Source: Nitrosotalea sp. (GTDB lineage: Archaea; Thermoproteota; Nitrososphaeria; Nitrososphaerales; Nitrosopumilaceae). From it: a stretch of DNA of 56,210 nt. Location of the stretch: contig JANWLA010000013.1 in NCBI GenBank assembly GCA_025451075.1, positions 1-56,210 on the forward strand, read 5' to 3'. The notes beneath the pieces are model-generated. The model ran no database searches, had not been told where the DNA came from, and saw nothing but the letters and a program-made list of their open reading frames with translations. Of this stretch, positions 1 to 56,210 are shown piece after piece (the stretch's first letter is position 1; every line of letters starts with the position of its first letter). The position numbers and the translations under genes were made by a program.

Positions 1-543
1 ATAGCTACGCCGCTTGACAAGGTAAATGTTGACACTGATCAAATAGTGCCAAAACAATTTCTAAAATTAATCCAGAGAACTGGATTTGGACAGTACTTGT
101 TTTATGATTGGAGATATGATAAAGGTGATCCAAGAAAAGACTTTGTCTTAAACGATCCAGCGTATGCAAATTCCAAGATTTTACTTGCAAGAGACAACTT
201 TGGCTGTGGTTCTAGCAGAGAGCATGCAGTATGGGCACTTGATGACTATGGTTTTAGAGTGGTAATCTCGACCTCATTTGCTGACATATTCTACAATAAC
301 TGTTTCAAAAATGGAGTCTTACCAATACGGGTATCAGATGATATCTTGCAGAAATTGTTTTCAATAAAATCTGAAATTGAGGTAGACCTTGAAACTCAAT
401 CAATCAAGGCAGATGGCATCCAAGTTTCATTTCACATTGAACCACATTGGAAAAAGATTCTGCTTGAAGGACTAGATGATATCGCAGTTACGTTATTGCA
501 TGAATCTGACATTCTGCGATATGAAAGATCTCACAAAACCTAG
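1..543 (+). CDS. leuD: 3-isopropylmalate dehydratase small subunit (5' truncated by window edge)
   Basis: This is the small (swivel-domain) subunit of the leucine-pathway aconitase-family enzyme, which isomerises 2- and 3-isopropylmalate together with LeuC. The frame is open from base 1. The first visible residues, [13 protein letters not shown], are the conserved N-terminal motif of the family, so only a few codons lie outside the window and an internal GTG at 46 is not the start. The hallmark [13 protein letters not shown] motif (substrate-binding loop), the [13 protein letters not shown] segment and the usual length of about 180 aa are all present. The stop overlaps the end of the convergent nucleotidyltransferase gene by 4 nt. 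A homoaconitase-type small subunit is possible, but the motif spacing fits LeuD. Confidence 0.93.
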
Positions 544-1271
544 CCGAACTTTTTTATTATTGAGCTGACAAGTTCCTTGTTTCTCTCAGCACGTGTAGGA
601 GAATCAATGTCTAACCATTGAGTTTTTTCAATATCATATGCTGCAATCTTTCCTTTCTTGGATAATGGTTGTAAAATATCATAGGAAAGATTCAGATCTT
701 TTTTTCTTTGTTTCTTGGTCTTGACTATGTTGATTATCTTGGAATCTATGATGTATATCCCAAGACACTCTGCCATCTGAAGTTCAATCGTGGGTTTTTC
801 TTTGAATTCTTTTATGATTCCATTTTTTACTATGGCAAATCCTGTCTCTTCACTTCTGTATCGTCTAACAGCTATTGTAGCATCTGTCTTGGATTCTGTG
901 TGAAACTTGTGCATTTTTTTTATGTCAACTGGGCATAGGTTGTCAACAAACCACAAGAGAAATTCTTTACTTTTGCCAAGAGATGATTTTAGATGAACAA
1001 GATCTCCTCCTGTCCCACTCTGTGAATCCTGGATGAACTTTATTGGTTTTTTAAATCCCGTGTGGTTCTCAAAATATTTCTCTATCTGTTTTCCAATGCC
1101 TGAAAAATCTCCCAGTATGATTACTTCATCAATAATGTCAAACTTGGTAAGATACTTGGCAATATGATAAACAAGTGGCCTTCCATTGACTGGAATCATT
1201 GCTTTTGGAATGTAATCTGTAAATGGCTTGCCACGTGTTCCACGGCCTCCTGCCAAGATTACGGCTTTCAA
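540..1271 (-). CDS. Sugar-phosphate nucleotidyltransferase
   Basis: A 243-aa nucleotidyltransferase of the GlmU/RfbA type, expected to transfer an NMP to a sugar 1-phosphate to make a nucleotide sugar for glycan synthesis. The N-terminus carries the signature LAGGRGTR followed by [17 protein letters not shown] (phosphate-binding loop and catalytic lysine). [10 protein letters not shown] occupies the position of the metal-binding Asp. The C-terminal acyltransferase beta-helix of GlmU is absent. Its ATG lies 2 nt after the rps9 stop codon, so it probably rides on the Rpo3-ribosomal operon, in the place where many archaea carry rpoN and rpoK. The exact sugar cannot be told from sequence. Confidence 0.85.
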
Positions 1272-1273
1272 TG

Positions 1274-1717
1274 CTATCGGTAGGACTTCTGTTTTCTTCT
1301 TCTAGCACCGGGGCCACCAAATTTCTTTGGTTCCTTTCTTCTATCATCACCGCTTAACAGGTGCTTATCAAATTCACTCAATCGTCTTCTAAGATCCTCT
1401 CTTACTGTTCTTGTGAGTGGATGGTCTTTTGGCTCCTTTCTAGTTTTTGTCCAACCTGTCATTGCTCTTGACATTGCAATTGCACTTGCATAAGACTGTC
1501 CGACAAAACCTCCGCCTTTGACCTTGACTGAAAGATCTACTTTGTTTCTAAGTTCTCCTGCAACTTCTAATGGACCTAACATAATTTCTCGTGCTACTTC
1601 TTGTTGCACCATTTCTACTGGAACATTGTTGATTCTAACACGGCCTACTCCTTTTGTAATAAATGCATGTGCACGTGCAGTTTTTCTAGATGCGTAATAG
1701 CTTTCTAATTTCACCAT
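1274..1717 (-). CDS. rps9: 30S ribosomal protein S9 (uS9)
   Basis: Small-subunit protein whose C-terminal tail reaches the P-site tRNA. The start region MVKLESYYASRKTARA, the central KGGGFVGQSYASAIAMSRAM and the basic C-terminus GGPGARRRKQKSYR are the family hallmarks. I chose the ATG at 1717 because it overlaps the TAA of rpl13 by one base (TAATG), a typical coupled start. An upstream in-frame GTG at 1729 would add four residues. It belongs to the Rpo3-L18e-L13-S9 operon. Confidence 0.93.
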   Translation of the reverse strand: MVKLESYYASRKTARAHAFITKGVGRVRINNVPVEMVQQEVAREIMLGPLEVAGELRNKVDLSVKVKGGGFVGQSYASAIAMSRAMTGWTKTRKEPKDHPLTRTVREDLRRRLSEFDKHLLSGDDRRKEPKKFGGPGARRRKQKSYR

Positions 1718-2196
1718 TATTCGTGCCACCCAACCATTTTACCTAATTCTCCTAGAGTTGTATAATATGGAGAAGGTCTTCTAATCTTTGCGTCATCAAA
1801 CTGTGTTGTCTTTTTTGATCTTAATTCGTTTGGTACTCCAAGATATGCTCTTAATCTTTTCAAAGCTGTTTTGCCTGATGGTTTGTCCTTTGGTAACATT
1901 CCTCGCACCATTCTGCTTATGATGGTGTCTGGTCTACGTGGGTGGAATGGACCAAACTTTGGATTATTGATACTTGCAATCTCCAAGAATTTTCTATATT
2001 CTTCGATGATTAATTTTCTGTCTCCTGAAAGCATAATGTTTTCAGAATTTACAATTGATACTCTGTTTCCTTTTATGAGTAATTTTGCAACATGAGAGCA
2101 AAGTCTACCTGCAATCATGTTTGTTCCATCTACTATGATATCTTGTGAAGCTGGATTCTTTTCTGCTGCTTTTACTTCGGAAACTTGTTTAGCCAA
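1717..2196 (-). CDS. rpl13: 50S ribosomal protein L13 (uL13)
   Basis: Large-subunit protein of about 159 aa, with IIVDGTNMIAGRLCSHVAKLL near the N-terminus and the internal motif FHPRRPDTIISRMVRGMLP characteristic of archaeal/eukaryotic L13. The only suitable start is a TTG at 2196 that overlaps the end of rpl18e by 8 nt, which suggests translational coupling. The N-terminus has about 20 extra residues rich in K, A and E before the fold begins. Confidence 0.93.
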   Translation of the reverse strand: MAKQVSEVKAAEKNPASQDIIVDGTNMIAGRLCSHVAKLLIKGNRVSIVNSENIMLSGDRKLIIEEYRKFLEIASINNPKFGPFHPRRPDTIISRMVRGMLPKDKPSGKTALKRLRAYLGVPNELRSKKTTQFDDAKIRRPSPYYTTLGELGKMVGWHE

Positions 2197-2536
2197 TTAT
2201 TTTTACTCCTTTACCTGTTGGATTATTCTTGATAATCTGTGATATGTCTAATATTTTTCCACCTGACTCTGCTACTTTTTTTGCGCCAGTAGTTGAGATT
2301 GAAAATGAACATAATGTTATTTTATGTGACAGACTTCCAGTTCCTAACACTTTGCCTGGAACTACTACGATGTCATTGTCTGATACAAATTTATCCAGTT
2401 GGCCCAAATTCATTGTTCTTTTTGCTCTGGTTGGTTTTAAAGCAAGATCTGCTAATCTTTCCCATATGGGTGCATTGTTCTTCTTTGAAGCCGCATGCAA
2501 AGTCTTTACCATTTGAATGACAATCTGATTAGTCAT
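2189..2536 (-). CDS. rpl18e: 50S ribosomal protein L18e (eL18)
   Basis: Archaeal/eukaryotic large-subunit protein of the L15e/L18e fold, 115 aa. Recognisable segments are the WERLADLALKPTRAKR stretch, VPGKVLGTGSL and the C-terminal GKGVKIIG. It lies between Rpo3 and L13, the canonical archaeal gene order. The ATG at 2536 gives a standard length. Confidence 0.92.
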   Translation of the reverse strand: MTNQIVIQMVKTLHAASKKNNAPIWERLADLALKPTRAKRTMNLGQLDKFVSDNDIVVVPGKVLGTGSLSHKITLCSFSISTTGAKKVAESGGKILDISQIIKNNPTGKGVKIIG

Positions 2537-2579
2537 GTGTAATAATGCCCACTTTTACCCAAATATAATATAATATGCT

Positions 2580-3215
2580 TCAACCAAGTGCGGCTACGTT
2601 CTTTTGGAAATCGCCTAATCTTTTTTCGAGCTCTTCTATTGCTGCACGTAGAACTTCTTTTGGAGTCAAACTACCTGTGGTTTCTATGGTCAAAACATGT
2701 TCGTCGGGATTATTTGTAGATGTAAGGGCCGCGACTGTAGAAGAATTCCATTTGGCATGATCGCTACCTCTGCCTAGTCTTGCATAAGCCTCCACTTTTA
2801 ATTTCTGACTTGGAGCTAGTGCAACAATTGGAATGCTGGAACTAACTGGCTTGACAACTTCGTCTTCTGAACTAATCTCTGATGATGTGATAGTGCGTGT
2901 TGTATCTGAATTACCTGAATCTAGCATGAGTAATACTCTGCATCTGCTGCAACCAAGTTCACTATGGCAGTCACATGCGGATGGTTCTATAAATCTCCCA
3001 AGATCTGTTCTGAGTGGCATCATTGCAAGTCTGTGGGCCACTCCTTCGTCAGGTAAAACTGATGAATTTTCGATAATTATGACATCATCTACTGCAAATG
3101 TTGGAATTCCTGCCAAGCAAATTCGTCTAAGTGCATTAGCATACTGGACAGGTATACCCTTTAATTTTACAACTATATTGTTACCACTTTCCTGAACAAT
3201 CTCTAAAGAAGTCAA
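2580..3215 (-). CDS. rpoD: DNA-directed RNA polymerase subunit D (Rpo3)
   Basis: The Rpb3/alpha-like assembly subunit of archaeal RNA polymerase (211 aa), which dimerises with Rpo11 to start enzyme assembly. IPVQYANALRRICLAGIPTFAVDDV and LPDEGVAHRLAMMPLRTD are the conserved dimerisation-domain motifs. Cys81, Cys83, Cys89 and Cys92 form a C-x-C-x5-C-x2-C loop in domain 2 resembling the zinc loop of eukaryotic Rpb3. The extra ferredoxin-like iron-sulfur domain found in some archaeal Rpo3 proteins is absent, consistent with the short length. It is the first gene of the minus-strand operon, divergent from the SBDS operon. Confidence 0.94.
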   Translation of the reverse strand: MTSLEIVQESGNNIVVKLKGIPVQYANALRRICLAGIPTFAVDDVIIIENSSVLPDEGVAHRLAMMPLRTDLGRFIEPSACDCHSELGCSRCRVLLMLDSGNSDTTRTITSSEISSEDEVVKPVSSSIPIVALAPSQKLKVEAYARLGRGSDHAKWNSSTVAALTSTNNPDEHVLTIETTGSLTPKEVLRAAIEELEKRLGDFQKNVAALG

Positions 3216-3285
3216 AGCTTACGAAAAAGGACTGAAATTCCAAATAAAAATCTAGCGAGTTTTTCTTTATAGATAAATACCGAGC

Positions 3286-3990
3286 ATGAGTACCTCAATT
3301 ATGGATGCTAAAGTAACAATTGTGAGATTTTCAGTAGAAGGCGAAAAGTTTGAGATATTGGTAAAACCAGACCCTGCCTTGGAGTTCAAACTGGGCAAGC
3401 GCAAGGACATTACAGGTGTCTTGATCTCAGAGGAAATTTACTCTGATTCCAATAAAGGTACTAGAGCATCTACTGAGAAACTAATGAAGGCATTCAAAAC
3501 TGATGATGCAAATGCCATTGCTACTATAATGCTCCAGAAAGGAGAACTAAATCTTACTACCGATCAGCGAAGAAAAATGGTTTCTGATAAACGCAAACAG
3601 ATTGTGGACTTTATCGCTAAAACATATGTTGATCCAAGATCACACCTTCCACATCCTCCACTTCGTATAGAACAAGCCATGGATGATGCCAGAGTGTCAG
3701 TTGATCCTTTCAGAAATATTGATGAACAGATAAAAGAAATAGTTGAACAACTCCGTTCAATAATTCCATTAAAGTCTGAAAACATGCTTCTTGAAATTCT
3801 AGTGCCAGCACAATTTGCGGCCCAATCTTATTCTGTGTTAAAGTCATTTGGTACTTTACAAAAAGAAGAATGGCAATCAAATGGTGGACTCAAAGTAATA
3901 CTAGATATACCGGCGGCGGCAAGGGCAAATGTAATGGATAGATTAGGCTCTGTAACAAAAGGTACTGCTTCCATTGAGGTTGCGAAATGA
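3286..3990 (+). CDS. Ribosome maturation protein SBDS/Sdo1
   Basis: Archaeal orthologue of Shwachman-Bodian-Diamond protein, involved in late 60S-type subunit maturation. It has the expected three-domain layout in 234 aa: the FYSH domain at the N-terminus (residues to about 90, with the KGELNLTTDQRR segment at its end), a helical domain (residues 95-165, with the conserved HPPLRIEQAMDDARVSVDP) and a C-terminal ferredoxin-like domain. The first ATG at 3286 follows a TATA-like stretch; a second ATG lies five codons in. It opens the exosome superoperon and overlaps rrp4 by 4 nt, the classic archaeal SBDS-exosome linkage. Confidence 0.93.
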   Translation: MSTSIMDAKVTIVRFSVEGEKFEILVKPDPALEFKLGKRKDITGVLISEEIYSDSNKGTRASTEKLMKAFKTDDANAIATIMLQKGELNLTTDQRRKMVSDKRKQIVDFIAKTYVDPRSHLPHPPLRIEQAMDDARVSVDPFRNIDEQIKEIVEQLRSIIPLKSENMLLEILVPAQFAAQSYSVLKSFGTLQKEEWQSNGGLKVILDIPAAARANVMDRLGSVTKGTASIEVAK

Positions 3991-4691
3991 TGGACGTAAA
4001 ACGCAGATATGTTATTCCTGGAGACGTAATAGCAACTGGACCATTGAGACCAGAACAAAATGTGTTCCAAGATGGTGATAGAATGATTTCTACATGTGTT
4101 GGTATTTCAGAAATTTTTGAAAATTCAGTCAAAGTAATTCCGCTCACTGGTGGATACATGCCAAAGGCAAATGACTTGGTCATTGGCAAAGTAATTGGAA
4201 CATCTCCACTCTCTTGGGAATTTGACATCAATTCTTGTTTTGTTGGATTCTTACCTGCCCAAGATGTGTTTGGAAGAGATTATTCTCCAACTAAGGATGA
4301 GCTCAGACAGAGATTAGATATTGGTGATTTGGTTGCAGTACGAATTGCAAATTTTGATAGATCAAGAGATCCTCTCCTAACTGTACAGGATAGAGATCTT
4401 GGAAAAATTGATTCAGGTGAACTAATTGAAATATCTCCAAGTAAAGTACCTAGATTGATAGGCAAACGTGGTTCTATGATTCAAACAATAGAGATGGCTA
4501 CTAAAGCAATTATTACAATAGGTCAAAACGGATGGATAGTAATATCCTGCGAAGATTCCGAGGGATTATTAAAGGCAGTAGAAGCAGTGAAAATGATCGA
4601 TGCCCTCGCGCATACGCCGAACTTGACTGAAAGAGTCAAATCTATGCTTGGGGTTGTAGATGGTGAAAACAATGACACAATTAATGACTGA
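3987..4691 (+). CDS. rrp4: Exosome RNA-binding cap subunit Rrp4
   Basis: Cap protein of the archaeal exosome that guides RNA into the Rrp41/Rrp42 ring. Visible domains in 234 aa are an N-terminal beta domain (VIPGDVIATG), an S1 domain (about 60-135, with GDLVAVRIANFD) and a KH domain (about 145-210, with PSKVPRLIGKRGSMIQTI, the GxxG loop being GKRG). Start overlaps the SBDS stop (ATGA) and the end overlaps rrp41. Confidence 0.94.
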   Translation: MMDVKRRYVIPGDVIATGPLRPEQNVFQDGDRMISTCVGISEIFENSVKVIPLTGGYMPKANDLVIGKVIGTSPLSWEFDINSCFVGFLPAQDVFGRDYSPTKDELRQRLDIGDLVAVRIANFDRSRDPLLTVQDRDLGKIDSGELIEISPSKVPRLIGKRGSMIQTIEMATKAIITIGQNGWIVISCEDSEGLLKAVEAVKMIDALAHTPNLTERVKSMLGVVDGENNDTIND

Positions 4692-5388
4692 AGATGGAAT
4701 TAGATGTGATGGAAGGAGACTTGATGAACTTAGAAACATCTCCATTAAAGTTGGAGTACTAAAAAATGCAGATGGATCTGCATATATTGAATTTGGAAAG
4801 AACAAAATTTTAGCAGGAGTATTTGGTCCTCGAGATGTTCACCCAAAACACATGGCAAATCCAGATTCTGGAATTCTTCGTTGCAGATACCACATGTCAC
4901 CTTTCTCTGTAACTGAGAGAAAAAATCCTGCTCCATCAAGAAGAGAAATTGAAATTTCCAAAGTTATCAAAGAAGCATTACAACCAGCTGTTATACTAAA
5001 AGACTATCCACGAACTGTAATTGATGTATTCATTGAAGTACTCCAAGCAGATGGTGGCTCTAGATGTGCAGCACTTGATGCGGCAGCAGTTGCTCTTGCA
5101 GATGCAGGTATACCAATGCGTGACTTGGTTTCTGCTTGTGCAGCAGGCAAAGTCGCAGATAGAATTGTTCTAGATGTAAATAATGAAGAAGACCAAGAAG
5201 GACAAGCAGACATGCCAGTGGCATTGATGCCAAATCTTGGAAAAGTTACACTATTGCAGCTTGATGGAATGCTAAAACCAGAGGAATTCAAAACATGCAT
5301 GCAAACCGCTCTAGTGGGTTGCAAGCGAGTCTATGAAGTCCAGAGAAAAGCATTAATGGAAAAATACTTCCAAAACGGTGAGCAATAA
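4672..5388 (+). CDS. rrp41: Exosome catalytic subunit Rrp41
   Basis: The phosphorolytic RNase PH-type active subunit of the archaeal exosome, forming a hexameric ring with Rrp42. The N-terminal DGIRCDGRRLDELR, the GVFGPRDVHPKH segment, the active-site region VLQADGGSRCAALDAAAVALADAG and the conserved acidic pair in ADMPVALMPN are all present. Three in-frame starts exist (4660, 4672, 4684). I chose the ATG at 4672; the ATG at 4684 would overlap the rrp4 stop by 8 nt and is also plausible. Confidence 0.93.
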   Translation: MTQLMTEDGIRCDGRRLDELRNISIKVGVLKNADGSAYIEFGKNKILAGVFGPRDVHPKHMANPDSGILRCRYHMSPFSVTERKNPAPSRREIEISKVIKEALQPAVILKDYPRTVIDVFIEVLQADGGSRCAALDAAAVALADAGIPMRDLVSACAAGKVADRIVLDVNNEEDQEGQADMPVALMPNLGKVTLLQLDGMLKPEEFKTCMQTALVGCKRVYEVQRKALMEKYFQNGEQ

Positions 5389-6193
5389 ATTGAATTCTCA
5401 AATACTAGATCAACTAAAACGAGAGAAAATTCTAGACCTGCTCAAAACAGGAAAAAGAATTGACGGTCGTTCCCTTGATGAACAAAGACCGCTTATTATT
5501 GAAACTGGAGTCATTCCAAAAGCAAATGGTTCTGCTAGAGTAAAACTTGGAAATACTGAAATCATAACCGGTGTAAAAATCCAGCCTGACAAACCGTTTC
5601 CAGATCTTGGAGATAAAGGAATTCTCATCTGCACTGCAGAGATTTTACCCTTGGCAGATCCAAATGCAGAGCCTGGACCACCAAATGAGGAAGTAATCGA
5701 ACTTGCTCGAGTTGTTGACAGGGGAATACGCGAGACTGAAATGATTGACTTGCACAAACTTGTTCTAATTGAAAATAAATCTGTCATTGGAATGTTCATT
5801 GATAGCAGCGTGATAGATTCTGGCGGAAATCTCTTTGATGCATGCTCTTATGCATCTGTAGCTGGAATTCTTTCTTGCACTGTTCCAAAATGGGAAATAA
5901 AAGATGAAGCACCAGTCCTTGTGGAAGGTGTGACATCCAAGCCTCCGATTAAGACATTGCCTGTATCAGTTACCATGGCAAGAATTGGTGACTATATCAT
6001 TGTGGATCCAACAAAAGATGAGGAATCGTGCATGGATGCAAGAATTACAATTACGACAAATTCTGATGGTAACATTTGTGCTGTACAAAAGGGTGGAAGT
6101 GATGGATTTACTGCTGAACAACTTATCCAGTGCTCTGAAACAGCACTCACTGTAGGAAGAAAAATAAGGAAGCAATTTGAGACGTTGATGTAA
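5378..6193 (+). CDS. rrp42: Exosome structural subunit Rrp42
   Basis: Inactive RNase PH-fold partner of Rrp41 in the exosome ring; it helps bind RNA. KRIDGRSLDEQRP and KANGSARVKLGNTEIITGVKI are family signatures, and NLFDACSYASVAGIL replaces the catalytic GGS region of Rrp41 as expected. The start is a GTG at 5378 that overlaps the rrp41 stop by 11 nt; a TTG at 5390 is an alternative. It is followed 3 nt later by the L37Ae gene, indicating one transcript. Confidence 0.93.
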   Translation: MSNKLNSQILDQLKREKILDLLKTGKRIDGRSLDEQRPLIIETGVIPKANGSARVKLGNTEIITGVKIQPDKPFPDLGDKGILICTAEILPLADPNAEPGPPNEEVIELARVVDRGIRETEMIDLHKLVLIENKSVIGMFIDSSVIDSGGNLFDACSYASVAGILSCTVPKWEIKDEAPVLVEGVTSKPPIKTLPVSVTMARIGDYIIVDPTKDEESCMDARITITTNSDGNICAVQKGGSDGFTAEQLIQCSETALTVGRKIRKQFETLM

Positions 6194-6196
6194 GAT

Positions 6197-6412
6197 ATGG
6201 CAAAAGGAAAAAGCGCTTCACTCAAGGGACTCGGACAAAAATATGGCCTCAAACCAAGAAAAAAATACACTTCAGTCCATAGACAATTAAAAGCACAAAG
6301 AAAATGTCCAGAGTGCGGTTCTGAGAGATTTGGAAGAGAAGCAGTCGGAATTTGGGCTTGCAAGAAATGCAACTTTAAGGTAGCAGGCTTGGCATACGAT
6401 GTCAAAATTTAG
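6197..6412 (+). CDS. rpl37ae: 50S ribosomal protein L37Ae (eL43)
   Basis: Small basic zinc-ribbon ribosomal protein of 71 aa. The ribbon is formed by CPECGSERFGR and WACKKCNFKVAG (C-x2-C, 15-residue gap, C-x2-C). KYGLKPRKKYTSVHRQLKAQR is the usual rRNA-binding N-terminus. It sits in the exosome operon, with the next gene overlapping its end by 14 nt. Confidence 0.93.
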   Translation: MAKGKSASLKGLGQKYGLKPRKKYTSVHRQLKAQRKCPECGSERFGREAVGIWACKKCNFKVAGLAYDVKI

Positions 6413-6641
6413 TGCCAAGATAGAAATTTCTGCCGGAAAACAAACCAAGGCTGTTTTTGATTCCCTTGAAACTGACAATAAATTCTACGACGAAAATCCT
6501 ACCAAGACAAAATTTTCACTTGACAAAAAAATTACAATCATGATTGATGCACAAGAAGTTGCACATCTGCGTGCTAACCTGAATTCTACACTACGACTTG
6601 TTCAGGCAAGTAATGATTCAATCGAATCGGTAAAGTTATAA
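6399..6641 (+). CDS. pcc1: KEOPS complex subunit Pcc1
   Basis: 80-aa dimerisation subunit of KEOPS, the complex that makes the t6A37 modification of ANN-decoding tRNAs together with Kae1/Bud32/Cgi121. Pattern and length match the archaeal CTAG/Pcc1 family: two N-terminal beta strands, a central KITIMIDAQEVAHLRANLNS and a final helix with LRLVQASNDSI. Its place between L37Ae and prefoldin beta is a common archaeal arrangement. Sequence conservation in this small family is low, so the context adds weight. Confidence 0.82.
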   Translation: MSKFSAKIEISAGKQTKAVFDSLETDNKFYDENPTKTKFSLDKKITIMIDAQEVAHLRANLNSTLRLVQASNDSIESVKL

Positions 6642-6664
6642 ACAAAACAGCAGGTCTGGCATTC

Positions 6665-7060
6665 ATGTCTGCAGGCGAACAACAAATTCCTCCATGGTTA
6701 CAAGAACAAGTGGGAAGACTGCAGCAAATGCAACAAAACCTCCAGTCTATCATGATGCAAAAACAACATCTTGAATCCGAACATCTGGAAACTGAGAGAG
6801 CACTTGAGATTTTGCAAAAGGCAAATGATGATGACACTGTATACAAAACAGCAGGATCAATTCTTGTCAAATCTACAAAACCGGTATTGCTTTCAGAATT
6901 GCAAGAAAAAAAAGAGCTTGCAAACACAAGACTTACCGTATTATCAAAGCAAGAAGTTAGAATAAAAGAGAACCTCAAAGAAGCAGAGACCAAAATTCGG
7001 GAAATGCTACGAGGACCTGCAGGTCAACCAGGACAACAAAAGACAGATACTCCTAAATAA
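6665..7060 (+). CDS. pfdB: Prefoldin beta subunit
   Basis: 131-aa coiled-coil subunit of the hexameric prefoldin chaperone, which hands unfolded proteins to the thermosome. Heptad-rich helices flank a central hairpin segment (DTVYKTAGSILVKSTKPVLL) that is diagnostic of the beta subunit. The C-terminal tail is Pro/Gln rich and likely disordered. It follows pcc1 by 23 nt in the same direction. Confidence 0.92.
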   Translation: MSAGEQQIPPWLQEQVGRLQQMQQNLQSIMMQKQHLESEHLETERALEILQKANDDDTVYKTAGSILVKSTKPVLLSELQEKKELANTRLTVLSKQEVRIKENLKEAETKIREMLRGPAGQPGQQKTDTPK

Positions 7061-7090
7061 AATATTTACAGAAATCTAAATGGGCCCTTG

Positions 7091-7777
7091 ATGAAAATTG
7101 AAGATCTCCGAATGGTAATTGACGAAAGAGAGAAAAAAAGCGGAATCCCTGATCTGATAAAACAGATTGGAGTCAAAGTGGAGATGATGAACTTGCCAGT
7201 TGGTGATTATATTGTTGCACCAGAAACAATTGTTGAAAGAAAAAGTGTGAGCGATTTTATCTCTTCAGTTTTTGATGGAAGGCTATTTGATCAATGCAGC
7301 AGGCTCAAAGAACACTTTGAGCATCCAAGTATCATAATAGAAGGAAATGTTGACGAGATTGATGCCATAACAGAAAATCCCCTTGTATTCTATGGTGCGG
7401 TATCTTCTGTAGTGCTTGATTTTAAAATACCTGTAATTCCGACCCCTAATGCGTCTCATACTGCCAAGTTGTTGATTTCAATGTGTGTCAGGCAAGGTAC
7501 TGTAAAGGGACCTTTTCTTAAAAAAATTCGAAAGTCAGGTGACCTGCAGCAACAGCAACTATCTATTTTATGCAGCCTGCCAGGTGTTGGAGAAAAACTT
7601 GCAACACGAATGCTAGAAAAATTTGGCTCTACCAGTAATTCATTGAATGCAACATCGGTGGAACTATCCAAGATAGCTGGGATGGGAGAAGCCCGTGCTC
7701 AAAAGATAAGAAAGATACTTGATGCTACAAGTAAGAATCTGCAAAAGACTGATCAAAAAACATTGCACGATGTATGA
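7091..7777 (+). CDS. XPF/ERCC4-type structure-specific nuclease with HhH domain
   Basis: A short archaeal XPF: nuclease domain plus tandem helix-hairpin-helix, without the SF2 helicase part of Hef. Asp11 in IDERE and the motif V-E49-R50-K51-x3-D55 form the metal-dependent ERK active site. The C-terminal region (about 165-215) carries CSLPGVGEKLATRMLEKFGS and KIAGMGEARAQKI, two HhH hairpins for branched DNA. It would cleave 3'-flap, fork or Holliday-like structures, usually with PCNA. The ATG at 7091 is preferred over a TTG one codon upstream. It is the last gene of the long plus-strand housekeeping run. Confidence 0.9.
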   Translation: MKIEDLRMVIDEREKKSGIPDLIKQIGVKVEMMNLPVGDYIVAPETIVERKSVSDFISSVFDGRLFDQCSRLKEHFEHPSIIIEGNVDEIDAITENPLVFYGAVSSVVLDFKIPVIPTPNASHTAKLLISMCVRQGTVKGPFLKKIRKSGDLQQQQLSILCSLPGVGEKLATRMLEKFGSTSNSLNATSVELSKIAGMGEARAQKIRKILDATSKNLQKTDQKTLHDV

Positions 7778-7930
7778 TGAAGAACTTAGACTAATCGATT
7801 AATTCTACCAGTGAGTCTTACAGGGTTTGAACTCTAACGATTAATCTTTTCAATAGATCGTTGTACCAAAATTTCATCATGTGTTAAAGAAAGATCTGGC
7901 TTAAATATTGCAATCATTAACCATTGCCTA

Positions 7931-9895
7931 TTGAAAAATCTATTTTATATTGCAATATTTGCGACTTTGATTCTCACATTATCTTCATTTGCTATTCCAA
8001 ATGCACATGCAGTTACTGTCTATACTTTGGATCAAGCAGGATGTCAATCTCTTCCAGGTGGATCTCCCGTATGGAATGCTGGAACAAATACATGTCAGAT
8101 AACTGGATCCATCAGTTTTTCTGACACACTAAACATCCCGTCAGGCGCAGTTCTTCAAATATCCTCTCAGAGCGGATTCTTCTTTAATCTTGGAACAATT
8201 AACAACAGTGGAACAATAACTCTCATAAACCATGGAGGGCTTGCTGTCACAAATGGAGGTGTGCTAAACAACAATGGTATTTTCAACAACAATGATGCAC
8301 CATTTCCACAAGATGGGTCCGGACTGCAAAATGGGGCAGGAACAATTAACAATAATGCAGGAGCTACCATAAATAACAATGGTCAATTTTGGAATTATTT
8401 TGCAACAGTTAACAACCGGGGAACAATAAACGCTGGAAGTGATCTTGAAAATAGAGCAGGAGGAACCATAAATAATTATTGTCCAGGAATAATAAATGGC
8501 GCAATAATTGGACCTCCAGCAGTCAACATATGCCTTGCACCAGCACCACCAGTAATTACTTCTCCTACAACTGGAACATCTACTTCTAATCCAACTGTTA
8601 CACTTTCAGGAACTGCATCACCAAATGCACCAGTCACTATCCTTGATGGAGGTTCTCAAGTTAGCATAGTAACAGCAGATAGTTCTGGTAACTGGAACAC
8701 AAATGTTGTACTTAGTGCAGGTTCTCACACAATAACAACTACACAAACAATAGGCGGATCATCATCTGCCTCATCCAATTCAGTTATAATTGATCTAGTC
8801 GTATGTCCTGTAGGCTCATTCCTACCATCAGGGTCTAATACATGCATTCCAGCTCCTCCAGGTTCATTTGTTAATACAACCGGTTCCACTTCAGCTTCAC
8901 TCTGTCCAGTTGGCACATTTACTGATCTTCTAGGTCAATCATCTTGCATTCCATCTCCAGCTGGTTCATTTGTTAATACAACCGGTTCCACTTCATCTAC
9001 CCTTTGCACACCAGGTTCATTTCAACCACTTGCTGGACAATCATCTTGTCTTCTTGCACAGCCGGGATTCTTTGTTAACTCAACTGGTGCTATGCAACAA
9101 ACACAGTGTCCTGCGGGTACCAATTCTGCTGCTGGTGCAATATCTTGTTATATTGTAGATACTACGCCACCCGCAGTATCCATAACTCAACCATCTGGTG
9201 GTTCTGTTCTAAATCATATATCATCAATTAATGGAACTGCATCAGATGACACCTCTGTCTCATCTGTCCTAGTATCAATCGATGGAGGTTTGCCAACCAC
9301 TGCAACATATTCTTCTGGTACCTGGACTCTTGCAGCAACAACATTATCAAATGGAGCTCATACTGCAAATGCAACAGCCACTGATTCAGTAGGACTAGAA
9401 GCCAAGACTGGAATAATTCATTTCACAATACTTACACCAACACAGGGAAGAATTACTGGTGGAGGAAATGTTGGACAGGACCAGAACTTTGGTTTTGAAG
9501 TCAAGTCAGATAGTGATGGTAAAAAAACAACAAGCGGGCATATTGAATATCATGACAAATCCAAAACGATTGACCTTGACAGTAAACAAATAACAATTCT
9601 TTCTGTATATGATTCTTCAACACATGCAGCATTTGTAGGACAGGGAACAATACATGATAAGGATAAAACATTGTATAACTTGCTGGTCCAAGTGTCTGAC
9701 TCAGACAAGTCCGGCGATCATGATATGTTTTCAATAACGATAACAGACAAAACTGGTACAGTTGTATACCAAAGCTCTGGAATCGTTCATGGCCATATTG
9801 AAATTCACAAGTTTTCAGACCATGATGACAAGTCTGACAGTGGAAATCAACATGGTGACAATTCCAATAACGACAACCACAATAATTCACATTAA
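7931..9895 (+). CDS. Large secreted modular surface protein
   Basis: 654-aa exported protein, function unknown. A TTG start gives a clear signal peptide (hydrophobic LFYIAIFATLILTLSSFAI, cleavage near AHA). Order of modules: an N/G-rich repetitive stretch (about 75-195) looking like a parallel beta-helix; an Ig/Big-like domain (about 205-290); three to four cysteine-rich modules of about 34-40 aa (C-P-x-G-[ST]-F) resembling GCC2/GCC3 or TNFR-type repeats (about 292-410); a second Ig-like domain; a GRITGGGNVG domain; and a His/Asp/Asn-rich tail that could bind metal. No transmembrane anchor is seen. A TATA-like CTTAAATATT lies about 25 nt upstream of the TTG. Confidence 0.7.
   Translation: MKNLFYIAIFATLILTLSSFAIPNAHAVTVYTLDQAGCQSLPGGSPVWNAGTNTCQITGSISFSDTLNIPSGAVLQISSQSGFFFNLGTINNSGTITLINHGGLAVTNGGVLNNNGIFNNNDAPFPQDGSGLQNGAGTINNNAGATINNNGQFWNYFATVNNRGTINAGSDLENRAGGTINNYCPGIINGAIIGPPAVNICLAPAPPVITSPTTGTSTSNPTVTLSGTASPNAPVTILDGGSQVSIVTADSSGNWNTNVVLSAGSHTITTTQTIGGSSSASSNSVIIDLVVCPVGSFLPSGSNTCIPAPPGSFVNTTGSTSASLCPVGTFTDLLGQSSCIPSPAGSFVNTTGSTSSTLCTPGSFQPLAGQSSCLLAQPGFFVNSTGAMQQTQCPAGTNSAAGAISCYIVDTTPPAVSITQPSGGSVLNHISSINGTASDDTSVSSVLVSIDGGLPTTATYSSGTWTLAATTLSNGAHTANATATDSVGLEAKTGIIHFTILTPTQGRITGGGNVGQDQNFGFEVKSDSDGKKTTSGHIEYHDKSKTIDLDSKQITILSVYDSSTHAAFVGQGTIHDKDKTLYNLLVQVSDSDKSGDHDMFSITITDKTGTVVYQSSGIVHGHIEIHKFSDHDDKSDSGNQHGDNSNNDNHNNSH
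8861..8995 (+). repeat. 102-bp-spaced direct repeat inside the cysteine-rich module
   Basis: The same 33 bases, starting GGTTCATTTGTTAATACAAC, occur at 8861-8893 and again at 8963-8995. The offset of 102 bp equals 34 codons, so reading frame and the cysteine module periodicity are kept. The nucleotide identity is higher than the protein repeat needs, which suggests recent duplication or gene conversion. Confidence 0.85.
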
Positions 9896-10038
9896 CCCTT
9901 GTGGTGTTTAACCAAAAACAAAACACTCTGTGTGGGTCTTGGCTCGAATCAAAAATCACGCTGCAAAGAAAAATTGTGGTTCAAAATTTGTTATAACTCA
10001 TGTAGGAATTTGTATTCTACGAAGATCATTGTTTTATA

Positions 10039-10097
10039 GGCGGATGCTCTACAACCTGACTACAGGTGAGGGACCTGCTCATAGTACAGCCTCCGCC
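10039..10097 (+). ncRNA. Candidate 59-nt structured RNA (three-way junction)
   Basis: In a convergent intergenic region without a supported ORF, the 59 nt fold into a long closing stem: GGCGGA/TCCGCC, then GCU/AGC and UAC/GUA, each separated by one 1x1 mismatch (12 pairs in total). Inside are ACCTG-ACTA-CAGGT (5 bp, 4-nt loop) and a 3-4 bp GAG/CTC hairpin. A second ACCTG at 10073 could pair with the same CAGGT, so two exclusive inner hairpins are possible. It lacks a T-arm and an anticodon arm, so it is not a tRNA. Strand and function are unknown; the palindromic stem is the only direct evidence. Confidence 0.4.
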
Positions 10098-10143
10098 ATA
10101 TTGAATGATTTTCAATAATTGCCGGATTGTACAAACTAAAACC

Positions 10144-11160
10144 TTAGTGAATACAGATGGGATTTCCAATGCAATGCAAGTCTGCCCCGGATAAATCAGC
10201 ACCTGTAAGGTTTGCATTAGTCAAGTCTGCGCCCTTGAGATCAGCACTGCCTAAATCCGCATGATTCAAGTTTGCACCATTCAGAGTTGCATTTTCTAAT
10301 ATTGCAAATCCAAGACCGGTATTTTGCAAATTGGCGCCTGAGAGGTTTGCACCAGTAAATACTGCATTGTTGAGATCTGCACTTTTAAGATTAGTATTAG
10401 TCAAATTAACTCCTATCATGATAGCATTTGAAAGGTCCGCATCTTGAAAGTTTGCACCTGATAGGTTTGCACCAGTAAAATCCACATCCTTGATTTCTGA
10501 GAGATTAAAGTTGGCTCCAGTCAATGTAGCATTCTTGAGGGTAGCTCCAGTAAGTGCCGCATTAAAAAAATTGCCTCCCGAGAGGTTTGCACCAGTCAGG
10601 TCTGCTGCAAGCAAGTTGATGTATGTACCATTTGCATTAATCATATTGGCACCTTTTAGTATGGCTTCTGGGAAATCAGCATTTGTGATATCTGCATTTT
10701 GGAGATTTACTCCTGCAAGATTGGCACGAAACAGGTATGCCTTGTGAAGATCTGCATTACTGAAATTAGTTCCAACAAGAGTTGCACCAGTCAAGTCTGC
10801 ATCATGTAATTCCTTATTAGAAAAATCACAATTAGACCAGTCAACCTTTGGAAATGTTCTATCTTGACAGTTTGATGGCGGGCTAGGAATTGTTATCGGT
10901 TTTGCATTAGCAGTTTCTGCTTTTTCATTAGTAGCTTCCAAATCTATTATGCCAATTTTAACAAGGTATTGAATTCCTTTTACATAATCTGAATCACTGA
11001 TTAATCCACTAGTCCACCATTTTGTTCTAATCTTGACCCAAGAAGGTATCTGTTCTGGTTCATTGGAAGCGGCAAATGCCGAAAGGCTTGAAGTTGAAAA
11101 TACGCAACATACAGAAATTATTCCTATTGTAAACAAAATGGATTTTGTTTTATTTGTCAT
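10144..11160 (-). CDS. Secreted pentapeptide-repeat protein
   Basis: 338 aa with a signal peptide (hydrophobic IIPVCC-type core after MTNKTKS, cleavage near AFA). It then has a short domain with PSWVKIRTKWW and GIQYLVKIGII, a segment common in thaumarchaeal exported proteins. From about residue 105 to the end there are more than 35 pentapeptide repeats of the A-[DN]-L-x-x type, predicted to form a right-handed quadrilateral beta-helix. The role is unknown; related helices act as protein scaffolds or DNA mimics. The promoter has TATA-like CATATAAAT, and an operator copy lies 39 nt upstream of the ATG. Confidence 0.8.
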   Translation of the reverse strand: MTNKTKSILFTIGIISVCCVFSTSSLSAFAASNEPEQIPSWVKIRTKWWTSGLISDSDYVKGIQYLVKIGIIDLEATNEKAETANAKPITIPSPPSNCQDRTFPKVDWSNCDFSNKELHDADLTGATLVGTNFSNADLHKAYLFRANLAGVNLQNADITNADFPEAILKGANMINANGTYINLLAADLTGANLSGGNFFNAALTGATLKNATLTGANFNLSEIKDVDFTGANLSGANFQDADLSNAIMIGVNLTNTNLKSADLNNAVFTGANLSGANLQNTGLGFAILENATLNGANLNHADLGSADLKGADLTNANLTGADLSGADLHCIGNPICIH

Positions 11161-11199
11161 AAAACAAGTTTGAATTTATATGATAAAAAACATATCATG

Positions 11200-11217
11200 A
11201 TTATCACCAATGAGACT
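11200..11217 (-). promoter_or_regulatory. Operator copy 1 (island palindrome), upstream of pentapeptide gene
   Basis: Plus-strand ATTATCA-CCAA-TGAGACT. The gene-proximal arm is perfect, the distal arm matches 4 of 7. The gap to the ATG at 11160 is 39 nt, with the TATA box in between. Confidence 0.6.
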
Positions 11218-11255
11218 ATGACAATTGGTTAATTGTATATTCGATGATATTATCA

Positions 11256-11465
11256 TTAGTTACCCAAAACAATTTGATACGGTTTAGCCATATAATGATG
11301 CGAACACAAGAATACCATTTTTCCATTAAACATTTTTGCAGTAATTGAAATTCCGTTTAATTCTTTTTTGCATACGTGGCAAGTAAGGGGTTTGACATCT
11401 GATTTGATAATCCTCTTTTCATGTCTCAAATACAAATCCTGAACTATGAAATTATCTGCCATCAT
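11256..11465 (-). CDS. Small CxxC/HH putative zinc-binding protein
   Basis: 69-aa protein of unknown function. CHVCKKEL and LCSHHYM provide two Cys plus Cys/His/His ligands in a zinc-finger-like arrangement. The N-terminus is charged (YLRHEKRIIKSD). Two adjacent ATGs (11465, 11462) are both compatible with a leaderless transcript. An operator copy lies 38 nt upstream, tying it to the stress island regulon. It is probably a small regulatory or RNA/protein-binding factor, but nothing in the sequence specifies this. Confidence 0.65.
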   Translation of the reverse strand: MMADNFIVQDLYLRHEKRIIKSDVKPLTCHVCKKELNGISITAKMFNGKMVFLCSHHYMAKPYQIVLGN

Positions 11466-11503
11466 GATTCAATGTGTTTTTCAATATTATTAATCTAGTT
11501 CAC

Positions 11504-11521
11504 ATTATCAAGAGTGATTTT
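11504..11521 (-). promoter_or_regulatory. Operator copy 2, upstream of small zinc protein
   Basis: Plus-strand ATTATCA-AGAG-TGATTTT: proximal arm perfect, distal arm 5 of 7. The gap to the ATG at 11465 is 38 nt. Its last base touches the stop codon of the CBS-HPF gene. Confidence 0.65.
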
Positions 11522-12690
11522 CAGAAAATATCTTTCTTGTCTATTTTTCTAATTGAGGTTTTCCAACGTTTCTTGCTATGCTGAGACAAGTTTCTAACTA
11601 CTTTGTTTCCCAGAGTATCAAAAATCTTTGAGAGATCCCATCCGCTCTCTGCATAATTGTATGTCTTGTATGGAGTTATGATTCTGACGCCTACATCGTA
11701 ATGTGGTCTGTTACTTGTAGGATTGTGTATTGTCTTAATCGATGCCTTTGCTGATTCTACCTCTGGATATACCTTTCTGAGGTTTCGAATTATCTTATCA
11801 AATTTTGTCTTGACAATTTCTGCACTGGAATAATCTTCTGGAAGGCCAACAATATACAGTGGAACCTCACTTGGTATTTTTGATTCAAGGATGTTGACTA
11901 TGTCTTTGTATGTGACTATTCCATGTACATGATCCCACAAAGTAAGCAAACAACATGATGCGTCATTTTTCAACATTGATTCTATGACCGTACTGAGAGG
12001 CGCATGAGTGCCAAGGTTTGGAATACGGGTGCTACCGATATTTCCAATCTCTGATTGATATTTTTTCTTTGCATCCACTCCTCTTAATCCCATTCCTATT
12101 TTTTCTCCAGGCTTTACAACCTGTAATAGGTGCATCGAAGTCATGACCTGTAAAACTTTATCGCCCTTGATTACTGGAAGATGATCTATTTTTTTTGTAA
12201 TCATGATTTTTCTTGCAGTTGCAAGAGAATCACTGCTTTTTACTGTAATTGGATTTGACGTAAATATGTAGTTTACTGGTATCCATTTTAGATTCTGTTT
12301 GTGTAACAGCTCAACAATATCTTTTACATCAACTATTCCAATTATCTGATTTTCATCTACTACTGGAACAGAACGCATTCTATAATGAGACAAAATAGCA
12401 GCCGCTTTTTCTACTGTATCATTTTTGGTCAAAGACTGAATCTTTCGTAAAAGTGGCTTGACCTTCATATTTTCAACATCTTTTGCAGACAAGAGATCTC
12501 GTGCACTTATTGTGAATACATCCTTACCGTCCATGCAAAATACATCATAGGAATTTGAATTTACCAAAACTCCAACTACTTTGGATACTGTATACGAAGA
12601 ATCAATGATGGTTGCTTTCTTTAGTATCTTGCTTATCTGAAAATCTCGGACTTCTTTTAGATGTGCATAGACAATTTGTGGTGAATTCAT
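11521..12690 (-). CDS. CBS-domain protein with C-terminal HPF/S30AE-like domain
   Basis: 389 aa. Four CBS repeats occupy roughly residues 10-270 (for example SHYRMRSVPVVDENQIIGIVDVKDIV), expected to bind adenine nucleotides as two Bateman modules. Residues about 277-375 match the beta-alpha-beta-beta-beta-alpha pattern of the ribosome hibernation factor family: a long helix (KTKFDKIIRNLRKVYP), then HYDVGVRIITPYKTYNYAESGWDLSKIFDTLGNKV, which mirrors the HPF pattern of a VEVRI strand, a sheet strand and DLYxAID. This suggests a nucleotide-sensing ribosome-silencing factor. The ATG at 12690 is preferred; an in-frame TTG lies three codons upstream. The HPF assignment rests on pattern, not on a search. 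Confidence 0.75.
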   Translation of the reverse strand: MNSPQIVYAHLKEVRDFQISKILKKATIIDSSYTVSKVVGVLVNSNSYDVFCMDGKDVFTISARDLLSAKDVENMKVKPLLRKIQSLTKNDTVEKAAAILSHYRMRSVPVVDENQIIGIVDVKDIVELLHKQNLKWIPVNYIFTSNPITVKSSDSLATARKIMITKKIDHLPVIKGDKVLQVMTSMHLLQVVKPGEKIGMGLRGVDAKKKYQSEIGNIGSTRIPNLGTHAPLSTVIESMLKNDASCCLLTLWDHVHGIVTYKDIVNILESKIPSEVPLYIVGLPEDYSSAEIVKTKFDKIIRNLRKVYPEVESAKASIKTIHNPTSNRPHYDVGVRIITPYKTYNYAESGWDLSKIFDTLGNKVVRNLSQHSKKRWKTSIRKIDKKDIF

Positions 12691-12750
12691 TTTTAACAAA
12701 TCTTGATTATGTGATGTATTATAAAAGCCAACTAGTGATTTTTACCGTCA

Positions 12751-12768
12751 ATAATCATGGATGATAAT
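12751..12768 (-). promoter_or_regulatory. Operator copy 3 (shifted), upstream of CBS-HPF gene
   Basis: Plus-strand ATAATCA-TGGA-TGATAAT, arms 6 of 7 and 7 of 7. It lies 60 nt from the ATG and about 51 nt from the TSS expected from the TATA box near 12719-12728. That is about one helical turn farther upstream than the other copies. Confidence 0.6.
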
Positions 12769-12822
12769 TAAACAAAGATGTACAACAATGATTTCAAAAT
12801 CTCTTTTAAATGACTAAGAAAT

Positions 12823-14697
12823 TTATCTTGCACGTATTGCGTTTAAAATCACTCCGACATCAAGTGCTTCTTGAAGTAATGCACCTATTGCTGGAGGGAT
12901 GTATCCAAGACTTGCCATTGCCATAAAAACAAAGCTTACCCCTAATCCAATAAAGATACTTTGTTTTGCAACACGTAATGTTTTTTGGCTGATCTCTATT
13001 ACAGTAGACACTTTTGATATGTCATCAACTAGTAGAACTATGTCTGCAGCCTCTGCTGATATTGCAGTACCGTGAGCGCCCATGGCAATTCCTACTGTAG
13101 ATGCAGCCAAGGCAGGAGCATCATTAATGCCATCTCCAGTCATTACCACGTTTTCAAACTGTTGTCTTAGTTTTTTCACAGCCAATACTTTTTGTTCAGG
13201 AAGTAAGTTTGCTTCTAGATTTGTTATGCCCGCCTGCTTGGCTATGTTTTTTGCATTATCAAGACTATCTCCTGTTAACATGATTATTTGTTTGACTCCG
13301 AGTTCTTTGAGTTGTTTTACCGTGGAATTGACATTGGGGCGTATTTTATCCTCAAATATGATCACGCCTGCAGGTTTGCTGTTAATGCCAACAAATGCCA
13401 GCATCTTTCCATCTGAATTGATTTGCTTTTTTACTTCCTGAATGTATTGCGTAAATTCTATATTTGTAGAATTTTCAAAAACACTTTGAGAACCAATCTG
13501 TATGTACTCGTCTTTGACATGACCACTTACTCCAGCTCCTGGTAATTCATGAAAGTCTGTTGGAATTGTCAACTTTTCAAACACCTCTTGCCCTTTTTTT
13601 ACTAGTACACTAGCTGCAGGGTGAGAAGATAACTGTTCTAAACTTGCGGCCTTGTACAAAAGATCATCAGAACTCATGTTACTTGCAGGTATTATTTTCC
13701 CTATTATTGGAACCCCGAATGTAATGGTTCCAGTTTTATCAAAAACTACTACTTGGACTTTTCCGACTTGTTCTATCGCTGCCCCTGTTTTGATTATTAT
13801 GTTAGATTTTGCAGCTTTATTTATTCCACTTATGATTGCAACAGGAGTTGCAAATATCAATGGACATGGAGTTGCAACAACAAGTACTGCAAGAACTGTT
13901 TCTACATTATTTGTCAATAGCCATCCCAGTAAGCTGATGCAAATTGTTACTGGAGTAAACAAAACTGCATAACGGTCTGCCAGTCTTTGAATTGGTGCTT
14001 TTTCCTGTTGAGCGTTTCTGACAAGTTGTATTATTTTTGCATATTGACTTTCCCCACTAATTTTGTCTGCATTCATTTCAAATGCATTTCCTATGTTTAT
14101 AGTTCCACTGAAAACCTGTTCTCCTATTTTTTTTATTTTGGGTAAAGGTTCTCCTGTAAGTGACGATTCGTCTATCTCAGCCTGTCCGTGAATTATCTTA
14201 CCGTCTACTGGAATGAGATCTCCAGGACGTACCAAAAGCAAATCTCCGATTCTAACATCTGATACATTGATCTCTTCTAAATCTTGATCTTTTTTTCTAT
14301 GTGCAAATCTTGGTGAATGCGCAAGAAGCGTATCCAGTGAGAAAGATGCCTTTTTGAATGCATGATCCTCCAAGGCTTTGCCGCCTGACTGCATGAGAAC
14401 AATCACTAAACCTGGAAATGCATTATTCATCAATATTGCTGCAACTATAGCCAAAAGCGCTACAATATCGGACGCAAAATGAAGATGAAGCATATCTCGT
14501 ACGGTCTGCCAGATAATTGGTGCTCCTCCAATAACTAGTGTAATAAACCAAATCCATTTGCCTAATTCTTGTTGATTTGGAATCTCATGAAATATGCCGC
14601 CTACAAGTAAACCAATAATGGCAAAAATTGGTATCGGGTAATTTTTTACAAATGTCGTAATTTTTGCTGGTTTATGTATATCGTTGTTATTTATCAC
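12823..14697 (-). CDS. P1B-type heavy-metal-translocating ATPase (TPCPL class)
   Basis: 624-aa metal-efflux P-type ATPase. It has TGE (181-183, dephosphorylation), DKTGT (320-324, phosphorylated Asp320), GDGINDAPAL (hinge) and a transmembrane metal site motif TPCPL (276-280) in place of the CPC of copper or Cd/Zn pumps. There is no N-terminal metal-binding (HMA) domain. The C-terminus EALDVGVILNAIRAR is the usual last helix. The TPC motif places it in the less-studied P1B groups, so the ion (Fe, Co, Ni, Zn or Cd) cannot be assigned. A degenerate operator copy stands 40 nt upstream of the ATG. Confidence 0.88.
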   Translation of the reverse strand: MINNNDIHKPAKITTFVKNYPIPIFAIIGLLVGGIFHEIPNQQELGKWIWFITLVIGGAPIIWQTVRDMLHLHFASDIVALLAIVAAILMNNAFPGLVIVLMQSGGKALEDHAFKKASFSLDTLLAHSPRFAHRKKDQDLEEINVSDVRIGDLLLVRPGDLIPVDGKIIHGQAEIDESSLTGEPLPKIKKIGEQVFSGTINIGNAFEMNADKISGESQYAKIIQLVRNAQQEKAPIQRLADRYAVLFTPVTICISLLGWLLTNNVETVLAVLVVATPCPLIFATPVAIISGINKAAKSNIIIKTGAAIEQVGKVQVVVFDKTGTITFGVPIIGKIIPASNMSSDDLLYKAASLEQLSSHPAASVLVKKGQEVFEKLTIPTDFHELPGAGVSGHVKDEYIQIGSQSVFENSTNIEFTQYIQEVKKQINSDGKMLAFVGINSKPAGVIIFEDKIRPNVNSTVKQLKELGVKQIIMLTGDSLDNAKNIAKQAGITNLEANLLPEQKVLAVKKLRQQFENVVMTGDGINDAPALAASTVGIAMGAHGTAISAEAADIVLLVDDISKVSTVIEISQKTLRVAKQSIFIGLGVSFVFMAMASLGYIPPAIGALLQEALDVGVILNAIRAR

Positions 14698-14737
14698 CAG
14701 TTAATTTATTTTTTTAACAATTTATAACAACATGCTC

Positions 14738-14755
14738 AGTATCATGGACGGTAAC
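14738..14755 (-). promoter_or_regulatory. Operator copy 4 (degenerate), upstream of P1B ATPase
   Basis: Plus-strand AGTATCA-TGGA-CGGTAAC: proximal arm 6 of 7, distal arm 4 of 7. The gap to the ATG at 14697 is exactly 40 nt. It is weak on its own and supported mainly by position. Confidence 0.4.
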
Positions 14756-14816
14756 TATAACAATGAAAAATTGCCTGTCTTGATAAATAAAAAATAATTA
14801 ACACTGGATAGAATTA

Positions 14817-14945
14817 TTAAGACTCGTTGAATTTTTCGTCTTGCTCATACCCTTGTTCTAATTCTGCTTGATGAAGTTCTTCTTTTGCTTGTTCGTGATC
14901 AAGTTCTATCTGTTCTTCAGTTTTTTTTGGTTTCTTATTGCTCAT
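14817..14945 (-). CDS. 42-aa acidic helical small protein
   Basis: Very short ORF starting MSNKKPKKTEEQIELDHEQA and ending DEKFNES. It has a basic N-terminal patch followed by a Glu/Gln-rich stretch predicted to be one amphipathic helix. No family is recognised. It is supported as a real gene by an ATG with a well-formed operator copy 40 nt upstream, the same geometry as its neighbours, and by clean in-frame codon use. It may be a stress-induced intrinsically disordered or helical peptide. Confidence 0.55.
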   Translation of the reverse strand: MSNKKPKKTEEQIELDHEQAKEELHQAELEQGYEQDEKFNES

Positions 14946-14985
14946 GATGTTGTGTATATTTCATTTAATATTAGACTAGTATTTG

Positions 14986-15003
14986 ATTATCAGAAATGAT
15001 ATT
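14986..15003 (-). promoter_or_regulatory. Operator copy 5, upstream of 42-aa gene
   Basis: Plus-strand ATTATCA-GAAA-TGATATT, arms 7 of 7 and 6 of 7, gap 40 nt to the ATG at 14945. It is back to back with copy 6, which serves the divergent gene. Confidence 0.75.
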
Positions 15004-15031
15004 AATTGTAACATTATTCAAATAAAATCTC

Positions 15032-15049
15032 ATTATCATATTTGATAAT
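15032..15049 (+). promoter_or_regulatory. Operator copy 6, perfect palindrome, upstream of 112-aa gene
   Basis: ATTATCA-TATT-TGATAAT with both 7-bp arms perfect. The gap to the ATG at 15091 is 41 nt, and a TATA-like CTTTAATTA follows directly downstream. Confidence 0.8.
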
Positions 15050-15090
15050 CAAGTTTTCTCTTTAATTATCAACTAGTGGTATGATACTGC

Positions 15091-15429
15091 ATGTCAAGCA
15101 CTGCAGAAACAATCTACGATGGTTTTCTTTCAAATGTTGAAAAAGCATTGGGAAAGATAGACCTTGAACTTGCTTTACAGGTAATGCTTTTTGAAAGAAA
15201 AATGCCTGATGCATACCCGATGGTAGAATTACAGATTCATTACAAAGTTGGTGTTGATACTGATTCAAAGGTATCATACATGAGAAACAGGTACGGATTT
15301 CTAGTCTCAGGCCATGGTAAAAATGAGATTCTTGCCAGGGGAAACATGAGCATAGATATGCTCAACGAGATTGCACTAGATTCTCAAATTGAGAAATTGG
15401 CAGGCTCTGCATCTGTAGCATCATACTAA
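15091..15429 (+). CDS. Conserved hypothetical protein (112 aa)
   Basis: Soluble 112-aa protein, no family recognised. An N-terminal helical part (TIYDGFLSNVEKALGKIDLELALQVMLFERKMPDAYPMVE) is followed by a predicted beta segment (ELQIHYKVGVDTDSKVSYMRNRYGFLVSGHGK) and a final helix. No cysteines or obvious catalytic residues. A perfect operator copy upstream makes it part of the stress regulon. The next gene follows 31 nt later in the same direction. Confidence 0.7.
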   Translation: MSSTAETIYDGFLSNVEKALGKIDLELALQVMLFERKMPDAYPMVELQIHYKVGVDTDSKVSYMRNRYGFLVSGHGKNEILARGNMSIDMLNEIALDSQIEKLAGSASVASY

Positions 15430-15460
15430 AACAAAGTTTAGTCTCTAACATGTGGCCAAG

Positions 15461-16276
15461 ATGAGAAGGAAATATGTACTCAAGTCAGATGGTAGATCAG
15501 TCCCATTTAATTTTGGTAAAGTCAAAGCTACTTGTATGCGCACAGGTGCTAACAATAAACTGGCTACACGTGTAGCAAAAAAGATCTTAGGAAAGATTTA
15601 CCACGGTATTAGCACTCGCCAAATTTATCGTATGGTGTTAGAAGAACTTGCAATTGATAACCAAAACATAGTTGGGCACAGATATCGATTGAAAGAATCT
15701 ATTATGCAAATGGGTCCTGCAGGATTTCCATTTGAGAATTATGTAAGTACTATACTTGCAGCATATGGATTTGATATACAATCACGTAGATCGAAAATAC
15801 AAGGTGCTTGTGTTACACATGAGATTGATATCGTAGCAACTAGCGGTAATGAAAGTAAATACATGATAGAATGCAAATTCCACAATTCTTCTGGGATATA
15901 CACTGGAATTAAAGAGGCATTATACACGCATGCAAGATTCTTGGATCTAAAGGGGCAGTTTGACAAAGAAATGCTTGTGTGCAATACTAGGGTATCAGCT
16001 GACGCAATAACCTATGGCAAGTGTGTAGGCCAAGAAATCTTGTCTTGGCGCTATCCTGATGGAAAAGGACTGGAAAAAATTATTGAAGATGAGGGCTTGT
16101 ATCCTATTACAATTTTGGGATTGAGTAAAAAAGAACTGCAAAATTTATCGGAAAATAACATAATGTTGGCAAAAAGTCTACTAGATCTTGATTCACGTCA
16201 ATTATCCAAACAAGTCCATGTTCAAGTACCCCGAATAGAGAGCTTACAACGTCTTGCAAAACAGATCATTGGGTGA
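15461..16276 (+). CDS. ATP-cone domain fused to Mrr-like restriction endonuclease fold
   Basis: About 271 aa. Residues 5-90 match the ATP-cone nucleotide-sensing domain known from ribonucleotide reductase and NrdR (VPFNFGKVKATCMRTGANNK, then ISTRQIYRMVLEEL). Residues about 95-200 contain GFPFENYVSTILAAYGFDI, HEIDIVATSG and YMIECKFHN. The D...E-x-K pattern is that of the PD-(D/E)xK restriction endonuclease fold (Mrr-like). The pairing suggests a DNA-cleaving enzyme gated by ATP/dATP. The substrate is unknown and no methylase or other restriction-modification gene is nearby. An upstream in-frame GTG (15452) is an alternative start. Confidence 0.72.
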   Translation: MRRKYVLKSDGRSVPFNFGKVKATCMRTGANNKLATRVAKKILGKIYHGISTRQIYRMVLEELAIDNQNIVGHRYRLKESIMQMGPAGFPFENYVSTILAAYGFDIQSRRSKIQGACVTHEIDIVATSGNESKYMIECKFHNSSGIYTGIKEALYTHARFLDLKGQFDKEMLVCNTRVSADAITYGKCVGQEILSWRYPDGKGLEKIIEDEGLYPITILGLSKKELQNLSENNIMLAKSLLDLDSRQLSKQVHVQVPRIESLQRLAKQIIG

Positions 16277-16384
16277 TCTATGAAATTATGACTAAAATGT
16301 TCTTGATTTAAAGAAATTACGCTTGTATACACTGCCGTGCAATGCAGTCCCACTCGTTATATCAAATTAAAAAAAACACAATAC

Positions 16385-16726
16385 ATGCAAGTATTACTAC
16401 ACGGAAAACCCGTACAAGAAGAAACAACCAAGGATATACTGCTTGAAATCATGGCAGACAAGTACTCTCGCGCAATACTGGAATCCGCCATGGATGTGTC
16501 AAAATCTGCCCTTGAATTGAGCATTGATTGCGGAATCCCAATCAGTACTGCCTATAGGCGAGTACAGCAATTGCATGCTCACAAGCTACTTGGAATATCT
16601 GGTTCAATCAACGATGATGGCAAAAAATACTTTTTGTACAAATCCAAGATCAAATCCATTGTTACATGTTTTAACAACGGTTTACTTGATATTGAAATAG
16701 TTCCTAATTCAACCATCTCAAATTAG
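16385..16726 (+). CDS. Winged-helix transcriptional regulator
   Basis: 113-aa putative DNA-binding protein. A helix-turn-helix is seen in ALELSIDCGIPISTAYRRVQQLHAHKLLGI, where the second helix would be the recognition helix. It is followed by a wing-like SGSINDDGKKYFLYKSKI. No ligand domain beyond about 25 C-terminal residues. The ATG at 16385 is favoured over one at 16337. It has no island operator upstream. It is one of two DNA-binding candidates encoded inside the regulon region, so it could be the regulator of the shared palindrome, but no direct evidence links them. Confidence 0.65.
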   Translation: MQVLLHGKPVQEETTKDILLEIMADKYSRAILESAMDVSKSALELSIDCGIPISTAYRRVQQLHAHKLLGISGSINDDGKKYFLYKSKIKSIVTCFNNGLLDIEIVPNSTISN

Positions 16727-16799
16727 GAACTCCAAATTTTTATCATGCCCACCAACACTGAGAATCATCTAAGTGTTTTAAATTCATGAGCGAGTACAA

Positions 16800-17663
16800 A
16801 TGATGATGACAAAACGTATGTCATATACTACACCCGTAATAACACTATGTCCTGAGAATAGCATTCATGATGCACTATTTCTCATGAGGAAAAATGACAT
16901 AAAACGAATTGTCATTATTAATAATGATGTTCCAATTGGTATGGTAACTGAACACGATATAGGCAGATTTTTACAAAATGACAAGACATCAAGAATGTTA
17001 GATAAAATACATCTTAACGAAATAATGAGCAGAACTCTTTTCACAATATCACAAGATCAGGATGAGCTTCTGATACAATGTGCAATACGTATGGACGCAT
17101 TTCAGATTGGCTCAATTATTATTATGGACAATGAAAAACTGGTTGGAATTGTTACAAAATCTGATCTAACCAAGCACTTTTCTGATTCATTTGCAGGTGC
17201 TTACAGAGTCAAAGACTATATGAATACTAAAATGATAACTTGCCGCAAATCTGATTCATTGTTATTTGCTCTTGCTATGCTCAATAGAAATAAGATTGCA
17301 AGACTAGTTGTAACTGATAATGATGGAAGGCCGGTTGGTATAATCAGTTATGATACATTTTTGAGAAATAGCGAATATTTCAAACCTAGTAAACAGAACA
17401 CAAGAGACTATTTGTTGCCAAAACCCTCTGCAAAAGAATTGCTTGTAAGTGATCTGATCGGCAATGAGCTTCTTACAATAAAGTCTGAAGATGACCTTGC
17501 AAAGGCCGCAAGATTCATGGCTGAATACAAGATAAGTGGTATTCCCGTAGTTGATGAAAATGGTAATCTTGAAGGAGTGATTAGTGCAACTGACATAATT
17601 CGTGCATATCATGAAGTAAAAGTTCACGCCATGTTGAAAAAAAATGATCCTCATTTTGCATGA
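16800..17663 (+). CDS. Four-CBS-domain protein
   Basis: 287 aa consisting of two Bateman modules and little else. Repeats end in the usual IVDENxxxGIITxxD type pattern (VTEHDIGRFL, VTKSDLTKHF, ISYDTFLRN, VISATDIIRAYHEVK). Such stand-alone CBS proteins bind AMP/ATP/SAM and control partner proteins; the partner is not evident here. Three consecutive ATG codons start the gene. The TATA-like TGTTTTAAAT lies about 25 nt upstream. It has no island operator, unlike most neighbours. Confidence 0.85.
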   Translation: MMMTKRMSYTTPVITLCPENSIHDALFLMRKNDIKRIVIINNDVPIGMVTEHDIGRFLQNDKTSRMLDKIHLNEIMSRTLFTISQDQDELLIQCAIRMDAFQIGSIIIMDNEKLVGIVTKSDLTKHFSDSFAGAYRVKDYMNTKMITCRKSDSLLFALAMLNRNKIARLVVTDNDGRPVGIISYDTFLRNSEYFKPSKQNTRDYLLPKPSAKELLVSDLIGNELLTIKSEDDLAKAARFMAEYKISGIPVVDENGNLEGVISATDIIRAYHEVKVHAMLKKNDPHFA

Positions 17664-17741
17664 GGGTAAAAATTGGAAAAACTCTTGTTTTCTAGGAAAT
17701 ATTTCCTTTATGATTTTCCTTGAAATTGTTTGTATTGTATA

Positions 17742-17759
17742 ATTACCGTAGTTGATAAT
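17742..17759 (+). promoter_or_regulatory. Operator copy 7, upstream of CBS gene 17800
   Basis: ATTACCG-TAGT-TGATAAT: distal arm 4 of 7, proximal arm perfect, gap 40 nt to the ATG. TTTTTAAGTA, a TATA-like box, lies between. Confidence 0.55.
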
Positions 17760-17799
17760 CCGATTGTCGATTTTTAAGTAAGGAATACAAGTAAACTGT

Positions 17800-18231
17800 A
17801 TGACTGAATTAGTTCAGAACATAATGAAACACCAGGTAATTACTGTAGACTCTACAGTTTCAATAAAAGATGCTGCAAAGATAATGGAGGATGCAGGTAT
17901 TGGATGTGTTATTGTCATGGATCAAAATATTGCGGTTGGAATACTAACTGAACGAGATTTTGTGAGAAAAGTGGCCGCTCATGAAAAGCCACTTTCTACT
18001 CCTGTAAAGGAAGTAATGTCGTCTCCACTGATTGTAGTTAGTCCTGATGAATCTGTATGGGAGTTGGCTGAGATTATGAAATTAAGGAGAATCCACAAAG
18101 TGCCAGTTGTACGTGAAAGCAGACTAGTCGGAATTGTAACAGCCACTGACCTAACAAAATTATGCAGTGTTGGTTCTGATTCTGAAATGCGAAGGATTGC
18201 TGATCAGATTCTCTTACGAATGAAATCTTGA
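17800..18231 (+). CDS. Two-CBS-domain protein
   Basis: 143-aa single Bateman module: MKHQVITVDSTVSIKDAAKIM at the N-terminus, GILTERDFVRKV closing CBS1, and GIVTATDLTKLC closing CBS2. It is close in sequence to the CBS genes at 20413 and 18749, suggesting local duplication. It is a probable adenine-nucleotide sensor with an unknown partner. The upstream operator copy places it in the regulon. Confidence 0.87.
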   Translation: MTELVQNIMKHQVITVDSTVSIKDAAKIMEDAGIGCVIVMDQNIAVGILTERDFVRKVAAHEKPLSTPVKEVMSSPLIVVSPDESVWELAEIMKLRRIHKVPVVRESRLVGIVTATDLTKLCSVGSDSEMRRIADQILLRMKS

Positions 18232-18297
18232 TCATGTTTTTTGATTTTAACTGTGCAAATATGATCTAGTGATATTTTTTATTGTAACATTATGACT

Positions 18298-18737
18298 TTA
18301 TTTTCGTAATCTGTAGAATACGTAAATGAGAATAAATGGCATTGTTCCAAGTATGAATGACACAGGAATGTTGTCTATCAAAGATCTGGTAGCAAGTTGT
18401 AAACCTAAGAATAATGTAATCATTGTGGGAATCAAGCCAAATAGCGTAAAGCGGTGACTTCTCTCTTTGAATTTGTCAAAGTCAAGATATGGATATTCCA
18501 AGTGGTGATAAATCACTGGCATTATGAAGAGTACGGCAGATATTGTGATCGAAAATAACGATATCAAAACAATGATCTTGTCTATGAAAATAAAACTCTT
18601 TGAGGGGTTGATTGCGATGTTTAGTAAAAATCCAAATAGGAACGCAGAAAATGTTGTTAAAATTGCATTTTCTCTTAATACTGAACCATAATCTGGAGAA
18701 AGCTTATCATTAGTACTTTTTCATCATTGTCAACCAT
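18298..18737 (-). pseudogene. DUF6328-like four-helix membrane protein, frameshifted near the start
   Basis: The main frame (18298-18720) encodes a membrane protein with KLSPDYGSVLREN, then FLFGFLLNI, a second segment ending VIYHHLEYP, and two more hydrophobic helices, matching what I know of the DUF6328 family. That frame has no ATG, GTG or TTG before residue 50. The only sensible start, ATG at 18737 (11 nt after the upstream CBS stop), reads MVDNDEK and then leaves the frame at a run of five A. Adding one A restores MVDNDEK-STNDKLSPDYG. So it is a frameshift mutation, a slippage-dependent gene or a homopolymer sequencing error. The role is unknown. Confidence 0.7.
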
Positions 18738-18748
18738 GAAGTAACAAT

Positions 18749-19201
18749 CTATTGTCTATCCCAATATTCATGTTCTTCGAATATACTTCCATAGAGATCT
18801 TTGCTATATTCGTCTGAATCTGCGATTATGGCGTTGATATGCTTTAGGAAATCTGTTATTGTTATGATTCCTATTGGGTGATCTTTATCAATTACCACTA
18901 CATGCCTGATCTTGCTCTCTAACATTGTTTGTGCAACTTTGTCCACTAATGTATCTGCAGAAACAGTAGTGAAAGGAGACGACATTACTTGTGTGGGACT
19001 AAGATCTGATGTCTTTTTATTTTGGGCAATGATTTTGGATAGGTAGTCTCTTTCTGTGATTATGCCGCATGGTTTTTCATTTTCAGTCAACACAATGCAG
19101 CTGATGTTGTTTTTGTTCATTATTTTTGCAATTTCAGTTATAGACGAGGTTGTTTCAATTGTGATTATTTTTTTGGACATGATGTCTCGTGCTGTTGTCA
19201 T
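18749..19201 (-). CDS. Two-CBS-domain protein
   Basis: 150-aa Bateman module: MSKKIITIETTSSITEIAKIM, GIITERDYLSKI, then HVVVIDKDHPIGIITITDFLKHI. A short acidic C-terminal tail (IFEEHEYWDRQ) is not part of the CBS fold. It is transcribed divergently from the UspA gene at 19322; between them lie two operator copies, one at the regulon distance from each start. It is followed 11 nt later by the broken DUF6328 gene, so the two form an operon. Confidence 0.86.
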   Translation of the reverse strand: MTTARDIMSKKIITIETTSSITEIAKIMNKNNISCIVLTENEKPCGIITERDYLSKIIAQNKKTSDLSPTQVMSSPFTTVSADTLVDKVAQTMLESKIRHVVVIDKDHPIGIITITDFLKHINAIIADSDEYSKDLYGSIFEEHEYWDRQ

Positions 19202-19240
19202 GTAGCAAATTATCTAATTTAATATAAAATCACTGGCGAA

Positions 19241-19258
19241 ATTATCATCAATGATAAC
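19241..19258 (-). promoter_or_regulatory. Operator copy 8, upstream of CBS gene 19201
   Basis: Plus-strand ATTATCA-TCAA-TGATAAC, arms 7 of 7 and 6 of 7, gap 39 nt to the minus-strand ATG at 19201. Confidence 0.75.
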
Positions 19259-19263
19259 ATGTT

Positions 19264-19281
19264 AAGACCATGTTTGATAAT
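19264..19281 (+). promoter_or_regulatory. Operator copy 9 (half-perfect), upstream of UspA gene 19322
   Basis: AAGACCA-TGTT-TGATAAT, arms 4 of 7 and 7 of 7, gap 40 nt to the ATG at 19322. It sits 5 nt from copy 8, so the divergent promoters carry one copy each. Confidence 0.55.
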
Positions 19282-19321
19282 CAAAGTATTATTAATATCG
19301 CAGAAGACTTCACGTGATTGT

Positions 19322-19771
19322 ATGATGACAATAAAGAATATCTTGGTTCCATACGAGGGTTCATCTTTGTCAAAGAAAGCTCTTGATTTGGCAAAGGACA
19401 TTGCTCGAAACTTTACGGCAGATTTAACAATATTTATGGTAATTCCGGTTTATTATCCCATGAACGACTCTATATTTGTTGGTGCTGCAGTAACAAACTA
19501 TGAGGATATTGTAAAAACGCTCAAACTACAGGGCGAAAAAGAATTGGGAAAAATTGTGAAAAAATGTAGAGAAGGAGGTACTAAAACATCCTACAAAATT
19601 GTACATGATGATATTTCAAATGCAATATTGAGGCAAGCAAAAAAATCTAAAGCTGACATGATAATAATGGGAAGTAGAAGACTCACAGGTGTATCGTCGC
19701 TCAAACGACTTGGAAGCACAGCACGACATGTATCAGAGCATGCCGAATGTCCAGTTACAATAGTACACTGA
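19322..19771 (+). CDS. Universal stress protein (UspA family)
   Basis: 149-aa UspA fold. ILVPYEGSSLSKKALDLA is the N-terminal nucleotide-binding strand-loop, and MGSRRLTGVSSLKRLGSTARHV is the G-x2-G-x9-G-[ST]-like ATP loop, slightly diverged (the second Gly is Arg). I chose the ATG at 19322 because it lies at the regulon distance from the operator; the frame stays open upstream to 19259, but that extension is not Usp-like. Probably an ATP-binding stress protein. Confidence 0.88.
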   Translation: MMTIKNILVPYEGSSLSKKALDLAKDIARNFTADLTIFMVIPVYYPMNDSIFVGAAVTNYEDIVKTLKLQGEKELGKIVKKCREGGTKTSYKIVHDDISNAILRQAKKSKADMIIMGSRRLTGVSSLKRLGSTARHVSEHAECPVTIVH

Positions 19772-19793
19772 CCCAAACCTCACATGCGTGCTT

Positions 19794-19811
19794 AAAATCA
19801 ATCTTGATAAT
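19794..19811 (+). promoter_or_regulatory. Operator copy 10, upstream of UspA gene 19853
   Basis: AAAATCA-ATCT-TGATAAT, arms 5 of 7 and 7 of 7, gap 41 nt to the ATG at 19853. Confidence 0.6.
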
Positions 19812-19852
19812 GTAGTATTTGTTAATATGTCAGGATCTGGTAACGGATTTGT

Positions 19853-20278
19853 ATGAAACAGGAAATTAGTAAAATTCTAGTTGCATTGGATGGTTCTGAA
19901 AGATCAGTTAGAGGATTAAAAAAAGCAATTTATCTTGCACGTCAATGTGGTGCAACAATAACTGGATTGTGCGTTACTCCTTTTTATGTGATAAACCTAG
20001 GGCCACTACTAACCTCTCTGAACAATCAAACCTTGAAAGAGGCAAAGAAATTCATGGCTGATGCCAAGAAACTTTGTGCTCAACACGGAATAGTATTTCA
20101 TGAAAAAATAATCTTTGGAAATGAATCTTGGCAGATTACTGAATATGCATCTTATAGGAAATTTGATCTGATAATAATTACATCTCGTGGACGAGGTCCT
20201 ATGAAGAGTACTTTTCTTGGAAGTGTGGCAAACGATGTTGTTCACAAATCCAAAATACCTGTATTAGTAGTCAAATAA
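19853..20278 (+). CDS. Universal stress protein (UspA family)
   Basis: 141 aa. ILVALDGSERSVRGLKKAIYLA, the GATITGLCVTP strand and a full ATP-binding loop TSRGRGPMKSTFLGSVAND identify an ATP-binding Usp. It is more similar to the Usp at 20899 than to the one at 19322 (shared DGS-xRGL and GxITGL segments), suggesting duplication within the island. Confidence 0.9.
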   Translation: MKQEISKILVALDGSERSVRGLKKAIYLARQCGATITGLCVTPFYVINLGPLLTSLNNQTLKEAKKFMADAKKLCAQHGIVFHEKIIFGNESWQITEYASYRKFDLIIITSRGRGPMKSTFLGSVANDVVHKSKIPVLVVK

Positions 20279-20354
20279 TTTAACAATAGAAAATTATTCA
20301 GTCAAATTTTTTTAATATTATAATAATTTGGTTGAATAAACAACATGGTAATTG

Positions 20355-20372
20355 ATTATCACAAATGATAAT
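20355..20372 (+). promoter_or_regulatory. Operator copy 11, perfect palindrome, upstream of CBS gene 20413
   Basis: ATTATCA-CAAA-TGATAAT, both arms perfect; flanking G and C extend the arms to 8 bp. The gap to the ATG is 40 nt, with TATA-like GTATTTTTAT between. Confidence 0.82.
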
Positions 20373-20412
20373 CTAATTCCGTATTTTTATTGCGTACTAA
20401 CAGATACACGGT

Positions 20413-20841
20413 ATGGATGCTTTTGTAAAGGATATGATGAGAAAACAAATTGTTTCAATTGATGTTTCATTAACAATCAAGGAAGCTGCAAAGATCATGG
20501 ACGATACAGGAGTTAGTTGCTTGGTTGTTACTGAAACAAACATACCTATTGGCATCTTGACAGAAAGAGATTTTGTAACAAGAGTTACATCTCTTGACAA
20601 GACATCATCCACGCCAGTACTAAATGTTATGTCATTGCCTTTGATAACTGTAAGTCCAAATGATACTGCAAAAAAACTAGCCGAACTGATGAAAGAGAAA
20701 AACATCCACAAGGTGCCTGTAATGGAAGGAACTCAACTAGTGGGAATTGTTACTGCAACTGATTTGATAAGAAAATATGTTATTGACTCAGGTTCAGACA
20801 TGATACAAATTTGCAATTCTTTTGCACAAATGGCATTTTGA
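20413..20841 (+). CDS. Two-CBS-domain protein
   Basis: 142-aa Bateman module, close paralogue of the gene at 17800 (shared AAKIMDDTGVSCLVV, GILTERDFVTRV, NIHKVPVMEGTQLVGIVTATDL). No extra domain. It has the best-formed operator copy in the region, so it is likely a strongly controlled member of the regulon. The partner protein is unknown. Confidence 0.87.
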   Translation: MDAFVKDMMRKQIVSIDVSLTIKEAAKIMDDTGVSCLVVTETNIPIGILTERDFVTRVTSLDKTSSTPVLNVMSLPLITVSPNDTAKKLAELMKEKNIHKVPVMEGTQLVGIVTATDLIRKYVIDSGSDMIQICNSFAQMAF

Positions 20842-20898
20842 AATAACTCTGCTAGGCAGACTGCTTTTTATTATCGTTCCAGTTGGAATTCTTATTAT

Positions 20899-21333
20899 TT
20901 ATTTTACGACGAGTACTGGAATCTTAGAGTTGTGTAGTACTCCATTTGTAACACTGCCTAAATATATTGCATCAGGGGCGCTTTTGCCCCTTGAACCCAT
21001 GATCAATATGTCAAACCCCTTTGATTTTGCATAACCTGTGATTGTTTTGGCAATGCCAGGGGATGTAATGATTTTTCCATTAAACTCAATTCCATTCCTG
21101 CTAGCGTATGTTTTTGCCTGAGAGATAATTTTTTCTGAATTCTTCAGCATCTCTTTTCTATATTTTTTTAAAATCTGGGGTGCATTTGCAAAGCTAGCAC
21201 TTGATATGACATTTAGTCCTGTTATATTTCCGCCAGTCTTGATTGCAAGCGCAATTGCTTCATTCAAACCTCTTATGGAATTTGAAGAACCATCCAAAGG
21301 AACAATGATTTTTTTGAATTGATTTTGTGACAT
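20899..21333 (-). CDS. Universal stress protein (UspA family)
   Basis: 144 aa with KIIVPLDGSSNSIRGLNEAIALA, GGNITGLNVIS and a canonical ATP loop MGSRGKSAPDAIYLGSVTNGV. It is convergent with the CBS gene at 20413. Unlike the other two Usp genes it lacks an island operator; a different palindrome (21383-21399) lies upstream of its TATA box, suggesting separate control. Confidence 0.9.
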   Translation of the reverse strand: MSQNQFKKIIVPLDGSSNSIRGLNEAIALAIKTGGNITGLNVISSASFANAPQILKKYRKEMLKNSEKIISQAKTYASRNGIEFNGKIITSPGIAKTITGYAKSKGFDILIMGSRGKSAPDAIYLGSVTNGVLHNSKIPVLVVK

Positions 21334-21382
21334 ACTTGTAAATTTGTAATGTTTGCTCTATAAAGAATTACGACACATTGTT

Positions 21383-21399
21383 CATTAACATTGTTAATG
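21383..21399 (-). promoter_or_regulatory. Palindrome CATTAAC-ATT-GTTAATG upstream of UspA 21333
   Basis: Perfect 7-bp arms around 3 nt, 49 nt upstream of the ATG and upstream of TATA-like CTTTATAG on the minus strand. It is a candidate operator distinct from the island motif, possibly for a different regulator. Confidence 0.5.
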
Positions 21400-21511
21400 T
21401 TATTTTATGATGATTCTTCTTATTTGTACAAATAACAAGGATGTCACGCATGTGTCTACAATGCTTATGCATATTTGTGATACTTAACACGGTAGTAGAT
21501 TATCTCATGTG

Positions 21512-21529
21512 ATATTCAAAAGTGATATT
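21512..21529 (+). promoter_or_regulatory. Operator copy 12, upstream of ABC ATPase
   Basis: ATATTCA-AAAG-TGATATT, arms 5 of 7 and 6 of 7, gap 40 nt to the ATG at 21570. A second overlapping copy, ATTATCT-CATG-TGATATT at 21499-21516, lies directly upstream, so this promoter may bind two dimers. Confidence 0.55.
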
Positions 21530-21569
21530 GTGCTGGGATCTAAAATACAATCAGTATGAATGATCTGTA

Positions 21570-22343
21570 ATGTTGAATCTGTTAAAACACTTGTCTGACA
21601 ATTCACATGTTAATGGTATTGATGTGAGTCTATACACAAAACCTTCACAAATTACTGATGGTATAGCGTTAAAAACTGAACATGTCACAAAAATATTTGA
21701 TTCGGTTGCAGGCAGAATAGAGGCATTAAGGGACATAAACCTCACAGTGAGGAAAGGTGAGTTTGTATCCATAATGGGCCCCTCGGGAAGTGGAAAATCT
21801 GTACTTCTCAACATTTTAGGTGCACTGGACAGACCAACATCCGGAAAAGTCTTCATAAATGGACTTGACATATTTGCCCTTGGAAATGCTCAAATTGCAA
21901 CCATGAGAAATCTACTCATAGGCTACATATTTCAATCATATAATCTAGTCAACAGAACAACGGTTCAGACAAATGTCAAACTCCCTGCAATCATAGCGGG
22001 TATGTCTCCATCCGAGGCAAACTTCCGCTCGATGAAAATTTTAAAATACTTGGGAATAGCTGACAAAGCAAAACAAAAGCCTGCTAACTTGAGTGGTGGG
22101 CAACAACAAAGGGTTGCAATTGCAAGATGCCTGATAAATAATCCCGCAATAATTCTGGCAGATGAACCAACAGGGAATCTAGATACAAAAACAGGTCAAG
22201 ACATATTTTCCATGTTAAATGAATTGTCACGCAAATTCAAACGTACGATACTAATGGTTACTCACAATCTGGATCTTGCAGATCTAACGGACAGGACAAT
22301 CTTCATCAAAGATGGTAGAATAGACAAGGAGATCATAAATTAG
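21570..22343 (+). CDS. ABC transporter ATP-binding protein (MacB/LolD type)
   Basis: 257 aa. Walker [10 protein letters not shown]-loop [12 protein letters not shown], signature [15 protein letters not shown], Walker [12 protein letters not shown] and H-loop VTHN are all intact, so the ATPase should be active. The N-terminus has about 35 extra residues before the ATPase fold. The subfamily normally pairs with a FtsX-like permease, but none is adjacent: PPK2 follows and a Usp precedes. It either works with a permease encoded elsewhere or is an orphan. Operator copy 12 lies upstream. Confidence 0.88.
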
Positions 22344-22462
22344 GTTACAGAATTCTTGGCAATGACAAATAATATCATTTTTTGACTAGGTGAAAATTGT
22401 AAAAAATAGTTTTGTGAATAAGATATGTATAATTATCTAAGCAAGAATAAATTCGCAGATAG

Positions 22463-23335
22463 ATGAAAATCAATTCTATAGACTATCTTGTACGACCCGG
22501 AAAAAAAGTCAAACTGGATAAATGGCCCACAGCTATAAAGCCTGTTTACAAATCAAAAGATGAATACAAGAAGTTACTCGGTGAACACATTGATGAATTA
22601 AGATCATTACAAAATCTTCTCTATGCATACAACAAGTATTCCGTATTATTGATTTTCCAGTCAATGGATGCTGCAGGAAAAGATGGCTCAATCAAGCATG
22701 TAATGTCTGGCATCAACCCGCAAGGCTGCCAAGTCTTCAGTTTCAAGCATCCTAGTACAGAAGAACTTGAGCATGATTTTCTATGGCGTGAGATTAGGTG
22801 CCTGCCTGAACGAGGAAAAATCGGTATTTTCAATCGCTCTCATTATGAGGAAGTACTGATAGCCCGTGTACATCCTGAGATCCTAGATAGCGAAGGACTT
22901 TGGGATGAATCTAACAAAAAGATGGTTTGGCAAGATAGGTATCGCTCAATTATAGATCTAGAAAGTCATTTACATCGCAATGGAACTAGGATAATCAAGT
23001 TTTTCCTTCATATTTCAAAAGAGGAGCAGCGAAAACGTTTTCTAAAACGTATTGACGACCAAAAAAAGAGCTGGAAATTTAGTACTGCAGATGTTGAGGA
23101 AAGAAAATACTGGAAGCAATACATGAAAGCGTATGAAGATTGCCTAGAAGCAACAAGCCTTGCAGATTCACCATGGTATGTAATTCCTGCAGATGATAAG
23201 GAAAACGCACATTTGATTATCTCTCAAATCATTCTTGATATGCTAAACAAACTCAAAATGATGTACCCAAAACCTGATGCAAAACGCAAACAAGAGTTGA
23301 AAAAAATTCGTAAACTTCTAAGTGATGAAGCCTGA
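22463..23335 (+). CDS. ppk2: Polyphosphate kinase 2 family protein
   Basis: 290-aa PPK2, which transfers phosphate between polyphosphate and nucleotides (ADP/AMP/GDP). Walker A-like [18 protein letters not shown], the lid region [21 protein letters not shown] and [21 protein letters not shown] are family motifs; the length fits single-domain PPK2. Direction (NTP synthesis or polyP synthesis) and class cannot be fixed here. TATA-like TATGTATAATTA lies about 27 nt upstream. Only a half operator (ATTATCT) is seen. In context it may link energy charge to the CBS/Usp sensors. Confidence 0.9.
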
Positions 23336-23434
23336 TACTCACATGTTTAATGACATAATGATATGACTTTGAGTAAAATCTCTGAATACTGGATTGGTAT
23401 AATTTTATTACCTGCATAATAATACTCAAAGAAG

Positions 23435-24013
23435 ATGACTGTCAAAAGGCAGAGGCATCCTCCCAAACGTGAACAAACACGAAGTATTAGCTACAGACTG
23501 CCTGAATACATTGTTAATGAATTGGAAACAGAGGCAATGCAAAAAGAAGTTTCACAAAACGTACTTGTAAAACAAATCTTGGAAAAATATGTCAAATGGG
23601 ACAGATTTGCAGATAAAATAGGAATAATCCCAGTACCAAAAGAAATTCTCAAGATACTTGGCAACGAGATGAAAGGGGATGAAATAAATAAAATCATTGA
23701 TGCCATGGTTCCTTTGATTAAAGATTGGGTTATGTTCATGAAAGGAAACTATGATCTAAAACGAGCAATTGAAACACTAGAAGACTATATGCGTGCATCT
23801 GGTATGACGTCCGATCATAGGATTGAAGGCGGCCTTCATCATTTTATAATACAGCACAATCTTGGGATCAAGTGGTCTCTTTTCACAGAATATCTTCTAA
23901 AGCAAATCTTTCATCAGTTCCTGCCAAATCTTGCAATGCAATGTAAAACAACTCCCAATACCACAATAGCAAGTATCGCACTTGGTGCCGAATTTAGTGA
24001 ACATGATTATTAA
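23435..24013 (+). CDS. Putative ribbon-helix-helix-like protein with helical C-terminal domain
   Basis: 192 aa, function unknown. The basic start KRQRHPPKREQTRSISYRL followed by a strand-helix-helix pattern (ISYRLPEYIVNELETEAMQK, SQNVLVKQILEKYVKW) resembles a ribbon-helix-helix DNA-binding domain. The rest (60-192) is helical and holds HHFIIQHNLGIKWSLFTEYLLKQIFHQF. It is the second DNA-binding candidate inside the island and might act on one of the palindromes. No operator copy precedes it. Confidence 0.6.
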   Translation: MTVKRQRHPPKREQTRSISYRLPEYIVNELETEAMQKEVSQNVLVKQILEKYVKWDRFADKIGIIPVPKEILKILGNEMKGDEINKIIDAMVPLIKDWVMFMKGNYDLKRAIETLEDYMRASGMTSDHRIEGGLHHFIIQHNLGIKWSLFTEYLLKQIFHQFLPNLAMQCKTTPNTTIASIALGAEFSEHDY

Positions 24014-24065
24014 AATTCGGTTATAAAAAATTACAATGTATACTTGTATTCTCTTACTTTGTAAT

Positions 24066-24821
24066 CTATGATACTGTTACTACGCCTATTCTCCATGGAT
24101 GTATGGAACAGTAATAGTGGTATACTCCAGGACTGTCGAACTTGTAGGTGAATGTCTCACCAGTCTTTAGGACGGGACTGTTAAACATAGGAATGATGGT
24201 GCCTTGGTCATTTATGCTCTGAATGGTATGTCCTATGTTATCCTGGTTTTGCCATGTGACTGTGGTTCCTCGCAAAACTTCTGAATTGAGTGGAACAAAG
24301 AAACCCACACTTGATTGTGCAGAGTTGCCATTTGGAATGGTCACATTTGCAATTAGAGTGGAACCTACGGTTGTAAGCGGATCTTTTCCGCTTGCAAGAT
24401 ATTCTACGAGATAATTTTTACCGTTGCCATTCATCTCAGCGCTTATTTTCCATAAAGATCCTACCTTTGATGAAAGTAATCTATTGCCATCTAACACTAT
24501 GTTATATGATATTGCTTGTCTTGATGTTGCCGGTCCTGTGGCATGAAATGAACCATCATTATTGTAGTTAAATTGCCACTTGTCTGGAATTATTTTTACA
24601 ATTGTTGTAGATTGTTCCGCACTCATTATCACATAACCACTGTCTATCGTTGTTTGATTGTGCAGTAAAATTCTGAGACTAGATACATACATTTTTGGTG
24701 AATCTCCATTTAATAGTCCGATACCTGATCCTTTCATTACAATTGACGATGAATCAGCATACGCTGCATTATACGCTAGTATAGATGTTATGACAAAAGA
24801 TAAAATAATTAATTTCATCAT
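24066..24821 (-). CDS. Exported cupredoxin-domain protein
   Basis: 251-aa secreted blue-copper-like protein. Signal peptide at residues 1-22 (IILSFVITSILAYNAAYA); a middle domain of unknown type (25-145); a plastocyanin-like domain (about 155-251). Copper ligands His198 (GHTIQS), Cys238 and His241 (YYCSIHPW) are present. The axial Met position holds Arg244 (HPWR where HPWM is common), which could lower or raise the redox potential or leave a three-coordinate site. Thaumarchaea use many cupredoxins as electron carriers. An operator copy with perfect arms is 38 nt upstream. Confidence 0.87.
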   Translation of the reverse strand: MMKLIILSFVITSILAYNAAYADSSSIVMKGSGIGLLNGDSPKMYVSSLRILLHNQTTIDSGYVIMSAEQSTTIVKIIPDKWQFNYNNDGSFHATGPATSRQAISYNIVLDGNRLLSSKVGSLWKISAEMNGNGKNYLVEYLASGKDPLTTVGSTLIANVTIPNGNSAQSSVGFFVPLNSEVLRGTTVTWQNQDNIGHTIQSINDQGTIIPMFNSPVLKTGETFTYKFDSPGVYHYYCSIHPWRIGVVTVS

Positions 24822-24859
24822 TGTGTAGATGCATGAGTTATCATTTTAACTCGAGCATA

Positions 24860-24877
24860 ATTATCACTATTGATAAT
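24860..24877 (-). promoter_or_regulatory. Operator copy 13, perfect palindrome, upstream of cupredoxin
   Basis: Plus-strand ATTATCA-CTAT-TGATAAT, both arms perfect, gap 38 nt to the minus-strand ATG at 24821. Confidence 0.8.
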
Positions 24878-24902
24878 CGTTTGTAGGTGGTGATAATGTG
24901 TA

Positions 24903-24920
24903 ATTATCATAAGAGATAAT
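24903..24920 (+). promoter_or_regulatory. Operator copy 14, upstream of FMN split-barrel gene
   Basis: ATTATCA-TAAG-AGATAAT, arms 7 of 7 and 6 of 7, gap 39 nt to the ATG at 24960. An extra TGATAAT half-site at 24891-24897 lies between copies 13 and 14. Confidence 0.72.
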
Positions 24921-24959
24921 TGGGTTTATCTTTAATTAAATGACTAGCAAAGTTATACC

Positions 24960-25439
24960 ATGGTGATAATTCCAAAGCAGATAAGCGATATGATGTCTAC
25001 TCAGAAATTCATTGTAGTGGGCTCTATTGATATCAATGGAATGTGTAACTTGTCCCCCAGAACTGCCTTTTATTTTACAGAAAATGCCATTTATTGGCTT
25101 GATTTTTTCAAGCACAAATCTCATTATAATTTCATAAATGTTCCATGGATAAGCGTTGCAGTTTTTGACAAGGAGAATCTGAAAGGATATCAAATGAAAG
25201 GCAAAGTAAGCTTTGTAACAAATGAAAAAGAAAAGGCACGAATGATTGATGTGATATCTAGATCTGCCACCGGCAAAACTTGTTCAAAGGTGTTTGAAAG
25301 AATTACTCTTGCAAACCAACCTGAATTAATCATGTTCAAACCTCACGCAGTGTATTCATTAAATCCTGCAGAAGATTCTGGAATTGCGATTGCAATTGAT
25401 AATGATCCTGAAACGGTATCACTTTTAGGCGTCAAGTGA
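24960..25439 (+). CDS. Pyridoxamine 5'-phosphate oxidase-like FMN-binding split-barrel protein
   Basis: 159 aa. KFIVVGSIDINGMCNLSPRTAFYFTENAIYWLDFFKHKSHYNFI and WISVAVFDKENLKGYQMKGKVSFV show the split-barrel pattern (a small-molecule strand pair followed by a K-S/x-N segment that binds flavin phosphate). The family includes flavin reductases, heme-degrading and F420-linked enzymes, so the substrate is uncertain. It is divergent from the cupredoxin gene and both carry their own operator copy, suggesting joint expression. Confidence 0.72.
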   Translation: MVIIPKQISDMMSTQKFIVVGSIDINGMCNLSPRTAFYFTENAIYWLDFFKHKSHYNFINVPWISVAVFDKENLKGYQMKGKVSFVTNEKEKARMIDVISRSATGKTCSKVFERITLANQPELIMFKPHAVYSLNPAEDSGIAIAIDNDPETVSLLGVK

Positions 25440-25521
25440 TCATCGATGCAATGATCAGATCCCTCTTCTATTGTGCAAACAATTGGTATTAATTTGATAC
25501 ATATAATGTCACGTGTGGTAA

Positions 25522-26814
25522 ATGCCTTTGTTTGATGGGGTCAAATCTTTTTTCAAAAGTCTAGGGCCTGGATTGATAACAGGTGCATCAGATGATGATC
25601 CATCTGGGATTGCAACATACTCTCAAGCGGGGGCGCAATTTGGTTTTGGAACACTATGGCTTGCGTTATTTCTGCTTCCCTTGATGATAGTAATTCAGGA
25701 AATATGTGCTCGTATTGGACTTGTTACTGGAAATGGATTAACAAGCATTATGAAAAAAAGATATTCGAAAAAAACAGTTTATCCAATTGTTAGCCTACTT
25801 CTTATTGCAAATACGATAAACATTGGTGCAGATATAGGCGCAATGTCGGCATCTGTAAAACTTGTCTTGCCACAGTTGCCGATAGTTATTGTTACTATTC
25901 TTTTTACCGCGCTTGTTATTTGCGCAGAAATTTTCATCCCGTATAAAAAATACGTAACTGTACTCAAGTATTTGACGTTGAGTCTACTAGCTTATGTGAT
26001 TACGGCGTTTGTTGTTGGAGGAAACTGGAGTGAAATATTGGTTTCAAGTGTGATTCCTCATTTTGAATTTACTCCTACATTTGTAATGTTATTTGTTGCA
26101 ATCTTTGGAACTACGATATCACCATACCTATTTTTTTGGCAAACTTCCGAAGAGGCAGAAGAAGATGTTGCAAACAATAAGATAAAAGAAATTGGAGAGA
26201 GAAAACCTCTGATTCAAAAAAAGGAAATTACATTGATGCGAAAAGATGTTGCAGTTGGCATGGGATTTTCTCAGGCAATCATGTGGTTTATTATTATTAC
26301 CACTGCCGGAACACTGCATGTTCATGGCTTGACTGACATATCCACTGCAGATCAAGCAGCACAGGCGCTGGAACCTCTTGTGAAAACATTTCCACACGCA
26401 GGCGAGTTGGCAAAAACCATCTTTGCCTTGGGAATCATTGGTACTGGGTTACTTGCAATCCCTGTTCTTGCTGGCTCTTCTGCATATGCATTATCAGAAG
26501 AGTTTGGCTGGAAAGAAGGCCTAAGTAAGAAATTCAAACAGGCAAAAGGGTTTTACTTGATTATTGCTGCATCAACAGTAGTAGGACTATGGGTAAATTT
26601 TGCCAATATTGATCCCATCAAAGCCCTGATATACGCAGCTGTAATCAACGGAATTATTGCAGTTCCACTTCTTGTGGCCATTATGAAAATTAGTAACGAT
26701 AAAAAAATTCTTGAGAACAGAACCAACGGAAAAATATCAAACACCATAGGTTGGATAGCCGTTGTAGTAATGGGATTCTCAGTTGTCATAATGTTTTTGA
26801 CTTGGATACAATAA
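25522..26814 (+). CDS. Nramp-related divalent cation transporter
   Basis: 430-aa membrane protein with about 11 transmembrane helices and the Nramp fold signature PGLITGASDDDPSGIATYSQ in helix 1. The classical metal-binding motif DPGN reads D26-P-S-G29, and the helix 6 motif MPHN reads S200-P-Y-L203, so the conserved Met that favours transition metals over Mg/Ca is missing. The ion is thus uncertain: Mg2+-type transport, as reported for Nramp-related magnesium transporters, is as likely as Mn2+/Fe2+. It has a soluble loop after helix 6 rich in E/K. Confidence 0.85.
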   Translation: MPLFDGVKSFFKSLGPGLITGASDDDPSGIATYSQAGAQFGFGTLWLALFLLPLMIVIQEICARIGLVTGNGLTSIMKKRYSKKTVYPIVSLLLIANTINIGADIGAMSASVKLVLPQLPIVIVTILFTALVICAEIFIPYKKYVTVLKYLTLSLLAYVITAFVVGGNWSEILVSSVIPHFEFTPTFVMLFVAIFGTTISPYLFFWQTSEEAEEDVANNKIKEIGERKPLIQKKEITLMRKDVAVGMGFSQAIMWFIIITTAGTLHVHGLTDISTADQAAQALEPLVKTFPHAGELAKTIFALGIIGTGLLAIPVLAGSSAYALSEEFGWKEGLSKKFKQAKGFYLIIAASTVVGLWVNFANIDPIKALIYAAVINGIIAVPLLVAIMKISNDKKILENRTNGKISNTIGWIAVVVMGFSVVIMFLTWIQ

Positions 26815-26924
26815 TAATCTCTGTAACATAATGATACCTTTGATGGGTATAACAGTTTTAGTTCAATACTGTGACAAAAACATTGATGATTTTACCCTAG
26901 TTTTATGGAGTCAAATAAAACAGA

Positions 26925-27656
26925 TCACCAATCTACATCTTTTACTACAGACAATGAAATATTAGGATATTTCAAGTCGTTGTGAAACCCCATCATTTCT
27001 ACAATGGCCGTTGAATGGATCCATGCCAATTCCTTTGTTGTATCATCATCGAGTTTTTCAAATCCTACAATGTTCAAGAGCTCAAGTGTTCTCTTTGGAT
27101 TTTTAACTGCCCTTTCCATTGTTCTTATTGCAATTCTGATTTTATCCTTTGACTCCCAGTATTTGCCAAGCTTATATTTTCCAGTCATTATATTGGGTGT
27201 GATCTTGATCATTCCCACTCCGCGAACAGTTGCCATGTCTGGTCTCAACTTTTCATAGCCTCCTTCTACTTGATATTTTTCTATCAAAGCATTGAGTATT
27301 ACAGATTTTTCTTTGTTGTCAATTACAAATTCTGCTAATCCCTTGATTACCACACTGATGTACAATGTATCTGTAAGTGAGGCATCTGTGGGTGGTTCAA
27401 AAAAGTATGATGGTAAAAATGCTAAATCCTTGTCAACTTCAAACCCACATTTTTGATTTAATTTTATGTTATCATATTTTTCACCTTTTGGAAAACCATG
27501 GACGTAGATTGCATCTTGGTAGTAAACAAAGTTCATGGGAGCCGTAAATGGAAATCCACTCTTATCAATGGTAGTGAACCTGCCTGTATGCTCTGTCTTT
27601 AAGAATTCCACCATCTTTTCCTTGGACTTGATTTTTGATTTTTCTCCAAAATTCAT
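26925..27656 (-). CDS. Pyridoxamine 5'-phosphate oxidase family protein with C-terminal extension
   Basis: 243 aa. The split-barrel domain (15-165) contains EHTGRFTTIDKSGFPFTAPMNFVYYQDAIYVHGFPKGEKYDNI, with a GxKxxNI-like flavin-phosphate segment, resembling NimA-type nitroreductase-like proteins. Residues 170-243 form a helical extension of unknown role. It is larger than, and not closely similar to, the split-barrel gene at 24960. Transcribed toward the Nramp gene; no island operator upstream. Confidence 0.75.
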   Translation of the reverse strand: MNFGEKSKIKSKEKMVEFLKTEHTGRFTTIDKSGFPFTAPMNFVYYQDAIYVHGFPKGEKYDNIKLNQKCGFEVDKDLAFLPSYFFEPPTDASLTDTLYISVVIKGLAEFVIDNKEKSVILNALIEKYQVEGGYEKLRPDMATVRGVGMIKITPNIMTGKYKLGKYWESKDKIRIAIRTMERAVKNPKRTLELLNIVGFEKLDDDTTKELAWIHSTAIVEMMGFHNDLKYPNISLSVVKDVDW

Positions 27657-27743
27657 GAGGTATTACCAGATCAAACATGATTTTAATGATACTTACGCAA
27701 AATCATTGGATTTGTAAAAAGATTAGATGGTTGAAAAGTTGAC

Positions 27744-28010
27744 CTATGATCTCTTGATGGCTTTTTTGACGGATTCTCTATTCTTCAAAAGGTAACACGT
27801 AGAACTATTTGATTTAAAGTTCACTTTTACTATACTGCTTGTAACTAGCCTGACAATCTTGGCTGGATGGGTCTCTACATCAAACCATTGCCACCCAAGG
27901 TATTGCTTGTTGGATAGATTTTCTTCCTCTTTTTGTACTGCTAGTTGAAGTGTCTTGAGGTATTCAGGCTTTTGAGTGAGTAGCTGTACTGTGTTGTTGA
28001 AATCCTGCAT
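27744..28010 (-). CDS. Conserved hypothetical protein (88 aa)
   Basis: Starts MQDFNNTVQLLTQKPEYLK and ends in a basic tail (RESVKKAIKRS). It contains GWQWFDVETHPAKIVRLVTSSIVKVNFKSNSSTCYLLKN, which looks like a helical start followed by a winged-helix-type segment. The frame remains open upstream to 28088, but that part encodes a VYVYVYVY run from a TATACACA-type simple repeat and is unlikely to be translated. Function unknown. Confidence 0.6.
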   Translation of the reverse strand: MQDFNNTVQLLTQKPEYLKTLQLAVQKEEENLSNKQYLGWQWFDVETHPAKIVRLVTSSIVKVNFKSNSSTCYLLKNRESVKKAIKRS

Positions 28011-28100
28011 GTGTGCATATACATACACATACACATATACCTTTTTCTCATAAACAATTAAATGCATAAAATAGAGATTTAGCGTCAAAGACTCCCTCTA

Positions 28101-28115
28101 TGAAACACTGTTTCA
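28101..28115 (+). promoter_or_regulatory. Palindrome TGAAACA-C-TGTTTCA in the promoter of the Ehr-type operon
   Basis: Perfect 7-bp arms around one base. It ends 31 nt upstream of the first ATG and abuts the TATA-like CAATAATATGC. The position fits a dedicated operator for the six-gene complex. Confidence 0.6.
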
Positions 28116-28146
28116 ATAATATGCAAGGCTGCACAGGCTGAAGAAA

Positions 28147-30192
28147 ATGATTGAAAATCTGATTTTGTTCCAGATCGTTGTATCATTATTCCTAGGTGGA
28201 GCAATCCTTGGTTTGATATCAAGGAATAGTAGATTTGCACGACCAATGATCTTTATTCCTTCCATGATTGGCTCCATTTTCACAATCATATTTTCTGTTG
28301 ATGTAATAATGGCAAAGCCATTGTCATGGATCATTCCAAACATGCTTCCTTTCTTTAATCTCGAAATTTTTGTTGATGGCATATCTGCATTCTTTATGTT
28401 GATGATTGGAATAGTTTCGTTTGCTGTTTCATTATACTCACTTGGTTATTCAAAAGAATATGAAACCAAAAAAAGAATATCTTTCTTTGGTTTTCTTTTT
28501 AATACTTTTATTTTATCCATGATTCTTGTTGCAGGAACAAATAATGGATTTTTCTTTCTAATGTTTTGGGAATTAATGTCGCTAACATCATTCTTCTTGG
28601 TAATATATGATCATGACAAAGAAGAGAATGTCAAGTCAGGAATGACATATCTTGTCATGACACACTTTGGAACTGCGTTCATTTTTATTTCATTTTTACT
28701 TGGGTATCTTCAGACTGGAAGCTTTAGTTTTGACTCTTTTCGAACATCATCACCATCATTTCCTCATTTGATTAAAGATTTGATATTTGTATCAGCTTTT
28801 GTGGGATTTGGAACGAAGGCAGGAATTGTCCCATTACACACTTGGTTGCCAAAGGCACACCCTTCTGCACCAAGTAATGTTTCTGCGTTAATGTCTGCAG
28901 TCATGATAAAGATGGGCATATATGGCATAATCAGAACTGTCTTTGATTTTGCAGGCTTTGGCGCCTCACCAGATTATTCATGGTGGGGCATACTCATGGT
29001 CATTGCTGGATCTGCATCTGCATTAATTGGTATACTCTATGCAGTAGTAGAACGCGATATCAAACGTACCCTTGCTTTTTCTAGCATAGAAAACATTGGA
29101 ATAATTATCCTCGGACTTGGACTATCTATCGTCTTTGCCTCATACCATCTGCACGCATTATCGATTCTGGCCCTTGTGGCAAGCATGTATCATGCAATAA
29201 ACCATGCATTCTTCAAGGGATTACTTTTCATGGGTGCGGGTTCTGTTGTTTATGCTACTCACACAAAGGACATAGAAAAACTTGGAGGGCTAGTCAAACA
29301 AATGCCATGGACATCCATGTTGTTTCTAATTGGTGCAGTCTCAATAGCAGGACTGCCACCTTTCAATGGTTTTGTAAGTGAATGGCTAGGATTACAGGCT
29401 ATTCTTTCAAGCTCTCAAATACCATCAACAATACTGCAGATCTCAATTGCATTTGCAAGCTTGCCATTTGCTCTGACAATAGGACTTGCTGCAGCTACCT
29501 TTGTCAGATTGTTTGCAATGACATTTCTTTCAAAGACAAGAAGTATGCATATACTACACATTCGAGAGGTACCGCGTAACATGATTGCAGGTATGGCAAT
29601 ACTTGCATCTGTTTGTATTTTGTTTGGCATTGTTCCATTTTTGGGAATCTCTTTGCTAAGTACCGCATTTCATCTTACATCACAGCCAACAAGTCCATTT
29701 GATGCTATTACATTGAAAAACAATGGCACAACAAGTTTTGCAAATCTTTCAATGCCAGTTGTTGCAATAATGTTGTCTGCTGTAGCACTTGCAGTTTTCG
29801 GTTTTATACGTGTAATTGGTGGAAAAACGACAAAGACAATTTATGGTACATGGGACTGTGGATTTGGAAAACTAACTGAGAGAATGGAGTATACTGCAAC
29901 ATCGCTCTCACAACCAATACGTGTAGTGTTCAAATCTCTTTTCAAGTCACATAATGAAATCAACACAGAATTTTTTGTGCAAACAAATCCATATCTTGTA
30001 AAAACAATGAAGTTCAATTCTACAACAAAAAATATCTTCGAAGAAAATCTCTACACTCCGATAACATCTTCAACTCTTTTCATACTTGACAAGATACGAA
30101 AGATCCAGACGGGAAAGATTAACTCGTATTTGCTTTACATCATGCTTACCATAATTTTGCTTCTCATATTTGTGAGGTTAAGTCATGTCTAA
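28147..30192 (+). CDS. Ehr complex proton-pumping subunit, HyfB/NuoL-like
   Basis: 681-aa polytopic membrane protein of the antiporter-like (Proton_antipo_M) family. MFWELMSLTSFFLVIYD, PLHTWLPKAHPSAPSNVSALMSAVMIKMGIYGI and HAINHAFFKGLLFMGAGSV contain the conserved Glu, Lys and His residues of the proton channel. The tail KTIYGTWDCGFGKLTERMEYTATSLSQPIR is typical of HyfB-type rather than NuoL subunits. It is the first gene of the operon, and its end overlaps the next gene by 8 nt. Confidence 0.9.
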   Translation: MIENLILFQIVVSLFLGGAILGLISRNSRFARPMIFIPSMIGSIFTIIFSVDVIMAKPLSWIIPNMLPFFNLEIFVDGISAFFMLMIGIVSFAVSLYSLGYSKEYETKKRISFFGFLFNTFILSMILVAGTNNGFFFLMFWELMSLTSFFLVIYDHDKEENVKSGMTYLVMTHFGTAFIFISFLLGYLQTGSFSFDSFRTSSPSFPHLIKDLIFVSAFVGFGTKAGIVPLHTWLPKAHPSAPSNVSALMSAVMIKMGIYGIIRTVFDFAGFGASPDYSWWGILMVIAGSASALIGILYAVVERDIKRTLAFSSIENIGIIILGLGLSIVFASYHLHALSILALVASMYHAINHAFFKGLLFMGAGSVVYATHTKDIEKLGGLVKQMPWTSMLFLIGAVSIAGLPPFNGFVSEWLGLQAILSSSQIPSTILQISIAFASLPFALTIGLAAATFVRLFAMTFLSKTRSMHILHIREVPRNMIAGMAILASVCILFGIVPFLGISLLSTAFHLTSQPTSPFDAITLKNNGTTSFANLSMPVVAIMLSAVALAVFGFIRVIGGKTTKTIYGTWDCGFGKLTERMEYTATSLSQPIRVVFKSLFKSHNEINTEFFVQTNPYLVKTMKFNSTTKNIFEENLYTPITSSTLFILDKIRKIQTGKINSYLLYIMLTIILLLIFVRLSHV

Positions 30193-31126
30193 TTCTCTCG
30201 AAATTGTAATCGGAGTAATTCAGGTCTTGGTACTCATGGCACTTTCACCTTTGATGACTGGAATCATGAGAAAGACAAAGGCAAGGACGCAGAAAAGAAT
30301 GGGCGCCAGCATATTTCAGCCATATTATGACATGGCAAAACTCATGCGCAAAGACGAGGTGGTATCAGACCAGAGCTCATGGATCTTCAGGTGCACTCCT
30401 TGGGTAAACTTTGTTGCAATAGGAACTGCGGCATTTTTCATACCAGTGTTTCTTTCACATTCTCCATTTGGGCTTGTGGGTGATTTGCTTCTCATAGTTG
30501 GTCTGTTTGGCCTGGCTAGATTCTTTACAATGCTTGCAGGGCTAGACACATCCAGTACATTTGGAGGGATTGGAAGCAGCAGAGAAATGATGATTTCAAC
30601 ACTTTTGGAGCCTGCCCTTTTTCTTGCAATATTTGTTGTAGCACTCACCTATGGTGGAACAAATTTAAGTACAATCATAGAGACTGCATCAAACTCATCT
30701 CTTCTTCCACATCCGCAACTAATCTTTGCCGCAATTGCCATGTTTGTTATAATACTGGGAGAAACAGGCCGTCTGCCGTTTGGAAATCATGCAACACATC
30801 TTGAGCTTACGATGGTGCATGAAGCAATGGTTCTGGAATATTCAGGCAAAAGTTTGGCGTTAATAGAATGGTCCCAGTCAATAAAACAGATCATGCTCTT
30901 TGCATTGATTGCAAATATCTTTGTTCCATGGGGGATATCATCATCAATTTCAGTTTCTACACTAGGTTTTGGGCTTGTAACATTTATCATAAAGATTTCA
31001 GCATTTGCGGTGTTTGTTGCCTTTTTAGAATCATCTATTGCAAAATGGAGATTATTTAGAGTTCCGGATCTGATTGCTGTAGCAATTGCAAGTTCGTTGG
31101 TAGGATTGGTACTTTACTATCTTTAG
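30185..31126 (+). CDS. Ehr complex subunit, HyfC/NuoH-like
   Basis: 313-aa membrane subunit equivalent to NuoH/ND1, which couples the hydrophilic arm to the pump. RTQKRMGASIFQPYYDMAKLMRKDEV and the conserved FGNHATHLELTMVHEAMVLEYSG loop (acidic residues facing the quinone-like cavity) are present. About 8 transmembrane helices. It overlaps the preceding gene and abuts the next (TAGTG). Confidence 0.9.
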   Translation: MSNSLEIVIGVIQVLVLMALSPLMTGIMRKTKARTQKRMGASIFQPYYDMAKLMRKDEVVSDQSSWIFRCTPWVNFVAIGTAAFFIPVFLSHSPFGLVGDLLLIVGLFGLARFFTMLAGLDTSSTFGGIGSSREMMISTLLEPALFLAIFVVALTYGGTNLSTIIETASNSSLLPHPQLIFAAIAMFVIILGETGRLPFGNHATHLELTMVHEAMVLEYSGKSLALIEWSQSIKQIMLFALIANIFVPWGISSSISVSTLGFGLVTFIIKISAFAVFVAFLESSIAKWRLFRVPDLIAVAIASSLVGLVLYYL

Positions 31127-31800
31127 TGATCATTATGGAAACGATACAACTTGATGTTTTGAAAATCTCTGGCGCAATACTACTAATTGCTACTTTTGGA
31201 GTTATTGCAAGACGCGGTTTCATGGACTGGCTCAATGCATACAGGCTTCAATCTGTTGTACTTGCAGTAGTGACAACAATCATAGGATATGTTACAGGAA
31301 TATGGGAAATCTACATTGCAGCTGCACTTACACTTGTGATAAAATCTCTAGTGATTCCAAAAGTTTTGACACATGTAACAAAGAGTCTTGAAATTGAATC
31401 CAAGACTGATGCTAATCCGTATCTGAGCCTGCGTACATCAATAATTGTTTCCGCATTCCTTGTAGCCATGTCCTATTTTCTCAGCCAGCAGATTCCTTTC
31501 AAATCCGACCCTGTGGTAAGCGTCTTTTTACCTGTCTCGATGGCTCAGTTTTTTTTGGGGCTTTTTGCATTAGTGAACCGGAGAACTGCGTTAAGCCAAG
31601 TTGTAGGTCTTTTGGTAATAGAAAATGGTCTTTTTCTATTCACACTAGTTCTAACACATGGAGTTTCTCTGATAATAGAAGTTGGTATATTTGCAGATAT
31701 TTTGGTGGGAATAGTAATTTCATCCATTCTTCTCTTTAGGATGAGTAGAACATTTGACAGTCTTGATGTGGACAAGTTAGAAAACCTGAGGGATGACTAG
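31126..31800 (+). CDS. Ehr complex subunit, HyfE-like
   Basis: 224-aa membrane protein with about 6-7 helices, resembling HyfE, a subunit carrying NuoK-like helices. QVVGLLVIENGLFLFTLVLTHG contains the conserved Glu within a hydrophobic helix expected in NuoK/MrpC-like pumps. The GTG at 31126 overlaps the hyfC-like stop; an ATG at 31135 is the more usual start and would remove three residues. Confidence 0.84.
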   Translation: MIIMETIQLDVLKISGAILLIATFGVIARRGFMDWLNAYRLQSVVLAVVTTIIGYVTGIWEIYIAAALTLVIKSLVIPKVLTHVTKSLEIESKTDANPYLSLRTSIIVSAFLVAMSYFLSQQIPFKSDPVVSVFLPVSMAQFFLGLFALVNRRTALSQVVGLLVIENGLFLFTLVLTHGVSLIIEVGIFADILVGIVISSILLFRMSRTFDSLDVDKLENLRDD

Positions 31801-33293
31801 TGAATTCACTCTCATCTAATCTTATAGTTGTATTTCTTCTTTTAACTCCACTAGTTGGAGGAATTCTTGTAACATTTTTCAGAAAAAAAAGAATAATTGA
31901 AATTGTAACAATTTCTTCTGCATCACTCGTACTGATTCAAGTATTTTTTATTTTGTCTATAATAATAAATGAAAAAACACTTTCTGCATTTGGGAATGCT
32001 TTCTATATTGATTCTTTTGGAGCGGTAATTTTACTTCCAATATCAATAGTTGGATTTGTTTCTGTATTGTATTCAAAAAATTACATGGGAAGACAATACC
32101 ATATTGGACTAGTGGATGATAGACACATCGTGCGATATTATCAAGGCCTGAGCATCTTTTTGTTGTCCATGTTGGTTGTTCCAATCACCAATAACCTCGG
32201 AGTAATGTGGGTCACAGTGGAAGCAACCACATTAATTTCAGTTCTTTTGATTATGCTATACTTTAAAGAAAATGCCATCGAGGCAGCATGGAAATATCTC
32301 ATAATTGCAACAGTTGGGTTATCCTTTGCTCTAATAGGTACCGTATTTTTCTACTATGCAAACATCACTGCGGGAAGTTCTGAGGATGCAATGAACTGGA
32401 CAGGTATGGTGCATAATTCAAAATTGTTTGATCCTAGTCTAGTAAAAATTGCCTTTGTCTTTATTCTTGTAGGGTATGGAACCAAGGCTGGCCTTGCCCC
32501 CATGCATACTTGGTTGCCTGATGCACATAGTGAGGCGCCAACGCCTGTCAGTGCACTCTTGTCTGGAGTTCTCTTGAATTGTGCCCTTTACGGAATAATC
32601 AGGTTTCATATAGTAAGCAGCGGTACATTAGGTCCTGCATTTTCAAATCAACTTTTGATAATACTTGGAGTTGTATCAATAGGCATAGCCGCTGCCTCCA
32701 TTTACTTTCAAAAGGACATGAAAAGAATGTTGGCCTATTCAAGTGTTGAACATATGGGTATTGTATCACTTGGAATTGGATTTGGCGGTTTGTTTGGAAT
32801 CTATGGGGCAATACTCCAGATAATCAATCATGCCATAGCAAAACCGTTGATGTTTTTTGCGAGCGGAACAGTCAGCCAAAAATATGAAACAAAAGTAATG
32901 TCAAAAATCAAAGGAATAATCCAAGTGATGCCAATTACCGGTGCACTATTTTTGATTGGAGGGTTTGCACTGGTGGGGATGCCACCATTCAATATTTTCC
33001 TAAGTGAATTTCTTGTACTCAGTTCAGGTTTTCAGAGCGGGCAATTTCTTGTAACCATAATCGTGATATCATTTCTTGTGATAACATTTGCAGTGTTTTT
33101 ACGGCATTTGATAAAAATGACTTTTGGAAATCCTGTAACAGAAATGAAAAAAGATGACATGGGAAAACTAGCAATAGTGCCGATGGCGATATTGGCTTCA
33201 CTTGTCATAATATTTGGCTTCTACATCCCAGAACAATTGCAAACTTTGGTACATAACGCATCAAGCATAATCAATGGAGGAAGTATGACATGA
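31800..33293 (+). CDS. Ehr complex proton-pumping subunit, HyfF/NuoM-like
   Basis: 497-aa second antiporter-like subunit. MWVTVEATTLISVLLIMLYF, PMHTWLPDAHSEAPTPVSALLSGVLLNCALYG and QIINHAIAKPLMFFASG carry the channel Glu, Lys and His residues. The GTG start overlaps the previous stop by one base (TAGTG). With the HyfB-like subunit the complex has two large pump modules, as in hydrogenase-4. Confidence 0.9.
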   Translation: MNSLSSNLIVVFLLLTPLVGGILVTFFRKKRIIEIVTISSASLVLIQVFFILSIIINEKTLSAFGNAFYIDSFGAVILLPISIVGFVSVLYSKNYMGRQYHIGLVDDRHIVRYYQGLSIFLLSMLVVPITNNLGVMWVTVEATTLISVLLIMLYFKENAIEAAWKYLIIATVGLSFALIGTVFFYYANITAGSSEDAMNWTGMVHNSKLFDPSLVKIAFVFILVGYGTKAGLAPMHTWLPDAHSEAPTPVSALLSGVLLNCALYGIIRFHIVSSGTLGPAFSNQLLIILGVVSIGIAAASIYFQKDMKRMLAYSSVEHMGIVSLGIGFGGLFGIYGAILQIINHAIAKPLMFFASGTVSQKYETKVMSKIKGIIQVMPITGALFLIGGFALVGMPPFNIFLSEFLVLSSGFQSGQFLVTIIVISFLVITFAVFLRHLIKMTFGNPVTEMKKDDMGKLAIVPMAILASLVIIFGFYIPEQLQTLVHNASSIINGGSMT

Positions 33294-34912
33294 ACCAAGT
33301 AAATATCCAGATTTGTATCAAAGAAATAATATCCAGTTTCTTAAACAAAATAAAAAAAGTTGATCATAAAAATAACGAGATATACATTCATCTAAGAGAC
33401 ATTGATGACATGCCAGTAATATGTAATCATGTTTATACAAGTTTAAACACAAAACTTGCAACAATAATTTGTACCGATGAGCAAAAAAATGACAATGACT
33501 TTGTAATTCGTTATGTCTTTGAAAAATTAAATGCCGACATTTTTATTTTTATTATAGCATCACTGAAAAAAAGTAAATATTTTCCAAGCATCGTCTCACA
33601 AATACCGGCCGCAGCATCATACGAGCGTGAAATCAAGGATATGTTTGGGCTTGTTCCTGTTGGTAATCCTGACTTGAGACCACTAGTCTTACACGAACAC
33701 TGGCCAAATGATATTTTCCCCTTGAGAAAAGAGTTTGATCTCAAGACAAAAGTAGCAAGGCAAGAACAAGAATATCCATTTCTAAGAGTCGATGGTGATG
33801 GAATATGTGAAATCTCTGTTGGCCCAGTGCATGCTGGAATCATAGAACCTGGTCACTTTCGGTTCAGCGTTTTAGGGGAAAACATAATCAACCTAGAAAC
33901 ACGTCTTTTCTACGCCCACAAAGGAATAGAAAAACTTGCAGAGTCAATGAAACTCGATGAAGTCTTATTGTTGTCTGAAAGAATCTCAGGTGATGAATCT
34001 GTTGCAAATTCCACCGCTTATTGTCAAGCAATAGAAAAAATTTCGCAGGTATATATTCCAAACAAAGCAAAAAAGACAAGGACAATTTTTGGTGAGTTGG
34101 AACGAGTCTACAACCACATCGGAACACTGGGAGGAATTTCAACTGATGCAGGTTTTGCTTTTGGTGCTGCAAGATTGAATATTCTAAAAGAAAGGATGAT
34201 GCAGCTCAATGAATCCCTTAGTGGAAGTCGCATACTTTTTGGAGTAAATAGAATAGGTGGTGTAAAATACGATATATCTGACAAAAATAAAAAATTAATT
34301 CTTGAACAAATTGAAGAAGTTTCTTCTGATTTTGAAAAGATAATTGTGTTCCTTAGATCAAAATCGTCTTTTATGGATAGATTGAAAGGAACTGGTATCA
34401 TACCAAAGAAAATTGCACATGATCTTGGCATTGTAGGAGTTGCTGCAAGATGTGTGGGAATTGATGTAGATACAAGACATGATCATCCATATGCAAACTA
34501 TACTGTTCACAATAGCAGAACGCCTCAACAAATAATGCAGGATCAAATTGAGATGGAAAAAAGATCAGGCGATGCATTGGCTAGGTTTGAAGTCAGAGTA
34601 AAAGAAGTCCATGATTCATTTAAAATCGTGAGAGAATCGCTTGACCTTGATGATGACGACGGTCTATTTACAGAGGTTCCAAAGGAAATAACACCTTACA
34701 GTTATGCGCTTGGATATGCTGAATCCCATAGGGGGCAAACACTTCACTGGATTATGATGGGTGAGAAAAACTCTATATTCAGATATAAAATCAGGACTGC
34801 TTCATTTTGCAACTGGAAAATAATCGAACATGCTGTACTAAACGACATCGTTCCTGATTTTCCACTGGTAAACAAAAGTCTGGATCTTTCTTATTCGGGT
34901 AATGATCTATGA
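33290..34912 (+). CDS. Ehr complex large subunit (NuoC-NuoD/HyfG-like) lacking [NiFe] cysteines
   Basis: 540 aa: an N-terminal 30-kDa (NuoC-like) domain (1-150, with YEREIKDMFGLVPVGNPDLR) fused to a 49-kDa/hydrogenase large-subunit domain. In [NiFe] hydrogenases the first metal motif is R-x-C-G-x-C; here it is R231-I-S233-G-D-E236. The second, D-P-C-x-x-C, is D532-L-S534-Y-S-G537. All four Ni ligands are lost, so the protein cannot hold a NiFe site and is not a hydrogenase. The remaining fold (FYAHKGIEKLAE, SHRGQTLHWIMMG-like region) is intact. Start overlaps the previous stop (ATGA). Confidence 0.9.
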   Translation: MNQVNIQICIKEIISSFLNKIKKVDHKNNEIYIHLRDIDDMPVICNHVYTSLNTKLATIICTDEQKNDNDFVIRYVFEKLNADIFIFIIASLKKSKYFPSIVSQIPAAASYEREIKDMFGLVPVGNPDLRPLVLHEHWPNDIFPLRKEFDLKTKVARQEQEYPFLRVDGDGICEISVGPVHAGIIEPGHFRFSVLGENIINLETRLFYAHKGIEKLAESMKLDEVLLLSERISGDESVANSTAYCQAIEKISQVYIPNKAKKTRTIFGELERVYNHIGTLGGISTDAGFAFGAARLNILKERMMQLNESLSGSRILFGVNRIGGVKYDISDKNKKLILEQIEEVSSDFEKIIVFLRSKSSFMDRLKGTGIIPKKIAHDLGIVGVAARCVGIDVDTRHDHPYANYTVHNSRTPQQIMQDQIEMEKRSGDALARFEVRVKEVHDSFKIVRESLDLDDDDGLFTEVPKEITPYSYALGYAESHRGQTLHWIMMGEKNSIFRYKIRTASFCNWKIIEHAVLNDIVPDFPLVNKSLDLSYSGNDL

Positions 34913-35700
34913 CAGAAAAATCTAGAAAAATACTTGGCAATCATGTGGAAACTAGGAATCTAGATGACTTGATTATTGCAGATAATTATCGAGGCAAGAT
35001 TACGTTCACATCTGAAACGGTACACGGTCAACAAGATCTGTTAGAAAGTATCTGTCCAACAAAAGCTTTGTCCAAAAAAGATAGTGATACAATGACTCTG
35101 GATAATGGCAAGTGCATAATGTGTGGCTATTGTACAGAATCTTTTCCAAAACTAATGAAAATAGAAAACAAGTGTCCAAGTCCAACCAAAACCAAAAATA
35201 AACTAGTTGAATATTCTGCTCCGCAAGAACATTTGCCAGAAAAATCTTATGAGCAAATAGGTAGAGAACTAAAAGAAAAAATTAAAAAATTATTTGGACG
35301 TTCACTTGCAATACGTGAAATTGATGCAGGATCATGCAATGGTTGCGAAATAGAAATTACTGCTCTAAATAATCCGATATATGACATTGAAAGATTTGGA
35401 ATCTGTTTTGTATCGTCCCCTAGGCATGCAGATGTGTTATTGGTAACTGGCCCTGCCTCAAGAAATATGCAAACTGCATTGCTGAGAACTTATGAGGCAA
35501 CACCATCCCCTAAAATTGTAATTGCTGTAGGTGCATGTGCTTGTAGTGGAGGTATATTTGGTGATAGCTATGCAACAACAGGTGGCATTGATAATGTCAT
35601 TCCTGTTGATGTTTATATTCCAGGGTGTCCGCCTAGGCCAGAAATATTGATTCAGGGATTGCTGTTGGCTGTTAATAGGATGATTACAAATGGGATTTAA
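34909..35700 (+). CDS. Ehr complex small subunit: ferredoxin-like domain fused to NuoB/HyfI-like domain
   Basis: 263 aa. The N-terminal part has Cys49-Pro and C69-x2-C72-x2-C75, enough for one [4Fe-4S] cluster of a half ferredoxin (HyfH remnant). The C-terminal domain (130-260) is NuoB/HyfI-like with all four proximal-cluster ligands: C143-x2-C146 (GSCNGCE), C210 (VGACAC) and C240 (PGCPPRP). So electrons can reach the large subunit even though its NiFe site is gone. Start overlaps by 4 nt, and the end overlaps the downstream 51-aa gene. Confidence 0.9.
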   Translation: MTEKSRKILGNHVETRNLDDLIIADNYRGKITFTSETVHGQQDLLESICPTKALSKKDSDTMTLDNGKCIMCGYCTESFPKLMKIENKCPSPTKTKNKLVEYSAPQEHLPEKSYEQIGRELKEKIKKLFGRSLAIREIDAGSCNGCEIEITALNNPIYDIERFGICFVSSPRHADVLLVTGPASRNMQTALLRTYEATPSPKIVIAVGACACSGGIFGDSYATTGGIDNVIPVDVYIPGCPPRPEILIQGLLLAVNRMITNGI

Positions 35701-35845
35701 GGAATTTTACTGTTCAACCTGTAAGAAAAAACTGGGCAGATATAATGAAAAATATTTTTCCGACGATCGATTAAATGAAATTCTTGCTAACAATCACACT
35801 AAATGCATACGTGAGGGACACAATTTAATGATTTTAAGACCATAG
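35690..35845 (+). CDS. 51-aa CxxC zinc-finger-like protein at the end of the Ehr operon
   Basis: Short gene starting MGFKEFYCSTCKKKLGRYNE; its ATG overlaps the last codons of the small subunit gene. Pattern: Y-C-x2-C-K-K-x-L-G-R-Y-N-x-K-Y-F, then N-H-x3-C and E-G-H. Two Cys plus His/Cys/His could bind one zinc. A clear paralogue is at 49837-49998 (same YC..CKK.LGRYN.KYF core and EGH end), which supports both as real genes. Function unknown; the position suggests an accessory or regulatory role for the complex. Confidence 0.75.
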   Translation: MGFKEFYCSTCKKKLGRYNEKYFSDDRLNEILANNHTKCIREGHNLMILRP

Positions 35846-36042
35846 AATCTAGAGTTATTCAAGATATGTTTGAAATGAAAATTTAATCTATGAATTATAC
35901 ATATAGAGCATAGATTCGTTAACCTAATAATATGAAATGTATATTTGATCTGTTGAACGGTTCATGAAAAAAACTTAACATTTTCTCACCGCTTATTTAT
36001 TAGATAGATAGTCTTGCAAGAAATTGATGTGTGGTATAGATA

Positions 36043-36876
36043 ATGCCATTTGTGAGCGTCGATAAGGAAAACTCGAGTTCAATTGATCTTTATTATGAAG
36101 ATCACGGATCAGGCAAGCCAGTTGTACTAATCCACGGGTACCCACTTAACGGAGCTTCATGGGAAAAGCAAATTCCAATCTTGCTTGATGCAGGGTTTCG
36201 GGTAATCACGTATGATCGTAGAGGCTTTGGTAACTCAAGCAAGCCTACAACAGGCTATAACTATGATAGATTCGCCGAAGACCTTCATAAACTTGTGAAA
36301 CATCTTGGGCTACATGATTTTTCTCTTGTAGGTTTTTCTATGGGGGGCGGCGAAATTGCTCGATACTTTGGAAAGTATGGATCCAAAGGCGTCAAAAAGG
36401 CAGTCTTCATAAGTGCAGTTCCGCCTTTCTTGCTTAAAACGCAAGACAATCCTGAAGGGGTGGACCAAGCTGTCTTTGATGGAATACAAAAAGCAGTAGC
36501 ATCTGATCGTTATGCGTTCTTTACAGAGTTCTTCAAGAATTTCTTCAATACTGATTTGCTCATAGGCAAGAGAGTAAGTGAACAGACAGTCCAAGCGTGT
36601 TGGAATGTAGCAGCTAGCGCATCTGCCACCGCAAGCTATGCTTGCGTACCTACTTGGCATGAAGATTTCCGCAAAGATCTGACCAGAGTCGACGTGCCAA
36701 CTCTTGTCATTCACGGTGATGCGGATCGTATTGTTCCCCTATCGGCATCGGGCGAAAAAACAGCCAAGTTGGTCAAGGGGGCACGACTGGTAGTCGTAAA
36801 GGATGGACCACATTGTATATCATGGACACACGCAGATGAAGTAAACTCTGCATTACTGGACTTTCTCAAATCCTAA
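36043..36876 (+). CDS. Alpha/beta hydrolase (non-heme chloroperoxidase type)
   Basis: 277-aa esterase/haloperoxidase-like hydrolase. Catalytic triad candidates are Ser99 in GFSMGG, Asp228 in HGDADRIVP and His257 in DGPHCIS; the oxyanion motif HGYPLNG follows strand 3. The C-terminal WTHADEVNSALLDFLKS is typical of the cofactor-free haloperoxidase family, which is mostly bacterial. Codon use looks richer in G and C than in neighbours, hinting at lateral acquisition. It stands alone, about 200 nt after the Ehr operon. Confidence 0.88.
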   Translation: MPFVSVDKENSSSIDLYYEDHGSGKPVVLIHGYPLNGASWEKQIPILLDAGFRVITYDRRGFGNSSKPTTGYNYDRFAEDLHKLVKHLGLHDFSLVGFSMGGGEIARYFGKYGSKGVKKAVFISAVPPFLLKTQDNPEGVDQAVFDGIQKAVASDRYAFFTEFFKNFFNTDLLIGKRVSEQTVQACWNVAASASATASYACVPTWHEDFRKDLTRVDVPTLVIHGDADRIVPLSASGEKTAKLVKGARLVVVKDGPHCISWTHADEVNSALLDFLKS

Positions 36877-36938
36877 CTTGTTTTTTGATTTATTGATTAG
36901 TTGATAAATACATGGTAGAAGATTCTGTAAACTAGAAT

Positions 36939-37457
36939 CTATACGACGGCTCTTTTGCTGACTGGGTTGGAAGAAGGCTTTCTCTCGGCTGATCTTCTCC
37001 TCAGTTTGCTTCCACATATGGGGCAGTCTGACATTTTTTTTTGCACCTTGTTGCAGGCAGGACAAAAATAAACACTATCTAATATTTTTGATATGCCTTT
37101 GGTCATTATTGGAGTGACTTTGAGTTCCAAATGTTTTGCAACATTTGATACTGTATAATCATCTGTTACAAGCTCGCCATCTATCTGGATGCATAATGCA
37201 AGAACGGATACATCTTCTTTTGATAAATTGGGAAGGTCTCCTGTCTGATTTGCCTTTTCCAAAATTATATTGGTGAATTTTTTTTCTGGTTCTATGATAT
37301 GTAGCCTGCCTAGATCAATGAGGGTCTGTACTGCACCATGGTTTTTCTTGATGTGCTTTATTTCCTCAAAAACTAGCGGAGTTGTAAAACCTTGTTCTTG
37401 AGAAGAAAACGGCACTCCAGCATAAAATGACGTTGCATCTAAAACTCTAGAAGCCAA
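36939..37457 (-). CDS. nob1: rRNA maturation endonuclease Nob1
   Basis: 172 aa: an N-terminal PIN domain (VLDATSFYAGVPF with the first catalytic Asp, KEDVSVLALC and LVTDDYTVSNVA with further acidic residues) and a C-terminal zinc ribbon (FCPACNKVQ and DCPICGSKL). This is the architecture of Nob1, which trims the 3' end of 16S rRNA. It overlaps the NAD kinase gene by 11 nt as the downstream member of a two-gene operon. The basic C-terminus (RRRSAERK) suits RNA binding. Confidence 0.9.
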   Translation of the reverse strand: MASRVLDATSFYAGVPFSSQEQGFTTPLVFEEIKHIKKNHGAVQTLIDLGRLHIIEPEKKFTNIILEKANQTGDLPNLSKEDVSVLALCIQIDGELVTDDYTVSNVAKHLELKVTPIMTKGISKILDSVYFCPACNKVQKKMSDCPICGSKLRRRSAERKPSSNPVSKRAVV

Positions 37458-38262
37458 GCTTGCTCATCTGTCTCAAACCTTGTTTTTTGAGTCTGACAAA
37501 TACTGCATGTTTTTTGTATTTTTTTATAGTTATTACTTCGTCAAATCTTGCAGTCTTGATGACTTGGGCATCCATGATTATGTTTGAATCGTGATTGCTG
37601 ATTATCTCAATTTTCTCATCAGGAACAACAATTGATGGTAACTTGTTGACTGGTGCAACTGGTGTTATGATGACAACATCTAGACTCTCGTGAAGAATTG
37701 GGCCTCCAAGAGAATACGAGTGGCCGGTGGAACCGCTTGGGGTTGCAACAATCACTCCGTCCATCTTTTGTGTTACTGTATCACTCTGGAACTTGATCTC
37801 AAACAGAGATGTCTTTGTTAAATTTTGTCTGTTGATGTAAATTTCATTTAATGCTGGCGGAAAGTCTTGTCCTCCACAAGATGCAACTACTCTGGTTCTT
37901 TTGTCAAGGAAAATCTTGTCTGCAATGATTTGCTCAATTGCAGTATCTATATCTGCAAGTGTTATCTCTGATAATATACCCCTGTTTCCTCCAACATTTA
38001 TTGCAAGATTTGGAACTTCATTTTCTAAATATCTAAAAGTCCTCAGCGTTGTTCCGTCTCCTCCTAGAGTTATTGTCAAATCAAGTTTAGTGGTCTTGAG
38101 ATCTTCTAAATCATTGACCTTTTTTGCGCCATCTACATCACCTGGTGAAACTGTATACACCTTGGCTTTTTTTGCAAGTAGTTTCTTGGCAACTTTTTTT
38201 ACTGCGTCTTCTGATTCTTTTGAGCCGACTTTGCTTATGAGTGCAACATTATGAAGTTCCAA
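37447..38262 (-). CDS. nadK: NAD kinase
   Basis: 271 aa; phosphorylates NAD to NADP. The GGDGT catalytic motif (LGGDGTTLR), GNRGILSE (NxGxLGFLT-equivalent), and GVIVATPSGSTGHSYSLGGPI (TPTGSTAYxxSAGGP-equivalent) are all present. ATP versus polyphosphate as donor cannot be read from the sequence; note that a PPK2 is encoded in this window. Transcribed with nob1. Confidence 0.92.
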   Translation of the reverse strand: MELHNVALISKVGSKESEDAVKKVAKKLLAKKAKVYTVSPGDVDGAKKVNDLEDLKTTKLDLTITLGGDGTTLRTFRYLENEVPNLAINVGGNRGILSEITLADIDTAIEQIIADKIFLDKRTRVVASCGGQDFPPALNEIYINRQNLTKTSLFEIKFQSDTVTQKMDGVIVATPSGSTGHSYSLGGPILHESLDVVIITPVAPVNKLPSIVVPDEKIEIISNHDSNIIMDAQVIKTARFDEVITIKKYKKHAVFVRLKKQGLRQMSKLGF

Positions 38263-38351
38263 TCAAAAATATCAATTCTAATTTCACTTAAAAAGCATCT
38301 GATGGGTATAAAATATTAAGAACCGTCTGAGCCTAGTATGATAGAGAGAAA

Positions 38352-39194
38352 ATGAATTATGCTCAACAAGTTTTAGTAGATACAGAAACCGTAGCAAATA
38401 ATCTTAACAGTAAATCATTCAAGGTTGTTGAGGTAGACTATGATCCTGAAAATGCCTACAGGGCAGGTCACCTGCAGGGAGCTAGTCTCATCTGGTGGAA
38501 AAGAGACATCAATGATCCTATTACACGGGATATAATCAGCAAATCACAGTTTGAAGATCTTTTATCCCGAAACGGAATAACTCCACAATCTGAGGTAATT
38601 TTGTATGGTGACTTTAACAATTGGTTTGCAGCCTTTGTATTTTGGATATTCAAGTATTATGGACATGAAAACGTAAAGATAATGAACGGCGGACGAAAAA
38701 AATGGGAAATTGAAAACAGGTTCTACACAAAGGATGAACCGCAAATACCAAAAACAAATTATGTTGCCCAACCTCCAAACGAAGGACTTCGTGCATATTT
38801 GTTTGATGTAAGAAGAGCACTTGACAAGAGAGATACTGTTCTAGTTGATGTACGTTCACCAAAAGAATTTTCAGGAGAGATAACTGCTCCTGCAGAATAT
38901 CCCATGGAACATGCCCAAAGGGGAGGACACATTCCAAATGCAAACAACATTCCTTGGGCAAGTGCAGTAAATGATACTGATGGCACTTTCAAGTCCGTAG
39001 AAGATCTCAAGAAAATTTATGAAACAAAAGGTGTGACACCTGACAAAGATGTCATATGCTACTGCAGAATTGGGGAACGATCTTCGCATACTTGGTTTGT
39101 TCTAAAGTATTTGCTTGGGTATCCTCAAGTTAGAAACTATGACGGTTCCTGGACTGAATGGGGTAATATGATTGGAAACCCAATCGAAAAATAA
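38352..39194 (+). CDS. Sulfurtransferase with two rhodanese domains
   Basis: 280-aa thiosulfate/3-mercaptopyruvate sulfurtransferase-like protein. The N-terminal domain (VVEVDYDPENAYRAGHLQGASLIWW) is inactive; the C-terminal domain has VLVDVRSPKEF and the catalytic cysteine loop CYCRIGERSSH. The CRIGER loop fits thiosulfate-type enzymes better than the mercaptopyruvate type (CGSGVT). The end overlaps the next gene by 23 nt. Confidence 0.9.
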   Translation: MNYAQQVLVDTETVANNLNSKSFKVVEVDYDPENAYRAGHLQGASLIWWKRDINDPITRDIISKSQFEDLLSRNGITPQSEVILYGDFNNWFAAFVFWIFKYYGHENVKIMNGGRKKWEIENRFYTKDEPQIPKTNYVAQPPNEGLRAYLFDVRRALDKRDTVLVDVRSPKEFSGEITAPAEYPMEHAQRGGHIPNANNIPWASAVNDTDGTFKSVEDLKKIYETKGVTPDKDVICYCRIGERSSHTWFVLKYLLGYPQVRNYDGSWTEWGNMIGNPIEK

Positions 39195-39504
39195 CGAAAC
39201 TGCTCCAGAACCAACAATTCTGAAAAAAGGTATATTCTATGCCATAGTAGACGATCCTGCTTATTTTATAATGGAAGACAAGACCAAACGCGGTCTTACT
39301 GTTCTAGAAAGATCGGTTGATGAAAAATATGGCGTTTCTGCTGATAAAGGCATGATATACGACATGGATGGGATTGGGCATAAAGTGGGAATAAGATGGT
39401 ATTTTCCCAAGGAGAAATTTGGGTTTGATAAGGTTCTTGAACACGCAACCGAGATGGAGCAGAGATACAGAAAGATCCGCGAAGAGACTTGCCCTGATTA
39501 TTGA
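39172..39504 (+). CDS. Conserved hypothetical protein overlapping the sulfurtransferase
   Basis: About 110 aa, starting at a TTG within the end of the rhodanese gene. Core: GIFYAIVDDPAYFIMEDKTKRGLTVLERSVDEKYG, then GIRWYFPKEKFGFDKVLEHATEMEQRY. Charged, mixed alpha/beta, one C-terminal Cys; no family recognised. The 23-nt overlap suggests translational coupling with the sulfurtransferase, so it may be a partner or persulfide acceptor, but this is inference. Confidence 0.65.
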   Translation: METQSKNNETAPEPTILKKGIFYAIVDDPAYFIMEDKTKRGLTVLERSVDEKYGVSADKGMIYDMDGIGHKVGIRWYFPKEKFGFDKVLEHATEMEQRYRKIREETCPDY

Positions 39505-39542
39505 GAAGCATTTTTAAACTCTTTTTCCATTATACCAATCAG

Positions 39543-40496
39543 ATGTCACTCCTGCTAAAGGACAAAGTGTATACAGTTCAGTCGGCTACATCTAAAAGAG
39601 GAGTATATCCTTTACACAGTTACAAGCTTGGTCTTTATCGTCTTCCTGTAAAACTTGAAGACACTTATGAAATCGATTCTATTGTTAGTGGGTTCAAGAA
39701 AGTTTTTGAAATGGACAAGTTTGCTGACAGAGTTTACGCTACATATCGCTGGAAAGAAGAAAACATGCCAGACCCAGATGATAGTGGATACAAGTCTATA
39801 GATCTTGAAGTTCAAGTTGAGATTGTAACTGGAGAAGTTGTGGACATGATCTACCAGATTTATCCAGTCGAAAAATATGGTGACGGTCTATGGGTTAAAG
39901 ATTACAGAAAGAAGGCAGATGCAAATGCAAAGATGATAATTGATACGATTCTGAGAAATAGTGTTCTTGCTGACAGGATGGTGGAGCATGAAGTGAAAAC
40001 AAAACAAATGACTCCAGAACAAGCTCTACAAGAATTAGAACACATGACACCGCTAGCTCAGATTGTTCCTAATGCAAAACCAAAACCAAAACCTGCAGCT
40101 CCTCAACCGGGACAACAAGTGGTACAAGAAGCAGAACCAGAGACACCATCTGGAGCAAAGCCAGGTCCAATCGATGTTGACTTTAAATCAAAACTCAAAG
40201 TTGTCGAGACTTTTACTGCACCGTCTAGTCATAAAATAAAAGTATTCGGCCACAGAAAGGGCAATGAAATCCTTGGAATCTGGGGAGAGTATGTATCAGT
40301 TGATTATGATATCTGTGTGGGTGACGGTGCATGCATAGATGCATGCCCTGTGAAAGTTTACGAGTGGGCTGAATTTGCAGGCAATCCAGCTTCTGATAAA
40401 AAACCATTGATGGCAAGAGAGCCTGATTGCATATTTTGTCTAGCTTGTGAAAACGTATGTCCAGTCCAAGCAATCAAGATATCAAAGAAAGGATAG
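39543..40496 (+). CDS. Ferredoxin with [3Fe-4S]/[4Fe-4S] domain and large N-terminal extension
   Basis: About 318 aa. The C-terminal 75 residues hold C-V-G-D-G-A-C-I-D-A-C-P, where Asp replaces the second Cys (typical of a [3Fe-4S] site in archaeal 7Fe ferredoxins), and C-I-F-C-L-A-C-E-N-V-C-P for a [4Fe-4S] cluster. Residues 1-165 form an unknown domain, followed by a Pro/Lys-rich linker (NAKPKPKPAAPQP). The ATG at 39543 is chosen because a TATA-like TTTTTAAAC lies about 27 nt upstream. Probably an electron carrier with a docking domain. Confidence 0.85.
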   Translation: MSLLLKDKVYTVQSATSKRGVYPLHSYKLGLYRLPVKLEDTYEIDSIVSGFKKVFEMDKFADRVYATYRWKEENMPDPDDSGYKSIDLEVQVEIVTGEVVDMIYQIYPVEKYGDGLWVKDYRKKADANAKMIIDTILRNSVLADRMVEHEVKTKQMTPEQALQELEHMTPLAQIVPNAKPKPKPAAPQPGQQVVQEAEPETPSGAKPGPIDVDFKSKLKVVETFTAPSSHKIKVFGHRKGNEILGIWGEYVSVDYDICVGDGACIDACPVKVYEWAEFAGNPASDKKPLMAREPDCIFCLACENVCPVQAIKISKKG

Positions 40497-40547
40497 CTAA
40501 AATTTTAGCGGTACGGCTATAAAGACTTCAGAGTTGAAAAACTCTAA

Positions 40548-42566
40548 ATGCTAATTCATGCACTTCCTAATACTCTAACCCAGTTTCTGTGGAATGTTTT
40601 CATTAGCATTGCAATGATAATTACACTCTACACATGCAACTTTTACTATCTTGTAGTAATTTCAAACCGACACAAAAAAAACAAATCTATAGAACTCACA
40701 GAAATTCCAACCGTTACACTCCAGCTACCAATATTTAATGAAAAATATGTTGCCGCAAGATTGGTGGATGCAGTTTGTGCCTTGGATTATCCGCAAGACA
40801 AACTGTGCATCCAGGTACTAGATGACTCTACTGATGAGACATATGATCTGCTTGAGAAGCTAGTTTCAAGCTATAAAAAAAAGGGATTTGACATACATCA
40901 TATACGAAGATCAGACAGAAAGGGGTACAAGGCCGGTGCGCTCCGAAATGCAATGCAGTTTGCAAAAGGGGACTTTATTGCAATCTTTGATGCTGATTTT
41001 ATTCCCCCAACGTGGTTTTTGAAAAGAGCCTTGTCTTATTTTTGCACACCAAATATTGGACTGGTGCAATGCAGGTGGGGACACGTCAATGAAAAATACT
41101 CTCCTCTTACAAAGGCACAAGCCCTAAGCCTTGACTTTCACTTTTTAATAGAGCAGAAAGCAAAAAGCAATTCTCATCTTTTTATGAGTTTTAATGGCAC
41201 TGCTGGTATCTGGAGGCGACAATGTATCGATGACTCTGGTGGCTGGCACACTGCTACACTAGTAGAAGACTTGGATCTCAGCTATAGGGCCCAGATGAAA
41301 GGCTGGAAGTGTGTCTTTATTCCTGATATAGTAGTGGATGCGGAACTTCCGGTACAAATGAACTCTGCAAAAAGGCAACAATTTCGATGGGCAAAAGGCT
41401 CGATTCAGTGTGCCATAAAATTACTGGGCAGTGTGGCAATCAAGAAACTTCCTGTTGATACCAAAATTCAGGCATTTGTTCAACTCACGCGACACATTGT
41501 GCACCCGCTAGTTTTGGCCCAGTTTCTCATTTTGCCAATACTGTTGGCTTCAAAAATAAATCTCTATGTGATAAGTGGGCTGCCGGTATTGACAATAATT
41601 GCATATCTTGCAATGGGGCCTGTGGCATACATCATGGTGATACAAAAAATGTATGCAAAAAAATGGAGGCCAAAGGCGCTTTCCTATCTTTATCTGATAA
41701 TCTACTCTGCTGGCATGTCCGTTAACAACACTGTGGCAGTCTTTGATGCACTCTTTGGAAAGAAGAATGAATTTTTGCGTACACCCAAATTTGGAATAAT
41801 AAAAAATGATGATGACTGGAGAGACAAGGCATACGCTCTTCCATTTACAAAAACTACTCTTCTTGAAATATTCTTTGGAGTATATGGTATAGTTGGTATC
41901 TTTGTTGCAATATTTTCTAATAATCCAGTGTTTGTACCAATAATTGGAATTCAGGTTATTGGATTTTTGTACATTGCGTATCTTAGCATATCGCATTCAA
42001 CATTTAAAAAAGGCAAATCAAGAGGTAGAGTCGAATCAAAGGCAGAAAAAATGGCAAATAATTACTATAAAGCAGCATTGGCTGGAATAATTGGATTAAT
42101 TGTAGTGGGTGTAGTGATGGCTTTTGAGGAATATGGCAGTACCATTTATCCACTTGACCAATCACGAGGAATTTTATCCCGAATCCAGGCTACATCTGAT
42201 TCACAAACAATCCATGATGACATCGCAACAGTGCAGCAACTCTTGCCAAAATCAGGAAACCCAGTTTGGATATTTCCAACAGATGAAACTAATTTTGGAT
42301 TGATGCAAAAAGATCTTAGCACAATGCAAAGTACACTTGACAAAATAGCTACCACAACTGCAGACAGCGCAGCATTTCACACTGGAATGCTCAACATCCA
42401 TGCCCAGGCAACTACCATTGTATTCAACTTGCTTGATGCCACTCCATACATGTACGTCAGCGTTTCAAACATGTTGTTTGGCAGCATATGGGTTGCAGTA
42501 ATCATTGGAATATTTGCCCTCTTGAAGAAGAAGAAAGAGTCTCTTGACCTAAACGAAGAAAACTAG
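40548..42566 (+). CDS. Processive membrane glycosyltransferase, family 2 (cellulose synthase-like)
   Basis: 672 aa. N-terminal transmembrane helix, a cytoplasmic GT-A domain (50-290) with VLDDSTDET, FDADF (DxD), TLVEDLDLSYR (TED-like) and QQFRWAKGS (QxxRW), then several transmembrane helices. The D, D, D, QxxRW set is that of processive GT2 enzymes; closest in style are beta-glucosyl or mannosyl transferases (CsbB/cellulose synthase-like). The last 180 residues hold an extracytoplasmic helical part (LDQSRGILSRIQATSD...) between two helices, unusual for the family. It ends head-on with the coiled-coil gene (4-nt overlap). Confidence 0.86.
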   Translation: MLIHALPNTLTQFLWNVFISIAMIITLYTCNFYYLVVISNRHKKNKSIELTEIPTVTLQLPIFNEKYVAARLVDAVCALDYPQDKLCIQVLDDSTDETYDLLEKLVSSYKKKGFDIHHIRRSDRKGYKAGALRNAMQFAKGDFIAIFDADFIPPTWFLKRALSYFCTPNIGLVQCRWGHVNEKYSPLTKAQALSLDFHFLIEQKAKSNSHLFMSFNGTAGIWRRQCIDDSGGWHTATLVEDLDLSYRAQMKGWKCVFIPDIVVDAELPVQMNSAKRQQFRWAKGSIQCAIKLLGSVAIKKLPVDTKIQAFVQLTRHIVHPLVLAQFLILPILLASKINLYVISGLPVLTIIAYLAMGPVAYIMVIQKMYAKKWRPKALSYLYLIIYSAGMSVNNTVAVFDALFGKKNEFLRTPKFGIIKNDDDWRDKAYALPFTKTTLLEIFFGVYGIVGIFVAIFSNNPVFVPIIGIQVIGFLYIAYLSISHSTFKKGKSRGRVESKAEKMANNYYKAALAGIIGLIVVGVVMAFEEYGSTIYPLDQSRGILSRIQATSDSQTIHDDIATVQQLLPKSGNPVWIFPTDETNFGLMQKDLSTMQSTLDKIATTTADSAAFHTGMLNIHAQATTIVFNLLDATPYMYVSVSNMLFGSIWVAVIIGIFALLKKKKESLDLNEEN

Positions 42567-43966
42567 GTAATATTTAATTCGCGTCTTATCTCGTCTACTC
42601 CGCGTATTCCAAAAAGATCACGGACCTGTTCTAGTCTAATTGCTTCTTTTACAATGTCTTTGCCAAGCTCTGTAATCAAAAGTCGAAATACTTCTGTAAA
42701 TCTTATCTCCCATTTATCGGCACAATCTAAAATCTTTGATATGCTCCACTGTCTTACCTCAAGGGGCAATGGCATCTTTGATTCTGTTTCAATAGATATT
42801 TTATCAAACAAGTTTACCATGTCTTTTGTCTGACCAGTCATTTTTTCAATGTCTTCTAATGTGCCATATTTTGATTCAGAACGCATTCTTATGTTTGACT
42901 GGAATTCTGACAAGCGAAGCAATCCCATGACCTCGTGCGAAGTGTTCTGAGATGTCTTGTGGGTAACGCTGCGGATATCCTGCAGCTGCTGTGAAATCTC
43001 GTATGTCTTTTTGTTAAACTCTGAGATGGATGCCGAGTTTTTGTTGAGCAATTCTGCAAAATCAGATACCTTCTCATCTAGATTCTTGTTCTTTCCAACC
43101 ATACCTTCCTTGAAGCTTGTAAACTCAGAATTGATACTTCGAATATCATTGCCAAGCGCAGATAATGAATCTGTTTTTTTAATCAGAGAATCAATCTCCA
43201 AGCCTACATTTCGTATCTGGGAATTCAGGCCTGATATTACATCTGTCTTTGTGGTGATCGAGCCTATCTCGCCTTTGAGGTTGGATATGCTCTCTTCGAG
43301 TCCAGTCATTTTTTCAGTTTTGGAAGCTATCTCCTTTGTATTCTGTCTGACCTCTTCAATTTCTTGATGTAGATTGGATAGCGATTCTGTTTTTGTTGAT
43401 ATCTCGCTTGTGCTTTTTCGTAGCTCTCCTATCTCATTACTGAGATTAGAAAATGATTCTGCATTATTTGAAACGTTTTTGATCTCTTCGCGTATCTTTT
43501 CAGTTTTTTCTGATACGTGCATAATCATTTTTGTATTATTTCTAGTGGAATCCAAATTATCAGCAATGCTCTGCATGATTTTATTTGTATCAGGCATGGA
43601 CTCTTGCTTGTCGCGAATTTTCTCTACGTGGTCCTGGAGCCTGTTTATTTGATTATTTATCTTGTCTATTAGATTGGAATGAGCTTTGACTTGATTTATG
43701 CCCGAAAACAAGCGCTGGGTATCTTCTTCGATTATGTTTATCTGTCGTGAATTTTTCTGGATCTGATCTAGTGACGAGTTTACTGATGATATCATGTCTT
43801 TCATGGAAATCAATATCTTTTGATTTTCTACAAATATTTTTGACATTGTTTTTACTTCAGACGCCAGAGTCTTGGTGGCATCTGAGATTGAAGACATTTT
43901 CTTTACAACATCATGTGTAGAATCTTTTGGCTTTGGTTTTGACTCTACTCGTTTTGATCTAGCCAC
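42563..43966 (-). CDS. Coiled-coil protein with 24-residue tandem repeats
   Basis: 467 aa, mostly one long coiled coil (about 15-340). From about residue 170 to 290, five consecutive 24-residue units follow the pattern [SL]-x-[SG]-L-x-x-x-I-x-x-[LV]-x-x-x-[TE]-x-x-I-x-x-K-T-[ED]. The C-terminal 110 residues are globular and helical (MGLLRLSEF, WEIRFTEVFRLLITELGK), possibly winged-helix-like. No transmembrane helix or signal peptide. It may be a cytoskeletal, chromosome-associated or signalling scaffold; nothing identifies the partner. Confidence 0.72.
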   Translation of the reverse strand: MARSKRVESKPKPKDSTHDVVKKMSSISDATKTLASEVKTMSKIFVENQKILISMKDMISSVNSSLDQIQKNSRQINIIEEDTQRLFSGINQVKAHSNLIDKINNQINRLQDHVEKIRDKQESMPDTNKIMQSIADNLDSTRNNTKMIMHVSEKTEKIREEIKNVSNNAESFSNLSNEIGELRKSTSEISTKTESLSNLHQEIEEVRQNTKEIASKTEKMTGLEESISNLKGEIGSITTKTDVISGLNSQIRNVGLEIDSLIKKTDSLSALGNDIRSINSEFTSFKEGMVGKNKNLDEKVSDFAELLNKNSASISEFNKKTYEISQQLQDIRSVTHKTSQNTSHEVMGLLRLSEFQSNIRMRSESKYGTLEDIEKMTGQTKDMVNLFDKISIETESKMPLPLEVRQWSISKILDCADKWEIRFTEVFRLLITELGKDIVKEAIRLEQVRDLFGIRGVDEIRRELNIT

Positions 43967-44039
43967 TTTAAATTACAATGAAGGCAACCGATAAAAAAGT
44001 TAGGTTTTGATTTTTCATGGTACAAAAAAATGACCAGGT

Positions 44040-44147
44040 TTAGTTGTTGACTAAATCTGGATCGTGAAGACTTTCATGGAAAGTCTTTGCTACCAAGCCA
44101 TTTGCAGTCTCAAAGAACTGTTTTGGACAAAACTCACAATTTAACAT
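44040..44147 (-). CDS. 35-aa single C2H2 zinc-finger protein
   Basis: Tiny ORF beginning MLNCEFCPKQFFETANGLVA with C4-x2-C7 and H24-x4-H29, the spacing of a classical C2H2 finger (slightly long between the second Cys and first His). It lies in an otherwise unexplained 240-bp gap. Single-finger proteins of this size occur in archaea and often bind DNA. The ATG has only a weak upstream context, so expression should be considered unproven. Confidence 0.5.
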   Translation of the reverse strand: MLNCEFCPKQFFETANGLVAKTFHESLHDPDLVNN

Positions 44148-44211
44148 ACATTACGGTATCATACGGTACTATTAATGACAAGGTAACTTTGCTATTACCA
44201 TGGTATCTAGT

Positions 44212-44589
44212 TTATTTTTCAAGCTTTAACGAGGCAGAATTTATGCAGTATCGCAAACCTGTGGGTTCCGGCCCGTCTTCGAAGACATGGCCCAAATGAG
44301 CACCACAATTCTTGCATAATGCCTCGACTCTTAGCATGCCATGGCTTGTATCCTTCTCAGTGGACACATTGTCTGAAATTGATTCCCAGAAGCTTGGCCA
44401 TCCTGTTCCTGAATCAAATTTTGTATCTGAACTAAATAATTTGGCTCCACAACATTGGCATTTGTAGGTGCCCTTCTCCTTTGAGTCATGATATATCCCT
44501 GTGAAGGGTGCCTCCGTGCCTTTCATTCTACACACAAAATACTGGTCCGAAGTCAGTTTGTCTTTCCATGGATCGGTCTGTGGTTCCAT
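44212..44589 (-). CDS. msrB: Peptide methionine-(R)-S-oxide reductase
   Basis: About 125 aa. MsrB core: [22 protein letters not shown], structural zinc site formed by CQCCGAKLF and [12 protein letters not shown] (two C-x2-C), and active-site region [13 protein letters not shown] with the catalytic Cys. It reduces Met-R-sulfoxide in proteins. I chose the ATG at 44589 because it matches the family start; in-frame ATGs at 44631 and 44646 would add a non-conserved charged stretch, and a TATA-like AAATATAC falls in that region. Confidence 0.9.
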
Positions 44590-44870
44590 GACTCTCTCAT
44601 GGTCATTTTGGGATTTAACCCTTGAGTCCATGAGTATATTTTTCAAGCAGTCAGATACCCCAGGTATAATTCATCATTATGATCAGTATACCCAATCATC
44701 ATTCTGCAATGAGACCTTTCTTGTTATGGCCTTATATTATGACTGATCTCTGTTTCTGAGGTAATCTCTTACATCTGGTGCCTCTCATGGTGTTAGAGAT
44801 AACAAATTTTCACCAATTTGTTACCCTGTATCACCTCGGATATTAAATAAAATTTTGTAGAGCCGTATCC

Positions 44871-45443
44871 ATGAAAGGGGAGATACTCGAAAAAATTGGC
44901 TCTTCTGGAGTAAGCGGAATTAAGAAGCTTGACCTGAAAAAAATGTTCGGCAAAGACTGTGAAAGCATACTTGAAGAGTTGAAGGCAAACGAGGAAATCT
45001 TTATTGAAAAAAAAGGCGTGGCATATTTTGTCTGGAGCAAAGAACATTATGTTCAACATATCACACAAAATGATCCAAAATTCAAACTAATGCTTGGCAT
45101 GCTTGCAGGCGTAAACCAATCTCTTGCAAAAGTACAGGCACATGCTGATGTTTTACAAGAAGAATTGGAACGAACTTCCCTCAAAGAGGGTGTTTCTAAA
45201 AATGATAATTTTGAAGGAGTCTTTAACAGTTCACTGAACCAATCTTCTACCTCTATAGGATGGGTTCCATTTGATAAAATCCGCGAGAAAGTTTGTGAAA
45301 ACCAAAACTTGTCCAAAGAAAAATTCTATCAGATGGCAACAAATTTGATTGAGAACCATCAAGATAGATACGAAATATCCTCAGGAGGTCAAGAGGGAAT
45401 TGTAATGCGCGGACTAGTTCATGGTTATGTGAGAAACATATGA
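44871..45443 (+). CDS. Winged-helix-like protein, partner of AAA ATPase
   Basis: 190 aa. MKGEILEKIGSSGVSGIKKLDLKKMFG and ILEELKANEEIFIEKKGVAYFVW look like a winged-helix domain; a helical segment follows (LGMLAGVNQSLAKVQAHADVLQEELERT), then a linker and a second small winged-helix-like domain. It overlaps the ATPase gene by 4 nt (ATGA), so the proteins are probably made in fixed ratio and work together. TATA-like TTAAATAAAA lies about 25 nt upstream. Function not recognised. Confidence 0.65.
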   Translation: MKGEILEKIGSSGVSGIKKLDLKKMFGKDCESILEELKANEEIFIEKKGVAYFVWSKEHYVQHITQNDPKFKLMLGMLAGVNQSLAKVQAHADVLQEELERTSLKEGVSKNDNFEGVFNSSLNQSSTSIGWVPFDKIREKVCENQNLSKEKFYQMATNLIENHQDRYEISSGGQEGIVMRGLVHGYVRNI

Positions 45444-47041
45444 CATATCCGTATAATTTAGATTCAAATCCATATCCTAGTAGCCCAACCCCAACAGAAA
45501 AAGATGCAAAGATACTTGGAGGTAAACGACACAAAGAAGCAAAAGCTGCAATACTTGAATGCATAAAGGAACTAAACAGAAAAGTAGAGGGTAAGACTGC
45601 TGAAAATGGCGATTTTAGAGTAATCTCTGTTGTACAAGATGTTGGTTCTGGAAAAACTCACTTGGCTTTGCATGTCAAGAGTCTCAAGGGACGACACAAT
45701 GTAGAGTGTTCTTATGTTGACTTGTCTACAATTTCGCCAAAGACTGTAACTGGAATATACGATGCAATGCTAAAGGGATTTGATAACGAGTTCTTTGTAC
45801 AATTACGAACAAAGTTTCTAAATTATCTGAGGGAAAATGCAGAACAAGGAGACAATTCTGCCAAAAAGGCGCTTGACTATACTTTTGTAAATAAACTCAC
45901 TGGCATGACCATAAAAGAAAAGACTGAGGATATCATATCGGGAAAGCAATCTGCATCTATAGAAAACCTGACTGCATTTCTGGTTCACAAATTTAACTAT
46001 CACGAGTCAATCTTGATTAAAAATATAATTTCAAACTCGTTTGATGAGGTTAAAAACTTGGAGACACTCATTGGAATGTTATCCTCTATATCAAAACTGA
46101 CACATAGATTCCTGGGAAAAGTTCTTGTCTTTGAGATAGACGAGCTTGATGGGAACAAGGACTCGACTGAATTCATAAAAGGCGTGATCAATGCACATCT
46201 TCCTGCTTCTGTATTGCTATTGATATCAACACCGTCTGGTTACTTGGAGATTCAAAATGCCAATCCATCTGTATTTGATAGACTGGAAAAAGCAAATTAC
46301 AAAATAGATCTAGCAGGATCAAACTCTAAAGATGAGCTTGCTGAGATTGTTACAGAGTACATAAAACATGCAGATAAAAACGGTAAATTTGGCTCTGAGG
46401 AACAACAAGAATTAAGTGAAAAAATCCATGTTCTATATGATGAATTTACGGAATTCCGAAACGTGCGTTCTGTCATTAATATTTTATATCAAGCAATGGA
46501 AAAAGCCATGCAATCTGATTCCAAAAAAATTGATGAAGCAGTAATTGATGAGGCAATTAAACAATCATACCCAGGACTTCGAGTACGAGGGAGTATAATG
46601 AATATTCCAATATCTGATTTTCTGACAATACGAAGAAATGACGAAAATAATGAAAAAGAGATCAAAAACGCAATCAAGAGCCTAACTGTTTTTGTGCAAG
46701 AAATGGGTACAATACAAAAACTGGAAAAACAAAATCTACTTCTTGATGCAGTTTACCAAGATAATTTTGGATCAAAGGTGGGATTGGCTGTGATTGCTAA
46801 TGAACTTGGCATTCCTGACCTGGAGCAGATCTCAGATATCTCAAAATCTGCAGTTGTGGACAAGCTAGTTATACTTACAAACAAAAAGATCCAGGCTCCA
46901 TACAATGCCACAGTTGTACACATGGACAAATCTAAGGTGGTGGACCTGATTTACTTCAATAACAAGTACAATGGCAAAAAAATAACAGATGAAGATAACG
47001 AAAGAATAGATCTCTTGGCAAGAACTCTGAGCATAATCTGA
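45440..47041 (+). CDS. AAA-type ATPase of unknown function
   Basis: 533 aa. N-terminal NPYPSSPTPTEKDAKILGGKRHKEAK is a conserved-looking lead before the ATPase fold. Walker A is Q-D-V-G69-S-G-K-T-H (first Gly of GxxGxGK replaced by Gln), Walker B is VLVFEIDEL with D234-E235, and sensor 1 is LLLISTPSG. The C-terminal 140 residues are helical with winged-helix-like elements. This resembles STAND/ORC-like or phage-defence ATPases in outline, but I cannot assign it. It is the middle gene of a three-gene module. Confidence 0.7.
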   Translation: MTYPYNLDSNPYPSSPTPTEKDAKILGGKRHKEAKAAILECIKELNRKVEGKTAENGDFRVISVVQDVGSGKTHLALHVKSLKGRHNVECSYVDLSTISPKTVTGIYDAMLKGFDNEFFVQLRTKFLNYLRENAEQGDNSAKKALDYTFVNKLTGMTIKEKTEDIISGKQSASIENLTAFLVHKFNYHESILIKNIISNSFDEVKNLETLIGMLSSISKLTHRFLGKVLVFEIDELDGNKDSTEFIKGVINAHLPASVLLLISTPSGYLEIQNANPSVFDRLEKANYKIDLAGSNSKDELAEIVTEYIKHADKNGKFGSEEQQELSEKIHVLYDEFTEFRNVRSVINILYQAMEKAMQSDSKKIDEAVIDEAIKQSYPGLRVRGSIMNIPISDFLTIRRNDENNEKEIKNAIKSLTVFVQEMGTIQKLEKQNLLLDAVYQDNFGSKVGLAVIANELGIPDLEQISDISKSAVVDKLVILTNKKIQAPYNATVVHMDKSKVVDLIYFNNKYNGKKITDEDNERIDLLARTLSII

Positions 47042-47087
47042 TCTTTTATCAAGTATCTTTTTAAAAAAGTCACTATACCTCTACTGT

Positions 47088-47510
47088 ATGGCAAGCGAAG
47101 AACTAGAAAAATTTCTTTTAGAAAGACACAAAGACGTCACACTATTTGATTTTGAAGGAAAACAAGTTCCTTGCATCACTGTAGATGAAAAAAAATTTCA
47201 TAATATCATGAAGACAATTGCTGGAAAACCAGTCTCTGTTGAAACAAATCTGAACATACTTCAAGATGGTCTTGGCCATGTTTTTGTCAGGGTTACGTTA
47301 CAGTTTTCACAGGGCGGAATTGAAGAAAAATTTCTTATATATGCAAATGAGGCAGTTGATTTCTTTGAGGCATTGGCAGAAACTGCGATGCTTTCCCTGT
47401 CTGCACCTAATTCGTCATATGGAAGTGCTAATGTATTCATGATACAGCTGCCAAAACCTGAAAGAGCTCAGAATGCATTGGATATAATCAGAAAAGGATT
47501 GCATAAGTAA
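47088..47510 (+). CDS. Conserved hypothetical protein, third gene of the ATPase module
   Basis: 140 aa, mixed alpha/beta: TLFDFEGKQVPCITVDEKKFHNIM, a strand-rich middle (LGHVFVRVTLQFSQGGIEEKFLIYANEAVDFFEAL) and a helical end (AQNALDIIRKGLHK). No family recognised. A TATA-like TTTTTAAAAA about 30 nt upstream suggests its own promoter. Its stop codon coincides with the start of the tRNA-Gly remnant repeat. Confidence 0.62.
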   Translation: MASEELEKFLLERHKDVTLFDFEGKQVPCITVDEKKFHNIMKTIAGKPVSVETNLNILQDGLGHVFVRVTLQFSQGGIEEKFLIYANEAVDFFEALAETAMLSLSAPNSSYGSANVFMIQLPKPERAQNALDIIRKGLHK

Positions 47511-47535
47511 ATACGGTTACCGGGATTTAGACCAG
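47510..47535 (-). repeat. Decayed copy of the tRNA-Gly 3' end (att-like scar)
   Basis: 22 of 26 bases match 48106-48131, which covers the 3' end and T-arm of the tRNA-Gly gene, in the same orientation and 596 bp away. Three of the four differences are G-to-A on the plus strand (transitions). The pair brackets the hicBA remnant. Confidence 0.65.
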
Positions 47536-47566
47536 AACGGGTAATGACTGAACGACAGATCAAAAT

Positions 47567-47794
47567 TTAGAGGTTCTTGAAGAAATCTTCTTTTGTCATG
47601 TTTGACTGTCCTATTATGGACAGTAGAGTACCTGGATCTATTTCCTTGTGATTTGGAACAACGACAATAATTTTCCTGTAGTTTACAAACTTTATCATCA
47701 CGATGTGACTTCCCTTCTATCTGGAATAATTGAAACCTGCTTTAGTAAGAATTTTCATGACATCCTTTGCAGAAAGTATGGGAAGTTTTGTCAA
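47567..47794 (-). pseudogene. hicA: hicA toxin pseudogene (amber codon)
   Basis: The frame starting at TTG 47794 reads LTKLPILSAKDVMKILTKAG, then FNYSR-stop-KGSHIVM and continues to PNHKEIDPGTLLSIIGQSNM. It matches HicA mRNA interferase over its whole length (75 codons). Codon 26 is TAG where Gln or a similar residue is expected (CAG to TAG is one transition). The stop precedes the catalytic His in GSH, so the product would be inactive. It is 7 nt downstream of hicB. Confidence 0.8.
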
Positions 47795-47801
47795 GCAGAT
47801 C

Positions 47802-48005
47802 TTATGCGTTTATGGTAGTTAAAATTGGATATCTACTTTTAGCTACCTTTGAATTTTTAGCTTCTTCAAGATAAATCTGTATGGCTTCTTTTATGTTCTT
47901 TTTTGCATCTCTTACAGTTTTGCCCTGACTTGCTATACCTAGTTCTTGACAGTATGATACATAGGCAATCTCTCCCTTGGTTATTACAACAGTGAACTTT
48001 GTCAA
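47802..48005 (-). CDS. hicB: HicB-family antitoxin
   Basis: 67 aa. FTVVITKGEIAYVSYCQELGIASQGKTVRDAKKNIKEAIQIYLEEA is the partial RNase-H-like HicB fold. The usual C-terminal DNA-binding domain is missing, as in short HicB proteins. It starts with TTG. The open frame has survived while its toxin gene has decayed, as expected when loss of toxin is tolerated first. Confidence 0.82.
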   Translation of the reverse strand: MTKFTVVITKGEIAYVSYCQELGIASQGKTVRDAKKNIKEAIQIYLEEAKNSKVAKSRYPILTTINA

Positions 48006-48107
48006 GTATCTATCTTATTCTTCTTTTGTTTAATAATGTTCTCTTACTTTCATGGTGCGGTAACAGAAAGTTTAGTAAAAAAGGTAAATCTTAAACCCAA
48101 AATACAA

Positions 48108-48181
48108 TGCGGTTGCCGGGATTTGGACCCGGGTCGCAGAATTGGCAATCCCGCATAATAACCAAGCTATACTACAACCGC
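48108..48181 (-). tRNA. tRNA-Gly (GCC)
   Basis: 74-nt cloverleaf on the minus strand. The acceptor stem GCGGTTG/CAACCGC is perfect, discriminator A, no encoded CCA. The anticodon stem CGGGA/TTCTG has two G-U pairs; loop TTGCCAA gives anticodon GCC. The T-arm CCCGGGTCCAAATCCCGG is standard. Its 3' end is duplicated at 47510-47535. Confidence 0.93.
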
Positions 48182-48263
48182 TTAACCGATTTAGAAATAA
48201 TTAGTCTATTAAAGGATACTGTTTAGAATACAATTTTTTAACATGATGTGATGTAGGTATATC

Positions 48264-48539
48264 ATGGATAAACAACTTGAAGGAAAAATAGATCAGAAAA
48301 TAAGTGAGGTTGCAGACAAGTCAGATGAAATTTTCAAAATTGTAAACTCACTTGATGAATTAAAATCACACTCTGATTCATTTGGTTATGGAATAGTAAT
48401 TGGAAGATTGTACAATTCATTTTATTATCAATGCAGACGAATTCTAAAGCGTAATCCTACAAGTGAAGAATTCGAAGAGTTTCTTGAAATTTTAAACAAG
48501 AGACAAAAAGAAATTGTTAACCTGTTAAAATCAGACTAG
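48264..48539 (+). CDS. Conserved hypothetical helical protein (91 aa)
   Basis: Starts MDKQLEGKIDQKISEVADKS. It is predicted nearly all-helical with SDSFGYGIVIGRLYNSFYYQCRRILKRNPTSEEFEEFLEILNKRQ in the middle. Single Cys; no recognisable domain. It overlaps the end of the convergent L10e gene by 9 nt. It lies just upstream of the tRNA-Gly gene in the opposite direction. Confidence 0.65.
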   Translation: MDKQLEGKIDQKISEVADKSDEIFKIVNSLDELKSHSDSFGYGIVIGRLYNSFYYQCRRILKRNPTSEEFEEFLEILNKRQKEIVNLLKSD

Positions 48540-49043
48540 GCTTGCAACTTTTAGCGGAATTACTTTGATCATCGGAGTGCATGGTAGTTTTACAGATGCA
48601 CCGTGTAGTGCTTTTTTTGCTGCTTCAAGATGCTCTTTCTTGACATGTGCCTCCATTATCACTTGGCCAATCTCAATTCGTGCTGCTAAACTTACGGCTT
48701 TGCCAAATGCACCTCTCATTCCTTCTGACAATCTGTCTGCACCGGCTGTAGAGATCATCTTGTTCTCTCTTAGGAGAATGTGCGGATATACTCTAAGTGT
48801 TGAATAATACCCTGTTTCTCCGGTGACTGTTTCGATTGCCTTGTTTGCAGACAATCTTGCAGATTCAATTGCCATGTGTCTTATCTGCATCTTTTGGCTA
48901 GAACATAGCTGTACGCAAAAATCATAATCACCATCTTTTTTTCCACCGTAAAACTTTGCAATTTTTATCTGTGGTTTACCCTTGATGTACTTCTTTCTTG
49001 TATATGGTTGGCCATTTCCAACGCGGTAATTTGCTCCGTGCAT
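48531..49043 (-). CDS. rpl10e: 50S ribosomal protein L10e (uL16)
   Basis: 170 aa; the archaeal/eukaryotic L16 equivalent located near the peptidyl-transferase centre and the A-site tRNA. KIAKFYGGKKDGDYDFCVQLCS, RHMAIESARLSANKAIE, RVYPHILLRENKM and AGADRLSEGMRGAFGK are the hallmark segments. A single-gene transcript; TATA-like CTTTAAAC lies about 25 nt upstream of the ATG. Confidence 0.93.
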   Translation of the reverse strand: MHGANYRVGNGQPYTRKKYIKGKPQIKIAKFYGGKKDGDYDFCVQLCSSQKMQIRHMAIESARLSANKAIETVTGETGYYSTLRVYPHILLRENKMISTAGADRLSEGMRGAFGKAVSLAARIEIGQVIMEAHVKKEHLEAAKKALHGASVKLPCTPMIKVIPLKVASLV

Positions 49044-49241
49044 AATAACACTTTTTTTTGTTTAAAGCCCTATATTTTAACCGTGAGATCACAAAGCGTA
49101 CTTTCTACGTGTACTATCTGTATTGAATTGTTCTAGCCAGGTTTTATTCTGTTTGCCATGTTGTCATACTTTCATCTCTGAAGAGATTTTTTTGACATGC
49201 GCGCAATATCTATTATATTGCGAATGATCCCATGGATCCTC

Positions 49242-49811
49242 ATGTCAGAATTAGAGTCCAAAGTAGAGGGAATTCTGGTAAAAGATCATGTCCTTGTATC
49301 TGACAAAGAGATGCAGCACAACTTGGAACTAAAAGGATTTGGAGAAATAATGAAAAAGAAATTTTTCCTCAAGCCGTTTGAATCATTATACTTGCTTTAT
49401 GTGGACAAACTCAAACTTTTCAAGGGAAATCATGAAATGGATTTTGATTCCCTTATGACTGAATGCATGAAGGTCAATCCTGATTCTTTTACTAAATTTC
49501 TCATATATCGAGACCTGAGAACCAAAGGATATGTGGCAAAGGATGGTTTTGGATTTGGTTCTGACTTTAGAGTTTACGAAAGAGGGCAATTTGGAGAAAA
49601 AGGCGCCAAGTATGTTGTATTTGGCATGACTGAGGGTAAGAGAGAAAAAATTGGTTTACTACAAAAACAAATCGAAGATATCACCACAATGGGAAAAGAG
49701 CCTGTACTTGCGGTAATTGAGCGACGCGGCGAGGTAATCTATTACAAAGTCTCTAAGATACAATTTCATCAAAATAAAGATCAGCCTGTATTTTCAAGTA
49801 TAGAATCTTAA
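49242..49811 (+). CDS. endA: tRNA-splicing endonuclease-like protein (EndA family), His of the triad not seen
   Basis: 189 aa with the EndA layout: an N-terminal domain (1-80) and a C-terminal nuclease domain with LIYRDLRTKGYVAKDGFGFGSDFRVYERG and EPVLAVIERRGEVIYYKV. Of the Tyr-His-Lys triad, Tyr112 (RVY) and Lys152 (GKEPVLAV) are visible, but the usual H-S-K-Y-L-V strand reads G121-A-K-Y-V-V, so the His is absent. It may be the structural subunit of a heteromeric enzyme, or use another base. The ATG at 49242 is favoured by TATA-like TATTATATTG about 26 nt upstream. Confidence 0.85.
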   Translation: MSELESKVEGILVKDHVLVSDKEMQHNLELKGFGEIMKKKFFLKPFESLYLLYVDKLKLFKGNHEMDFDSLMTECMKVNPDSFTKFLIYRDLRTKGYVAKDGFGFGSDFRVYERGQFGEKGAKYVVFGMTEGKREKIGLLQKQIEDITTMGKEPVLAVIERRGEVIYYKVSKIQFHQNKDQPVFSSIES

Positions 49812-49836
49812 ATACGATAAAACCGTTTTTTGTATT

Positions 49837-49998
49837 GTGGAGTTTAAGGAAATCTACTGCTTTAATTGCAAAAAAACACTAGGCAGGTACAATGACAAAT
49901 ATTTTACAGACCAAAAAATGGGCGAAATAATCAAGGCAAACCACTCTTCGCATGTTTACGAAGGACATGAAATTGTGGTCAAAAGAGTTACGGTATGA
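49837..49998 (+). CDS. 53-aa CxxC zinc-finger-like protein, paralogue of the Ehr-operon gene
   Basis: GTG-initiated short gene starting MEFKEIYCFNCKKTLGRYND, with later N-H-x3-H and E-G-H. It shares the Y-C-x2-C-K-K-x-L-G-R-Y-N-x-K-Y-F core and overall length with 35690-35845. It follows the EndA-like gene by 25 nt and may be cotranscribed. Likely binds one zinc through Cys/Cys/His/His. Function unknown. Confidence 0.72.
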   Translation: MEFKEIYCFNCKKTLGRYNDKYFTDQKMGEIIKANHSSHVYEGHEIVVKRVTV

Positions 49999-50030
49999 TT
50001 ACTCCACTAAATGTTTGAAATTAAACTGGA

Positions 50031-50522
50031 ATGTACATGAATTTTTTACGTATCAATCATAAGCAATCGTTTTATATCTATAACAATTTTCTACAACTTG
50101 TGAAGACTTCATTATTTTTACTTGGTTCTGTTATTCTAATTGGATTTGCACAATCTGCAATGGCTATGAATAGTGATATTTCACTAACCCCGCCTAAGAT
50201 GGTGGATGTATCTGGACAACCCGTTTCCAGCTTTCATGTTGGGCAGCAGATTGGTGTAGAATCTGCGCTTACAAACAATGGCCAAACTGATCAAAAGCTC
50301 ACCTATTTGGTCCAAGTAATTGATAGCAATGGAGGCACAGACTTTCTACAAGGATCTTCACTTCTTGGTAATGGTCTTCCTAGTAACCAAACAATTACAG
50401 AATCACAGGTCTGGATCCCAAAGAGCACTGGACAGTATACCATTGAAGTATTTGTCTGGAGTAGCTTGACTTCGGCAATTCCATTGACTGATGTATTGCA
50501 TGCTCAAGTCACTGTAACCTGA
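50031..50522 (+). CDS. Secreted hypothetical protein
   Basis: About 163 aa with a long N-terminal signal segment (VKTSLFLLGSVILIGFAQSAMA). The mature part is a single beta-sandwich-like domain: PPKMVDVSGQPVSSFHVGQQIGVESALTNNGQTDQKLTYLVQVID, ending IEVFVWSSLTSAIPLTDVLHAQVTV. This is the pattern of thaumarchaeal extracellular Ig/CARDB-like domains. No anchor. An ATG at 50037 would also serve. Confidence 0.68.
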   Translation: MYMNFLRINHKQSFYIYNNFLQLVKTSLFLLGSVILIGFAQSAMAMNSDISLTPPKMVDVSGQPVSSFHVGQQIGVESALTNNGQTDQKLTYLVQVIDSNGGTDFLQGSSLLGNGLPSNQTITESQVWIPKSTGQYTIEVFVWSSLTSAIPLTDVLHAQVTVT

Positions 50523-50633
50523 TCGAACCCTCAAGTTTGTACTGCCTTGCAGATTTTGAATTTAAGTCTTGGGTAGAAATTCATAGGACAAATTCTTCTC
50601 ATTCTTTAATTGTAATCAAAATTTTTGGAGTGT

Positions 50634-51242
50634 ATGCCTGATGAATCATGCAGAACCTGTGGCGGAGAATTACGAAATCACGTGTTGTGTTCCGAGTGTA
50701 GAAAATCTACTCAAAAGAAATGTATCGCGTGCAATCATGTTACTCTACTACAACCTCATCAATACTGCATGAAAAATTCCTTGTCACATCAAAGGAAATC
50801 GCTTGCTCCAGTAATTCATAATACATCTCACAAAACTAGGCAAAATTCATTTCATTTCTCCGTTCTGGCTCTTGGCATTGCTGGATTCTTCATTCTAGGA
50901 CTAGCTGTTACATCATATCTTGGGGTCACTCCGGGCGTGACTGATGAAGCCCAGGCTACTAATTCTAGCGATATGGGAAAGATTCCTGTTTTTTCGATTG
51001 CAAACGGAACGTCATATGGTAACTGTCTTGCTTATGGTAGCGGCGAGTCCCTGACAGTGACGTGTCCTACCGATAATGGGTCTGCATACACTGGAATTCT
51101 GAACATGCCACAGGATCTGAAAAAAGACTTTTCTGATTCTGTATTTTCAATTCGTGGAGTATCAGTAATGGAAAACCCTAATGGTTCTGTAACGTTGCAG
51201 TACCATCTCAAGCAATATGTTACAAATTCTTTTGGGAACTAA
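50634..51242 (+). CDS. Membrane protein with N-terminal zinc-ribbon pair
   Basis: About 202 aa. Cytoplasmic N-terminus with CRTCGGELRNHVLCSEC and CIACNH (double zinc-ribbon-like), a single transmembrane helix (FSVLALGIAGFFILGLAVTSYLGV) and an external domain of about 110 residues with two Cys (GNCLAYG, LTVTCPTD) that could form a disulfide. Such ribbon-plus-anchor proteins are common in archaea, with unknown roles. Start at 50634 chosen as the first ATG before the ribbon; an ATG-like start at 50625 adds three residues. Confidence 0.68.
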   Translation: MPDESCRTCGGELRNHVLCSECRKSTQKKCIACNHVTLLQPHQYCMKNSLSHQRKSLAPVIHNTSHKTRQNSFHFSVLALGIAGFFILGLAVTSYLGVTPGVTDEAQATNSSDMGKIPVFSIANGTSYGNCLAYGSGESLTVTCPTDNGSAYTGILNMPQDLKKDFSDSVFSIRGVSVMENPNGSVTLQYHLKQYVTNSFGN

Positions 51243-51264
51243 TTCTGACTGGTAAATTAAAAAG

Positions 51265-51340
51265 TGCTCCCGCCGGGATTTGAACCCGGGATCACTGCCT
51301 TGAGAGGGCAGTATGCTTAGCCGGACTACACCACAGGAGC
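51265..51340 (-). tRNA. tRNA-Glu (CTC)
   Basis: 76-nt cloverleaf on the minus strand. Acceptor GCTCCTG/CGGGAGC (one T-G pair), anticodon stem CTGCC/GGCAG with loop CTCTCAA giving anticodon CTC, T-arm CCCGGGTTCAAATCCCGG, discriminator A, no CCA. D-arm GTGTAGTCCGGCTAAGCAT is typical for archaeal tRNA-Glu. Confidence 0.94.
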
Positions 51341-51449
51341 TTAGCTAAGCCATCAAGAATAGCAATTTAAAGGAACGTTTTGCGTTTGAATGGATTTGTA
51401 AATTTTAACAGCTTTGATACTTTATAGCAAATATTCAAATGAATTTCTC

Positions 51450-52334
51450 ATGGATGTAAAACAGATTCCTGATTTACTTTCACTTTCTGATTTTCCTGTT
51501 GGTTTTGGAGGCTGTAGAAATGATGGAACCCACTTTGAATGCTGCGAGTATGACGTTATAGTAATGGATGAGCAATCCGGAGAATCAATTCACAAAATAG
51601 CAGATGATCTTATCAGGATACGTCATTATTCTATTGATGATTCTAGCAGTGACCTTTTGTATCATCTGCAGGATATGAGCATCATCAGTGACAACCAGTG
51701 GAAGCTCAGGATGCTATTATCAAAAATTAAAGAAAAAAAAGAACAGATCACAATGTCATATGCCAGAAGCTGTCTTGTTGATGCAGGAATTCTTGCCAAC
51801 AAGGCAAAAGATTTTCTTAAAACACAAAATCCTTTTGCGGGAATCTGGATAAAATGCGCATCATACTCTTTGGCAGATGCCATATTCTGTCTTAATCTTA
51901 AGAGGCCCAGTCCAACTCACATGATGGAAATAATGCGAGACATGAAAACAGATAAGGTGAACCAAAAGTTTTCTATAATACATCAAATTCTTGGAATTGA
52001 AAGGTCGTCGACATCACTGCTTTCAAGGATGGTAAAGTCAACTATTGGATTTTCTGACATGACCGAGAATAATGGAAATTCTGAAATTATCCAAAAGAAA
52101 TACGAGTATTTCATAGAGAACTTGCTTCTCTCAGATTGCTACTTTTATCTTGGATACGTAAATCGAAACAATGTGCTTAAAATCAAGAACCAAATCCACA
52201 AAAACCCTGAATTTATCCACGTGCTAAAAGTTGGGCTTGATATAGAAAATGATCCTATGGTAATTGATAACCAAGCTACAACATTGATACAATCTATAAA
52301 CCAAATACTTGGGGATATGAAGACTCAGCCATAG
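51450..52334 (+). CDS. Conserved hypothetical protein (294 aa)
   Basis: Soluble; no family recognised with confidence. N-terminal part FPVGFGGCRNDGTHFECCEYDVIVMDEQSG has the look of a nucleotidyltransferase-like strand-loop (G-G ... D-V-I-V), then a helical region (SYARSCLVDAGILANKAKDFLKTQNPFAGIWIKCASYSLADAIFCL) that could be HEPN-like. This MNT-HEPN comparison is speculative. The ATG at 51450 is chosen because TATA-like CTTTATAGC stands about 26 nt upstream. Confidence 0.65.
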   Translation: MDVKQIPDLLSLSDFPVGFGGCRNDGTHFECCEYDVIVMDEQSGESIHKIADDLIRIRHYSIDDSSSDLLYHLQDMSIISDNQWKLRMLLSKIKEKKEQITMSYARSCLVDAGILANKAKDFLKTQNPFAGIWIKCASYSLADAIFCLNLKRPSPTHMMEIMRDMKTDKVNQKFSIIHQILGIERSSTSLLSRMVKSTIGFSDMTENNGNSEIIQKKYEYFIENLLLSDCYFYLGYVNRNNVLKIKNQIHKNPEFIHVLKVGLDIENDPMVIDNQATTLIQSINQILGDMKTQP

Positions 52335-52397
52335 GATAGGAATGCTTGACTAGGATATTTCGATAACTTTTAAAACCCTGTGTGGGATCTCCCAAGT

Positions 52398-52538
52398 ATG
52401 ACCGATGCAGCATGTGGATGCGATTCATCCGCTGAAAATAGCACAGAATGCGATTGTGAAATGCAGGGCTCATGTCTTTGTGACGGTAATTGTACTTGCA
52501 AAGCATCAGTATGCAAAGAACACGTAGCATCATTCTGA
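52398..52538 (+). CDS. 46-aa cysteine-rich metallothionein-like protein
   Basis: Short gene starting MTDAACGCDSSAENSTECDC, with 9 Cys in 46 residues arranged as four C-x-C pairs (CGC, CDC, CLC, CTC) plus Cys39. C-x-C clusters of this density are the hallmark of metallothioneins that hold Zn/Cd/Cu in thiolate clusters; no known subfamily is recognised. A T-rich terminator follows directly. It is convergent with a small gene whose N-terminus also has C-x-C. Confidence 0.65.
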   Translation: MTDAACGCDSSAENSTECDCEMQGSCLCDGNCTCKASVCKEHVASF

Positions 52539-52554
52539 TATAGGTTTTAGAACC

Positions 52555-52573
52555 TTTTTTTCTTTTATTTTTT
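52555..52573 (+). terminator. T-rich transcription terminator
   Basis: 16 T in 19 nt, right after the metallothionein-like stop and before the end of the convergent small gene. Archaeal RNA polymerase terminates on such oligo-T tracts without needing a hairpin. Confidence 0.6.
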
Positions 52574-52586
52574 AAAACTGGATATC

Positions 52587-52757
52587 TTACTTTTCGTTCT
52601 CGTCTTTTATGCCCCATGTTTTAACAAGCTCTTTTTGGAACTTGTCTACTTGTTTTTCATTGAGGGCCTCTCCACAATTCTTGTGTGTCGGAACTACGAC
52701 CATGCCGTCTAGCTTAAAGTCTACTTCATACATATGGACTTTTTCACATTCGCACAT
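52587..52757 (-). CDS. 56-aa small protein with N-terminal CxC
   Basis: Starts MCECEKVHMYEVDFKLDGMV and continues with VPTHKNCGEALNEKQVDKFQKELVKTWG. Three Cys and two His near the N-terminal half could bind a metal; the rest is a charged helix. Unknown family. It is convergent with the cysteine-rich gene at 52398 and shares its C-x-C feature, so a common metal theme is possible but unproven. Confidence 0.6.
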   Translation of the reverse strand: MCECEKVHMYEVDFKLDGMVVVPTHKNCGEALNEKQVDKFQKELVKTWGIKDENEK

Positions 52758-52851
52758 GCTCGGAATAAAATGAATCCACTATATTTGCTTATTTGAAAGG
52801 AACTCCAGTACTTTTGAAAGATTTAACTAGATCATTTTTTCTAGCAAATAT

Positions 52852-54474
52852 ATGCGAAAGTACACCGTATTCGTGATTTTTGCATTTTTGCTAATTGTAC
52901 CTGTTGCTTTACAGTCTGCACACGCTACTTCTGGTTCTGATTCCTGGTATCCTGGAAAAGGGCTCAAACAAGGCGATTATTTTAGCTATAACGTATGTTG
53001 GACAGACTGGCATAACTGCGCTCCATTTCAGATGAATTTCTGGGTTAAAAATGAGACAAGTGATGGAAGTGGATGGAATGTTGTGTTTATGGCAGTTGAC
53101 GGTTCAATCATACAAAAAGGAATAATGACAATTGGAAAGATAACTCCAGACCCGACATCTTTTGATCCTAATATTTCTGATTATACCGGAGTGTATAGAA
53201 GCACAGTATCTTGGCTAGATTCCTTTGCAACAAAAGATACTCCAAAAACTTTCAACGTTCCAGCATGGGGCAGAACTGGTTCAGTAGGTGGACAGTCTGT
53301 TGGCCCTGTAGATCATGAAAAAGTTACAGTGGGAGCTGGCACATTTGATACGTATGTTTTGGGATGGCACAAAGGTGTTGATAATAAAATTTGGGTAGAT
53401 TCCAGTGTTCCATTTCCTGTAAAAGCTTATGTCTATGTGGATGTGACTACCGGAGCACCTCCTCCTGACTATACTCTGGAATTATTAAAAATGGGAAATA
53501 GCCCAACAGAACCTGATGTATTGAAAACATCATCTACTAACGCTGTCATTACAAGTGCTCTATGTGAGACACCCAACATGGAACAAGATTCAGTTCACCA
53601 AGTTATTACAACAGATTCAAGTTCAATGGTTGTGGATTATAGATACAGTCCATCTAATCCACACAATGGCTGTCCAATAGAATTCAGATTGTCCTTTGAA
53701 CAAAACTTTGACCAAAGTCAAAAATTCAGTAATTTACAATATGATATCTTCATAGTTGATAATAATGATCAAAAGTTGTACTCTCTTGCTCAAGACAAGG
53801 GCAGAACATCCTTGTTTGCACCAGTTGGAGATGATGATAACACATTTGTCATGAAAGGAACTACTCCTGTAACTCATTTTGTTATAGCTGCCTTGGGTAC
53901 TGGACCTGAAGGATCTCTTCCAGATACTACTGCTGCTGGACTAGTCCGAGTTGATGTCAAGACACAGGACGCTTTTGGCACTCCAGTTACTACTGGACAG
54001 ACAAACCAAACATCTACTGGAAACAATTCTACAATGAATAATCCCGGAAATGGCACATCCATGAATGGTACCATACCAATGCAAGTTTCAATTAGCATTC
54101 CACAAGGCTCAACAGACACCAATGGTGTAACATATGACAAAAAAGATGTATCCATAATGCCTGGCACTACAATTACCTGGACAAATAATGATGACAAGCC
54201 TCATACCATAACCAGTGGCTCAGCTCAAGGAGGCCCTGATGGCAAGTTTGACAGTGGATTGATACAGGCAGGACAAACATTCTCTCATACATTTACTGAT
54301 GCAGGCTCGTACACTTACTTTGATCAGCCCAGTCCTTGGTTAGCAGGTTCTGTGACTGTAAGTGCTGCAGTACCAGAATTCCCATTGAGTTCACTGATGA
54401 TAATGGCAATCGTAGTTGGACTGGGAGTTTTATTTGTCAGAATAAATTCTAGGTTATCAAATACTAGACTGTAA
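52852..54474 (+). CDS. Anchored surface protein with degenerate plastocyanin domain and PEF-type C-terminus
   Basis: 540 aa. Signal peptide at 1-25 (VIFAFLLIVPVALQSAHA), a large extracellular domain (30-370), a Thr/Asn-rich linker with many N-x-T sites, a plastocyanin-like domain (about 410-503) and a C-terminal VPEFPLSSLMIMAIVVGLGVLFV helix with basic end, like archaeal PEF/PEFG sorting signals. In the plastocyanin domain the first His is kept (KPHTI), but the Cys and second His are replaced (FDQPSPWLAG in place of YCSIHPWM), so type 1 copper binding is unlikely. Confidence 0.8.
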   Translation: MRKYTVFVIFAFLLIVPVALQSAHATSGSDSWYPGKGLKQGDYFSYNVCWTDWHNCAPFQMNFWVKNETSDGSGWNVVFMAVDGSIIQKGIMTIGKITPDPTSFDPNISDYTGVYRSTVSWLDSFATKDTPKTFNVPAWGRTGSVGGQSVGPVDHEKVTVGAGTFDTYVLGWHKGVDNKIWVDSSVPFPVKAYVYVDVTTGAPPPDYTLELLKMGNSPTEPDVLKTSSTNAVITSALCETPNMEQDSVHQVITTDSSSMVVDYRYSPSNPHNGCPIEFRLSFEQNFDQSQKFSNLQYDIFIVDNNDQKLYSLAQDKGRTSLFAPVGDDDNTFVMKGTTPVTHFVIAALGTGPEGSLPDTTAAGLVRVDVKTQDAFGTPVTTGQTNQTSTGNNSTMNNPGNGTSMNGTIPMQVSISIPQGSTDTNGVTYDKKDVSIMPGTTITWTNNDDKPHTITSGSAQGGPDGKFDSGLIQAGQTFSHTFTDAGSYTYFDQPSPWLAGSVTVSAAVPEFPLSSLMIMAIVVGLGVLFVRINSRLSNTRL

Positions 54475-54491
54475 AAAAACTAGTTGAAACA

Positions 54492-55175
54492 ATGCCCAAC
54501 ATAAGAATAGTAGCTATTTTTGCTGTCATTGTAATTGCTGCAGTAGCAGGTATTGCATGGCCATTTCTTGCAAACATGAAACATGATTTTCTGCTACAGC
54601 CTGTACAGGCAAGTCAATGGACTATGGGAAAAGGATCAGAGTATAATCCTGAAATGGTATATCAGGTTTCTTTTAACCAGACAAAATTTTCTGCTGACAT
54701 GAAATTTCTTCCAGCCTCTGGGGGAGCACAACAACTCCTAGTCAAGATAAATCCAAGTGACGGTGGAAAAGAGATAGACCAGACTGTACCAATTGGATTA
54801 GTTTATGATTTTGTAAATACATCAAACGAATCAAAATCATACTTTGATATCTTGAACCAATCTATATTTTCAATGAGGGACTATGCAACTGAGGCCAAGT
54901 ATCTTGCAAAAGATGCAGAATGGGGTGACCTGTACATTGGTGCAAATCAAGAAAAACTCAAGGTAACTGATTCTGGAAAAATGTCATTTCAGTTTGGTTC
55001 TGCAAATGCGTATCTTTTATCATACAGAATAGGTGCTAATATCAATAAAATCTGGATAGTTGATAACTTGCCGCTTCCTGTAAAAGCTGAAATTTACGAT
55101 CCAGATGGAAATCTTCAATACACTTACGAACTGGTTTCGCTCAAAGCCCCGTCTACTCCAGGCTTTACCTCGTAG
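54492..55175 (+). CDS. Membrane-anchored extracellular protein, partial paralogue of upstream gene
   Basis: 227 aa. N-terminal uncleaved or cleavable helix (IVAIFAVIVIAAVAGIAWPFL). The remainder is extracellular and beta-rich. The ending KIWIVDNLPLPVKAEIYDPDGNLQYTYELVSL matches KIWVDSSVPFPVKAYVYVDVTTG and YTLELLKMG of the upstream 540-aa protein, so the two share a domain and probably arose by duplication. The 17-nt gap suggests cotranscription. Its end overlaps the convergent gene by 52 nt. Confidence 0.7.
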   Translation: MPNIRIVAIFAVIVIAAVAGIAWPFLANMKHDFLLQPVQASQWTMGKGSEYNPEMVYQVSFNQTKFSADMKFLPASGGAQQLLVKINPSDGGKEIDQTVPIGLVYDFVNTSNESKSYFDILNQSIFSMRDYATEAKYLAKDAEWGDLYIGANQEKLKVTDSGKMSFQFGSANAYLLSYRIGANINKIWIVDNLPLPVKAEIYDPDGNLQYTYELVSLKAPSTPGFTS

Positions 55176-55630
55176 CAATTCTCAAACAACCAGTCACAGA
55201 AATTTTTGATATTGTCACTTATCTTGCCCCATACGTGCAAGGAAGATGGCAAGACATCTAGTCTATAGTTTTGATCAATTACTCGCACTCCTTCTTTTCC
55301 TTCATACATGTATGCGTCTTGAATCTGGACGTTTCCTAATACTTCGGTAGCTTTTGATTTTATTGTATCGCGTGGTATGGGAAATGATTTAGTATTTCTC
55401 TGGAACACAAATCCCATGTTTTCTGTTCCATAAGACTCGTAATCTTCGATTTTTCCTCTTTCTGGAAAGTTGAGTGAAATTTTGATGTTGTATTTTTTTC
55501 CAACACTTGATGCAATTTCGTTTATTGTAGTAAATGCAAGGCCTGGACTCTCTTTTAAGAGAAATCTGATCTGAGGGTTGTTTGATTTTAGTTCTTGCTG
55601 TAGTCTTGAAGATATCTGGGAGAAACTCAT
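55124..55630 (-). CDS. Conserved hypothetical protein (168 aa)
   Basis: Starts MSFSQISSRLQQELKSNNPQ; ends with VDGALSETSS. Mixed alpha/beta: a helix, KKYNIKISLNFPERGKIEDYESYG, a middle with VQIQDAYMYEGKEGVRVIDQNYRLDVLPSSLHVWG, and a Cys-containing helix (NIKNFCDWLFENCYEVKPG). No family recognised. An in-frame start at 55642 would add four residues. The last 52 nt overlap the convergent surface-protein gene, so one of the two ends carries a double-coding segment. Confidence 0.62.
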   Translation of the reverse strand: MSFSQISSRLQQELKSNNPQIRFLLKESPGLAFTTINEIASSVGKKYNIKISLNFPERGKIEDYESYGTENMGFVFQRNTKSFPIPRDTIKSKATEVLGNVQIQDAYMYEGKEGVRVIDQNYRLDVLPSSLHVWGKISDNIKNFCDWLFENCYEVKPGVDGALSETSS

Positions 55631-55819
55631 GTTTATGACCAAGAAAATTTCTCATATATGCATTAGGTTTTGTTTAATTGTAACTATTCTTTAAATCAAG
55701 AAAAATTCTCCAAATTTTGGATTGTAGTCAACAGGACACAAAGTTATTTTTCAGTAGAACCTTTTGATTTAGCACCCACGGTGCAAAGTATATCTGATTG
55801 TTGACTAATGATAAAGTAG

Positions 55820-56020
55820 ATGAATTATCGTAAGTTTAGAAACGCTTGGAAGGCTTCATTGGGAATAGGTATGGCTTTTCTGATTGCGGGAGTCTGGTTA
55901 TTTGGAAATTCTTCAGTGGGAACACATGAAGAAAAATTTGGAGTTATTCTTATGGCATATAGTGGAATATTTCTAGGAATAGCATTTACTATCTACGTTA
56001 CATTAAAAGCGAATGAATAA
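55820..56020 (+). CDS. Small two-helix membrane protein
   Basis: 66 aa: short basic N-terminus (MNYRKFRNAWK), helix 1 (ASLGIGMAFLIAGVWLFG), a loop with EEKFG, helix 2 (VILMAYSGIFLGIAFTIYVTL). No known family. The upstream gap of about 180 nt holds a GCACC-CAC-GGTGC inverted repeat at 55772-55784 and no further gene. Confidence 0.62.
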   Translation: MNYRKFRNAWKASLGIGMAFLIAGVWLFGNSSVGTHEEKFGVILMAYSGIFLGIAFTIYVTLKANE

Positions 56021-56085
56021 TAAAAAAGATGTAACTCTATTTTATAGGGAAATTCTTTTAATTGTACACGCTTTGAGTACAATTC

Positions 56086-56210
56086 ATGCTTCCAATGGAT
56101 AACGACGGCGCACCACATGACGAATATTCAGAGCGAGCAACAAGTGTTGAAGATTACAAAGTAACCTGTATCCAATTTATCAAAGATATCAGTGGAGACT
56201 ATCTTGCATG
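56086..56210 (+). CDS. Start of a gene cut by the window edge
   Basis: Open frame from ATG 56086 to the end of the window, beginning MLPMDNDGAPHDEYSERATS and continuing VEDYKVTCIQFIKDISGDYLA. TATA-like CTTTTAAT stands about 30 nt upstream. Too short to identify; acidic N-terminus. Confidence 0.55.
   Translation, partial: MLPMDNDGAPHDEYSERATSVEDYKVTCIQFIKDISGDYLA

Follow-up and report, generated by a model that had tools for sequence, protein, structure and literature searches.

A Nitrosotalea gene very probably encoding the ribosome hibernation factor HibA, and its genomic setting in ammonia-oxidising archaea

The window (the whole 56,210-nucleotide stretch of DNA that was analysed) comes from a 1.66-Mb Nitrosotalea assembly which is 85% complete and has N. 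devanaterra among its nearest named relatives (89% identity). Its minus strand carries hibA, a gene whose start codon position is common to the Nitrosotalea homologues compared. The features discussed below are as follows.

11521..12690, minus strand: hibA coding sequence, ATG at 12690, stop at 11523-11521, 389 aa
11893..12690, minus strand: N-terminal module of four CBS domains, residues 1-266 (Pfam CBS; co-linear with P. abyssi HibA, 9sr9_H)
12130..12141, minus strand: CBS3 signature TSMH (residues 184-187), canonical ribose-binding Asp absent (alignment A2)
12046..12111, minus strand: loop between CBS3 and CBS4, residues 194-215 (aligned with the P. abyssi 'PTC loop')
11902..11913, minus strand: CBS4 signature TYKD (residues 260-263) with canonical Asp263 (invariant in the 20-homologue family alignment)
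11539..11874, minus strand: HPF/RaiA (S30AE-like) domain, residues 273-384 (profiles, Pfam S30AE in the family, hhalign, AlphaFold with Foldseek)
12736..12757, minus strand: weak candidate promoter element TGATTATTGACGGTAAAAATCA (likeness to TGAAWATCA-N4-TGAAAATC seen by eye)
16800..17663, plus strand: stand-alone four-CBS protein, 287 aa (conserved near hibA in Nitrosotalea)
19259..23335, mixed strands: Usp genes (19259, 19853, 20899), two-CBS protein (20413), ABC ATPase (21570), and PPK2 (22463-23335)

A P-type ATPase gene flanks hibA upstream, and a 69-aa open reading frame and a pentapeptide-repeat protein gene flank it downstream. The pentapeptide-repeat protein (338 aa, window 10144-11160) has a signal-like N-terminus; a 654-aa protein with Big_7/Big_13 and Ephrin_rec_like repeats (window 7931-9895) is probably a surface protein. 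Pairwise dN/dS between hibA homologues is about 0.1, so the gene is under strong purifying selection.

The CBS domains lie approximately at residues 18-70, 78-132, 139-192, and 216-270. Pfam CBS matches the protein with an E-value of 1.3e-22 and scores three of the stretches individually, while the fourth domain (CBS1) is backed by a profile alignment that runs co-linearly with P. abyssi HibA, itself a four-CBS protein; together these bear out the four domains proposed in the first-pass annotation. The canonical Asp missing from the CBS3 signature is replaced by His187, which is invariant across the 20 aligned homologues, and P. abyssi HibA reads T-L-H-D at this place, with the Asp where the window family has the His. 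Window residues 194-215 align with P. abyssi residues 190-207, and the 'PTC loop' trait of HibA is present by this alignment.

The C-terminus is less conspicuous. For the single window protein, Pfam found CBS domains and no match in the C-terminus, NCBIfam returned only CBS-type matches, and the Ribosomal_S30AE model (PF02482) had no match in the protein or anywhere in its own genome. Among 35 family members, Pfam S30AE matches 20 when E-values up to 10 are allowed (best 1.9e-7). A profile of these 35 C-termini (A3) was searched against the PDB, and the top five matches are all named ribosome hibernation promoting factors (E 5e-4 to 8e-3, four of them below 0.003), the best, at E 5e-4 to 2e-3, being bacterial HPFs; P. 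abyssi HibA (9sr9_H) is not listed among the matches of this C-terminal profile alone. Aligned with hhalign to an alignment of seven bacterial HPFs, the family C-terminus scored a probability of 89% and an E-value of 2.1e-6 over 71 columns.

The AlphaFold model of residues 273-389 is of moderate confidence (pLDDT 64, core 68-82; pTM 0.52). In Foldseek, HPF/RaiA/pY structures take all of its first 17 PDB matches, each with a probability of 1.00; the E-values start at 7.1e-5, and TM by target reaches 0.71. A full-length model (11 close homologues) reached a pLDDT of 46 and was left out of the fold search. Foldseek also returned dsRBD-containing structures, at rank 18 and again from rank 36 onward, with E-values of 3e-3 to 9e-2, as would suit an adenylate-responsive regulator of some other RNA, with a dsRBD-like RNA-binding C-terminus. 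However, the HPF/RaiA/pY matches have better E-values and the sequence profiles retrieve HPF and no dsRBD, making such a protein scarcely credible. The first-pass annotation had assigned an HPF/S30AE-like fold to this region and had asked whether the prediction might turn out unrelated to S30AE; since both the C-terminal profile and the AlphaFold model match HPFs, the structural claim is favoured, and the HPF-like fold is real. In the sequence alignments, the beta1-alpha1 and beta2-beta3 connections appear slightly longer than in bacterial HPF. Two archaeal-specific insertions in the HPF domain, contacting uS19 and uS12, are a published trait of HibA (PMC13324472).

HibA is an archaeal ribosome-hibernation family described in Nat Commun on 27 April 2026, with exactly the architecture of the window protein: four CBS domains and a C-terminal HPF domain (PMC13324472). 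The C-terminal domain of HibA sits in the mRNA/tRNA channel of the 30S subunit and the CBS module in the tRNA sites of the 50S subunit; HibA inhibits translation, and a deletion strain has fewer 70S ribosomes and recovers more slowly (PMC13324472). The full-length profile of the window family (A2, built from 20 full-length homologues) has P. abyssi HibA (9sr9_H, 392 aa) as its best solved relative, with an E-value of 4.6e-19. Columns 22-372 align to residues 11-373 of that chain, spanning both halves, at an overall identity between the window protein and P. abyssi HibA of only 17%. The chain belongs to entries 9sr9-9srf and 9t7h, among them the P. abyssi HibA-ribosome structure 9SRE.

CBS proteins of another kind have to be considered here. 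HhpR-type CBS modules that stand alone are transcription regulators (PMC13324472), and the NCBIfam HhpR model (NF053603) matches the window protein weakly, at 31.4 bits; the protein might then be an HhpR-like (CM-3) transcription regulator whose C-terminus binds nucleic acid, and no ribosome factor. But the cut-off of that model is 520 bits, several unrelated CBS models score higher, both profile and fold mark the C-terminus as specifically HPF-like, and the alignment with HibA covers the whole protein. A regulator of this kind is highly improbable.

Four CBS domains joined to an HPF/S30AE domain therefore point to a ribosome hibernation factor, and the window gene is very probably the HibA of Nitrosotalea. 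This assignment is based on the domain architecture, the fact that each half is homologous to P. abyssi HibA, the C-terminal HPF fold, and purifying selection. The position of the CBS3-CBS4 loop and the stress context of hibA in relatives speak for it too. The hibernation role given to the protein in the first-pass annotation agrees with its placement in the HibA family (PMC13324472), with function taken by analogy: ribosome binding, translation inhibition, and 70S preservation would be expected from the work on P. abyssi and T. barophilus. The four-CBS module of the window protein would dock in vacant 50S tRNA sites, its long CBS3-CBS4 loop would extend toward the peptidyl-transferase centre, and the two halves together would keep the 70S ribosome inactive and protected until growth restarts. 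The annotation had also called the thaumarchaeal version unstudied. This holds for the window protein itself, which is new and had no study of its own; its family and architecture, however, are already published (PMC13324472). What is added here, and was unreported before, is the genomic setting of HibA specific to ammonia-oxidising archaea and its distribution.

The annotation further described the factor as nucleotide-gated. The P. abyssi CBS module binds one nucleotide, at CBS3/CBS4, with affinities of 12 uM for AMP, 65 uM for ADP, and 113 uM for ATP (PMC13324472). Together with the invariant Asp263 of CBS4, this would fit a protein that is HibA by descent but uses its CBS module as a genuine energy-charge switch, with ribosome binding or release gated by adenylates. 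On the other hand, AMP and ATP did not clearly alter the ribosome-bound states of P. abyssi HibA (PMC13324472), and CBS3 of the window family lacks its ribose-binding Asp. Such a switch is rather unlikely, and nucleotide gating, though possible, is not borne out as originally worded. Because CBS3 lacks the Asp found in P. abyssi, nucleotide binding by the window HibA may differ from that of its relative. At most one canonical adenylate site (CBS4 Asp263) is conserved in the family, and AMP may therefore tune the protein or its partners; adenylate control of the window HibA is speculative.

The genes for Usp, two-CBS, four-CBS, and PPK2 proteins lie 4-11 kb from hibA. The four-CBS protein at 16800..17663 has the ribosome-bound CBS protein 9zni_6 as its best PDB relative. 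Besides one four-CBS protein, the island at window 16800-21333 encodes three two-CBS and three Usp proteins. Other Nitrosotalea have parts of it close to hibA as well; in locus L043, for instance, hibA stands head-to-head with PPK2 and tail-to-tail with the four-CBS gene. The stress regulon with PPK2 and Usp proposed in the first-pass annotation is accordingly better described as a partly conserved stress neighbourhood: the genes are 6.5-11 kb away, other genes intervene, and the strand opposite to hibA carries PPK2 and two of the Usp genes, the third Usp gene being the exception.

A second HibA copy is found elsewhere in the host genome (G000:C25:5780-6946; L047:5747-6949), head-to-head with a Dps/ferritin-like gene (dps). 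The copies share 87% protein and 85% DNA identity with a dN/dS of about 0.1. Homology stops at the gene ends, the flanks differ, and the second copy branches outside the window/N. devanaterra group (support only 66). For these reasons a strain contaminant is unlikely, and a paralogue or transferred copy is more likely than an assembly duplicate.

The distribution of HibA was surveyed in 200 genomes of Nitrosopumilaceae, the family of the window (24 genomes without a match are not listed by genus). Full-length or near full-length HibA is present in 78, including the window's own genome, and 27 more have only a stand-alone HPF-like domain; more than half of the 200 contain one or the other. HibA is found in genera g4, g14, g17, and g22 and in most of g18. 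Three g17 genomes (G116, G121, G106) have HibA frames with one internal stop codon, reflecting either real decay or assembly error. In genus g11, which we take to be Nitrosopumilus-like, 25 of 40 genomes have the stand-alone domain only, 3 have both, and 2 have the full-length protein only. One stand-alone HPF-like gene (G046:C1:614685-615023) lies near a two-CBS gene. Genus g19 (0.7-1.2 Mb genomes) possesses neither form, with one exception. Within Nitrosotalea, no hibA match was found in 17 of 37 sampled genomes (6 of the 19 that are at least 90% complete), which argues that the gene is dispensable for some species of the genus. A search of viral contigs with the HibA family profile gave no match. 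Although ammonia-oxidising archaea are abundant, grow slowly, and often starve, Nitrosopumilaceae were listed as a lineage without identifiable hibernation factors (PMC13324472). The present counts refine that statement, although the two studies may differ in taxon sampling and in family boundaries.

Outside Nitrosotalea the setting of hibA is more uniform. In 14 of 15 genes examined there, full-length HibA is head-to-head with a stand-alone four-CBS protein of ~290 aa; where the distance was measured, some 120-180 bases separate the two start codons. Of 21 informative loci with a stand-alone HPF gene, 16 have this same partner (46-53% identity to the reference) facing that gene, and the simplest reading is that the stand-alone HPF arose by in-place loss of HibA's own CBS module while the partner was retained. 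The best PDB relative of the partner is 9zni_6 (E 5e-21). Entry 9zni also contains ribosomal protein uS12, which supports ribosome binding of this relative.

The divergent HibA/HPF-CBS pairs carry the repeat TGAAWATCA-N4-TGAAAATC in their promoter (L030-L035, L059-L067, L091-L107). Across 27 loci the shared promoters contain GATWTTCA 34 times, where a first-order shuffle predicts 1.4. The longer repeat GAAWATCA-N4-TGAAAAT is found just once or twice per genome in the eight non-Nitrosotalea genomes with HibA that were tested, and in all eight one site is at the hibA promoter; reversed-pattern controls gave zero. Further sites adjoin Hsp20 (L060) or Usp-PAC2 and a two-CBS gene (L114), and in genus g14 a second copy lies between P-II and cupredoxin genes (L113, L115). 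In Nitrosotalea this element was weak and inconsistent. TGATTATTGACGGTAAAAATCA is the sole exact match to its pattern in its own genome, though the pattern was derived from that very site, and a PWM scan of the window hibA promoter was not significant (p 0.1), with its best site elsewhere than 12736..12757.

PAC2 follows HibA in about 11 of 15 loci, followed in turn by Hsp20 where the flank allows (L060:1087-3378, L063, L065, L066, and others); in the clearest cases start and stop overlap or are 2 bases apart. This HibA-PAC2-Hsp20 row fits the published finding that the heat-shock repressor Phr controls thermococcal hibA (PMC13324472). PAC2 and Hsp20 are absent within the window, and the clearer stress association is this operon of related genera, not the window.

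Tentatively, hibernation in ammonia-oxidising archaea may be a paired system of an HPF-domain protein and a separate four-CBS protein transcribed divergently from it, the two co-regulated with the proteostasis genes PAC2 and Hsp20 through a dedicated promoter element. The HPF-domain protein would be HibA or, after in-place CBS loss, stand-alone HPF. The partner, related to ribosome-bound CBS proteins, would act in trans on the large subunit and possibly sense adenylates. With a HPF/HibA-CBS gene pair that is conserved and has a promoter element of its own, specific partners and a regulator become open to testing.

Compared with known systems, the window protein shares with HibA of P. abyssi and T. 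barophilus the co-linear order of four CBS domains and a C-terminal HPF/RaiA domain, and with P. abyssi HibA a similar length (389 versus 392 aa), the long CBS3-CBS4 loop, and the canonical Asp in CBS4. It differs from P. abyssi HibA in its sequence (17% identical), the missing CBS3 ribose-Asp, the genome context, and the presence of two copies in the genome. With bacterial HPF/RaiA (YfiA) it shares profile and fold similarity of the C-terminus, but the bacterial proteins compared have no CBS module, and the Pfam S30AE model does not detect the window sequence itself. CBS modules on archaeal ribosomes are common to HibA, Dri of Pyrobaculum calidifontis (9e6q), and the stand-alone ribosome-bound CBS proteins (9znf, 9zng, 9zni), although Dri and the latter lack the HPF domain of the window HibA. 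The same stand-alone four-CBS kind as in 9znf, 9zng, and 9zni is seen in the neighbour at 16800-17663 and in the divergent partner of other genera.

Follow-up and report, generated by a model that had tools for sequence, protein, structure and literature searches.

Does a short, cysteine-crowded open reading frame in a Nitrosotalea genome encode an archaeal metallothionein? A sequence-only reading of the window, by which we mean the whole 56,210-nucleotide stretch of contig JANWLA010000013.1 analyzed here, had proposed a metallothionein-like peptide at this locus.

A nine-cysteine peptide and its predicted promoter

The frame starts with ATG and runs for 46 codons, encoding MTDAACGCDSSAENSTECDCEMQGSCLCDGNCTCKASVCKEHVASF. 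Its translation bore out the nine cysteines and four C-x-C motifs that had been claimed for these 46 residues; the cysteines occupy positions 6, 8, 18, 20, 26, 28, 32, 34, and 39. Among the 417 open reading frames of 30 to 100 amino acids (aa) in the window, this one ranked top with its four C-x-C motifs, the next best having two. After first-order Markov randomization, none of 33,436 open reading frames from 60 randomized windows combined at least nine Cys with at least four C-x-C in 60 aa or fewer. The product lacks a signal peptide, and its nine-Cys domain is the only one in the window's own genome. The AlphaFold model was of low confidence (pLDDT 54) and predicted no compact fold, a result that is uninformative either way. 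The features of the locus are collected in Table 1.

Table 1. Features at and around the nine-cysteine peptide gene (positions in the window)
Feature	Coordinates	Strand	Basis or remark
Conserved upstream gene, 294 aa, no assigned function	51450..52334	+	Ends 63 nt before the peptide
TATA box TTTAAA, preceded by BRE-like aact/aacc	52369..52374	+	Positions -29 to -24 relative to the ATG
Palindrome-like GGGATCTCCC, flanked by the TATA box and the ATG	52384..52393	+	Candidate operator, Nitrosotalea only
Free nine-Cys metallothionein-like peptide, 46 aa	52398..52538	+	ATG open reading frame, conservation
Convergent 56-aa protein; CxC, H, and HKNCG conserved	52587..52757	-	Conserved neighbor
Secreted protein, C-terminal cupredoxin domain	52852..54474	+	Domain match here, absent from a relative outside Nitrosotalea

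A TTTAAA sequence lay about 29 to 23 nucleotides (nt) 5′ of the ATG in all 39 unique upstream regions examined. This is the spacing expected of leaderless archaeal transcripts, and as judged from these upstream regions the peptide gene has its own promoter, of the leaderless type. The sequence GRGATCYC, found between the TATA box and the ATG in 22 of 26 Nitrosotalea upstream regions, could be an operator limited to this genus. The combined pattern TTTAAA-N{2,14}-GRGATCYC occurred once in the window's own genome, at the peptide promoter itself. We also searched six Nitrosotalea genomes for a metal regulon defined by this pattern; the extra matches elsewhere were few and comparable to control counts, and the idea was rejected.

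Conservation and distribution of the peptide

The peptide was sought in the Nitrosopumilaceae, the GTDB family that includes Nitrosotalea; family f1 of the genome sets was identified with it from the names of the matching records. Matches were detected in 179 of 200 genomes of the family and in all 22 genera, and 115 of the 119 genomes at 90% completeness or above had one. The nine-Cys peptide is a near-core gene of the Nitrosopumilaceae. An order-wide search returned 128 of 300 genomes, every one of them from this family, and left at least four Nitrosopumilaceae genomes (G108, G010, G020, and G106) without a match. Phylum-wide, 66 of 398 genomes matched: 63 were Nitrosopumilaceae, with strong matches, and three were others, at E values of 0.007 to 0.09 only. 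No convincing nine-Cys peptide was found outside the family among these 398 genomes, and no viral copy was confirmed in the viral contig set.

Among named species genomes, 227 relatives were confirmed, and 80 of these entered the locus analysis; the closest named genome for the peptide was that of Candidatus Nitrosotalea devanaterra (96%). Conservation of the cysteine pattern had been set in advance as the test of the metallothionein-like reading, with its loss counting as refutation. All nine Cys were present in all 80 loci, which comprised 34 free peptides and 46 proteins in which the domain is fused to a longer chain. Across 78 aligned rows, the invariant positions were the nine Cys plus D19, M22, Q23, and G24, in an alignment that omits a family member with Leu at position 22 or His/Glu at position 23; in a more varied set (A1), D19 was the sole invariant residue beside the cysteines. 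Between the first and second CxC motifs, the loop varied in both length and sequence. Each Cys was retained in 27 of 27 unique Nitrosotalea coding sequences, and both TGC and TGT were used at seven of the nine positions. The median dN/dS of these coding sequences (334 of 351 pairs) was 0.20, which supports strong purifying selection on the peptide.

A membrane-fused form of the domain

In many genomes, the match to the peptide fell inside frames of about 455 to 535 aa. Here the sequence-only reading proved incomplete: it had recognized the free peptide but missed a membrane-fused form. The fused proteins begin with a signal peptide and an outside domain of some 300 aa, which a single transmembrane (TM) helix separates from a conserved tail; the nine-Cys domain closes the chain at its C terminus. 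The signal peptide and the TM segment were called by eye. The tail carries the motif GYQTSASSGGYQTNRGEAQL...TRSVY (29 sequences aligned). Because of the signal peptide and the basic residues that follow the TM helix, the nine-Cys tail should lie on the cytosolic side. Fused forms occurred in at least 8 of the 22 genera (g2, g4, g11, g13, g14, g15, g16, and g18). By hand count, the fused gene and cofD were arranged divergently in 52 of the 58 loci, and five of the six misses were contig ends; for one locus (L105), both CofD and CofC were confirmed. One contig labeled Alphaproteobacteria (L121) held a thaumarchaeal fused gene that paired in a quick tree with L128, with a zero-length end branch; it is probably a mis-binned contig.

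The membrane protein matched nothing in Pfam or NCBIfam. Its structural model was of low confidence (pLDDT 53), and no PDB match was obtained at an E value of 0.001 or below. Versions without the Cys tail are present in other families, and the window's own genome encodes a tail-less homologue of 391 aa at 27% identity. Of 151 genomes in the order, 73 contained the membrane part (the search gave 74 hits, of which G046 was discounted as containing the free peptide only), and AmoA was detected in 74 of the same 151. A hand comparison of the two found both in 70 genomes, the membrane protein only in 3, AmoA only in 4, and neither in 74. AmoA bearers are essentially one clade, as our own reading of the family lists also indicated, and the co-occurrence is therefore not independent functional evidence. 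It is real but confounded, and marks a protein of ammonia oxidizers and not a function.

Tail variation and repeated attachment

We compared the C-terminal ends of 86 membrane-protein frames, which are the loci collected here and include some redundancy. Sixty ended in an A-type Cys domain, 5 in a B-type Cys domain, 7 in RGS(M/L)PK, and 14 in other sequences. The B-type tails came from five Nitrosopumilus-group genomes (G109, G129, G134, G158, and G195), and all five consist of a free-type peptide frame with the former initiator Met in frame. In the four genomes in which both could be read, the B-type tail and its free counterpart shared 81 to 93% nucleotide identity. In G158, a single residue distinguishes the two copies where they overlap, and the free one extends a few residues further. 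In a quick tree, the B-type rows nested among the A-type rows, and the B label needed three changes, at least one of them forced. Since the B-type tails nest in this way, a free copy replaced an older tail, and the nine-Cys domain was attached or replaced more than once.

Other tails were also seen. In two Nitrosopumilus-group loci (L171 and L172), the tail of the membrane protein bears another domain, roughly 80 aa long, and no Cys domain. One Nitrosotalea homologue ends in a zinc-ribbon-like CxxC-CxxC sequence, with a subthreshold zinc-finger match (E value of 0.0042). The CxxC-CxxC-tailed homologue, which belongs to genome G067, sits between two additional free nine-Cys genes, near an amoA gene. 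This arrangement is the best evidence that the free and tethered domains may do the same job. The extra copies (L210:15-5740) seem to belong to an inverted duplication that includes the end of a TPR gene.

Neighboring genes and the copper context

From Nitrosotalea through Nitrosopumilus, the free gene lies in a common order: the 294-aa gene, the peptide, the convergent 56-aa gene, and a secreted protein. The 294-aa gene lay directly 5′ of the peptide, about 60 nt away and in the same orientation, in 35 of the 40 loci with a free peptide (by hand count); two of the five misses were contig ends. Its sequence gave a weak impression of a nucleotidyltransferase-like motif. The convergent frame does begin with a C-x-C motif, as had been stated, its start reading MCEC. 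It was found in all 12 genomes tried, tail to tail with the peptide wherever both coordinates could be read. In a five-row alignment of its product, C2, C4, H8, H25, and C28 were kept, and no Pfam family matched; on this residue pattern, the conserved 56-aa protein may itself be metal-binding. The assembly from which the window comes contains another, nearly identical 56-aa gene at the end of a contig (G000:C66:3-122), perhaps as a result of strain variation.

The window had also been described as encoding several copper-related proteins, which is right only in part. Two proteins with cupredoxin domains were indeed present, the secreted protein downstream of the peptide and another at 24066-24821. 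A heavy-metal P1B ATPase (12823-14697, minus strand) exceeded the Cd-type NCBIfam cutoff and fell under the copper-type one. A relative of the downstream secreted protein in L040 had no Pfam match and hence no cupredoxin domain. Because the domain is not conserved there, the copper neighborhood is a weak argument; with the P1B ATPase passing the Cd-type model and not the copper-type one, we dropped it as evidence for copper. The window also encodes an Nramp transporter. At some distance (28147-35700, plus strand) lies a hydrogenase-4/complex-I-like cluster, here in an ammonia oxidizer; it comprises an antiporter subunit that passes the cutoff for hydrogenase 4 subunit B, together with NuoC/D-like and NuoB-like proteins.

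Relation to known metallothioneins and copper stores

The peptide matched no Pfam family and no NCBIfam family, metallothionein models included, at an E value of 1 or below. One of 18 family members reached an E value of 0.027 with PF00131 and one of 78 reached 0.44 with PF02067, neither of which is significant. The description as metallothionein-like thus holds by kind, as the peptide is small, lacks a signal peptide, keeps nine invariant Cys, is under strong purifying selection, and has a predicted promoter of its own, but not as membership in a known family. In the functional sense of the term, it is a small Cys-rich protein whose CxC motifs are conserved in relatives.

A profile of the peptide family found no relatives in the PDB. 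The sole PDB hit of the peptide itself was the beta domain of a fish metallothionein (1m0j), at a nonsignificant E value of 6.1, with CxC-x5-CxC-x3-CxC-x4-C in register. The vertebrate metallothionein beta domain carries nine Cys, as is also visible in the sequences compared (MT-2 beta, 2mrt, and 1m0j). Like the peptide, it is small, dominated by CxC motifs and without a signal peptide, and the spacing CxC-x5-CxC-x3-CxC is identical in the two. The peptide differs in adding a leading CxC 9 to 10 residues upstream and in being poorer in Cys beyond the third shared CxC. It also differs from vertebrate metallothionein in being single-domain and archaeal, in its invariant D/M/Q/G residues, and in the lack of a significant sequence match. 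Random placement of four CxC and one C yields the shared spacing in about 1.4% of cases, so convergence suffices to account for it and is the safe reading of the likeness.

The bacterial metallothioneins SmtA, BmtA, and PmtA (Pfam family PF02069) are likewise small prokaryotic Cys-rich proteins, but the peptide has no Pfam match and no such fold is predicted for it by the low-confidence model. The bacterial proteins are described as well-folded in the available part of one source (PMC10612145). Another source, also available in part, describes NVIE_028200 of Nitrososphaera viennensis, a related ammonia oxidizer, as a Csp (DUF326, PF03860) and proposed Cys-rich copper store (PMC7785015). Csp resembles the peptide in being a Cys-rich putative metal store but belongs to a different sequence family, and the peptide, having no PF03860 match, is not a Csp. 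Of 151 genomes in the order, 12 carried PF03860: 11 from family f8, 1 from f9, and none from the Nitrosopumilaceae. We considered whether Csp and the peptide replace each other and abandoned the idea, PF03860 being too patchy within f8 to count.

The literature searched, most subscription papers aside, yielded neither an archaeal metallothionein family nor a metallothionein in Nitrosotalea. The available portions of PMC4161860, PMC3407056, PMC10694973, PMC10612145, PMC7785015, and PMC12448741 describe no such protein, and that of PMC3407056 states that Thermococcus gammatolerans has no metallothionein orthologues.

Discussion

We consider it probable that the Nitrosopumilaceae possess a metallothionein-like domain that serves as a free cytosolic thiolate metal buffer and that, in at least 8 of the 22 genera, also occurs in a membrane-tethered form. 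A metal-thiolate cluster protein fits the peptide because its nine thiols are arranged in CxC pairs and it has neither a signal peptide nor a predicted fold. In the cytosol, the nine Cys of the free peptide would wrap a small metal-thiolate cluster and so buffer free metal. By analogy with the nine-Cys vertebrate beta domain, the cluster might hold roughly three ions of Zn/Cd or 4 to 6 of Cu(I). The tethered domain, at the cytosolic end of a membrane protein specific to ammonia oxidizers, would buffer metal or hand it over at the membrane. Copper is attractive as the bound metal because these organisms live on copper enzymes; the neighboring genes do not decide. Marine and soil ammonia-oxidizing archaea are copper-dependent and sensitive to both excess and shortage of copper. 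The available part of PMC13003922 reports inhibition of Nitrosotalea sinensis above 5 µM copper. Against a metal buffer stands the failure to find a metal regulon, the Nitrosotalea palindrome not recurring in its own genome, and against a pure chelator, the invariant D19, M22, Q23, and G24, which exceed a chelator's needs.

These four residues, invariant in the 78 rows, would be at home in a small zinc-structured interaction module, folded by two or three Zn, whose fused copy recruits a partner to the membrane. Such a module is also favored by the fusion of the nine-Cys domain to a conserved tail, by the zinc-ribbon-like tail that another Nitrosotalea homologue has instead, and by the unrelated domain on the tails of L171 and L172. 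We nevertheless think it unlikely, if possible: nine Cys with four CxC exceed the thiol requirement of a structural zinc site, the loop that separates the first CxC from the second is variable in length and sequence, and no compact fold is predicted, albeit at low confidence. The thiols could instead act as a sink or redox sensor for NO and other reactive nitrogen that ammonia oxidation generates, the signal being the release of metal. The peptide's family is one of ammonia oxidizers, its membrane partner co-occurs with AmoA, and thiolate clusters, those of metallothioneins in general, react with NO. This role is nonetheless quite improbable, as no such peptide was detected in the other families that bear AmoA, and ammonia oxidation in itself hence does not depend on it. 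We would be very surprised if so CxC-dominated a peptide, small and Cys-rich as it is, proved to be an iron-sulfur cluster binder and small electron carrier, since its alignment contains neither the ferredoxin-like CxxCxxC nor the rubredoxin-like CxxC pattern and it lacks any Pfam match.

Within the metallothionein-like reading that we prefer, a bolder version would have a metallothionein repeatedly grafted onto the cytosolic tail, forming a membrane reservoir, probably of copper, for loading or protecting the ammonia monooxygenase and cupredoxin machinery across the membrane; we offer it tentatively and find it doubtful as a whole. The novelty of the finding lies in the tethered form; for a metallothionein-like domain, serving as the tail of a membrane protein would be unusual. 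Within reach of the literature searched, this would be the first described archaeal metallothionein-like family. Together, the free and fused forms suggest dedicated metal buffering right at the membrane, and the near-core peptide with its tethered counterpart offers a concrete small gene to test in a family that includes abundant marine lineages.
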